IMG/VR virus record: IMGVR_UViG_3300015366_000185
Location: 1-32,907 of that record
From: a virus
Direction: 5' to 3' (one strand)
Length of the DNA stretch: 32,907 nt
Part shown: positions 1 through 32,907 of the stretch, piece by piece
Numbering within the stretch: the first letter of the stretch is position 1
How the letters are laid out: the number at the start of each line of letters is the position of its first letter
Position numbers and translations under genes: made by a program
The notes under the pieces: model-generated
What the model was told of the DNA's origin: nothing
The model's database searches: none
Seen by the model: the letters and a program-made list of their open reading frames with translations, nothing else

Positions 1-42
1 GCCTCCTTTTTGTAGAAAAAACAAGAATTGATTTGAAGCGCT

Positions 43-375
43 TCATCGATCTTTTTTGCGCGAGTTACATGACAAGCAACAAGCCACAAGGTTGCCAGGG
101 TCTAGCCTCGCTCCACCCCTAGACAGGGGAACAATATGATCAACAGTCGCTTCGGCTTTACTCATAATCTTCTGACAATAGTTGCAGACCATACCATCGC
201 GAACCAAAATCTTTTGTCTGATTATTTTCCAGTCATTGTCATAGCCTCTTGCTGATGCACTTGCTCGGACTCTTGGTGAGAAGAGTTCCTTATCTTGTTT
301 ATATCGTTCTAAACATTGGGGGCATCTGCTGGAATTATTTGGTCGGCCACAATCTAGGCATGGCATTTTTGGCAT
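43..375 (-). CDS. HNH endonuclease (terminase-associated)
   Basis: This 110-residue protein has an N-terminal zinc-binding pair (CLDC and CPQC, residues 6-21). A C-terminal HNH fold follows: VCNYC, then the catalytic VDHIVPLSRGG segment, then CLSCNSRK at the end. Phage HNH proteins of this size usually lie beside terS and help terminase cut at cos sites. Here the gene is last in the minus-strand order, 42 nt from the window end, while terS starts 21 nt from the other end of real phage sequence. The two would be adjacent in a circularised or cos-joined genome. It lies 12 nt after the proteasome-like gene. The family call is firm; the cos role is inferred from position. Confidence 0.9.
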   Translation of the reverse strand: MPKMPCLDCGRPNNSSRCPQCLERYKQDKELFSPRVRASASARGYDNDWKIIRQKILVRDGMVCNYCQKIMSKAEATVDHIVPLSRGGARLDPGNLVACCLSCNSRKKDR

Positions 376-387
376 GGGGGATGTCGA

Positions 388-924
388 TTATTTTTTTTGA
401 GTTTTCCAAATGAATGGTGCGGAAGTGTAAGCATCATTCTCTGCTGCAATCTTCATTGCAAGTGCTGGAGTTGCACCAGCATGAAGAGCGCCAAGAGCAT
501 AAGAACTTCCTGAACCAACTCCATAAAATCCTGAACGATTCATTGCGACTGAGAAGTCATCTGCAATTTCAAATACTGTTCCACCGATTGCAATCAAGAA
601 TGCAAATCTAGTTTCATCATCCGAATCATCTTCAAGTTTGTAATCATTTTCTTTGAAGCATTGCTTGAGTGATGGAATAACTTTTGCAATCATAAAGTGA
701 TAAATATCTTTTGAATCTTTTGCAGATAGTAATGGCGGTTCCCAAATATGTTGAGCAATGTCGCAAGGAGCGCATTCACCTGAACCAGCGATAATATAAT
801 TTCCGCGCTGACTAATCTTTACCATTTTGTCATGCGAATAAACTCTGCCATTAGGAGCTGTTGTTTGGGAGTCTGCACCAAACATGACTAAATCATCTTT
901 TTGAATTGCGATGATCGTGGTCAC
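388..924 (-). CDS. Proteasome beta / HslV-like Ntn-hydrolase peptidase
   Basis: The 178-residue protein begins M-T-T-I-I-A-I, the start pattern of HslV and mature proteasome beta subunits, in which Thr becomes the N-terminal nucleophile once Met is removed. In Thr1 numbering the conserved Asp17 lies in the GADSQTT block. A Lys at 32 in HDKMVKI is a plausible Lys33 equivalent after a one-residue gap. IIAGSGE and GVGSGSSYALGA match the conserved glycine-rich turns, and the late TPALAMKIAAENDAY helix also fits. No ATPase partner (HslU or Mpa type) is encoded here. The start is GTG at 924, in a GTGA overlap with the upstream gene. The family is likely; peptidase activity and target are unknown. 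Confidence 0.75.
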   Translation of the reverse strand: MTTIIAIQKDDLVMFGADSQTTAPNGRVYSHDKMVKISQRGNYIIAGSGECAPCDIAQHIWEPPLLSAKDSKDIYHFMIAKVIPSLKQCFKENDYKLEDDSDDETRFAFLIAIGGTVFEIADDFSVAMNRSGFYGVGSGSSYALGALHAGATPALAMKIAAENDAYTSAPFIWKTQKK

Positions 925-1085
925 TTGTTATCCCCTTGTTTTTCTAATTTTGCATCAAGTAACGCATCAACTAAATCGAGTAATGCTTGTTTTCTAAATT
1001 CATCTTTTGCAATTTTTATGCCAGCAGAAAGATGACCGATGGCTTCATCGATTTCATCTTCGGGCATATTTGCAGTGAGTATCAT
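921..1085 (-). CDS. Small acidic helical protein, unknown function
   Basis: This encodes a 54-residue, mostly helical acidic protein with no cysteines or membrane segment (MPEDEIDEAIGHLSAGI near the start, a Leu/Asp-rich second helix). I chose the ATG at 1085. It lies just downstream of a good extended -10 promoter (1118-1126) and has an AGG a few bases upstream; a later in-frame ATG is at 1067. A longer reading would begin at or before the predicted transcript start. Its stop overlaps the GTG of the peptidase gene by 4 nt, so the two are co-translated. I do not recognise the family. Confidence 0.6.
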   Translation of the reverse strand: MILTANMPEDEIDEAIGHLSAGIKIAKDEFRKQALLDLVDALLDAKLEKQGDNK

Positions 1086-1117
1086 GCGCCTAAATATACG
1101 GCACACCGACAATGTCT

Positions 1118-1126
1118 ATTGTAGCA
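1118..1126 (-). promoter_or_regulatory. Extended -10 promoter for the last three genes
   Basis: On the minus strand the sequence reads TGC-TACAAT: a near-consensus -10 hexamer with the TGn extension, which can replace a -35 box. No good -35 hexamer sits 16-18 nt upstream. Transcription would start near 1110, giving a leader of about 25 nt before the ATG at 1085. It would drive the small protein, the proteasome-like gene and HNH independently of the upstream operon. Confidence 0.5.
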
Positions 1127-1136
1127 CACGCTCGCT

Positions 1137-1910
1137 TCAAGATTTGACATTTTTGTCAAGTAGGCTATTGCGAGCAGCCAAAAATCCTTTGAAGTCATAA
1201 ACCTCGCCTCGGCGAATGATGCCATTTCGCTTGGCGAACTGAGCCACATTTTTTGGGGTCATGTTTAGATATTTAGCGATTGCCTCGGCATCAAGCCAAA
1301 CCTCTTTGCCAGGATTTGCAAGAGCCACTGCAACCAGCCGAAGGGTTGTCCATTCGGATTTGCACTTTGGGCATTCAAAGATTTCCATCGGATCATCCAA
1401 AGCCTTGAGCCAAGAGTTGCAATACTCGCCATCGGGCAAAGTTGCCGGACATGGAATCTTTCGAGATTTGGAAGTGAAGGCTTTTGCAGCAATCATCCCT
1501 TTGGTGTGAATCTCTTTCAGCTCTTGGGCAAAGTCCTCGATCCAAGGTTGTTCGCCTGACCACTGCAAATGGCGTTGAGCGAATTTGATGGCTTGATCGA
1601 TTTCCTCAGGCAAAGGCAAGCGCTTGAGGAATGCTGGCCTTGTCAGATTGCGATCTTCGCGAATCAGCTTCTCCCATTCATGTAGGCAACCGAGAATGTC
1701 ATCGCCAGCCACGAATGAAAGCGCATTGACATTCAAGCCAATGGTTCGCTCCGGTGATCGGCCACCATCTCCGGATCTACCTGGAAGAAGTTCATTGTGA
1801 GCCAAATTCCAAAATTCGAGCAAATCATCCAATTGCTGATGAAGGCGATTTTGGCAACGATGGCAAAGTCCATCGATTTCAACGGTTCGATTGCAAAGTG
1901 GGCATGACAT
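1137..1910 (-). CDS. Zinc-ribbon protein with C-terminal HTH
   Basis: The 257-residue protein has two cysteine quartets. C3/C6/C16/C19 forms an N-terminal zinc finger. C154, C164, C180 and C183 fit a second ribbon. Residues 205-247 (WLDAEAIAKYLNMTPKNVAQF onward, then a RRGEVYDF wing) resemble an excisionase or MerR-type helix-turn-helix. This layout is common in actinophage early regions and suggests DNA binding. It is one candidate for the missing repressor or excisionase, but nothing proves that. Its ATG overlaps the previous stop by one base (TAATG). Its last codons lie within the palindrome at 1144-1159. Confidence 0.75.
   Translation of the reverse strand: MSCPLCNRTVEIDGLCHRCQNRLHQQLDDLLEFWNLAHNELLPGRSGDGGRSPERTIGLNVNALSFVAGDDILGCLHEWEKLIREDRNLTRPAFLKRLPLPEEIDQAIKFAQRHLQWSGEQPWIEDFAQELKEIHTKGMIAAKAFTSKSRKIPCPATLPDGEYCNSWLKALDDPMEIFECPKCKSEWTTLRLVAVALANPGKEVWLDAEAIAKYLNMTPKNVAQFAKRNGIIRRGEVYDFKGFLAARNSLLDKNVKS
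1144..1159. promoter_or_regulatory. Palindrome TTGACA-N4-TGTCAA, possible operator
   Basis: A perfect 6+4+6 inverted repeat (TTGACA TTTT TGTCAA) covers the last codons of the zinc-ribbon/HTH gene. It lies 18-41 nt upstream of the extended -10 promoter, and each arm is a consensus -35 hexamer. No -10 is correctly spaced on the minus strand, so an operator is at least as likely as a promoter element. It may also be coincidental coding sequence. Confidence 0.3.
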
Positions 1911-2260
1911 TAGAAATTTGGCTCCTTTAGTGGTTTTGAGGCAAATAGCGGTTCGGGTTCAAATATCGTGGAAAATTTACAATCATGGCTTCCAAGCACG
2001 ATTGCCTTTGGATCGCCTTTGGTCATCTGCCAAAGATTTCTCTGCTCTAGCTCGAAATCCGACCCTTTGCGAATCGTCTGATAAATCTTTCGACTCGATA
2101 AGCGCCAAGCGATTTCATCCGACAAGTTGAGTTGAGTTGGCTCAACTCTGACTCGCCATCCATTGACATGACATTCATAAATCCATCCGGTGCATTTCGG
2201 GCATTGCCTTAGTTTGGCGATGGAATTGATGAAGTGTTGGGATTGGTTGAATTCTTTCAT
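1910..2260 (-). CDS. Hypothetical protein with a CxxC motif
   Basis: The 116-residue protein has one CPKC motif near the N-terminus, followed by a beta-hairpin-like stretch (WIYECHVNGWRVRVEP) and a charged helical middle part. It looks like a small zinc-binding or DNA-binding accessory protein, but I do not recognise the family. I chose the ATG at 2260, which has GAGG six bases upstream; a GTG at 2275 lacks such a site. It lies directly between the iteron array and the zinc-ribbon/HTH gene, whose start overlaps its stop by one base, so it is part of the replication cluster. Confidence 0.65.
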   Translation of the reverse strand: MKEFNQSQHFINSIAKLRQCPKCTGWIYECHVNGWRVRVEPTQLNLSDEIAWRLSSRKIYQTIRKGSDFELEQRNLWQMTKGDPKAIVLGSHDCKFSTIFEPEPLFASKPLKEPNF

Positions 2261-2300
2261 TTTGACCTCGCCCACCTGTTCCCAGTTCCCCCTATAGAAG

Positions 2301-2462
2301 GGGGAACATGGGAACTAGTCATGGGAATTTTGATCGTTTGACTAGTTCCCGACTTTGGGAACAAGTGGGAACTAGTCAAAATGAGCGTAAATTTTGGGAA
2401 CTGGTGGGAACTAGTCATTTTGAAATCATCAAAAATCTCGGGAACTGGACAGGAACTAGTCA
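2301..2462. repeat. Iteron array, probable replication origin
   Basis: The 12-mer GGGAACTAGTCA occurs exactly at 2310-2321, 2367-2378 and 2406-2417, inverted at 2339-2350, and with one mismatch at 2451-2462. Each direct copy is preceded by another GGGAAC, mostly about one helical turn away (8-11 bp between the GGGAAC cores). The composite unit is therefore GGGAAC-N4-GGGAACTAGTCA. The array lies between the primase/ATPase gene and the next gene, where phage and plasmid initiators commonly bind iterons. A repressor operator cluster is the alternative. Confidence 0.7.
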
Positions 2463-2473
2463 TTTTGTCCAAC

Positions 2474-4579
2474 TTAGGCAGTTTCATGATTTTCATCAAT
2501 TTTGAAAGAATCAAGGCCAGCGCGACCATCATCTTCTTCCCGATAAGGTCGAAGCAATTTGAGGTTCAAGGAATTGCGAACGCCGTTTTCGACAGCAATA
2601 AATTTCTCATCAACTAACACTTGACAAGCCAAAATGACCCACTCTCGGCGACCCTTGACCTCACCAATCACAGCATTCTTTGAAAGCGCCCCATTTGCCC
2701 CTTCTAGCACCTTTGAGACCGCTTCCATCAGATGCGTTGGCCGTAGTCGATCACGCTCGCCAAGTGGCGCAAGGATCGTCATATCAACCGACCCATCGGC
2801 TGAGGATTTGAGTTGAACGGTTCCGGCAAACTTGGCTTCCTTGGATACGGCGCGAACATGGCCAGGGCGATCCTTGGTGACCTTCAAAGTCAGCTCACCC
2901 GACATTCCTCGGCCAAATGGCAAAACGACTTCGACCATGATGGCTGCGCCATTGATGTCGGCTCGCTTAGCCTGAGCGCCAATGGCATAGTTTCCTCGAC
3001 CTTCCTTGGATTTGGTGACATGATCAATTGTGATCGTGCAAGCCCCTGAGAGCGCCAAAGGCCGAAGCAATTGCTGGCTGAAGAATGTGGCATCTCGGTT
3101 TGATGTGAGATCGAGATTGAGCAAAGTCATTGCAGCGTTCACGCCATCAACAATGATCAAGTCAGGTTGGATTTCAAGCAAAGCATCAACCAAGTCAATT
3201 CGCTCATCTAGCGTGAGATTTTGATCAGGGTTGGCATAAGTGAAATTGGCAAAATGCTGATCTTCCAAGCCCAATGCTCGAAGGCGCATCAAGATGCCTT
3301 TGCCCGAATCTTCAAAGTCTAAATAAATAACTTTTTCGGCAACCTGAAGCGCTTGCTTTACTGCGAGCAATGCAACCCAAGTTTTTCCGGATTCTGATTC
3401 GCCGAGCAAAGCGTTGATCTTGCCTTTGTAGAACAATCGATGTCCATCGCCTCTTGCAAGAAACAATGGCGCTGGCTCTTCATTTTCACCAGTGAGATCA
3501 AGTGGCCTTGGATACCAAGATGAGCGTTGGCGAGTTTCTTCAATGTGATCAGCATCGAGATCGGGAACGACTGTGAGATTTGGCTTGATGATCTCACCGA
3601 GAGTCGGCAAGCTAGGCAAGGATTTAGAACCAAAACCCATTGAGCGAAGTTCCTTGGCTGCTGCTGAGAAATCGCCAGCATGATTCAAGTGAGCGAATGC
3701 AGCAAATTTTGAATAAGGCTTTTCAGCTTCAAATGTTGTCGAAGTTGTAAATACGAAAAGATTGCCTGTGTCATCTTTTGTGGTTGCTGAGATTCCGATG
3801 TCTTTGTTTGGTCTGCGCCAGTAGGTTATGCCTTTGGCTGAATAGACTTTCTTCCAGCCGATTGGTTCAAGGATTTCTTCCCAAGTTGCAGTTTCATTGA
3901 AAGCATCGCCTGGCTTATCTTTAGCGCTTGGCTCTTTTGGATTTAGCACTTGAGCGATTGATTCTTTGACTGGCATTGAATCAAGAGCTTTGAAAATTGC
4001 GTGGATTGCATTTCGCTCTTCCCAAGATAGCACCGGAATCAGAGCCGGAGATCCCTTTAGAAGCACCCAAGGTTGACCCGATGGATGTGTTGATCCATGA
4101 GAAGGCGCTGTGACTACGAATCCGCCTTCGCCTCTTGTTTCGGCTAGAACTTCAACTGAGTCATTTTCACCTGGTCTGCGAGCAAGTTTGGTGTTTCCTG
4201 GAACTGGTTCATCTGCAATTCGATAGAGCCAATGCAAACCGCCTGAAGGCGTGAACTCAACATAACCATTCGAAAGGATTTCCCAAAGCTCACCAAGCCC
4301 TGAGTTGATAGCGAGTTCACGCGCCTCATCGAGAAGGCCACCATTGACGGCTCTGCCTTCCATTTCGAGCATTTCAAGATTGCCCGAAACTGCTCCAGTG
4401 ATAATCCCGATTCCTTTGGGATTTCCTGAAAACCAACTGGCGATCTGTTCGCGATCTGCCATTGTGACTTGATATTGCTTCCAAGAAGTTATCGGCGCTT
4501 TTGAGCCATCTTCCTTGGCAGGGATAACCGAAATTCCGGCATCATAGAAATCCAACGCTGCTTGCAATATCTCATTCAT
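2474..4579 (-). CDS. Primase-polymerase fused to RepA-like ATPase (replication protein)
   Basis: The 701-residue protein has an N-terminal bifunctional primase/polymerase domain (about 1-200). Its acidic pair is E72-x-E74 in LEMLEMEG, followed by SGGLHWLY (112-119) and the RGEGGFVVTAPS strand-turn (149-160). The C-terminal half is a RecA-fold ATPase of the AAA_25/RepA type: Walker A GESESGKT (393-400), YLDFED (419-424), Walker B LIIVDG (474-479) and TIDHVTK (517-523). Such fusions prime and unwind DNA for phage replication. The start is ATG 4579 in an ATGA overlap, with GGGGGAAAAG just upstream. The iteron array directly follows its stop, the usual place for an initiator's binding sites. Confidence 0.88.
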   Translation of the reverse strand: MNEILQAALDFYDAGISVIPAKEDGSKAPITSWKQYQVTMADREQIASWFSGNPKGIGIITGAVSGNLEMLEMEGRAVNGGLLDEARELAINSGLGELWEILSNGYVEFTPSGGLHWLYRIADEPVPGNTKLARRPGENDSVEVLAETRGEGGFVVTAPSHGSTHPSGQPWVLLKGSPALIPVLSWEERNAIHAIFKALDSMPVKESIAQVLNPKEPSAKDKPGDAFNETATWEEILEPIGWKKVYSAKGITYWRRPNKDIGISATTKDDTGNLFVFTTSTTFEAEKPYSKFAAFAHLNHAGDFSAAAKELRSMGFGSKSLPSLPTLGEIIKPNLTVVPDLDADHIEETRQRSSWYPRPLDLTGENEEPAPLFLARGDGHRLFYKGKINALLGESESGKTWVALLAVKQALQVAEKVIYLDFEDSGKGILMRLRALGLEDQHFANFTYANPDQNLTLDERIDLVDALLEIQPDLIIVDGVNAAMTLLNLDLTSNRDATFFSQQLLRPLALSGACTITIDHVTKSKEGRGNYAIGAQAKRADINGAAIMVEVVLPFGRGMSGELTLKVTKDRPGHVRAVSKEAKFAGTVQLKSSADGSVDMTILAPLGERDRLRPTHLMEAVSKVLEGANGALSKNAVIGEVKGRREWVILACQVLVDEKFIAVENGVRNSLNLKLLRPYREEDDGRAGLDSFKIDENHETA

Positions 4580-4782
4580 TCTTTTCCCCCGACCCAAATG
4601 CTTTCCTGATAAATCGTGTGGTAATGGCAAAGCGAAACCATGCTCACCCTTTTGTCATCTCCGTAATATAAGCCGAAATCTGCATCTTCCTCACAACGCT
4701 CCCAAAACCCTGGCTCTGACTCAAACACGAAACAACATTGATCTTCAAATCGCGTTGTGCGCTTGAATTTGACCTTAGCCAT
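4576..4782 (-). CDS. Small cysteine-rich protein, unknown function
   Basis: The 68-residue protein has four cysteines (a CC pair near 17-18, C32, and C54 in SLCHYH) plus histidines, so a zinc site is possible. The middle is acidic (EEDADFGLYYGDD). I do not recognise the family. The ATG at 4782 overlaps the stop of the previous gene, and it ends in ATGA with the primase start. Its own ribosome site is weak and translational coupling is likely; a TTG at 4803 is the other possible start. Confidence 0.6.
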   Translation of the reverse strand: MAKVKFKRTTRFEDQCCFVFESEPGFWERCEEDADFGLYYGDDKRVSMVSLCHYHTIYQESIWVGGKE

Positions 4783-4996
4783 TGGCTTTGAATTCACGAG
4801 CAATCCGCGCTGCCCGATTCATGCCATCAATGAAATAAGCGCTCGATGGTGGCACTGCCATCCGCGATTGATGAATCTCTCTTGCTCGCTGGATTGCATC
4901 GCTTTCAATCGCCTTGGCAATTGCCTCGATCATCTCGCCATCTCGCAATCGGCAACCGCATTGGCAGGTGGCTGTTGTATCTTGTGATTCGGTCAT
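4775..4996 (-). CDS. Small hypothetical protein with a CQCGC motif
   Basis: The 73-residue protein has a CQCGC cluster at 11-15 and then a mostly helical chain (EMIEAIAKAIESDAIQRARE; MNRAARIAREF). The ATG at 4996 has a strong AAAGGGGAG site just upstream. A longer reading to 5089 would run through the tRNA-like structure and is rejected. I do not recognise the family. Its position just before the primase gene suggests a replication-accessory role, but nothing in the sequence confirms this. Confidence 0.65.
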   Translation of the reverse strand: MTESQDTTATCQCGCRLRDGEMIEAIAKAIESDAIQRAREIHQSRMAVPPSSAYFIDGMNRAARIAREFKANG

Positions 4997-5019
4997 TTCT
5001 CCCCTTTGTTTGATTCTTG

Positions 5020-5080
5020 TGCGCTGATTGGAATCGAACCAATCACTGCTTCCCCACAGTGGCAAGCCATTGCCAGCGCG
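5020..5080 (-). ncRNA. 61-nt tRNA-like cloverleaf / four-way junction
   Basis: The minus strand folds into four perfect helices with no unpaired bases between them. These are a 6-bp closing stem GCGCTG/CAGCGC (5074-5079 with 5021-5026) and a 4-bp arm GCAA-TGGC-TTGC (5062-5073). The other two are a 5-bp arm CACTG/CAGTG with the 8-nt loop TGGGGAAG (5044-5061) and a T-arm ATTGG-TTCGATT-CCAAT (5027-5043). The T-loop is canonical. The bases at tRNA positions 8-9 and 26, a variable loop, CCA and a 7-nt anticodon loop are missing, and the whole is about 12 nt short. It could be a decayed tRNA, a tRNA mimic or an attachment-site remnant. Confidence 0.45.
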
Positions 5081-5085
5081 ATCCG

Positions 5086-5108
5086 CCAATCCCCTGATCA
5101 GGCGGAAT
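5086..5108 (-). terminator. Hairpin just after the SSB-like gene
   Basis: The minus strand has CCGCC and GGCGG arms around a 13-nt loop that contains the palindrome TGATCA. It starts a few bases after the SSB-like stop codon and lies just upstream of the tRNA-like element. There is no T-tract, so it may protect or process the transcript rather than terminate it. Confidence 0.25.
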
Positions 5109-5112
5109 TAGA

Positions 5113-5577
5113 TTAGAACGGCTTTGCGCCGAGCTTTTCGATTAGTGCTTGGATCTCAGGTGTCACTACAACTGCAGAGTTTGATGAAGCTGTTGGTGCG
5201 CTAGTTGCCGGCGCTGAAATCTGATTGGTCAGATAAGCAGTTGCCTTTGCAACATCATCTGCATTGTCAGCAGCATTGACAAGAATCCAAGGTGCAGACT
5301 TGCCTGGCTTTGCAACGCCTTGACCAATTCGAGCAAGAACTGATTTGCCGATATTTGGCTTCAAGCCGGAGCGAAGTGCAACATTGAAGAATAGAACACT
5401 GGTGTGTTCGGTGTTTGTGTCGAGATCGACAAGATCAACCTCGATTGCCTCTGCCTCGCCGAGAGAGGTTTGGATGCCGGTTCGATATTGAGTCGGCTTG
5501 ATGATCAGCAGGTGGCCTTGAAGGTCTGCTGGCTTGACTGAGATTTCAGTCGATGCTGGTGATGCGAAATCACTCAT
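5113..5577 (-). CDS. Putative single-stranded DNA-binding (OB-fold-like) protein
   Basis: The 154-residue protein has a core (about 15-105) resembling the SSB-like family of actinophages: DLQGHLLIIKPTQY, then a beta-rich part with AIEVDLVDL, FFNVALRSGLK, ARIGQGVAKPG and SAPWILVNA. A Ser/Ala/Thr-rich linker and a short helical tail follow. The ATG at 5577 has CAGGAGA six bases upstream and overlaps the preceding gene by 8 nt. It sits with the primase, nuclease and methyltransferase genes, which suits a replication or recombination role. The fold is inferred from family resemblance, not from diagnostic residues. Confidence 0.65.
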   Translation of the reverse strand: MSDFASPASTEISVKPADLQGHLLIIKPTQYRTGIQTSLGEAEAIEVDLVDLDTNTEHTSVLFFNVALRSGLKPNIGKSVLARIGQGVAKPGKSAPWILVNAADNADDVAKATAYLTNQISAPATSAPTASSNSAVVVTPEIQALIEKLGAKPF

Positions 5578-5854
5578 GTGATTCTCCTGTTTCTTTGTTG
5601 GGGTCAAACATCTCATCGAACGATGAGAATTCTGATTCTGCAATCAACTTGTTCAAGTCATTGATTGTCATATCGCCATCCATTTCGAGGTTGGCTTCAA
5701 ATGCCATAAAACCTAATTCTTTGAGTTCGACAAGAAGCTCTTCAATGTCCTCAAATGAATCAACAATTTGCGTTGCATCCTTGCGAGCGAAGAACAAGCC
5801 AATGCCATAACCTATTGCAAAGGTTAGGAAAGAAAAAATCAACCAAAGGATCAT
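5570..5854 (-). CDS. Small membrane-anchored acidic protein
   Basis: The 94-residue protein has one N-terminal membrane helix (ILWLIFSFLTFAIGYGIGLF, about residues 2-21) followed by a basic ARK. The cytoplasmic tail is acidic and helical (DSFEDIEELLVELKELGF). The ATG at 5854 overlaps the stop of the methyltransferase C-terminal gene as ATGA. Downstream it overlaps the SSB-like gene by 8 nt. I do not recognise the family. Confidence 0.65.
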   Translation of the reverse strand: MILWLIFSFLTFAIGYGIGLFFARKDATQIVDSFEDIEELLVELKELGFMAFEANLEMDGDMTINDLNKLIAESEFSSFDEMFDPNKETGESHE

Positions 5855-6381
5855 TGATTTGCCACCATTCTTTTGACGATCCAATCTACCACTGGCACTG
5901 CCACAGCATTGCCCATTTGCTTATAACGATTTGAATCTGCTTGTGAGATCACCGCTTGCTTTTTTTCATCAAAGCGTTCAGCAGTCCAGCCATCAGGAAA
6001 TCCTTGAAGGCGCTCGCATTCTGTTGGCGTTAGCCGGCGAACTGTTTGGTTTGAAGTTATTGCTGGCACATTGCCACCCCCTGTTCCCCATCTTGAAATT
6101 ACTGTTGGCACGATGCCATCTTCATAAATCCGCACATCATCAACGCGAGTTCCATCGATGATCAAAACGCCTGGTCTTCCCTCATTTGCTCCGCCTGATC
6201 TCAAAGTATGAAAATTCCTTTCATCAATTGTTGCATTGTAAAAATCAATCCCAAGAATCAACACTGTGGCAAATGAATCGCCTGAATTGTCCATTGCGTT
6301 CAAAGTAGGCGCAACCCCCCCCTGCAACCATGTTTCATAATCGTCAACATTTCTCGCTCTCTTGCTTTTAGTGAACCACAT
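5851..6381 (-). CDS. Cytosine-5 DNA methyltransferase, C-terminal part (target recognition, motifs IX-X)
   Basis: The 176-residue protein holds the second half of a C5 methyltransferase. Residues 1-100 cover part of the target-recognition region (TKSKRARN, APTLNAMD, IDGTRVDDVRIYEDG). These are followed by RRLTPTECERLQGFPDGW (motif IX area) and RYKQMGNAVAVPVVDWI (motif X). The catalytic half is encoded just upstream in another frame. The ATG at 6381 has CAGG seven bases upstream; a GTG at 6402 is the alternative. A G8 tract lies in frame at 6315-6322, and one slip there would truncate the protein. It could be a true second subunit, as in split enzymes such as M.AquI, or half of a broken gene. 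Confidence 0.7.
   Translation of the reverse strand: MWFTKSKRARNVDDYETWLQGGVAPTLNAMDNSGDSFATVLILGIDFYNATIDERNFHTLRSGGANEGRPGVLIIDGTRVDDVRIYEDGIVPTVISRWGTGGGNVPAITSNQTVRRLTPTECERLQGFPDGWTAERFDEKKQAVISQADSNRYKQMGNAVAVPVVDWIVKRMVANQ
6315..6322 (-). repeat. G8 tract inside the methyltransferase C-terminal part
   Basis: Eight consecutive G on the coding (minus) strand occur within the codons for L-Q-G-G-V. At this length the reading frame is open on both sides. It is one of only two 8-base G runs I noticed in the window, and both are in this methyltransferase. Confidence 0.8.
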
Positions 6382-6458
6382 CAATAACCTGCAAAAGTCC
6401 ACTATTCACAGCTTGATTGGAAGTTTGCCCTTTGGTTAGGTCTGCGACAGTTAGGGAA

Positions 6459-7181
6459 TCAATAATGTTTCGCTCCCCCCCCTAGAACGCCACCCTTAGC
6501 CTTTAGGGTTGCAAATTTTCCTTCGGCAAATTGTCCAAAACTTGATTCGCCAAATGCTCTAGCGCTATTCGAAGTTTTTCGGGCAATGTCTTCTCTCTTT
6601 TGTTCGCTCTCCGCAATATACCCTGCGCGGCCTTCGCTGATAGCGAGTATTTGTTCAGGTGTTCGCCAGTCGTTTCCAAGATGTCCGACAATAAAGACTC
6701 TTCTGCGCCGTTGGGGAACTCCGAAGTGTTGAGCATCAAGCACTCTCCATGCGATGCTATACCCGAGGTCATCCAACGCTCCGATGACGGTTGCCATATC
6801 TTTTCCGTTGTTGCTTGAGAGTAAGCCAGGGACATTTTCGAGGATGAAGTTTTGCGCTTTGGTTTCGTCAAGGAGTCTGACGATTTCCCAAAAGAGGCCA
6901 CTTCTTGCACCTTCAAGTCCAGCTCGCTTCCCTGCAACTGACAAATCTTGGCAAGGAAATCCGCCAACAATGATTCCTGTGCTTGGTTCAAATCCTGCAT
7001 CAATCAAATCCTTCCCTGTAACTTCACAAACATCATTGAAAAGTTTTGTGTTTGGAAATTTATGTTTCAAAACGCCACGCGCATTTGCATCGATCTCAAC
7101 GGCTGCAACAACTTTCACGCCATTGTTTTCCAATGCAATATCAAAGCCACCAACACCAGCAAAGAGGCTGACCGCGTTCAT
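6459..7181 (-). CDS. Cytosine-5 DNA methyltransferase, N-terminal catalytic part
   Basis: The 240-residue protein carries motif I FAGVGGFD (7-14), the catalytic Cys77 in GGFPCQDLS (motif IV), ENVPGL (115-120, motif VI) and QRRRR (157-161, motif VIII). It would transfer a methyl group from SAM to C5 of cytosine in a short target. The reading frame ends within the target-recognition region, a few codons after a G8 tract (6475-6482). Motifs IX-X lie in the next gene in a different frame. It overlaps the FmdB-like gene by ATGA. Phage orphan methyltransferases often protect against host restriction. Activity as encoded depends on whether the two halves assemble. Confidence 0.8.
   Translation of the reverse strand: MNAVSLFAGVGGFDIALENNGVKVVAAVEIDANARGVLKHKFPNTKLFNDVCEVTGKDLIDAGFEPSTGIIVGGFPCQDLSVAGKRAGLEGARSGLFWEIVRLLDETKAQNFILENVPGLLSSNNGKDMATVIGALDDLGYSIAWRVLDAQHFGVPQRRRRVFIVGHLGNDWRTPEQILAISEGRAGYIAESEQKREDIARKTSNSARAFGESSFGQFAEGKFATLKAKGGVLGGGAKHY
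6475..6482 (-). repeat. G8 tract at the end of the methyltransferase N-terminal part
   Basis: Eight G on the coding strand follow GTT CTA. With eight, the frame ends five codons later. With seven, a plausible reading continues 35 codons (through TVADLTKGQTSNQAVNSGLL) to a stop at 6368, overlapping the downstream ATG (6381) by 14 nt. With nine, it reads GGGSETL and stops soon after. The tract therefore decides where the first half ends. Confidence 0.8.
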
Positions 7182-7366
7182 CGCTTCCCCTTGTCTGTGG
7201 CATAAAATCCCGATCCCTTGAAATGAATGGGAGTCGCTGAGAATACTCTCTCCATATCAACCAAGCAATCTCCGCACATTGGCGCGATTACCTGATCGCT
7301 CATCTTGCGATGCTGAGAAATTTTCTCGGAGCAATTAGGACATTTGAACTCATAGATCGGACTCAT
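7178..7366 (-). CDS. FmdB-type zinc-ribbon protein
   Basis: This 62-residue protein is typical of the FmdB/CxxC_CxxC_SSSS family. MSPIYEFKCPNCSE provides the first CxxC, CGDC the second about 20 residues later, and an FSATPIHFKGSGFY tail is characteristic. The family binds zinc; its function is mostly unknown, and regulation has been suggested. It overlaps both neighbours by ATGA, so it is coupled to the Cas4-like nuclease upstream and the methyltransferase downstream. Confidence 0.85.
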   Translation of the reverse strand: MSPIYEFKCPNCSEKISQHRKMSDQVIAPMCGDCLVDMERVFSATPIHFKGSGFYATDKGKR

Positions 7367-8127
7367 GCTGCATCCAATTCACCTGGGCAACCGATTGAAA
7401 GGTTGGTTGAGTTTGGAAAATAAAATGGGCAATAGATACACATTCGCGAAGTTGTCGCTGGAATCAAGCCCCAATTACTTGGAACCTTTTCGGGATCTAA
7501 TTGCCAAAGCAAGGTTTGAGTTTGCTCAAGGCGAGCGATGGATTCAAGAGCTAGTTTGCGATTGTAAGGTTCAACGATTGTGTGCATTCCATCCAAGCGA
7601 CCACCAAGCGGATAAAACGCCAGCGCCACTTGGCTGACTTTGTAACCGGCATTTTCAAGGCCAAGTCCATACAGATTTATTTGAACTCTTTGCTGATGTG
7701 TCATTCCATCCTTGCGCCGAGATTTCATGGCAGTAGCGCCCACGCATTTGTGGTCGATAACCATTTCCTTTTGAATATCAAAAAGATCGACAGTGCCACC
7801 AAGTTCATCATTGACCTTGACTGGAAATTCGACTAGATAAAGCGGATCAATATCTTCAGCGCCAGCCGAAGGATTGACTGACTCGAAGGCTTCAGCCAAC
7901 CAAGCATGGATGGCAGTTCCAGAGATTGACGGCCAAGGATCGGTGTTTTGATTTGTCTTTGGCCAGTCGAGTAATTTGTAAGAGGTTTTTCTCACGCAAG
8001 CCTCGCCAACTTCGCTAAGGCCAAGCGCTCGCTGTTTTGAGCGAGGCGCATTGGCAGAGCGATTGTTGATGACATTGCGGATTTTGTCAGCAAGAGCTGA
8101 GGCATCATCCCCTGGCGCTGTGAACAT
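7363..8127 (-). CDS. Cas4/RecB-like PD-(D/E)XK exonuclease with Fe-S cluster
   Basis: The 254-residue nuclease has H74 in GTAIHAWL, D114 in GGTVDLFD, the D125-H-K127 motif in VIDHKC and Q149 in RVQINLYG, the standard RecB/Cas4 active-site series. C44 together with C230, C233 and C247 would bind the iron-sulfur cluster of Cas4/AddB-type enzymes. In phages such exonucleases resect DNA ends for recombination or degrade DNA. No CRISPR array or other cas gene is present, so a recombination role is favoured. The ATG at 8127 overlaps the preceding stop (TAATG-type), and its end overlaps the FmdB-like gene. Confidence 0.85.
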   Translation of the reverse strand: MFTAPGDDASALADKIRNVINNRSANAPRSKQRALGLSEVGEACVRKTSYKLLDWPKTNQNTDPWPSISGTAIHAWLAEAFESVNPSAGAEDIDPLYLVEFPVKVNDELGGTVDLFDIQKEMVIDHKCVGATAMKSRRKDGMTHQQRVQINLYGLGLENAGYKVSQVALAFYPLGGRLDGMHTIVEPYNRKLALESIARLEQTQTLLWQLDPEKVPSNWGLIPATTSRMCIYCPFYFPNSTNLSIGCPGELDAA

Positions 8128-8438
8128 TAGTCCTCGACAATCATAAATCGGCGAGAGATTGTGGTTGTTTCAAGTTTGGAAACGAGATCAGCCGGAAGCA
8201 GTTCGCGAATCTTCTTGGTATCGATTCGGTTAGATTCAACAGTTGTCCAGCGAACCGCTTCGCGACCATTGATCAGACCGACTTCGGCTTCGCCAAGTGC
8301 AGCTTCAACTTGCTGGCGAGCGATGTCGGCCTTCTCCTCCCATTCTTTGATCTTTGCTTTTGCCTCAATGTAAGCAGTAAGGAAAGCCCCTGCTGCTGGA
8401 TCGAGATCAACCATTTGCAGATTGATTTGTGTTGACAT
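8127..8438 (-). CDS. Exonuclease partner protein (C-terminal domain usually fused to YqaJ-type nucleases)
   Basis: The 103-residue protein has a helical, charged first half (YIEAKAKIKEWEEKADIARQ). The C-terminal segment runs from GLINGREAVRWTTVESNRID to SRRFMIVED. That pattern (ING..V.W......R.D ... SRRF) is familiar as the tail of phage YqaJ-type nucleases and their companion proteins. Here it is a separate gene directly before the Cas4-like nuclease and overlaps it by one base, which suggests a complex. The ATG at 8438 has AGGGGAG seven bases upstream. A longer reading into the previous gene is rejected. Confidence 0.65.
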   Translation of the reverse strand: MSTQINLQMVDLDPAAGAFLTAYIEAKAKIKEWEEKADIARQQVEAALGEAEVGLINGREAVRWTTVESNRIDTKKIRELLPADLVSKLETTTISRRFMIVED

Positions 8439-8467
8439 GGTATTTCTCCCCTGGTTGTTGTTTTTGT

Positions 8468-8902
8468 TTAGTAGTAGTTGTTTTGCTTTTGAAATTGGCG
8501 AGCCGAGCAAACCGAATTGCTTCCGCCATAGTGCCTAGAAATATATGAAAGGGTTGCCACTACTTGAGCCAATGGATCCGCGCTGTGGCGAAGCCCAAGG
8601 TTGGAATAAGTAGATGCAAGCAATTGACCAACGCCTCTTGCCGATGAATGAGGATTCTTGGCCTTCGGATTCATGTGGCTTTCCACCATAAGAATCTGAC
8701 GAAAACATGAGGCTGAGGCTGGAGTCATTAGCTCATCGATGACAAGGTTGATTTTCTCCTTATCAGTCAAAAGGATGGAATCTTGAACCCTGATGATTCT
8801 CTCGGTTGGTGTTCTCCAAACAAGGCCATTGGAGATCAAGGCCATGAGAAGGATTGCAACTGAAAGAATTGCGATGATGATTTGATTTAGTTTTTGACTC
8901 AT
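8468..8902 (-). CDS. Membrane-anchored lytic transglycosylase (SLT-like)
   Basis: The 144-residue protein starts with a membrane helix or uncleaved signal (residues 8-28, IIIAILSVAILLMALISNGL). The extracytoplasmic domain has the lysozyme-like signature: E74 in LMVESHMNPKAKN is the likely catalytic acid, ARGVGQLL (88-95) matches the G-x-GLMQ motif, and SYISRHYGG (119-127) the late conserved tyrosine block. C66 and C132 may form a disulfide. It would cleave peptidoglycan glycan strands. It is in the early region between WhiB and the exonuclease genes, not beside the endolysin, so it may act on the wall during infection rather than in lysis. Its start overlaps the WhiB stop by one base. Confidence 0.75.
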   Translation of the reverse strand: MSQKLNQIIIAILSVAILLMALISNGLVWRTPTERIIRVQDSILLTDKEKINLVIDELMTPASASCFRQILMVESHMNPKAKNPHSSARGVGQLLASTYSNLGLRHSADPLAQVVATLSYISRHYGGSNSVCSARQFQKQNNYY

Positions 8903-9291
8903 TAGGCGAGTCCTTTCCGCTTTGCCCGATAAATTGATCGCTCCACAGATTTTGGTTGAATCTTGAGGATTGATGCGATCTCTTCAATGGATAAGCCTTG
9001 GGATTGTAGGTATAGAACTTCATCTAACTGGCTCGAAGTTCGTTTTGGTTTATTGTTAGAGAGTTTGGCTTTCCTTTCTTCGGCTGACAATCCAGCCCAA
9101 AAGCCATCGGTGATTTCATTCTTTATTGAGTAGTCAAGGCATTGCGCCTGATGTTCACAACTGCCACACAATTCGAGCAAGCGTGGCAATCGCTCTTGCA
9201 ATTCTACCTGACTGACTGGGAAAAAGAAATCTCCCATTCCGGCGCATTTTGCTTGCGGAAAGTTAGGAAAATTGACGGCTGCAAAGATCAC
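8902..9291 (-). CDS. WhiB-family Fe-S regulator with added C-terminal HTH
   Basis: The 129-residue protein has the four WhiB cysteines (C16, then C42-x2-C45-x5-C51) that bind a 4Fe-4S cluster, and the signature GFWAGLSAEER (63-73). WhiB proteins are known from actinobacteria and their phages and work with the primary sigma factor. After a basic linker (KPKR), residues 85-127 form an extra helix-turn-helix like sigma region 4 or LuxR-type (GLSIEEIASILKIQPKSVER). The GTG at 9291 forms a GTGA overlap with the resolvase-like stop and has GGGG upstream. A longer ATG reading (9357) would run over that gene. It is the best candidate for the phage transcriptional switch. Confidence 0.88.
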   Translation of the reverse strand: MIFAAVNFPNFPQAKCAGMGDFFFPVSQVELQERLPRLLELCGSCEHQAQCLDYSIKNEITDGFWAGLSAEERKAKLSNNKPKRTSSQLDEVLYLQSQGLSIEEIASILKIQPKSVERSIYRAKRKGLA

Positions 9292-9635
9292 TTCGCATCC
9301 CCATATCCTGCTTCTCTTAGCAAATCGACAATAAACTTGACTGGCATTACTGCCCAAAAATTTTCGGCTTTCCCAACACCATTTGGCTTGACCACGAGAA
9401 TTCCAAAATCAGCTTTGGCATTGATGCGCTCGATCTCAGTTTCCCTCACCCATTCGGCAAACTTATAGGCTTTATGATTCTTTACTTCCCAAGCAAGGCA
9501 AGGAGTTCCAGTGACATCACCTTGATCAAACTGCCCAGTCAACGCTCGCCTTTCGGCTAGTGGAAACCCATTTGCCACTAGATATTTGACGAGCGCTGAC
9601 TCAGCCAGCGTTCCCTTTGCCTTCGCTTTGCTCAT
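9288..9635 (-). CDS. Holliday-junction-resolvase-like PD-(D/E)XK nuclease
   Basis: The 115-residue protein has the compact resolvase fold pattern: basic N-terminus KAKGTLAES with the conserved Glu, then FDQGDVTG (Asp), then WEVKNHK (E-x-K). FGILVVKPNG and AVMPVKFIVDLL complete the fold. Actinophages often carry such a gene in the early region, where it would resolve branched recombination or replication intermediates before packaging. The ATG at 9635 overlaps the previous stop as ATGA, and it ends in GTGA with WhiB. A general endonuclease is the alternative. Confidence 0.78.
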   Translation of the reverse strand: MSKAKAKGTLAESALVKYLVANGFPLAERRALTGQFDQGDVTGTPCLAWEVKNHKAYKFAEWVRETEIERINAKADFGILVVKPNGVGKAENFWAVMPVKFIVDLLREAGYGDAK

Positions 9636-9862
9636 CGCTTAGCGGAGTCCCTGGCAGGGGAACTGTTCAAGTGACGGCTTGAACGGCTTTCATAGTGAAA
9701 GATAATCTCGCGAAGGTTTTCAATCTCGCGATAGTTGTTTTGAATTTCTCTGCGAAGAGATTTGTTTGATTCTTTCCAAGCGCCTCGCTCGGTGTGAATT
9801 CCAAGATAAACGCAAAGCGCGCCCATCGTCATCAAAAGAATTGCCTGAATGTTCCAAGCCAT
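9632..9862 (-). CDS. Small membrane protein with coiled-coil tail
   Basis: The 76-residue protein has an N-terminal membrane helix (about 5-22, IQAILLMTMGALCVYLGI) and then a charged heptad-like helix (SLRREIQNNYREIENLREIIF). The architecture resembles an inner-membrane spanin or a small anchor. However, the gene is far from the endolysin and no outer partner is expected in an actinobacterium. It follows the previous stop directly (TAAATG) and overlaps the resolvase-like gene. I do not recognise the family. Confidence 0.6.
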   Translation of the reverse strand: MAWNIQAILLMTMGALCVYLGIHTERGAWKESNKSLRREIQNNYREIENLREIIFHYESRSSRHLNSSPARDSAKR

Positions 9863-10006
9863 TTATTTGCCCCCTAGTGCTTTGCGAAAATTGTGCCAAT
9901 CTTCGATTGATTGAAATTCTTCTTGAGTAATTGAGTGACGATCTAGCCAAAGAATCAATGGCATGAAAACAAGTGTTAGTCCGATGACGATTAGAATGGT
10001 CAGCAT
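9863..10006 (-). CDS. 47-residue single-pass membrane protein
   Basis: A short frame begins ATG at 10006, directly after the TAA of the preceding gene, and ends TAA directly before the ATG at 9862. The protein starts with a clear membrane helix (LTILIVIGLTLVFMPLILWL, residues 2-21) followed by a soluble charged tail (DRHSITQEEFQSIEDWHNF). The gapless fit between two genes supports it as real. Function is unknown; it may pair with the next membrane protein. Confidence 0.6.
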   Translation of the reverse strand: MLTILIVIGLTLVFMPLILWLDRHSITQEEFQSIEDWHNFRKALGGK

Positions 10007-10300
10007 TTATGCACCAACTTTGATGTTGTCAAAAAATGTAGCAAAACCATTTCCACCATCAGAAATCCAATTTAGAACTGCCAAAAATGCTTCATCAGAA
10101 TTCACCCATAAATCAAGTTCAGCAATTTCCCAATTGCGATTGTTTGCTTCAACTAAAACTGCTTCATCAAGATTCAACATTGATTTTGCATTCATAATCA
10201 TTTTTCGACCTGTGTAAAAGTTTGAATTTTTCTTTTCTTCAAATGCAGCGCAAAGAAGTGATGTCATTAGGTCTTGGTAAATAAGTGTTGCTGTTTGCAT
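10007..10300 (-). CDS. First early gene, hypothetical protein
   Basis: The 97-residue protein is acidic and probably alpha/beta, with no cysteine motif or membrane helix (SMLNLDEAVLVEANNRNWEI; FLAVLNWISDGGNGFATFFD). I do not recognise it. The ATG at 10300 has AAAGG about eight bases upstream, and a longer reading would include the promoter. It is the first gene after the terminator and early promoter. First early genes are often host-takeover proteins, but nothing in the sequence shows that here. Confidence 0.65.
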   Translation of the reverse strand: MQTATLIYQDLMTSLLCAAFEEKKNSNFYTGRKMIMNAKSMLNLDEAVLVEANNRNWEIAELDLWVNSDEAFLAVLNWISDGGNGFATFFDNIKVGA

Positions 10301-10343
10301 TTTGTTGCCTTTCGGTTGGCGAAGGATCCTTGTTCCTTCTCTT

Positions 10344-10371
10344 GAGATAAGCCTAAACCATAAACTGTCAA
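10344..10371 (-). promoter_or_regulatory. Early leftward promoter
   Basis: The minus strand has a perfect TTGACA (10366-10371), a 16-nt spacer and TATCTC (10344-10349) as a weaker -10. Transcription would start near 10337, at a small hairpin with GAAGGA/TCCTTC arms (10321-10339). A short inverted repeat GCAA-N4-TTGC (10378-10389) just upstream could be an operator. It lies in one of the two largest noncoding gaps, directly after the late terminator. Confidence 0.5.
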
Positions 10372-10412
10372 ATTCACGCAATTATTTGCAATCGGCGTGT
10401 CGCGCCTCACAG

Positions 10413-10421
10413 TTGTCCACA
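10413..10421 (+). promoter_or_regulatory. DnaA-box-like sequence TTGTCCACA
   Basis: TTGTCCACA is the DnaA box form preferred in actinobacteria such as Streptomyces and mycobacteria. It is a single copy between the late terminator and the early promoter. One 9-mer can occur by chance in 33 kb, so only its position makes it notable. Confidence 0.3.
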
Positions 10422-10429
10422 GGCAAGCG

Positions 10430-10476
10430 AAAAAGACCCCCACCGCCAACCGTAGTCGGGCAGTGAGGGTCTTTTT
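10430..10476 (-). terminator. Rho-independent terminator ending the late operon
   Basis: The outer stem is a perfect 10 bp (AAAAAGACCC/GGGTCTTTTT, 10430-10439 with 10467-10476). The inner stem on the minus strand is CACTGCC/GGCGGTG with one G-T pair (10441-10447 with 10459-10465). The minus strand exits through CTTTTTC. The inner stem pairs better on the minus strand, so leftward termination after the epimerase gene is the main role, although the T-runs on both sides would also stop rightward transcription. Confidence 0.9.
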
Positions 10477-10509
10477 CTATCAGGCTGGCGAGCCAGGCGA
10501 GGTCGGCTT

Positions 10510-11373
10510 CTAGCCAGCGAGAGCGCGAGCGACTCCCTCTTCGAGAGAGATTTTTGGAGTGTAGAAGGTTTTCATCAATGTCGGATCGCCGACTCGATAG
10601 GCAACGCCAGTTGGCTCAGCCGGCAGATGCTCGATGTCAGGCATATAGCCAACAGCATCCGCCACAATCGAGGCCAATTGATTGAAGCTAGTTGGCCGAC
10701 CCATGCAAAGGTTGGCAACTTCGATGTCGGCATTGCAACCGGCAAGCGCCCCATCGACAACATCTTCAATGTGAATGAAATCGCGAACTTGATTGCCATC
10801 GCCCCAAATTTGAAATGGATTGGCTCGATCTTTGCCACGCTTGATGAAACTTGGGAATGGATAATCAAGAGCTTGATCCTCGCCATATCCGGAGAATGGT
10901 CGATAAACATGAACAGTCAATCCAGCCTTGCGAGCATGAACCGCCAGCATTTCGCCAGTGAGCTTTGCCCATCCATAAGTCATGTCCGGAGTTTGGATCA
11001 TATCTAAATCAATAAGTGATTCAGGCATTCTCATCGGCGTTGAGCCATCTTGAATCCATGTTGGATAAGCAGCCGAGGATGAGAAGTAAGTGATGCAACC
11101 TGGTTCGGTTCGCATTGCCCAAGAAAACATCTCGGCATCAATTGAAAGATCAACCGCCAAAGATAATGGCGAGCCTTCGATCAACTTACGGCCACCGACA
11201 ACAGCAGCCAAATGAATAACTTTGTCGAAGTAACGATTATCAACACGAAAGAAATCTCTTGCATCTATTCCATTGACAATATCAACGCCAGTTACCTTGT
11301 GGCCTTGCTCTTCGAACTTTCGACGAAAATGTCGGCCAACGAAACCAGCATCGCCAGTGATCAAAATGTTCAC
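10510..11373 (-). CDS. NAD-dependent nucleotide-sugar epimerase/dehydratase (extended SDR)
   Basis: The 287-residue protein starts with a Rossmann nucleotide-binding motif (ITGDAGFVGRHF, GxxGxxG). HLAAVVGG and FSSSAAYP supply the conserved Ser region, and the catalytic pair is in YGWAK (YxxxK). Later RPFSGYGEDQ, WGDGNQVRDFIHIEDV and the C-terminal substrate-binding part match sugar epimerases. It would convert a nucleotide sugar, probably GDP- or UDP-linked. I chose GTG at 11373 (GTGA overlap with the methyltransferase, GGGGG upstream); TTG 11385 and GTG 11379 are also in frame. It is the last gene before the terminator and forms a sugar cassette with the two genes before it. Confidence 0.85.
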   Translation of the reverse strand: MNILITGDAGFVGRHFRRKFEEQGHKVTGVDIVNGIDARDFFRVDNRYFDKVIHLAAVVGGRKLIEGSPLSLAVDLSIDAEMFSWAMRTEPGCITYFSSSAAYPTWIQDGSTPMRMPESLIDLDMIQTPDMTYGWAKLTGEMLAVHARKAGLTVHVYRPFSGYGEDQALDYPFPSFIKRGKDRANPFQIWGDGNQVRDFIHIEDVVDGALAGCNADIEVANLCMGRPTSFNQLASIVADAVGYMPDIEHLPAEPTGVAYRVGDPTLMKTFYTPKISLEEGVARALAG

Positions 11374-11918
11374 ACGCACCCCCAAAATTGATAATCATAA
11401 ACAAGGCCAGGATCTTCAAACTTGAGCAGATTGAAAATGACTGGCTTGAAGCCAACGCCTTGCAACAGCTCTCGAACTCCATCGGCATCCCATCCCCAAT
11501 AGTGCTGAGGATTGCCATCATTGTTTTCGCCATTTGGCGTGGTCACAATTATGGCTTTGGTTTTGGCTCTAATCTTCTTGAGAGTTGTTTCCGGATTATC
11601 TAAATGTTCAATGGTTTCCGAGCAAATGAAAAGATCGACATTCGGAATCTGATCGATGGTGTCATCGATAGCGCCAACCAAATCATAGGCAGGGGCAAAA
11701 TCTCCAACATATTTTTCGCGAGCATTGATCGCGTTGATGATGGCGCCATCGCCAGCCGATAAGTCGGCCACCGAATTGACTTCGCCAAACCACGAAGCAA
11801 AGGCAATCGTCATCTGAACCCGAAGGCGATGATCTTGCCATTTTGCGTGTTGATGTGGCTCGGAATAGACATTAGCCAATTGCTGTGGTGAATAGGCATC
11901 TCGAAGTCGCATTCTCAT
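11370..11918 (-). CDS. Class I SAM-dependent methyltransferase
   Basis: The 182-residue protein has a degenerate SAM motif I (VADLSAGDGAIINAI). An acidic strand end (VDLFICSETIEHLDNPE) is typical of UbiE/Methyltransf_11-type enzymes, and IIVTTPNGE is the next conserved strand. Homologous small methyltransferases act on sugars or small molecules; DNA methyltransferase motifs such as DPPY are absent. It lies between a glycosyltransferase (ATGA overlap) and an epimerase (GTGA overlap), so methylation of a sugar is the best inference. A second in-frame ATG (third codon) is also possible as start. Confidence 0.78.
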   Translation of the reverse strand: MRMRLRDAYSPQQLANVYSEPHQHAKWQDHRLRVQMTIAFASWFGEVNSVADLSAGDGAIINAINAREKYVGDFAPAYDLVGAIDDTIDQIPNVDLFICSETIEHLDNPETTLKKIRAKTKAIIVTTPNGENNDGNPQHYWGWDADGVRELLQGVGFKPVIFNLLKFEDPGLVYDYQFWGCV

Positions 11919-12580
11919 AGAAGCGCCTTGAGTAGATTTTGATAATCATCGCCGGTGATATATTCATGGAAAGCCTTGGCATCAGCTGAATAAACCTCTT
12001 CAGCATTGACGGCCTTGTAACCTTCATCCCATTCGGCTTTGCCAGCAATCGGATGCAAATGTTCAAGAATGACATGGCCAAGATATGAGAACGCTCCGAG
12101 ATCCTTGCCAAGTTGCATCCAAAAATTGTCCAAATATAAATGGATCAACCCTGGTGGAACCATGCCCTTTAGCTCTCGAACAATGTTTTTAGTCATGGCA
12201 ACGGCAGTCGGCAGATTTTCTCCTTGAAGCAAGTCATTGCCATAAACCAAGCCAGTGCCTAAGAGATCCAATTCTCTGATGAAGAATTCATCCCACTTGT
12301 CTGTGCGAGGTCTGTGGTCATCGCCAAGGAATGCAAAATGACGATATTGATCGAGAAGGTGCATCGCTGCTTTGTTGAGTGGCTTAGCCATTCCCTTGCC
12401 TTCGCGTGGAAATATCAGAGCCTTCGCGCCAAGTTCGGTGTAATGATCAACTTCAATGTCATCGTCATCTAGCACGATCCAAAGATCGCTGACGGTGTTG
12501 GTTTCTTGCAAGGAAAAAAGCAAATCTTCAATGTTCGATGGTCGGCCTCTAGTGGGAACGATTATCGCCAAATCTTTCAT
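11915..12580 (-). CDS. Glycosyltransferase family 2-like protein
   Basis: The 221-residue protein opens IIVPTRGRPSNIEDLLFSL, the N-terminal GT-A strand and nucleotide-binding loop. VLDDDDIEVDHY and FLGDDHRPR supply the acidic metal/nucleotide-binding motifs. A C-terminal HPIAGKAEWDEGY segment probably binds the acceptor. It would transfer a sugar from a nucleotide donor. It is coupled on both sides by ATGA overlaps and heads the sugar cassette with the methyltransferase and epimerase. The acceptor may be a virion protein or the host surface; the sequence does not decide. Confidence 0.8.
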   Translation of the reverse strand: MKDLAIIVPTRGRPSNIEDLLFSLQETNTVSDLWIVLDDDDIEVDHYTELGAKALIFPREGKGMAKPLNKAAMHLLDQYRHFAFLGDDHRPRTDKWDEFFIRELDLLGTGLVYGNDLLQGENLPTAVAMTKNIVRELKGMVPPGLIHLYLDNFWMQLGKDLGAFSYLGHVILEHLHPIAGKAEWDEGYKAVNAEEVYSADAKAFHEYITGDDYQNLLKALL

Positions 12581-12834
12581 CGCCGAACCTCATTTGCAAT
12601 CGCAAAATAAGCAGCGCCATCGATGAATGAATCATCGTCATATTTGTGAGCTAATCGAGCCAGTTTCAAACCAGCCATGCAAAGTGCAACTTGAGTGGCA
12701 TCAACTTCAACGCCAAGCACAACTGACCAAATCTTTGCAATTCGATCATGGTTTGGAAATGGGGCATCGTAAGATTTATTTCGATCCCCCATTGTCAACT
12801 CAATTGCTTTCTTGAGTGTTTCTTCCCTGTTCAT
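12577..12834 (-). CDS. DUF6378-like phage protein
   Basis: The 85-residue helical protein contains MGDRNKSYDAP, KIWSVVLG, CMAGLKLARLAHKYDDDSFIDGAAYFAIA. This pattern is common in small phage proteins annotated with DUF6378. The function is unknown. The ATG at 12834 has AGGGGAAAAG just upstream and overlaps the previous nuclease gene by 35 nt; it ends in ATGA with the glycosyltransferase. The D-D-D-S-F-I-D-G-A-A-Y block is the best family marker. Confidence 0.75.
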   Translation of the reverse strand: MNREETLKKAIELTMGDRNKSYDAPFPNHDRIAKIWSVVLGVEVDATQVALCMAGLKLARLAHKYDDDSFIDGAAYFAIANEVRR

Positions 12835-13366
12835 CTTTTCCCCTGTTCGCCAATGAAGAGATCGGGTTCAAATCCGATTCTTTGAATTGATAATTGTGAA
12901 TTTGTCGGCCTTCTGCTCCGGTCATCTTTGGCTCCATGCCTTCGATGCTCGCAACCTCGCTCCAGCCTTTGAATTCAATTTTTGGTGTGTCTGACTCTAT
13001 CTCATTGGCCACGCACCAAAGAATCAAGTCAGCCTTGCGCTTGACTGAAGGATATTGGCTCACGCTTACGCATCTGCCCCAATCATCCCAAAACTCAGCT
13101 CGCCAAGTCTTGACTTCAATTCGGCCAACTTTGGATTCAATGTCACAATCTCGATCTTTGTTGATGTCGAGGAAATGAGGCAGTGGATCAAGTTTGGCTT
13201 CTTGAAGGTGGATATATGCAGCAAACTCGCCGAGCCTTCCAACCAAATGGGAATTCGCTGTGTTTCGGTAATGCCCGAAAACTTTTGAATACTTTTGGAA
13301 GGAAACCTCGGCGAGTAGTAATGCTGCCAATTTGGTTTCAGTATTGAGAACCAAGCCCTGTGTCAT
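12800..13366 (-). CDS. PD-(D/E)XK nuclease-like protein
   Basis: The 188-residue protein has a restriction-endonuclease-like core: GRLGEFAAYIHL supplies an early Glu, RDCDIESKVG an Asp, and RIEVKTWRAEF the E-x-K motif. Aromatic stretches (WRAEFWDDWGR) and a VKRKADLILWCV strand complete the fold. It could be a small endonuclease, resolvase or part of DNA degradation. It sits after the lysis genes and before the sugar cassette, an odd place for recombination enzymes. The ATG at 13366 has AGGA upstream. The fold assignment is moderately firm; the role is unknown. Confidence 0.6.
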   Translation of the reverse strand: MTQGLVLNTETKLAALLLAEVSFQKYSKVFGHYRNTANSHLVGRLGEFAAYIHLQEAKLDPLPHFLDINKDRDCDIESKVGRIEVKTWRAEFWDDWGRCVSVSQYPSVKRKADLILWCVANEIESDTPKIEFKGWSEVASIEGMEPKMTGAEGRQIHNYQFKESDLNPISSLANRGKDEQGRNTQESN

Positions 13367-13372
13367 TTGATC

Positions 13373-13672
13373 CTATTCTTTTGAGTTGATTTTCTCTAGG
13401 ATTTGGATGACTGCGCTATGAGTCTGTTTGTCCAAGTCTAAATCACGCTGAATGATTTTTCTGTCCAACTCGCCGGAGCGATTGGTTGCATTCAAGATTA
13501 GACCTGATAAGAGAATCGACTCCAGTGAAACGATCAAGGTCAACAGTCCAAATGGAAATGGCTCAATTGGAATCAAGATCCAAACGCTCCACCAAATCAT
13601 GTGAAAGAGCATGAAGAATGGTGATCCAAAGGCCTCTGCTGCCCAGTCGCTAATGCGCTGGAATTGCTTCAA
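13373..13672 (-). CDS. DUF1003-like small membrane protein
   Basis: The 99-residue protein resembles DUF1003: an amphipathic RISDWAAEAFGSPFF start, a tryptophan-rich first membrane helix (HMIWWSVWILIPI), PFPFGLLTLIVSLESILLS as the second, and then the NATNRSGELDRK loop and a charged helix. Function is unknown. No ATG fits; a TTG at 13672 directly after the previous TAA keeps the conserved N-terminus and suggests translational coupling. It lies in the lysis region and could assist lysis or alter the membrane. Confidence 0.7.
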   Translation of the reverse strand: MKQFQRISDWAAEAFGSPFFMLFHMIWWSVWILIPIEPFPFGLLTLIVSLESILLSGLILNATNRSGELDRKIIQRDLDLDKQTHSAVIQILEKINSKE

Positions 13673-13918
13673 TTACTTAGAAGCTGATTTCTTGGCGATG
13701 GTTGAGTCGATTTCGGTTTTTGCAACCGCAAGGATGTTTGCTGTGAATGGATCCTTTGGATTGCGATCACGAACAACAACCCCAATTGTTCCTGAAAGAA
13801 TTGAAAGAATTTTTACAGTCAAAGATTGATTTGTGACGAATGCTGCTGTTGCGAATGGAAGCGCAATGGTTCCATAAGTAACCACAAGAGATTTTGTTTT
13901 TTTGAGATCGATTTTCAT
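13673..13918 (-). CDS. Holin candidate (two membrane helices)
   Basis: The 81-residue protein has a basic N-terminus (MKIDLKKTK). Two predicted membrane helices follow (LVVTYGTIALPFATAAFV and VKILSILSGTIGVVV), then a charged tail (RDRNPKDPF onward). Size, topology and position directly after the endolysin fit a holin. The ATG at 13918 has AGAGGA upstream and lies just after the endolysin stop (13927). A second candidate is the membrane protein encoded before the endolysin, so one of the two may be a holin and the other an antiholin. Confidence 0.6.
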   Translation of the reverse strand: MKIDLKKTKSLVVTYGTIALPFATAAFVTNQSLTVKILSILSGTIGVVVRDRNPKDPFTANILAVAKTEIDSTIAKKSASK

Positions 13919-13926
13919 GTTTTCCT

Positions 13927-14454
13927 CTACTTTGTCGGGGTTAGTGTCGGCCAAGCCGGTCTTGCAACTGCGATGATTGTTTTACCGAAGAAACGCTTTC
14001 GGCGATAAACACCGCCCCCATTTTGCTGACTTCCAGCAGCGCCTTCGGCGGAAGTATTGCCTTCAATGGTGGTCAGGAATCCAGCCCCTACTGATTCAAC
14101 CAAACCAACATGATCGGCAATCCCCTTGCCTTCCCAATCAAAGAATACAACATCGCCAGGTTGCGCCTTTGTCGGATCAACCAATTGATTTTTCTTCTTG
14201 AAATAATTCACGCCATCTGGACAATAAATGAATCCAAATTTATTTTTTGCAGCGACTAATGAAGAAGCTGCATTTTGAGCAAAGCACCACGAAACGAAAA
14301 CCGCGCACCAAGATGAGCCTTGGTCATTCTCGCCAGTGCAAGATTTCCACCAATCCCAAAATTCAACAATGTTTCCAGACTTGCCATCGACTCCGCCTTT
14401 TTCAACAGTGCCAAGTTTGGATTGTGCGGATTTGATTATGTCTGAACCGGTCAT
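13927..14454 (-). CDS. CHAP-domain endolysin
   Basis: The 175-residue protein is essentially one CHAP amidase/endopeptidase domain. C50 in SSWCAVFVSW is the nucleophile, H115 in ADHVGLVE the base, and TIEGNTS (129-135) the third conserved segment. GTVEKG and the GNIVEFWDWW lead-in are typical of phage CHAP lysins. There is no signal peptide or separate wall-binding domain, so export depends on a holin. The gene is flanked by two holin candidates and overlaps the upstream one by ATGA. Confidence 0.88.
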   Translation of the reverse strand: MTGSDIIKSAQSKLGTVEKGGVDGKSGNIVEFWDWWKSCTGENDQGSSWCAVFVSWCFAQNAASSLVAAKNKFGFIYCPDGVNYFKKKNQLVDPTKAQPGDVVFFDWEGKGIADHVGLVESVGAGFLTTIEGNTSAEGAAGSQQNGGGVYRRKRFFGKTIIAVARPAWPTLTPTK

Positions 14455-14717
14455 GCTGATTTCCTTGTCCTGGTTGGTTTGTGTTCCATCTTTGCTTTCA
14501 TAACTTCAATGTCAGTTTTGATGACTTGTTGGTTATCGTGTAACTCTGCCACCTGTTGAACCAAACCGCTTCGGCCATCGTTATAGAGCGCATATTCGAT
14601 GCGATCTAATTTCTTGATGAGTTTGAAATAAACGCGAAATCCACCGATAAGGATTGCACCAGTTTCAGCGATTGCCCAAACTGTTGAAAAGAAAATTGAT
14701 GAATTGTTCAGGCTCAT
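14451..14717 (-). CDS. Holin-like membrane protein with coiled tail
   Basis: The 88-residue protein has one membrane helix (about 8-30, IFFSTVWAIAETGAILIGGF) and then a long charged helix (LIKKLDRIEYALYNDG; AELHDNQQVIKTDIEVMKAKM) with a basic end. Actinophage lysis cassettes often carry such one-helix holin-like proteins. The ATG at 14717 overlaps the previous stop by ATGA, and its own end overlaps the endolysin start in the same way. A longer reading into the previous gene is rejected. Confidence 0.6.
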   Translation of the reverse strand: MSLNNSSIFFSTVWAIAETGAILIGGFRVYFKLIKKLDRIEYALYNDGRSGLVQQVAELHDNQQVIKTDIEVMKAKMEHKPTRTRKSA

Positions 14718-14968
14718 TTGCTGATGACAAGAACCGAAATTGATGAAGAAGAAGCTGAAACTGCCCAAATTTCACCTTCATGGTTGGCAAGGGAAATCTT
14801 GTCATTGACATCAAGTTTGTAGCCAGTGGTTGATGAAACAGTGTTATCTCCCCCAAGATAAGCAATGGCAGTTTCGCTGTGTATGTAGGCCATTTCAGCA
14901 ACAATGTCGGCGCTGATGATCTTTGTTGGTGATGTTGTGACTGTGTATTGAGCAGAAGTTGTTGCCAT
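14714..14968 (-). CDS. Small beta-rich virion-like protein
   Basis: The 84-residue protein is rich in Thr, Ser and Val (YTVTTSPTKI, AIAYLGGDNTVSSTTGYKL, ISLANHEGEIWAVSA). It resembles small beta-sandwich proteins often found in phage structural regions. The pattern of a value strand, an IYLG-like turn and a GEIWAV strand is familiar from such virion proteins, but the exact role is unknown. The ATG at 14968 has AGGAAAA upstream. It lies between the recombinase and the lysis genes. Confidence 0.6.
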   Translation of the reverse strand: MATTSAQYTVTTSPTKIISADIVAEMAYIHSETAIAYLGGDNTVSSTTGYKLDVNDKISLANHEGEIWAVSASSSSISVLVISK

Positions 14969-14978
14969 TTTTATTTTC

Positions 14979-15773
14979 CTATTCGATGAGGTTGACGAGC
15001 GACCTGGTTCGCCCTTGAGCAAGTTGAGTGTAAATTTGAGTTGTGGCCACTGTTGTGTGACGCATCAATTCCTTGACTGCCATCAAGTCACCGCCGGATT
15101 TCTCTAGCATTGAGGTGGCAAAGTAATGTCGCAAGGAATGGAATTTCTTGGAATTGGCTCCAAGTATTCGGCGCATTTCGGCAGCCGATTTTGCGGAGAG
15201 CTTGTTTGGAGTGATCTGCCATAAGCGATCCAAGGTGTTATGAGATCGGATGGTTTCGGCAACTATTGGCGCGACTGGAATCATCAAGTCGGTTCCGCCT
15301 TTGCCAAGCACCCGAAGCATCGCGCCATCAGCGCCTTCTTCGAGATCAGCGCCTCTCACATTGGCAACTTCCATCGCCCGAAGCCCTGCACAACCGCCAA
15401 GAATGAACCACGATCTAAACGGCTCAGGAGCCTGTTCTAAGAGCCTAAAAAATTCGGCTGGTGTGATTGGCTTAGGAACTCCCCTTGTGCGCTTGATAGG
15501 TGGCAAATCAGCCGTTATTTGACTATTTATGAGCCTCATCTTGTTGAGGGTAGCAAATACCGATTTCAACCTGCTGGCGTAATTGGCGCGAGTCGATTGA
15601 GTCTTAGCTCGAAGGATGACTCGCTCAAGATCAGCCAGGGTTGCCTCTTGCGGATGAACGCCTAAGCGAAGGATCAAAGCCCAATCATTGCGAAAGAGAT
15701 TCTCGGCAAAGCCGGAAGTCTTGTATCGGTTATGAAGTTGCTCTTTGATCTGATCCATTGGAACTAATTCCAT
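14979..15773 (-). CDS. Tyrosine recombinase / integrase (short, Xer-like)
   Basis: The 264-residue protein has a SAM-like core-binding domain (about 1-95) and a catalytic domain with all active-site residues: R132 in AGLRAMEV, K158 in LGKGGT, H212/R215 in HSLRHYFA, H239 in LMRHTTV and Tyr248 in TTQIYTQ. There is no arm-binding domain, so it resembles Xer or simple phage integrases. The ATG at 15773 is 11 nt from AAGGGG; an in-frame TTG at 15779 is better spaced and may be the true start. It sits inside the tail/lysis run beside three fibre paralogues, with no room for a tRNA-type attP nearby and no recognisable repressor. Lysogeny is plausible but not shown. Confidence 0.88.
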   Translation of the reverse strand: MELVPMDQIKEQLHNRYKTSGFAENLFRNDWALILRLGVHPQEATLADLERVILRAKTQSTRANYASRLKSVFATLNKMRLINSQITADLPPIKRTRGVPKPITPAEFFRLLEQAPEPFRSWFILGGCAGLRAMEVANVRGADLEEGADGAMLRVLGKGGTDLMIPVAPIVAETIRSHNTLDRLWQITPNKLSAKSAAEMRRILGANSKKFHSLRHYFATSMLEKSGGDLMAVKELMRHTTVATTQIYTQLAQGRTRSLVNLIE

Positions 15774-15799
15774 GACCAAATCATCCCCTTATTTTCAGC

Positions 15800-15817
15800 A
15801 CACTCCCAATGGAGTGT
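15800..15817. terminator. Hairpin between tail genes and recombinase
   Basis: A perfect 7-bp stem with a 4-nt loop (ACACTCC-CAAT-GGAGTGT) lies in the 48-nt gap after the last tail-region gene. No T-tract follows on the minus strand, while on the plus strand a weak TTCCTTT follows. It may weaken read-through from tail genes into the recombinase, or stabilise transcript ends. Confidence 0.35.
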
Positions 15818-15821
15818 TCCT

Positions 15822-16094
15822 TTAGATTCTAAAAGAAGCGATTTCTTCCGGAGTCCAACCTTGTGCAGCCAATTTTGCTTCAGCCGATGCTCTTGCATCT
15901 GCTTTGGCCTTGGCCTCTGCATCACGCTTGGCTTGCTCTTCGGCAAATGCCTGAGCTTGAGCATCGCGTTGAGCGATTTCTTCAGCAGTCAATGGTCGGG
16001 TAATTTCTTTAGCTCCGATCGTGCAAGCTGGATCTGTTGTGTGATCGTGATCAGCCAAACAGACTTCATAAGCCATTGGTGTTTCAGTTGTCAT
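15822..16094 (-). CDS. Small charged tail-region protein
   Basis: The 90-residue protein has a CLADHDHTTDPACTIG segment, then ITRPLTAEEIAQRDAQ, a long Ala/Lys/Glu helix (EEQAKRDAEAKAKADARAS) and the ending GWTPEEIASFRI. The helix-with-acidic-end architecture recurs in small phage tail-region proteins, but no function can be given. The ATG at 16094 has AAGGGAG six bases upstream. A start at 16214 would run through the fibre gene and is rejected. Confidence 0.65.
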   Translation of the reverse strand: MTTETPMAYEVCLADHDHTTDPACTIGAKEITRPLTAEEIAQRDAQAQAFAEEQAKRDAEAKAKADARASAEAKLAAQGWTPEEIASFRI

Positions 16095-16111
16095 TGCTTC
16101 TCCCTTGTAGG

Positions 16112-16642
16112 TTAGGAATTCTTGATGCCATAAAGATAAATTGAAGAATAGGGCGCGAAAGATGTTCCGCTTGTTGTAAAAGTTATGGATGTGATTGCAT
16201 TTACATTTGACCAAATTGCTGCATCTAAAGACATATAAGCATCATTAGCGGTGTTATTTTCAGAAGCTGAACCAATGCAAAGTGTTTTATATGTATTTGA
16301 AATATAATTTGGAATATAAATTTCACCAATTCCAAAAGTATTGGATGTATTATTATTTGAATCGTGCATCGATCCCCAAGTAATATAAGCGTTGCTTGCA
16401 CTTGCAGCACCAATCGCGGAATTGATATTGTAAAGAAGTTTTTCTGAATAACCTGTTGAAGTTCCATTGAAAGTCAAATAAGCATTTGCTCCCACTCCGG
16501 ATGAAACATTGCTTCTAAGAGATGTTTTTATCAATAAATCATTATAAGTTGCAGGAATTGTTCCACCTGATCCCAATGTTATAGTTGAACTTGTTGTGGT
16601 CAAAATAACAGATTGAATCAATTGATAAGATGAAGTTGCCAT
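16112..16642 (-). CDS. Fibre-like protein, paralogue 3
   Basis: The 176-residue protein shares a frame with its two upstream neighbours: an N-terminal SVILTTTSSTITLGSGGTIP stretch, YNDLLIK, a variable Ser/Asn/Thr-rich middle, and the ending SIYLYGIKNS. All three look like beta-sandwich lectin or fibre-tip domains. The gene is visibly AT-rich (many Asn, Ile and Tyr codons) compared with the tape measure region. It is the most distal copy and close to the recombinase. A receptor-binding role is inferred from position after the minor tail genes and from the variable centre. Confidence 0.6.
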   Translation of the reverse strand: MATSSYQLIQSVILTTTSSTITLGSGGTIPATYNDLLIKTSLRSNVSSGVGANAYLTFNGTSTGYSEKLLYNINSAIGAASASNAYITWGSMHDSNNNTSNTFGIGEIYIPNYISNTYKTLCIGSASENNTANDAYMSLDAAIWSNVNAITSITFTTSGTSFAPYSSIYLYGIKNS

Positions 16643-16644
16643 AA

Positions 16645-17196
16645 TTATCCCGCCTTTATTCCATAAAGAGTAAAACTAGAATTTGCGAGTAATGGATTGC
16701 CCGAACCGCCACTTGTGTAAATGTTGATTATATTGATTGAAGAATTTGATCTCCATAAACCAACATTGATTTCAGTTGCACCCGAAGGATTATTTACTTT
16801 AGTCAATAAAGTTTTGTTTATATATGGATTTGAATAATTAGGAAAAAATGATGTTTGAATATAATTTCCAATGCTTCCTCCTGGTGCAATTGCCCAAGCA
16901 GTGTCAAAATAACTGATATTTGATTGTCGTTGAGAATAAGTGCTGGATCCGTTGCTTCCCAAATAAGTCATACTGTAATTTGATCCAGTGTCAACAGAAT
17001 TGTTTCCAACTTGAAATCTTACTCCATTGTTGTTTCCAGTAACTTCAGCGGCATTTATAATCAAAACCAAATCTGTGTAAATTTGAGGAATTGTTCCACC
17101 TGATCCCAAAACAACTGTTGTGGTATTTGTTGTCAAAGTTACAGATTGAATCACATTATAAGTTTGAAGGATATTTGACGAAGTTGTAACACCCAT
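16645..17196 (-). CDS. Fibre-like protein, paralogue 2
   Basis: The 183-residue protein has the shared N-terminal pattern (QSVTLTTNTTTVVLGSGGTIP, YTDLVLI), an Asn/Ser/Gly-rich variable part, and the shared C-terminal ending (SSFTLYGIKAG). It is closest to paralogue 3 in the first 40 residues. The base composition is AT-rich like its neighbour. It is separated from paralogue 3 by 2 nt and abuts paralogue 1. Probably a receptor-binding or tail-tip decoration protein; an exact role cannot be assigned. Confidence 0.6.
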   Translation of the reverse strand: MGVTTSSNILQTYNVIQSVTLTTNTTTVVLGSGGTIPQIYTDLVLIINAAEVTGNNNGVRFQVGNNSVDTGSNYSMTYLGSNGSSTYSQRQSNISYFDTAWAIAPGGSIGNYIQTSFFPNYSNPYINKTLLTKVNNPSGATEINVGLWRSNSSINIINIYTSGGSGNPLLANSSFTLYGIKAG

Positions 17197-17790
17197 TTAT
17201 TTCACTCCATATAATGCAAATTGAGTATATTGAGAAAATGAACCAGCATCAGGATAAAGTTTGATTGAATTTATTCCATAATATACTCCTGATGTGTTGG
17301 CATACCAACCACCGGAGTTTACAAAAACATACCCACTTCCGTTCAAATCTCCACCAGCAATTGAATATACTGTTTTTGCTTTATTCACATTTGTATAATC
17401 TAAAATATCAATAATTTGAGTTCCAAAAACACTTGTGGATGATTGAACGTATCCAATATCAATAAAAGTAGAATTTATCGAAGAACCTGAATTACCTGTT
17501 CCAGAACCACTACCAAACATTTTGTGTGATGAATAATTTGCCCCAGTATCACCATTCAATTGGATTTTGAGCAAATCTAAAGCAACTCCATATTGATGGA
17601 TTGCTCTAATTTGTAAGTGAGTGTAATTTTGAGGAATTGTTCCGCCGGTTCCTAAAGTTATGCTTGAAACTCCACTTGAATCAACGGTTGCAGTTGCCAA
17701 AGAATAATAATTTCCAAAAACAGGTTGATAAGAATCAAATCCATAACTATTGGCGGAAATATCGCCAAGCGAGGCTAATAATGGAGCCAC
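17197..17790 (-). CDS. Fibre-like protein, paralogue 1
   Basis: The 197-residue protein has a longer N-terminal lead (MAPLLASLGDISANSYGFDS). The shared core follows: SSITLGTGGTIP, YTHLQIRAI, a Ser/Gly-rich middle with IIDILDYTNVNKAKTVYS, and the ending QFALYGVK. The lead may attach to the tail tip, since only this copy has it. It comes directly after the glycine/serine-rich fibre protein and before its two shorter paralogues. Confidence 0.6.
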   Translation of the reverse strand: MAPLLASLGDISANSYGFDSYQPVFGNYYSLATATVDSSGVSSITLGTGGTIPQNYTHLQIRAIHQYGVALDLLKIQLNGDTGANYSSHKMFGSGSGTGNSGSSINSTFIDIGYVQSSTSVFGTQIIDILDYTNVNKAKTVYSIAGGDLNGSGYVFVNSGGWYANTSGVYYGINSIKLYPDAGSFSQYTQFALYGVK

Positions 17791-17805
17791 GATTTCCCCC
17801 CTAGA

Positions 17806-18333
17806 TTATGCAAACTTGGTTTGTGAAGCTAAGACAGTGTAAGTCGCTGATGCAGTTTTGACAATGTTGAAAACATAAGCATCAATGGCTGAAGCATTTC
17901 CGGCAGTTGGAGCAGTTCCACCTTGCCACTTTGGAGTGACTCCAGTGCCATCGATTTGAATGGTGCTTGGATAGTAGGCGGTTGATCCGGAAGTGTTGAG
18001 GAAAGCGAAGGTGATCGACTTGCCTGTTGCCAAAAGGGTATTGAGGGCAACGCTTGAAGAAGCGCGAAAATTCAATGTCCAGTTGGCGGTGGCTGCGGTG
18101 GTGTAATACCAAACCGTTGAAGTCGCTGCATCAATGTTCAAGGTTCCTGTCGCTGCCGAAGCCACCACATTTGCGGTTTCAATTGCTCCGAGCAGGGAAG
18201 GGTTGCCGGTATAGAAGGAAGCTAGAAGATTGAGAGTTCCAAAGCCATCGTTGAGATCGCTCGCCGAAAGTGTGTTTCCGTTAGCGTAGGAAGTCGATCC
18301 GCCGGTTCCTTTGACTGGAAAGCCTGTTGCCAT
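17806..18333 (-). CDS. Minor tail / fibre-like protein
   Basis: The 175-residue Ser/Thr/Ala-rich beta protein starts MATGFPVKGTGGSTSYANGN, then LSASDLNDGFGTLN, a start often seen in phage tail-fibre proteins that attach to the tail end. The rest is beta-rich (TLNIDAATSTVWYYTTAATANW; ITFAFLNTSGSTAYYPSTIQ) and resembles a fibre shaft or tip domain. It lies between the minor tail protein and the three paralogues, which supports a tail-tip role. Confidence 0.65.
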   Translation of the reverse strand: MATGFPVKGTGGSTSYANGNTLSASDLNDGFGTLNLLASFYTGNPSLLGAIETANVVASAATGTLNIDAATSTVWYYTTAATANWTLNFRASSSVALNTLLATGKSITFAFLNTSGSTAYYPSTIQIDGTGVTPKWQGGTAPTAGNASAIDAYVFNIVKTASATYTVLASQTKFA

Positions 18334-18343
18334 TTATTTTCTC

Positions 18344-19582
18344 CTAGTAGTAGAGGACATTTGTTCCACCCAATAGGGAAGAACCAAGGATAAAGTATTC
18401 GCCACCGGTTGATGGTGAAAGATCCATGCTCACGCGCCAATTGCTTGGTGTGATGTCATGATTCAAGGATTCCACCAAAGAGGCGAAAACACGAGTTCGA
18501 TTGTCAACGGTTGTGCGCTGAACGCTTACATTGTCACCGAGATCGGTTTGAAGCAATGAAGGCCATTGAGTTCCAACGCCAAGTGCATCAAATTCAACCG
18601 AATCAACACGAGTCTTTGGAAGGTCATATCGGTCACCGATAATCGTTGCCAGCGTGTAAGCAGTAGCATCATCAAGAAGCGGTGCATCGTAACTCTTGGC
18701 AAAAACGCCATATCTCGCAATTGAAGTTGTGTCAGCATAAGTTTGAGAAGCTGTGGAAGTCTGTTGAATGGTGATTGTGTTGACTAGATACTTTGCGCCA
18801 GGGTTGGTTGCAATCGTGTCATATTCGATGGTTCCTGTGGCGCGAGTATCTGAAAGAGAAATTCGGTTTGGCGTGGTAAAGGTTGACTCATAAGGAAGCA
18901 AAACCAAGTTGCCTTGGCGGTCTGAATAGAATCGACCAAATTCGCATCGCGCTGCTTGCTCAGACAAGGAAAGAGCTGACGAACCCATTGTGGTCGGCTG
19001 CATGGTGCGAGAGCCAGTCAGATTGCGAAGTGAAGCATCCCAACCGATTGCATCCAAGATTCTACCAACGCGAGTGGCAGTTGTATCGCCTGAATATGAT
19101 GAAGATACGCTTGCAACATTCAAGCGACCAATCCAAGCCAAGGCATCAGTGAATTGAAAAGTTGCAACTGGATCAAGAGATTCATCAACATCTAACTGTT
19201 CCAAGTAGCCTCTGTAAATGACATAAGTTGTTCCAGACCAAGTCGCTGAAACACGAACGCCCATTCCGGCTGAAAGGATTGAGTAGCCATTCCAAATGAA
19301 TGTTGAAGCTGAATTGTCGGGGTCATAGTTATATGAGCGATTATCTAAAGTCAAAGTCAAAGAACCTGGCTGATTTGCCTGATCTTCTCTTGTGCGACCT
19401 CGGCGAATAGCAATTGCGCGAATGTCTGTGGTTGGGATTGCTGTCCAAGTTGTTCCAGCGCCACCGGCAGTCAAAACATCGGTTCCGCCTAGTTGCGAAA
19501 TTCCAAGCACGAATGAACCGATTTTGCTGGTGTCGAATTCGACTGTGATCGTTGGAGCATTAGATCCGTCATAAAGGGTCAT
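18344..19582 (-). CDS. Minor tail protein (distal tail / baseplate)
   Basis: The 412-residue protein follows the tape measure gene, where distal tail and baseplate proteins are encoded. Its middle (YRGYLEQLDVDESLDPVATF; ALAWIGRLNVAS) and the later RVDSVEFDALG and LGDNVSVQRTTVDN blocks match siphophage minor tail proteins annotated in actinophages. N- and C-termini carry similar short motifs (FVLGISQLGGTDVL near 24-37 and FILGSSLLGGTNVLYY at the end), which may form matching strands. No enzymatic motif is seen. Confidence 0.7.
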   Translation of the reverse strand: MTLYDGSNAPTITVEFDTSKIGSFVLGISQLGGTDVLTAGGAGTTWTAIPTTDIRAIAIRRGRTREDQANQPGSLTLTLDNRSYNYDPDNSASTFIWNGYSILSAGMGVRVSATWSGTTYVIYRGYLEQLDVDESLDPVATFQFTDALAWIGRLNVASVSSSYSGDTTATRVGRILDAIGWDASLRNLTGSRTMQPTTMGSSALSLSEQAARCEFGRFYSDRQGNLVLLPYESTFTTPNRISLSDTRATGTIEYDTIATNPGAKYLVNTITIQQTSTASQTYADTTSIARYGVFAKSYDAPLLDDATAYTLATIIGDRYDLPKTRVDSVEFDALGVGTQWPSLLQTDLGDNVSVQRTTVDNRTRVFASLVESLNHDITPSNWRVSMDLSPSTGGEYFILGSSLLGGTNVLYY

Positions 19583-19585
19583 TGA

Positions 19586-21211
19586 TTAGACTCCTAGAAT
19601 TGATGGATTCAAACCTCTTCGGCGCATAAGGATGGCGATTTGGTCACGAACACTGACGGCCAAATCTTGTTCCTGCACCACTGAACCCTGAACATTGACA
19701 ACGACATTGATTCCACCCATGCCACCCTTTGAAAGAGGGATGACGGCTTCGGGGCCAGCTTCACCAATCATGGCAAGAGTTGGCTTTGAAACAATTCCGC
19801 CTTCAGCAAGCATTGGAATTTGAGGAATGTTGAAACCGATTTCAGCGCCACCAAGCCATGATGGAAGTTTGACATGGATTGAGTCGATGGCTCGGATTGC
19901 GATATTGACCAAACTGATCAAGCCATTGATTTCAGCCTTGATAGCGCCAATGTAAATTTTGAAACCTTCTGCGAGAACGCTAAAAATGTTTTCAATGAAA
20001 TGCCAAACAACTTCGGCAACATCCTTGATCGCTTGCCATGATTCTTTCCAATGAGTTGCAAGATAAACAACTGCGGTTACAAGAGCGCCAATTGCAAGGG
20101 TCAATCCGCCTGATGCAAGAGCTGTTGCGATTCCTGCCTCAGTAGCAGCAACACCAGTCGCAACCCATCCAGCAATCATCTTGGCAAAATTGATTGTTGA
20201 CTCAACGGCTGCAATTGCAAGTTTGGAGAGATAAGCGCCAATTGCGCCAACTAAAACAACTCCGATGGTAATCGCAAGAGCCTCGGCAATTGCCTTGTGC
20301 TGAGTGAACCAATCGACAACGCCCTTGATTGCTTCCATCAATTTTTCAAGAATAGGAATCAGCATCATGCCGATATTCTTGGCAACATCTTCAGAGGTAG
20401 CCTTGAGAGCTTGCATCTTGCCGGAAAAGGTTTCAGCCTGAGCAGCAGCCTGACCACCAATTGCAGCAGCAAGGCCTTTCATAATTTCAGTTCCAGCTTG
20501 AGATTTTTGATTCACTGCATCTTGAGCAGTGCTTACTTTATCAAGAAGTTTTTGATATTCGGCATGAGATTTTGCGGTTGCATCTGTGGCATCAGAGTGA
20601 GCCTTGAGATATGCGCTCGCATTATCGGTTGCTTTTGCAAGAGCATCGTGAGCCTTGGCAAGTTGCGCTGCATTTGTCGCGGTGATTGGAAGGTCAATTC
20701 CAAGCTGCTTCAAAGCGCGAAGGTTTCCTTCTTGAGCGCGAGCAACTGCGGTTGCAGCATCAGCCAAATCAATGTGCTTATATTTTGCAAGATCGGCTGC
20801 AAGTGAAAGATCGTCGAGAGCCTTGTTTGGATCTTTGAGCGCGGTTGTTAGGTTAGCCAAAGCCTCTTGAGTCTGAGCATTGGTGTAGCCATATTGTTCC
20901 ATCGCCTTTTGCGCTTTGCCGATTGGCTCTTTGAATTGTTCAAAACTTGTTCCGGCATTTTTCAACGCTGCTTCGAGCTTGGCGTGTGAGGCTTCAAACT
21001 TGTCTGCCATCTCTACGCCAAGGACACCAACACCAATGGCTGCTACGCCTAGACCAAAGAGCGCTGCCTTGCCAAAAGTTGCGAGCTTATCGAAAGAGGA
21101 TGTGCCAGCCTTTTCGGTGGTTGCAATTTCGGTTCGCGCCTCACCCATTGCTGCGGTAAATTCAGAAATGTTTGCTTTGAGTTCAACGAATACTGGTGGA
21201 AGCATTGACAT
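19586..21211 (-). CDS. Tape measure protein
   Basis: The 541-residue protein has a helical N-terminal half (residues 1-300, many Ala, Lys and Gln), then hydrophobic segments (IAEALAITIGVVLVGAIGAY; GGLTLAIGALVTAVVYL). The C-terminus reads LAEGGIVSKPTLAMIGEAGPEAVIPL, a hallmark of tape measure proteins. It sets tail length; at about 0.15 nm per residue a tail near 80 nm is expected. It follows the chaperone and gp10-like genes. The start is the ATG directly after a TAA. Confidence 0.92.
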   Translation of the reverse strand: MSMLPPVFVELKANISEFTAAMGEARTEIATTEKAGTSSFDKLATFGKAALFGLGVAAIGVGVLGVEMADKFEASHAKLEAALKNAGTSFEQFKEPIGKAQKAMEQYGYTNAQTQEALANLTTALKDPNKALDDLSLAADLAKYKHIDLADAATAVARAQEGNLRALKQLGIDLPITATNAAQLAKAHDALAKATDNASAYLKAHSDATDATAKSHAEYQKLLDKVSTAQDAVNQKSQAGTEIMKGLAAAIGGQAAAQAETFSGKMQALKATSEDVAKNIGMMLIPILEKLMEAIKGVVDWFTQHKAIAEALAITIGVVLVGAIGAYLSKLAIAAVESTINFAKMIAGWVATGVAATEAGIATALASGGLTLAIGALVTAVVYLATHWKESWQAIKDVAEVVWHFIENIFSVLAEGFKIYIGAIKAEINGLISLVNIAIRAIDSIHVKLPSWLGGAEIGFNIPQIPMLAEGGIVSKPTLAMIGEAGPEAVIPLSKGGMGGINVVVNVQGSVVQEQDLAVSVRDQIAILMRRRGLNPSILGV

Positions 21212-21715
21212 TTAGATAATACCCCCAACTCGTGAGATTGCTTTATCCCAACCAGCATCGAAAGCATCTCCCATGATTGGAAGAGTTTTTTCATAGGCAG
21301 GGCGAAAATATGGAAATTTCAATTCTAGTGGAGCCTTTTTGACTCGGTTTGGTTTCGCTCCAACACCAACGCCACCGGTAAAGAATCCAGCAGCATCTTT
21401 CTTTGGATTGCGAACGCCACCAACGCCTTTGTATAAAACGCCGGTCATTCTACCTGGGCCACCTGATCGTGGGGAATTATGTTGGCCAGTAGTTCCTGGC
21501 ACTTGATAATTTTTGCCGGTGATTCGGTTAGCGCCTTTTTGTGTCCAGCGTGGAGCGCCTCGCAAGTTTGCTCTGATCGCTGTTTTCAATTTGTTTTGAT
21601 TTGCTTTGATGGCGGTGATGGTTGCGATCTCAGTGCGAGTTTCAATTTCGCGAGTGACTGTGTTGAACTCAGTCAATCCATGCCAAATCGTGCTAACCAC
21701 TGGAGATCCTGCCAT
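21212..21715 (-). CDS. HK97 gp10-like / minor tail protein
   Basis: The 167-residue protein is basic, with a helical N-terminus (TEIATITAIKANQNKLKTAI), a central Gly/Arg/Pro-rich loop (QHNSPRSGGPGRMTGVLYKG) and a conserved end (FPYFRPAYEKTLPIMGDAF). The end pattern recalls HK97 gp10-family proteins, which normally lie before the major tail protein; here the gene is between the chaperones and the tape measure. Either the gene moved or it is an unrelated minor tail protein. It starts ATG right after the TAA that ends the chaperone fusion. Confidence 0.55.
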   Translation of the reverse strand: MAGSPVVSTIWHGLTEFNTVTREIETRTEIATITAIKANQNKLKTAIRANLRGAPRWTQKGANRITGKNYQVPGTTGQHNSPRSGGPGRMTGVLYKGVGGVRNPKKDAAGFFTGGVGVGAKPNRVKKAPLELKFPYFRPAYEKTLPIMGDAFDAGWDKAISRVGGII

Positions 21716-22329
21716 TTAGATTTCTCCATCCGCCATTTTGTTTTTGGTTTCAATATAAACTTCATCAATTGCCAAGAGCCAGTCTAGTGTAGCAGCCGAC
21801 TCATTTTCTAATTGTGAAGGTGTGCAATGAAGCAAAGTGCAGAGTCTATAAGTTCGCAAATGTTCCGGAAGGGAGCCACGAACAGTTCCCCCCTCAAGCG
21901 CCCGACCTAAGCGTCTGAGGGTTTGGTGGGGGAATCAGGGTCGTTGCTTATTCCAAACTTAGGCATCATCGAAGTGATGTCTGTTGCGGATATTTGTTGC
22001 AAAACTTCATAATCGCCTTGTGAAAGATTGCCAACCGAATCAAGATCAATTGAATTTTCAAATGACCAAGATTCAATGCGAGCGATAATCAGCAAGTCAT
22101 TTAGATCGTTGAATTCATCAAGAATTGCTGGATCAATTGTTGCTGCAACTTGAGCAGCTTTTTCTTCATCATTTAGATCGCTCGGTGCAGCTTCTAATGC
22201 GCTTTTGGCTTGGGATTTTCCAAGCACCAAAAGAGCCTTCTCAACTGGTCGGCGTAATCTAACCGGAACGGCGGATGGTTCCCTGACGATTGCCCATCCG
22301 CCACTCGGTAAATTGATTTTCTCTGACAT
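21716..22329 (-). CDS. Tail assembly chaperone fusion (G-T type) made by -1 frameshift
   Basis: After the zero-frame protein, the -1 frame stays open from 21934 to the TAA at 21716. It encodes an extension of about 70 residues (LRRLGRALEGGTVRGSLPEH; LENESAATLDWLLAIDEVY). It has no start codon of its own before this stretch and ends one base before the next gene. Long-tailed phages usually make two such proteins in about this ratio-controlled way, the longer by ribosomal slippage. Both products assist tape measure assembly. The slip must occur between 21910 and 21934. Confidence 0.75.
21907..22329 (-). CDS. Tail assembly chaperone (short form)
   Basis: The 140-residue zero-frame product is placed just after the major tail protein and before the tape measure region, as in lambda-like phages. 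It starts MSEKINLPSGGWAIVREPSA, continues with a charged helix and DLNDLLIIARIESWSF, and ends PKFGISNDPDSPTKPSDA. The ATG at 22329 follows a short gap. Its last codons contain the probable slippery region for the longer form. The family call rests on position, size and overlapping-frame architecture. Confidence 0.75.
   Translation of the reverse strand: MSEKINLPSGGWAIVREPSAVPVRLRRPVEKALLVLGKSQAKSALEAAPSDLNDEEKAAQVAATIDPAILDEFNDLNDLLIIARIESWSFENSIDLDSVGNLSQGDYEVLQQISATDITSMMPKFGISNDPDSPTKPSDA
21928..21932 (-). other. Probable -1 frameshift site (C5 run)
   Basis: In the only overlap between the two chaperone frames (21910-21934) the zero-frame codons are TCC CCC ACC AAA CCC TCA GAC GCT TAG. 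The run of five C allows a proline tRNA on CCC to slip back one base and still pair fully. No classic X-XXY-YYZ heptamer is present, so the site is non-standard. Confidence 0.5.
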
Positions 22330-22349
22330 TGTTTCCCCTGTTTCTTAGA

Positions 22350-23327
22350 TTAGAGAGTTGAATCTGCTGTCTGATAAACGATTGTCAAAGGTGCATCTGT
22401 TCCATTGTCGTAAGCGGTGAAAGTCATCGCTAGATCAATGACACCAGGGCCAGGAACATTTGGTGTGTCAGCATCGAACTTGACTGCTGAAACTGTGATC
22501 GACAACTTCTCAGATTGACCATTGGCGATGGTTGCACCTGTGAAGGTTAGAGCCAAAGCGGTTGTGGTATCTGCAAGATACTTTGCGAATAAGGTTGTGT
22601 CTGTGAATTCGGCAGTCAACTTTCCGGTGATTGATCGGAAGCCATTGATTACTTGTTCAGATTTGATTCCTGCTGCGCCAAGGTTGTAACGATCACCCTT
22701 CAAGGTGTTGTTCACTGTAAGAGTGAAATCCTTGATGTTTGCAACTGATGAACCATCAACGGTGATTGCGCCTTGAGCGAAGTTGAAGAGGTTTGAAATT
22801 GGTGAATAAGAAGCCGTTGCAAGAGAAGTTCCGGTGGTCATTGAAGCGCCATCGACATTGAACTTGCCCATTGCAATTCCACCATTGGCAACTGAAAGCT
22901 CCCATGATGAAACCTTCATGCCTGAAGTGGTCTTTGGTGTGACGGTTCCGCCATATTGAGGAACGCCAACTTGCGCTGTAAATGAGCGACCATAGACATC
23001 GCCAAGAGTAAAGCTGTAAGAATAAACGCCTGTTGTGACTGTGGTTGGTGAAGGTGCTGAACCCATTGCGTGTGAAAGCAAAAGTCCAAGGCCACGAGTA
23101 GGCAAATCAAGAACGATGTCACCAGTGACATCTGTTGTGGTCACAACTCTGCGCTGTGAGCGAGGAAGTTGTCCACCTGCACGAAGGCCTTGGCCGACTG
23201 CAACTTTTTTGTTGAATTTGATGTTTTCGCTTGTGAATTCATAAAAGCGAGTAACAGTCACGCTGTTATTGAAGGTTGTTTCGGTTGCAATTCCTAATTG
23301 CGAACCAATACCGGAACCGATTGCCAT
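22350..23327 (-). CDS. Major tail protein
   Basis: The 325-residue beta-rich protein is in the normal place before the chaperones. It starts MAIGSGIGSQLGIATETTFN, has the repeated RFYEFTSENI and DVTGDIVLDLPTRGLGLLL blocks of actinophage tail tube proteins, and ends with an Ig-like or strand-rich part (KLSITVSAVKFD; IDLAMTFTAYDNG). It would polymerise into the tail tube. A strong AGGAGAAACTC site precedes the ATG at 23327, in line with high expression. Confidence 0.88.
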   Translation of the reverse strand: MAIGSGIGSQLGIATETTFNNSVTVTRFYEFTSENIKFNKKVAVGQGLRAGGQLPRSQRRVVTTTDVTGDIVLDLPTRGLGLLLSHAMGSAPSPTTVTTGVYSYSFTLGDVYGRSFTAQVGVPQYGGTVTPKTTSGMKVSSWELSVANGGIAMGKFNVDGASMTTGTSLATASYSPISNLFNFAQGAITVDGSSVANIKDFTLTVNNTLKGDRYNLGAAGIKSEQVINGFRSITGKLTAEFTDTTLFAKYLADTTTALALTFTGATIANGQSEKLSITVSAVKFDADTPNVPGPGVIDLAMTFTAYDNGTDAPLTIVYQTADSTL

Positions 23328-23339
23328 GAGTTTCTCCTA

Positions 23340-23549
23340 TTAGGCTGAGGCAGCCGGTGAATCCGGCGCTGCGGTGGATGGGTTTTGAGCTGGTGCTGAT
23401 GAATCAGCCTTTGCCCAATTGTCTGTCTGTTCGAGAAGTGATGCTGCTGCTTCATCTGAAACATCAGCAATTGCTCCAGCAAGGACTGTGATGCCCAATG
23501 CTGGAATAACAAGATCCCCTAGTCCTGAAACATTTTTGATCTTCGCCAT
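23340..23549 (-). CDS. Small conserved virion-region protein
   Basis: The 69-residue protein reads AKIKNVSGLGDLVIPALGIT, then GAIADVSDEAAASLLEQTDNW and a Pro/Ala/Ser-rich tail. This pattern (V-x-N-V-S-G-x-x-x-L-x-V-P-A-L-G) recurs in small proteins found near actinophage head-tail genes; no function is established. The ATG at 23549 has AGGGAG about seven bases upstream. It lies between the tail completion and major tail protein genes. Confidence 0.65.
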   Translation of the reverse strand: MAKIKNVSGLGDLVIPALGITVLAGAIADVSDEAAASLLEQTDNWAKADSSAPAQNPSTAAPDSPAASA

Positions 23550-23559
23550 TTATTGCTCC

Positions 23560-24021
23560 CTAGATTTTTGCTCGGTAGGTTATTGTAAAGTTGATCACGA
23601 CTGCTGCGCCAACTGTGGTTTGGCGATAACTCATTTGGTAACTGTCTAATCCTGAATACATGACCACGCCACTGAAGCTGACATCGCTTCGAATTACAGT
23701 TTCAACATTGCCAAGAATTGTGAAAGCGGTTGATCGAAGAGTGGTCAGATTTGTGCCACCGTTCGCTGCCCAAAGCGAGCAAGTAATTGCTCCATCTTCA
23801 AACTTTGAAATCGCTCCGAGTTGTTTATATTCCTGACGAGCTGAACCGGCGAGAACATCATCGCCTTCCATTGATCCATCTGTGCCGACAACGATTGCGT
23901 TGCCTGGATAAGACTGATCAATTTCGATTCCGTCAAAGATTCGAATCCCTGTGAGGGATGAAGCGTTGCGAAATGCGGTGATGACTGCATTTGTGAAAGT
24001 TGGAAGTGCTGAGGTTGACAT
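23560..24021 (-). CDS. Tail completion / tail terminator-like protein
   Basis: The 153-residue protein has a helical start (PTFTNAVITAFRNASSLTGI), a beta-rich core (YPGNAIVVGTDGSMEGDD; DGAITCSLWAANGGTNLTTL) and the ending VVINFTITYRAKI. Position between the connector and the major tail protein, together with size, fits the tail terminator (lambda gpU-like) that caps the tail tube. Sequence evidence alone is moderate. The start is ATG 24021, 2 nt after the previous stop. Confidence 0.6.
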   Translation of the reverse strand: MSTSALPTFTNAVITAFRNASSLTGIRIFDGIEIDQSYPGNAIVVGTDGSMEGDDVLAGSARQEYKQLGAISKFEDGAITCSLWAANGGTNLTTLRSTAFTILGNVETVIRSDVSFSGVVMYSGLDSYQMSYRQTTVGAAVVINFTITYRAKI

Positions 24022-24023
24022 GA

Positions 24024-24866
24024 TTATGCCAAGCCAGGGAGAGAGGTTGGATCAAGAAGTTCCATCGCTCTGCGTGGCAATGAGTAGGTGCTTGATGGAT
24101 AAAGTTCATCACCTGACTGAGTGCGACCCATGACATTCATCGCGCCTCTTTGTGTTTGCCACATATGGCGGATGATTTCCAAAACGCCTTGCTTGGCGCT
24201 CATTGGTGGATTGACATATCCGGCAACATAAGTGATGACCACATTGTTCACGCCAGCAGTCCAGTAGCCATAAGAATTGGTTGCGTAAAGAGTTCCTGAA
24301 CCAAGGCGATAAATTCGTTGTCCGGTGAAATCCACAAAATACTGATTGGAGTTTAGCAAGTAGCCATTTTCATAAACCGAAGTTACTGAAATTACCTTTG
24401 GATTATGGATTCGGATGAATTCATTTCCGCCATCATAGGTTTCGGAAGTGTAAGTTCTACGGCCAAGAACAACTCCGGTGTATTGCTCGGCTAAATCTGT
24501 TGCAGCATCCATGAATCGGCGAACTTCATTTTCATTCGCGCTCGCCACTGGAATGTTTAGATATTCCAAAACTTCATCGTAACCAACGATTCCAATGTCA
24601 CCGATATTGCGAACTTCAAAAACATCTGCATAGGCTTGAGGCCATGATCCTGTTGCACTCCAAGCGATAACATGACGGCCAGGCAGAGTTGGAAGATATG
24701 AAGCGGTATATGTTCCGGTTGTGGTTGTGGAAGTTGTTATTGAGCTAGTGCTTCCATCTGGAAGAGTAACTGAAGCGGTGACTGTGCCAGGATTTACGGC
24801 ATTGCCACTTGAATCAACAGTTGACCAAGTGAAATATACCTTGTCACCGAGATCATAACTTGCCAT
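24024..24866 (-). CDS. Head-tail connector with N-terminal Ig-like domain
   Basis: The 280-residue protein has an Ig-like beta domain (about 1-85: DKVYFTWSTVDSSGNAVNPG, GTYTASYLPTLPGRHVIAWS). The HK97 gp6-like connector pattern follows (VGYDEVLEYLNIPVAS, RRFMDAATDLAEQYTGVVLG, and a C-terminal helix with EIIRHMWQTQRGAM). The adaptor would bind below the portal. The Ig-like fusion is less usual on this protein and could project from the neck. It lies in the normal head-tail joining position. Confidence 0.7.
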   Translation of the reverse strand: MASYDLGDKVYFTWSTVDSSGNAVNPGTVTASVTLPDGSTSSITTSTTTTGTYTASYLPTLPGRHVIAWSATGSWPQAYADVFEVRNIGDIGIVGYDEVLEYLNIPVASANENEVRRFMDAATDLAEQYTGVVLGRRTYTSETYDGGNEFIRIHNPKVISVTSVYENGYLLNSNQYFVDFTGQRIYRLGSGTLYATNSYGYWTAGVNNVVITYVAGYVNPPMSAKQGVLEIIRHMWQTQRGAMNVMGRTQSGDELYPSSTYSLPRRAMELLDPTSLPGLA

Positions 24867-24868
24867 TG

Positions 24869-25630
24869 TTACTCCTTAGAATTAGGGGCATCAGACTCAT
24901 TCTCCAGGGGTAAGACTGAGCCTGATGCTTGAAAGTGCTGGATCGCAGCTTCACGCATTGGGAAATGGTGTCGCTCATCGAGCCAAAATTCTTTTCGGTG
25001 CTTCAAGATTGCACCTGTGTGCGCGTGAATCGGGAAACCAAGAGATTTGATTCGCTTGGAAAAGAGAAGATCCTCGCCAAAATAAGTTCCATCAATTGCG
25101 CCTTCAACGAACCAAGCCCAATCCTTGCCTTGATTTGGGGTTGCTTCTTCGCGCATCTTTTCAAAAACGCTTCGGTGAATTAGAAGGCAACCGGTTCCGG
25201 CTGCATCTACTTCCAAAACTGTGTCGATTGGATAATCATCAATCGGTTGCAGACCAGCATTCTCGGTCATGCGATAAATCGTTGGAACTGGTCGCAACAT
25301 ATCTTGCTCATCAAAGAAGGCTGCGAAAACTAATCCTGAAACCACTGGGCGCTCTTTGTCGTGAGCTGTGGAAATCAATTTGTGAAATACATCAAGCGGA
25401 AGGCGCTCATCGGCATCTATAAGCAAGAGCCAAGGCGTATCAACTTCCTCAAGGAAATTCTTGACAACAACATTTCGAGATCGGGTTGTCAGACCGATGT
25501 TTGCAACTTGAACCATGTGATCAAGTTTGCCAAGTGGATCTCTCGCGATATGGATCAAGTCCATTGCAAGTTGACCATTTATTTTTCCGTCATTGACTAT
25601 GCCAATGCAGACTTTGTCAGACATCTTCAT
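24869..25630 (-). CDS. Glycosyltransferase, GT-A fold, in the head operon
   Basis: The 253-residue protein has the GT2-like series: TTRSRNVVVKNFLEEVDTPW, then LLLIDADERLP (a DxD-type metal site) and a later GTGCLLIHRSVFEKM and FGEDLLFSKRIKSLGFPIH (the ED of the acceptor side). Together these are characteristic of glycosyltransferases that use nucleotide sugars. It lies two genes after the major capsid protein, so virion glycosylation is a reasonable inference; capsid and tail glycosylation by phage-encoded transferases is known in mycobacteriophages. It starts in an ATGA overlap; a second ATG is at codon 3. Confidence 0.8.
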   Translation of the reverse strand: MKMSDKVCIGIVNDGKINGQLAMDLIHIARDPLGKLDHMVQVANIGLTTRSRNVVVKNFLEEVDTPWLLLIDADERLPLDVFHKLISTAHDKERPVVSGLVFAAFFDEQDMLRPVPTIYRMTENAGLQPIDDYPIDTVLEVDAAGTGCLLIHRSVFEKMREEATPNQGKDWAWFVEGAIDGTYFGEDLLFSKRIKSLGFPIHAHTGAILKHRKEFWLDERHHFPMREAAIQHFQASGSVLPLENESDAPNSKE

Positions 25631-25773
25631 CGAATTTCCCTCGCTGGATTTATGGCGGTGGTTTCGATGGTTCCTGCTTCATGTTCAGCGATCAGCGAAT
25701 CCAAGGCTTCGATGCCTTTGGAAGCGACAATCTCGCGAGCAGTTTTCAATCCTTCAAGAAATATGGATTGCAT
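25627..25773 (-). CDS. 48-residue protein between capsid and glycosyltransferase genes
   Basis: A short frame starts at ATG 25773, with GGGGG five bases upstream, and stops in an ATGA overlap with the glycosyltransferase. The protein is helical and acidic (FLEGLKTAREIVASKGIEAL; DSLIAEHEAG). The exact coupling to the next gene and the ribosome site support it. The function is unknown. It follows the double hairpin after the capsid gene, so its expression may depend on read-through. Confidence 0.6.
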   Translation of the reverse strand: MQSIFLEGLKTAREIVASKGIEALDSLIAEHEAGTIETTAINPAREIR

Positions 25774-25804
25774 GAAATCCCCCGATTTTCATTTTGGTGT
25801 TGAT

Positions 25805-25849
25805 GCCAGCCTTGGGGTTTAGTTCCTCGGAACTCCATCCAAGGCTGGC
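25805..25849 (-). terminator. Two-tier hairpin after the major capsid gene
   Basis: The outer stem is a perfect 11 bp (GCCAGCCTTGG with CCAAGGCTGGC, 25805-25815 and 25839-25849). Inside its 23-nt loop is a second 6-bp stem AGTTCC/GGAACT (25821-25826 with 25829-25834). It starts 22 nt after the capsid stop codon. No T-tract follows on the minus strand, so partial termination or protection of the abundant capsid mRNA end is more likely than full termination. Confidence 0.65.
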
Positions 25850-25871
25850 TCAACGGGTCAGACTCTATCTA

Positions 25872-27215
25872 TTAGTAGCCTGAAGGTGCAACTGTGCCGG
25901 TTCCTGAGATAACAGAAACAGACTTATTGAAGCGGTGTGCAAGAGCAGCGTAACCATAGACCTGGAAACGAACGGTCAAGTTACCTGATAGAACATCAGG
26001 AAGAACGCGTGTCTTCACGCCTGATTCGAAGAGGTAAGAATCTGAGAACTTACCAACAAGGATTGGGCTTTGGTTGGTGCCAGTTCCGTAGTTCTTTGGA
26101 AGAGTGGCATCAACATAGACTGGAACGCCTTGGATTGTACCAACTAGGCCAGCAGGTGCGCCAGCAGCAGTTAGAACACCACCAGCGTTGAATGGGCCAG
26201 CACCGGTTGGAACCACGATTGGGCGGTTTGATCCGTCAACCTGTGATGCTAACCAATACCATACTGAAGGATTCATGACGATTGCTTCAACTGGCTTGTA
26301 GCGGTTTGTTACAACCTTTGAGATTCCCTTTGCAATCGCGATCAAGCCGTTGACTGCTGTTGGGGTTGTTTCTGTCCAAGTTGTTGGGATTGAGTTTGTT
26401 GAATCGTCGAACTTGTTGATCAAGCCTTGGATATAACCTGATGAAGTTGAGTTAGCGCCAACAACTGCTGTGTTGAGTTGTAGTGCATAGTCAGCCATTA
26501 GGTCACCAAATACTAGGCGATCAAGTCCACCTGCAAGAGGTGATTGCTCAACTAGTTGAATTGAAACATTCTCATAACCTGAGATTGTGCGAACTGGCGC
26601 TGAAACGGTTGATGAAACCATGTCGCGAGTTGTTGTCGCAGCGTTATCAGCAGATTGGAATGCAGCCAATGTTCCTGTTGTGATTTGAGGAATGTTGATT
26701 GAGTCTGTTCCTGCTGGAAGAGCCATGTTTGTAACAAGATCAGCAGTTACGCGAGCAGCACGAGCAAACTCAGCGTATTCATTGATCAAGTAAATTGGTG
26801 GAACGAAATCTCCACCAGCGCCGTCGGTGCGAGAAATATCGCGAAGTTCAACTGCTACTTCTTGTTGGTGACGGTTTAGGCGTTCCCATGCTTGGGAATC
26901 ATTGCGAAGGGTTCCGGCGATCATATCGCGAACGAATGAATTACGGCCATCCTTCTCATAAGTGTGTGCTTCGCGAGTAACCACTGCGCCACCGAAAGTC
27001 TTGACTCCGGCTTCCTTGCGTGATTCTGCAATTGCAGCAGTGCGAGCTTCTACTGCTTCAACTGTTGCAATGCGCTCATCGATCTTCTCGATTTCGGCTT
27101 GCTTATCGGTAACAGCATCGAGGGCTTCAGCAGTTACATCTTCAGAAACAAGTGCTGCTTCTACTTCTGCAACTAGGCCATCGCGTTGTTCCTTGAGCTT
27201 TGATGATAATGACAT
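25872..27215 (-). CDS. Major capsid protein (HK97 fold) with N-terminal delta/scaffold domain
   Basis: The 447-residue protein has a charged coiled-coil N-terminus (LSSKLKEQRDGLVAEVEAAL to about residue 75), the delta domain that serves as scaffold in HK97-type heads and is removed by the protease. The rest matches the HK97 capsid family: FVRDMIAGTLRN, VPPIYLINEYAEFARAARV, SINIPQITTG, and the late GKFSDSYLFESG and GYAALAHRFNKSV. I chose ATG 27215; a GTG at 27224 is in frame. The upstream gene encodes the protease. No separate scaffold gene is seen, as expected. Confidence 0.92.
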   Translation of the reverse strand: MSLSSKLKEQRDGLVAEVEAALVSEDVTAEALDAVTDKQAEIEKIDERIATVEAVEARTAAIAESRKEAGVKTFGGAVVTREAHTYEKDGRNSFVRDMIAGTLRNDSQAWERLNRHQQEVAVELRDISRTDGAGGDFVPPIYLINEYAEFARAARVTADLVTNMALPAGTDSINIPQITTGTLAAFQSADNAATTTRDMVSSTVSAPVRTISGYENVSIQLVEQSPLAGGLDRLVFGDLMADYALQLNTAVVGANSTSSGYIQGLINKFDDSTNSIPTTWTETTPTAVNGLIAIAKGISKVVTNRYKPVEAIVMNPSVWYWLASQVDGSNRPIVVPTGAGPFNAGGVLTAAGAPAGLVGTIQGVPVYVDATLPKNYGTGTNQSPILVGKFSDSYLFESGVKTRVLPDVLSGNLTVRFQVYGYAALAHRFNKSVSVISGTGTVAPSGY

Positions 27216-27285
27216 TTTTGTCACTTTCTCTAGGATTGGATGAATGGAAACCGCCTGGGCAGAAGCGCAGGGGGTAATCGCTTGA

Positions 27286-29466
27286 CTACTTGGTCAGCGA
27301 ATACTGTTTGAACTTCAGCGCTAACTTGCGCTTGCGAAGTTGTAGATCATCGGTTGAATCTTCAGAGCGAAGTCCAACTGAGGTTGCATCGTAAGCTGGC
27401 ATATTGACAACCGATACTTCATAAAGATCGAGGTCGGTCAAAGTGCGAAGGCCTTCGGCGCGAGTATCTCCGCCAGGGGCAACTGTGAATGCAAAGCTCA
27501 TCTTGTCAACATCTCCGCGACCAAGAGCTGAAGCAAGTTCAGCAGCGCGAGGATTTGAAGGATCAAGAATCGCTTCCATGCGAAGGCCAACTTTATCTTC
27601 AGACAATTTCAAAGTGCCTGAGCGAGTTGAAGCCAATGGAAGTTGTTCCATGTCGTGATTGATTAGAAGAAAAATCGGATTGTCTGACTTCAAGGTGCGA
27701 GTAAATGCGCCAGGGGCGATCACTTCGCGGAAGTTCAATCCGGTTGCTTCATTGTTGAAAGTTGCTGCATATCCGGCAATTTTTAGCGAACCATCATCGG
27801 TTGCGACTGCACGAACTTCTGCTTGCATTGTGATGCGCTCTGCTGAGCGAATCATTGTCTTGCGCTCTTCTATCATTGAAAGATCCTCTGATCGTGGCGC
27901 TGGAAGCGCAGTGATTACATTTAGAATGTCCTTGCGATGCACCACTGTCACATCGGTTGGAATCCAACCATTTCCCTGCTCTTTGTAGATTCTAATTTGA
28001 AAGGCAGGTTCATCCGGAGTGGCTTCAAGAGTGTAGCCCTCACCTGATTTTGCTTGGCCTTTGCTAACAACCTTTTCAATTTTTCCGCGAGCGCGACCAT
28101 TGCTTGTGTTCCAGGAAACGAATGTTCCTTCACCCAAGCGAGCTGCTGATGCGCGACCTTCAAATGGAGCCTTGATTGAATCATCATCAAAAGCCTTTGC
28201 CATTGCTGAATAATAAGCAGCGACTTTGCCCTTGATTGTTTCTTGCTCATCGCTTGGAATATCTACTCCACCGCGAGCGCCATTCAAAACTCCGGCAACT
28301 GCAAAGATTCCCTTTGGAACTGCTTTGAGATCGCCATCGATAATGTCTGCAAATTGTAATTTGTAAGAGCCTAATTTTTCCTTGTCGGTTTCATCAACAT
28401 AGAAGAAGGCTTTTCCATACTTTGCCCAATCCATGTTCTCTTTACCGCCAGCCCATTCTTGAACGCGCTTGTCGGCTGCTGCTGCATCCCAAGTGGTATC
28501 GCGTGGAGCGAGATCAAGGCCTGAAGCGCCGGTGGCTGAGCGAATTGGCATTGGCATCAATGCCCAAGTTTCGCCTGATTCATCTTCCATGTCATCTTCA
28601 TCGATACCTTGATCATCTACTGGATCAGGATTTGGCACTGCAACTTCTAGGCCAAGAGAGGCTGAAAGTTGCCACTTCCAAAGTTGATGTTGATCCATGC
28701 GACCAGCAAGGAAGTTTGCGACTCCTTGTTGACCATAGGCAGTGGCGCAATCGAAAGCATCTGAAATCTCATCAAGCAAAACATCATTTGCAGTCAACAA
28801 GTCCATCGCCAAAGCGCGTGGATCTTGTGAAACTGCTGTTGCATCTTCAAGAGTGCGAAGAGTCAAAAATTGTGTTAGTTGGAAAGGAGCCTTAGCGCCT
28901 AACTTGCGAAGATTCTCTGCAAGCGGATCGACTGACTCATAAACATCTTCATAAATTTTTTGGAATAATTTGTGATATTCGGCAAAATCTGCACCGACAA
29001 CATTCCAGTGAGCGCCATGTGCGCGAAGATAGAAGCTGAAAACATCAGCGAGAAGTTCGGTTAGTTCCTCATTTAGATCAGGAACTTGGTTCATGTCAGC
29101 CATATCATTCTCCTCGGCCATTAGGGAAAGCGCTCTTGCGCTCTTTGAAATTGAGTTTCTAATCTTGGTTGACCAAGAAAATCCTGCATCGCCACCCCAT
29201 GCCGACCACGCAACTCTTCCTGGCGATGGGAAACCATCTTCACCGGAATTGAAACCTTGTGCTTTTTTATCAACTTCATGTCTTTTGAAAAATGAATACA
29301 TTCTCAAAATTGTTTGAGCGCTTAGTGGCCGACCATCTGCCAAGTCTGCTGCTCTCTTTTTGCCAACTGCTGTGAACCCTGATCCAGCATGACCATCTGC
29401 AATCCAAGCCAAAGCTCTTTTCGCTTCATCTTGAACGCCTTTTGGTGGGCGATATGTTTCAGCCAT
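27286..29466 (-). CDS. Polyprotein: N-terminal phage domain, Dps ferritin domain, TUDOR-like domain, S78 prohead protease
   Basis: The 726-residue protein has five parts. Residues 1-115 are a conserved phage domain (MYSFFKRHEVDKKAQGF; GRVAWSAWGGDAG). Residues 128-272 are a Dps domain with ferroxidase ligands H153, H165, D180 and E184, at the spacing of E. coli Dps H51, H63, D78 and E82. Residues 325-425 are a conserved unit often found in phage capsid-region proteins (WAKYGKAFFY; IPKG-like and GGVDIP parts). Residues 445-515 resemble the hypervirulence TUDOR domain (FVSWNTSNGRARGKIEKV). Residues 540-700 are a Peptidase_S78 prohead protease with H604 in LINHD and S657 in DKMSFAF. It sits between portal and capsid genes. 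Most prohead proteases are near 200 residues, so this is greatly enlarged. Confidence 0.9.
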   Translation of the reverse strand: MAETYRPPKGVQDEAKRALAWIADGHAGSGFTAVGKKRAADLADGRPLSAQTILRMYSFFKRHEVDKKAQGFNSGEDGFPSPGRVAWSAWGGDAGFSWSTKIRNSISKSARALSLMAEENDMADMNQVPDLNEELTELLADVFSFYLRAHGAHWNVVGADFAEYHKLFQKIYEDVYESVDPLAENLRKLGAKAPFQLTQFLTLRTLEDATAVSQDPRALAMDLLTANDVLLDEISDAFDCATAYGQQGVANFLAGRMDQHQLWKWQLSASLGLEVAVPNPDPVDDQGIDEDDMEDESGETWALMPMPIRSATGASGLDLAPRDTTWDAAAADKRVQEWAGGKENMDWAKYGKAFFYVDETDKEKLGSYKLQFADIIDGDLKAVPKGIFAVAGVLNGARGGVDIPSDEQETIKGKVAAYYSAMAKAFDDDSIKAPFEGRASAARLGEGTFVSWNTSNGRARGKIEKVVSKGQAKSGEGYTLEATPDEPAFQIRIYKEQGNGWIPTDVTVVHRKDILNVITALPAPRSEDLSMIEERKTMIRSAERITMQAEVRAVATDDGSLKIAGYAATFNNEATGLNFREVIAPGAFTRTLKSDNPIFLLINHDMEQLPLASTRSGTLKLSEDKVGLRMEAILDPSNPRAAELASALGRGDVDKMSFAFTVAPGGDTRAEGLRTLTDLDLYEVSVVNMPAYDATSVGLRSEDSTDDLQLRKRKLALKFKQYSLTK
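27876..27889 (-). promoter_or_regulatory. Internal ribosome site and ATG before the protease domain
   Basis: AGAGGA (27884-27889) lies seven bases before an in-frame ATG (27876, Met531). Use of it would make a free protease of 196 residues, the usual size for the family. The bases also encode S-E-D, so the match could be chance. Confidence 0.4.
29101..29115 (-). promoter_or_regulatory. Internal ribosome site and ATG before the Dps domain
   Basis: GAGGAG (29110-29115) lies six bases before the in-frame ATG of Met122 (29103), just ahead of the Dps domain. It could start a 605-residue Dps-to-protease product that lacks the first domain. The bases also encode E-E. Confidence 0.4.
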
Positions 29467-30687
29467 TTATTCCAAGACCCCCATCATTGGAGCTGATGGA
29501 TCTTCATCAGTTCCGAGTGAAGGCAAATCGCCACCGGCGAGAACATTGCCTTGCAATGCTTGGTTGAAGGTATCTCCACCCTCATAAGGTTCCATGCCTT
29601 CAATTTGGCGAACCTCATTTGGAGTGCGAGCGCCCATCTTGATGTTTAGTTCATTGACCTTTGCGCGAGTCAAAGCATCAACGCGAAGCAAGACTGAAGT
29701 ATCGAATGCAACATCAACGCCAGGATCAAGGATCTTTGACATTGCGATTTCAATTCGGCGAAGCCAAGGTGCAATTGTGTGAGTCAAGAAGTTCAACGAT
29801 GCTTGTTCAACATTCTGATAGGTCTGATTATCTCCGGAAGCCATGATCAAGTGACTTGGGATTCTGAAAACTCTTGCAATATCGCGAATCAATTGCTCGC
29901 GAGTTTGAATCATTTGTTGATCGGCTGCGGAAGTTGTAATTGGTCGCCATTTCAAACCATCTGAAAGCACTGCTGGCTTACGATGACGGCGATGTGTCGC
30001 TTCCCAAGTTCCTTGGATGATGCGAGCCTGATCAAGAGTCAACTTTTGATCGGTTTCAAGAACTGATGAAGGAGTTCCACCCTCGCCATAGAATTGCGCC
30101 AAGTGGCGATCCATAGCGATTGCAAGTCCGACCAAGTTGCGTGTTTGGTTTAGCGGAGAAATACCAACCAAAGATTGTGGCGGAGTGAACCAGCGAAGGT
30201 GAAGCATATCTTCGCGATTCATTTCATTTCCAAGGTGCAAATATCTGCGACCAGTCATGTCACCGGTTGGGAGAACCTGCATTTGGTAAGGATGGAGTGG
30301 AACAAGCCCGATCATTTGACCTGAACGATCTCGGTCAATCTTGACATAAGCATTTCCATGAAGAGCTAGCGAAGCCACGATTTGATGAATGAGTTCATAA
30401 GTGTTTGATTCAGGATCGGGATCGCTAATAACATCCGGCAATTGGCGCATGATGCGCTTGCCATCTTTGTCGATTGTGTAGGCTCGAAGCGGCATTGATG
30501 CGACTGAGTCTGCAAGCAATGAAACTGCGCCAAGCACTGCTGAAACACCAAGAGCAGTCCATTCATCAATGCGCTCGCCAGCAGCAGAGGTCATCGATGT
30601 TTGGCCATAAAGTTGGCTCAAAGGTGAAACATAATTGTTGAACTGAGGATAACGCCCTACGGTGAAACCTCTTGTGAAAATACTCAT
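29467..30687 (-). CDS. Portal protein (HK97/Phage_portal family)
   Basis: The 406-residue protein matches the HK97-type portal series: VLGAVSLLADSVASMPLRAY, HGNAYVKIDRDRSG, MLHLRWFTPPQSLVGISPL, and the later RIPSHLIMASGDNQTYQNVEQ and FLTHTIAPWLRRIE. It forms the dodecameric DNA channel at one capsid vertex. It lies after terL and the small membrane protein and overlaps the latter by ATGA. The polyprotein starts one base after its stop. Confidence 0.93.
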   Translation of the reverse strand: MSIFTRGFTVGRYPQFNNYVSPLSQLYGQTSMTSAAGERIDEWTALGVSAVLGAVSLLADSVASMPLRAYTIDKDGKRIMRQLPDVISDPDPESNTYELIHQIVASLALHGNAYVKIDRDRSGQMIGLVPLHPYQMQVLPTGDMTGRRYLHLGNEMNREDMLHLRWFTPPQSLVGISPLNQTRNLVGLAIAMDRHLAQFYGEGGTPSSVLETDQKLTLDQARIIQGTWEATHRRHRKPAVLSDGLKWRPITTSAADQQMIQTREQLIRDIARVFRIPSHLIMASGDNQTYQNVEQASLNFLTHTIAPWLRRIEIAMSKILDPGVDVAFDTSVLLRVDALTRAKVNELNIKMGARTPNEVRQIEGMEPYEGGDTFNQALQGNVLAGGDLPSLGTDEDPSAPMMGVLE

Positions 30688-30839
30688 TCAGGCGCTCCAA
30701 TTGATACGAGATAAGAACCAGCGATGGCAAGGATTCCGCCAGCGATTAGTCCAGCACCGAGTCCAAGGCAAAGTCCAACGCCAACTGCAACGCTAATTGC
30801 TCCGGCGATTTCAATTATTGTCGTGATCAGACCAAACAC
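30684..30839 (-). CDS. Small two-helix membrane protein between terL and portal
   Basis: The 51-residue protein is almost entirely hydrophobic, with two likely membrane helices (LITTIIEIAGAISVAVGVGL and LIAGGILAIAGSYLVSIGA) joined by Gly. I chose GTG 30839, with GTGAGG a few bases upstream and a 29-nt overlap with terL. The ATG at 30896 would run deep into terL. Small membrane proteins recur at this place in actinophage genomes; the function is unknown. It overlaps the portal gene by ATGA. Confidence 0.65.
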   Translation of the reverse strand: MFGLITTIIEIAGAISVAVGVGLCLGLGAGLIAGGILAIAGSYLVSIGAPE

Positions 30840-32409
30840 TTGGAACCTCACTTTCACCAATTGACCAAGGATCGAATAATGGTGGAAGAGATCCACCCTG
30901 AGAATGCCACCATGCTGCGCGTTCTAATCCCATAACCGAAGCGACTGCTAAGTCAATGCGCCGATTTGATCCGCGCTTTTCTTTTGCCAATCTGCTTCCG
31001 CGATTATCTACGCGAAGTTGTGCATTTGAAATGTGTCGAGCCAGTTTTGGATCGCCATTTTGTGTGATTGATTTATTGACAACGGCTTCAAAGAAGCGAG
31101 TTGTCGCTGGTGTCATTCTTGATGCTGTTTGTGGGAATGTAACAACCGGTAAGCCCTCATCTTCAAGAACTTGGAAAGTCCTAGCCCAACGATAAGGATC
31201 GCAAGCAATTTCCATGACTTGCCAACGCTTGCTCGCTTCACGAATTGCATCCTCTACTTCAAGAACTGGAACCTGCCAGTTAGCATCGGCCTCTTCAGGC
31301 TTTTCCCAAACTGCGACAGGCATGATGTGTGGAATTTCTTCAGTGCTAACTGCCACGATAACTGTGCAGTCACCATTGAAAGATCCGTCAAAGGCGAGAA
31401 CTACTTCAGCGCCATCTTCAATGACTTTGTCATCGGCGATTGCATCCCATGAACCATGAGGCAACCAAGTTTCGGAAGTCGAAGTCCAGATATTGAGTCG
31501 CTTAGTTTTGAATTCAGCTTCGGGAGTTACCTTGATGGTTGACTCGAAGGAATCTTTGCTGACTATATCGTTGAAGCCAGGATTGGCATCAGACCAAGTT
31601 TGCTCTAAGCGGTAATCCGCATCAGCTTCTTTTGGTTCCCACCATGCGAAGAAGAAATTGGGATCGACAACTTCGCCATTGGCAATCTTTTTTCCATACT
31701 CATAAAGCGAATAACAGATCGAATCTTTTCCAGACTGATCGGTTTGAACTCCGGCGGTTGTAATTGCAACCAGCATTCCCTCTTTGCGAGCGCCCATTGA
31801 GAGCGAGAGAACATCGAAGAGTTCGCGATTAGGTTGAGCATGAAGTTCATCGAAGGCAACGAATGTTGCAGACAATCCTTCTTTGGTAAAGGCTTCGGAA
31901 GATAGTGCGCGATAAACGCTGCCATTCTTCGGGTTGTAGATTGAATCTTTATAGACTGTTAGGAATTCGGAAAGTTCCGGTTGGTTTTTGACCATATCTC
32001 GGACAGTGTTGAAAATGATTTTCGATTGCTCTTTGTCGGCTGCTGCTGAATAGGCTTCGCCACCACTGACTCCGAAGATGAGGTGTTCCAAAACGATAGA
32101 AGCCAACCATGCCGACTTGCCATTTTTTCGAGGAAGTCCAACCAAGGCTCGGCCATGAGTTAGCAATCCATTCTTTTGTTCAGCAAATAAATGTCGAGTG
32201 AGTTCTTTTTGCCAATCACGAAAGACAAGCGGTTGACCAGCGTTGCCAGCAATTGAATCTTTGGTGATAGTGCAAAGAGCCTCTGCGAAGTCGATGACAT
32301 GATCTCCGCGAGTTCGCTTCAAATCTTCCGGCAATACCGGCGAGAGATAGCGTGGTGGCCAGCCTTGAATTTCTTTAGGCTTTACCTTGTCGCTTTGCGA
32401 TGAGGTCAT
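30811..32409 (-). CDS. terL: Terminase large subunit
   Basis: The 532-residue packaging motor has an N-terminal ATPase (Walker A GLPRKNGKS, 91-99; Walker B TFVAFDE, 182-188) and a C-terminal RNase H-like nuclease with acidic residues D341 (LAFDGS), D404 (IACDPY) and D486 (RRIDLAVA). It cuts concatemeric DNA and pumps it through the portal. It matches the Terminase_1 group common in actinophages. The ATG at 32409 overlaps terS by 35 nt. Full length for the family. Confidence 0.95.
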   Translation of the reverse strand: MTSSQSDKVKPKEIQGWPPRYLSPVLPEDLKRTRGDHVIDFAEALCTITKDSIAGNAGQPLVFRDWQKELTRHLFAEQKNGLLTHGRALVGLPRKNGKSAWLASIVLEHLIFGVSGGEAYSAAADKEQSKIIFNTVRDMVKNQPELSEFLTVYKDSIYNPKNGSVYRALSSEAFTKEGLSATFVAFDELHAQPNRELFDVLSLSMGARKEGMLVAITTAGVQTDQSGKDSICYSLYEYGKKIANGEVVDPNFFFAWWEPKEADADYRLEQTWSDANPGFNDIVSKDSFESTIKVTPEAEFKTKRLNIWTSTSETWLPHGSWDAIADDKVIEDGAEVVLAFDGSFNGDCTVIVAVSTEEIPHIMPVAVWEKPEEADANWQVPVLEVEDAIREASKRWQVMEIACDPYRWARTFQVLEDEGLPVVTFPQTASRMTPATTRFFEAVVNKSITQNGDPKLARHISNAQLRVDNRGSRLAKEKRGSNRRIDLAVASVMGLERAAWWHSQGGSLPPLFDPWSIGESEVPSVWSDHDNN

Positions 32410-32839
32410 CTAGTGCGCTCCTGGCTTTGACCTCGGCGACCCCTAATCGCGTTCGGTCAGTAGCAGTAAGACCAAGCAGGGAAAACAATTTGGTGATTTC
32501 AGTTTCGATTGTTGAAAGCATTCCGACCAAAGGGTTTGCGTAGGCGTAGCCTTTGTCGGTGAATAATACGAAATCGCTTGCCTGAAGTTTGGCAACGATC
32601 TCATTTCGGCGATCTAACTTCTCGCAAAGTAGTTGCAAGGATGATTGATCGGTGTTCGAGATCCAAAAGGCGGTTTCGCGAAGGCGAGTCCAAAGCTCTT
32701 GGCTCTCCGGTGAAAGGTGCGCTGGCGCTTGAGAAGCAGCTTGCGGAATTGTAGGAACTACCGAGAGCGCTTTCATTGGTCGCTTGCCTGGATTGCCCTG
32801 CGCTCGCTTCAATTCATTTGGCTTTGGGGGATTTCCCAT
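32375..32839 (-). CDS. terS: Terminase small subunit (P27 family)
   Basis: The 154-residue protein starts MGNPPKPNELKRAQGNPGKR, the typical opening of P27-family small terminases. A helical core follows (LWTRLRETAFWI; LLCEKLDRRNEIVAKL), then the late LLGLTATDRTRLGVAEVKAR segment of the family. It recognises the packaging site and recruits TerL. The true start is ATG 32839. A longer reading that begins MYKRQ is an artefact of the sequencing adapter at 32861-32907. A TGGAAGG lies upstream as a weak ribosome site. Confidence 0.92.
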   Translation of the reverse strand: MGNPPKPNELKRAQGNPGKRPMKALSVVPTIPQAASQAPAHLSPESQELWTRLRETAFWISNTDQSSLQLLCEKLDRRNEIVAKLQASDFVLFTDKGYAYANPLVGMLSTIETEITKLFSLLGLTATDRTRLGVAEVKARSALDDLIAKRQGKA

Positions 32840-32860
32840 GCGTGAAAAACCTTCCAGACC

Positions 32861-32907
32861 CTGTCTCTTATACACATCTCCGAGCCCACGAGACGCTACG
32901 CTATCTC
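32861..32907 (+). other. Illumina Nextera adapter and index (not phage DNA)
   Basis: CTGTCTCTTATACACATCT (32861-32879) is the Tn5 mosaic end. CCGAGCCCACGAGAC (32880-32894) is the Nextera read-2 adapter, GCTACGCT (32895-32902) matches index N709, and ATCTC starts the P7 segment. These bases were read through from a short library insert and left on the contig. Confidence 0.98.

Follow-up and report, generated by a model that had tools for sequence, protein, structure and literature searches.

Short repeats directly behind a phage prim-pol/ATPase gene very probably form its replication origin, with letters that covary with the winged helix of the initiator

The question raised by this locus is what a dense cluster of short repeats does directly behind a phage primase/ATPase gene, and which protein reads it. 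The window, as the whole stretch of DNA analysed is called here, is a metagenomic contig of 32,907 bp with an adapter at one end, and the genome may be incomplete. Positions 32861-32907, ctgtctcttatacacatctccgagcccacgagac followed by a tail resembling an index, are a Nextera transposase adapter that was not removed from the assembly, and therefore the right end of the window is not biological. An integrase-like ORF (window 14979-15779, minus strand; phrog_1) suggests a temperate phage. The window also encodes an HslV/proteasome-like protein (388-924, minus strand; phrog_1040, weak PF00227) and a C5-cytosine methylase in two adjoining minus-strand ORFs (5851-6402 and 6459-7181, N- and C-terminal parts of PF00145), which reflects a frameshift, an insertion or a split gene.

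The array lies between two genes of the same strand, which have the following features:

2474-4579, minus strand: putative replication initiator gene, with prim-pol, RecA/KaiC-like ATPase and C-terminal winged helix (PF09250, PF13481, phrog_19930)
2759-3484, minus strand: RecA/KaiC/DnaB-like ATPase domain (PF13481, AAA_25; AlphaFold2 model)
2555-2737, minus strand: C-terminal winged helix (wH), with H1 at residues 615-627, H2 at 634-640, H3 at 645-657 and the wing at 661-675 in the model
2633-2677, minus strand: putative reading residues 635, 638, 644, 645 and 649 (N, I, R, R and I in the window phage), which covary with the iteron core
1910-2275, minus strand: gene for a small Zn-ribbon-like protein (CxxC...HxC; phrog_10480), probable ATG at 2260

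The initiator has 701 amino acids from the ATG at 4579, or 718 from an upstream TTG at 4630. Its gene matched phrog_19930, a DNA polymerase/primase family, and an archaeo-eukaryotic prim-pol domain was detected (PF09250, E 1e-13). Residues 340-690 were modelled by AlphaFold2 with a pLDDT of 90, and the best solved folds for the ATPase were KaiC, the T7 gp4 helicase and DnaB-type proteins (Z about 19-21 over about 205 residues), with no SaPI Rep among the fold matches listed. An SF3 helicase domain was not found in the initiator, whose ATPase is PF13481 with a KaiC/T7 gp4/DnaB-like fold. The wH gave weak profile and fold matches to winged helices of the MecI/MarR/GntR type; modelled alone it was poor (pLDDT 60), and this separate model had no Foldseek match at E<=0.001.

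The preliminary description had reported five copies of a 12-mer, four exact, one inverted and one with a mismatch, at 2301-2462. This count was right, the inverted copy being one of the four exact ones: exact copies of GGGAACTAGTCA stand at 2310+, 2339-, 2367+ and 2406+, and a copy with a single mismatch at 2451+. No further exact copy was found in the whole record, and all copies with up to one mismatch fall within one 150-bp cluster, with no dispersed sites in the genome. When up to two mismatches were allowed, the whole window contained eight matches, six of them in the array, against 1.27 expected and a maximum of five in 100 shuffles. The additional GGGAAC cores, said to lie about one helical turn away, were also recovered. 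On the gene strand the unit is a 10-bp site, ACnnnnTCCC, mostly arranged in pairs 10 or 11 bp apart, that is one helical turn, with one inverted site and a terminal hairpin in addition. The array is thus real, but it extends beyond the interval first given, to the right arm of the hairpin at about 2274, and its full span is 2274-2462, between the stop codon of the initiator and the Zn-ribbon-like gene. Its elements, in the direction of the genes, are:

2451-2460, minus strand: iteron 1, ACTAGTTCCT
2440-2449, minus strand: iteron 2, TCCAGTTCCC, 11 bp after iteron 1
2406-2415, minus strand: iteron 3, ACTAGTTCCC
2396-2405, minus strand: iteron 4, ACCAGTTCCC, 10 bp after iteron 3
2382-2388, minus strand: constant spacer motif ACGCTCA, unchanged where relatives have other iteron cores
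2367-2376, minus strand: iteron 5, ACTAGTTCCC
2357-2366, minus strand: iteron 6, ACTTGTTCCC
2341-2350, plus strand: iteron 7, inverted
2310-2319, minus strand: iteron 8, ACTAGTTCCC, left arm of the terminal hairpin
2274-2319, minus strand: terminal hairpin, formed by iteron 8, then GTTCCCCCT-TCTAT-AGGGGGAAC, and the right arm GGGAACAGG

Iteron 7 and the iteron 5 side form a perfect inverted repeat of 14 nt (2337-2350 / 2367-2380). The spacers are AT-rich by eye, no distinct AT-rich unwinding element was identified in the array, and Tandem Repeats Finder reported nothing there. ACGCTCA/TGAGCGT is a second motif in the spacers, constant in the window and its relatives while the iteron core changes, and may bind a host protein. 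GC skew, proposed as a check of the replication start, lent no support, as it did not turn at the array and had its minimum near 12-16 kb.

The distances between direct copies (57, 39 and 45 bp) had been described as curious multiples of three. The distances are correct, and relatives with other cores keep 45, 39 and 57 bp between the pairs, but the divisibility is due to chance: direct spacings in 12 arrays left remainders of 0, 1 and 2 in 12, 29 and 19 cases, respectively, and the pattern is therefore meaningless. The two ORFs reading through the array are not conserved genes, and together with this check they led to the rejection of a coding repeat, although arrays do lie in the coding end of the initiator elsewhere.

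Conservation in relatives had been named as one of the points on which the idea of an initiator-binding array would stand or fall. Place and geometry are kept in nearly all of them, but the letters are not. Close relatives (77-87% identical) carry the array behind the same gene, with ACCCTTTCCC, ACCTCGTCCC or ACCATTTCCC in place of ACTAGTTCCC. Further relatives with the array were obtained by a pattern search based on geometry only; two other matches to the pattern (L020 and L028) look like tail genes and chance. Among the 80 relatives yielded by a profile scan, almost every one has a dense cluster of repeats at this position, and at least a dozen types of core are represented; a second scan, for distant relatives, added many more. 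The core differs by lineage (AGTT, CTTT, TCGT, GATC, TTGACCG and others). An 8-mer with at least four copies in the 330 bp behind the initiator stop was present in 100 of the 136 loci collected by protein first, and counting the end of the ORF as well added 22, most of which have the array inside the coding end. Altogether, about 122 of 136 relatives thus have a dense array where the initiator gene ends, and equally frequent 8-mers occurred in 48 of 800 random windows of those loci. The array starts about 20 bp or less from the initiator stop codon in the window and in many relatives, and lies inside the 3' end of the initiator ORF in one lineage and several distant ones (L072, L078, L080, L243, L264, L273, L300 and L312, with L314 near 1800), as it does in the ATPase-family gene of plasmid pKRAD02; in such cases the repeats are therefore translated. 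The Zn-ribbon-like gene is the conserved next gene after the array, being present in six of seven related records. Arthrobacter phage Peas has a distant relative of the Zn-ribbon-like protein of the window, and tblastn searches of the phage collection with the Zn and HTH genes gave no match.

The eight homologous sites of the window, L039 and L010 align in register without gaps. Identity among the three is 96-100% at the outer AC and TCCC, 63-69% in the spacers and 16-31% at the four inner bases. Every site thus has its inner bases changed in concert between spacers that have stayed alike, and the array was not swapped in as a block of foreign sequence. As to how about eight sites change in this way, one may guess at gene conversion or at an intermediate initiator that was tolerant.

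The change of letters was compared with the initiator, a CG core being defined as one containing CGTCC or TCGCC. In the protein-first set, a CG core accompanied E638 and R649 in 39 of 39 loci and occurred in 4 of the 61 loci without these residues (both features 39, E/R only 0, core only 4, neither 57; p=1.4e-23), with the reservation that the CG feature was picked after the first clade had been seen and that the alignment used to seed the second scan was itself rich in E/R proteins. Thinning at 60% identity left 17/0/4/17 in the same table (p 2e-7). The exceptions to the E/R rule were L129, L175 and L283 (T638, core CTTCGTCC) and L234 (I/A, core CCTCGCCC). Columns 638 and 649 ranked first and second among the C-terminal columns. 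On a tree of the ATPase domain, 5.5 phylogenetically independent pairs differing in core agreed with E/R and none went against it (p 0.031), and among 249 residue states scored by independent pairs R649 (6.4 of 7) and E638 (5.0) were the best, the next reaching 2.6; the tree-based test and the ranking of columns protect against effects of common descent, but not completely against the post-hoc choice of the CG feature.

Individual pairs of loci pointed to the same domain. Over residues 1-600 the initiators of L043 and L044 share 99.2% identity, and their wH differ at residues 628, 629, 635, 642, 644, 645, 650, 654 and 661, including S635N, K642Q, K644R and T645R. Their cores are C(C/T)AGTTCCC (AGTT) and CCCTTTCCC (CTTT), respectively. 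L043 has N635, R644, R645 and the AGTT core in common with the window, while its protein otherwise resembles that of L044 closely. The Zn and HTH proteins, considered as readers of the iterons, are nearly unchanged across this switch of core (93.7% and 98.8% identical, the latter over 172 residues compared), and both were rejected for that role. L283 and L305 differ at one of 283 ATPase residues and at 46 positions in the C-terminal part, and their cores differ as well. As far as sequences can tell, the iteron letters covary with the initiator's own wH and not with the Zn or HTH neighbours; repeats and wH appear to change together, so that part of one is predictable from the other.

This predictability was examined in two scans of DNA only, for which the expected protein residues had been written down beforehand. 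The CTCG scan, for pairs of ACCTCGTCCC, returned 43 loci with an initiator gene, and in 41 of them E/R stand in the right register; without the five loci that were already known, the count was 36 of 38. The AGTT scan gave a single initiator locus not known before, L196, whose protein (32% identical) has N635 and GRR as expected (1/1). The other strong AGTT clusters (L185, L192, L197, L202 and L217) do not adjoin an initiator gene and are unexplained or coding. Three of these contigs are near-identical and carry a cluster of CAGTTCCC/GGTTCCC repeats (L185 at 4534, L197 at 2217, L217 at 14081) with no prim-pol/ATPase gene nearby. Another phage, L005, has E638 and R649 and was predicted to have a TCGT array, but its contig ends inside the initiator gene; no array was seen at the other end of the contig, and no other contig overlaps it.

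Taken together, these results make it very probable that the array is the replication origin of the phage and that the ACnnnnTCCC sites are iterons for the wH of the prim-pol/ATPase encoded just upstream. A helix-phased cluster of short repeats adjoins the initiator gene, as is expected of an iteron origin, and the sites are apparently recognised by the replicon's own initiator. The earlier suggestion of a binding array for the protein of the adjoining primase/ATPase gene thus gains support from the covariation of the letters with the wH. By physical binding, the wH would read the four variable bases through residues 635, 638, 644, 645 and 649 in helices H2 and H3, while conserved parts would read the outer AC and TCCC. 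The sites paired one turn apart, the inverted copy and the terminal hairpin may gather several initiators; at the firing of the origin the RecA-like ATPase ring would then open the DNA or load on it, and the prim-pol would then prime.

The covariation of wH and core would be equally expected if the array were an autoregulatory operator, through which the wH controlled transcription into the downstream genes and not the start of replication. The array lies between co-directional genes, and the right arm of the hairpin carries a purine-rich stretch before the next start codon, which would suit such a role. However, no promoter-like site was found in the region, the array stands behind the initiator gene and not before it, even within its coding end in several lineages, and two small plasmids carry it. 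Related systems of this layout are origins (PMC7581432, PMC4234260), and autoregulation as the main role was considered improbable. The roles of operator and origin can coexist.

Sites of repressors can also diversify between relatives, as do the stoperators of cluster A mycobacteriophages. Such diversification, and the integrase-like gene of this phage, would agree with a set of operators or stoperators belonging to a lysogeny repressor that is encoded elsewhere and has its own immunity specificity. That reading was judged very improbable, since all good sites form one cluster with none dispersed, and the cores follow the wH of the initiator, while the nearby HTH gene hardly differs between L043 and L044, whose cores are different.

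Least probable of all is that the array acts as RNA, through hairpins, by attenuation or by controlling translation of the Zn gene, with its changes reflecting base pairing: the single strand of the whole array does fold far better than shuffles (z -7.2, DNA parameters), and the terminal hairpin recurs in relatives with changed stem letters and pairing kept, but no Rfam match was obtained, some relatives have the inverted copy only in part or not at all, and pairing leaves unexplained both the direct pairs at 10-11 bp and the changes of the DNA-reading helix together with the core. A G-quadruplex was rejected too; GGGAAAGGGTGGGAAAGGG in the CCCTTTCCC phages fits the motif, which is broken in the window and in the TCGT phages and is therefore not the conserved property.

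The layout ascribed here to an origin was also recognised in known replicons. Microcystis phage MinS1 (L035, MZ923504) has eight copies of CTCGTCCC directly after a gene annotated as 'AAA family ATPase', whose protein carries E/R. The replication module of MinS1 is of the actinobacterial prophage type, and in the phage's own paper the nearest for the ATPase gene was Nocardioides. The initiator's ATPase family is also encoded by pKRAD02 (12.9 kb) and p-XQ-29-C (7.9 kb), two plasmids in which repeats form an array at the 3' end of the gene. When reference genomes were scanned, one distant match appeared, in Nocardia. In Arthrobacter phages of the genus Bridgettevirus, GTGACA sites form an array, accompanied by a palindrome, immediately after the primase gene (L032 7472-7807, L033 7480-7813), with no feature annotation in the records; this primase gene matches the window's initiator in its first half only, and a distantly related Zn gene follows the array.

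A wider proposal, for and against which the case was considered evenly balanced, is that a very large family of phages and prophages of actinobacteria, with some plasmids, uses an open-ended code, in which a few wH residues specify the four central bases of the iterons, about eight iterons change jointly and in place along with these residues, and close relatives thereby become blind to each other's origins. The pressure behind it is perhaps attack by iteron-targeting nucleases, satellites or competing replicons. Looking for the array is a simple means of locating the origins of prim-pol phages, of prophages and of small plasmids from actinobacteria, and its letters offer a way to predict which replicons ignore each other.

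Among known systems, the window resembles the Rep-ori of SaPIs and Cch2 of SCCmec in having iterons directly downstream of the initiator gene that are apparently read by a C-terminal domain. The C-terminal domain of SaPI Rep binds iterons directly downstream of its own gene, that of Cch2 does likewise, and SaPI5 Rep and Cch2 have a helicase of the Primase_Cterm/D5 type (PMC7581432). By contrast, the ATPase of the window is RecA/KaiC/DnaB-like and fused to an archaeo-eukaryotic prim-pol, and its array consists of 10-bp sites in pairs with a hairpin. With ORF904 of pRN1 and with phage BIP-1 it shares a prim-pol N-terminus, a C-terminal winged helix and a stem-loop 3' of the gene, and replication of pRN1 needs the stem-loop 3' of the prim-pol gene (PMC4234260). 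However, pRN1 has an SF3 helicase and no iterons, and specific binding was not demonstrable there, whereas the iterons of the window are plain and covary with the wH. Phage P4 alpha is alike as a primase/helicase/winged-helix polypeptide with origin repeats. The helicase of alpha is of the SF3 type, and this and the TOPRIM primase set P4 apart from the window. Alpha unites primase, helicase and winged helix in one polypeptide, its winged helix binds the ori repeats, and its primase is of the TOPRIM type (PMC4234260).

Covariation of an initiator's DNA-binding domain with origin iterons is shared with the PLE satellites of Vibrio, where, in RepA/origin modules and the nuclease Odn, domain and iterons change in step and are exchanged as one module (PMC8263062). 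PLEs have two types and domain swaps, whereas many core types, point changes in the reading helix and concerted change at about eight sites were found here. Actinomycete integrating conjugative elements of the RepPP and SLP1 type have prim-pol replication modules, in a paper whose text does not contain the word 'iteron' (PMC3218068), and are alike as actinobacterial mobile elements with prim-pol replication genes. Iteron origins with their initiators, and co-switching in one satellite system, were already known; the present collection of well over a hundred natural repeat/initiator pairs from phages and prophages, with at least a dozen core types, makes the change of origin specificity without death of the replicon directly testable, residue by base.
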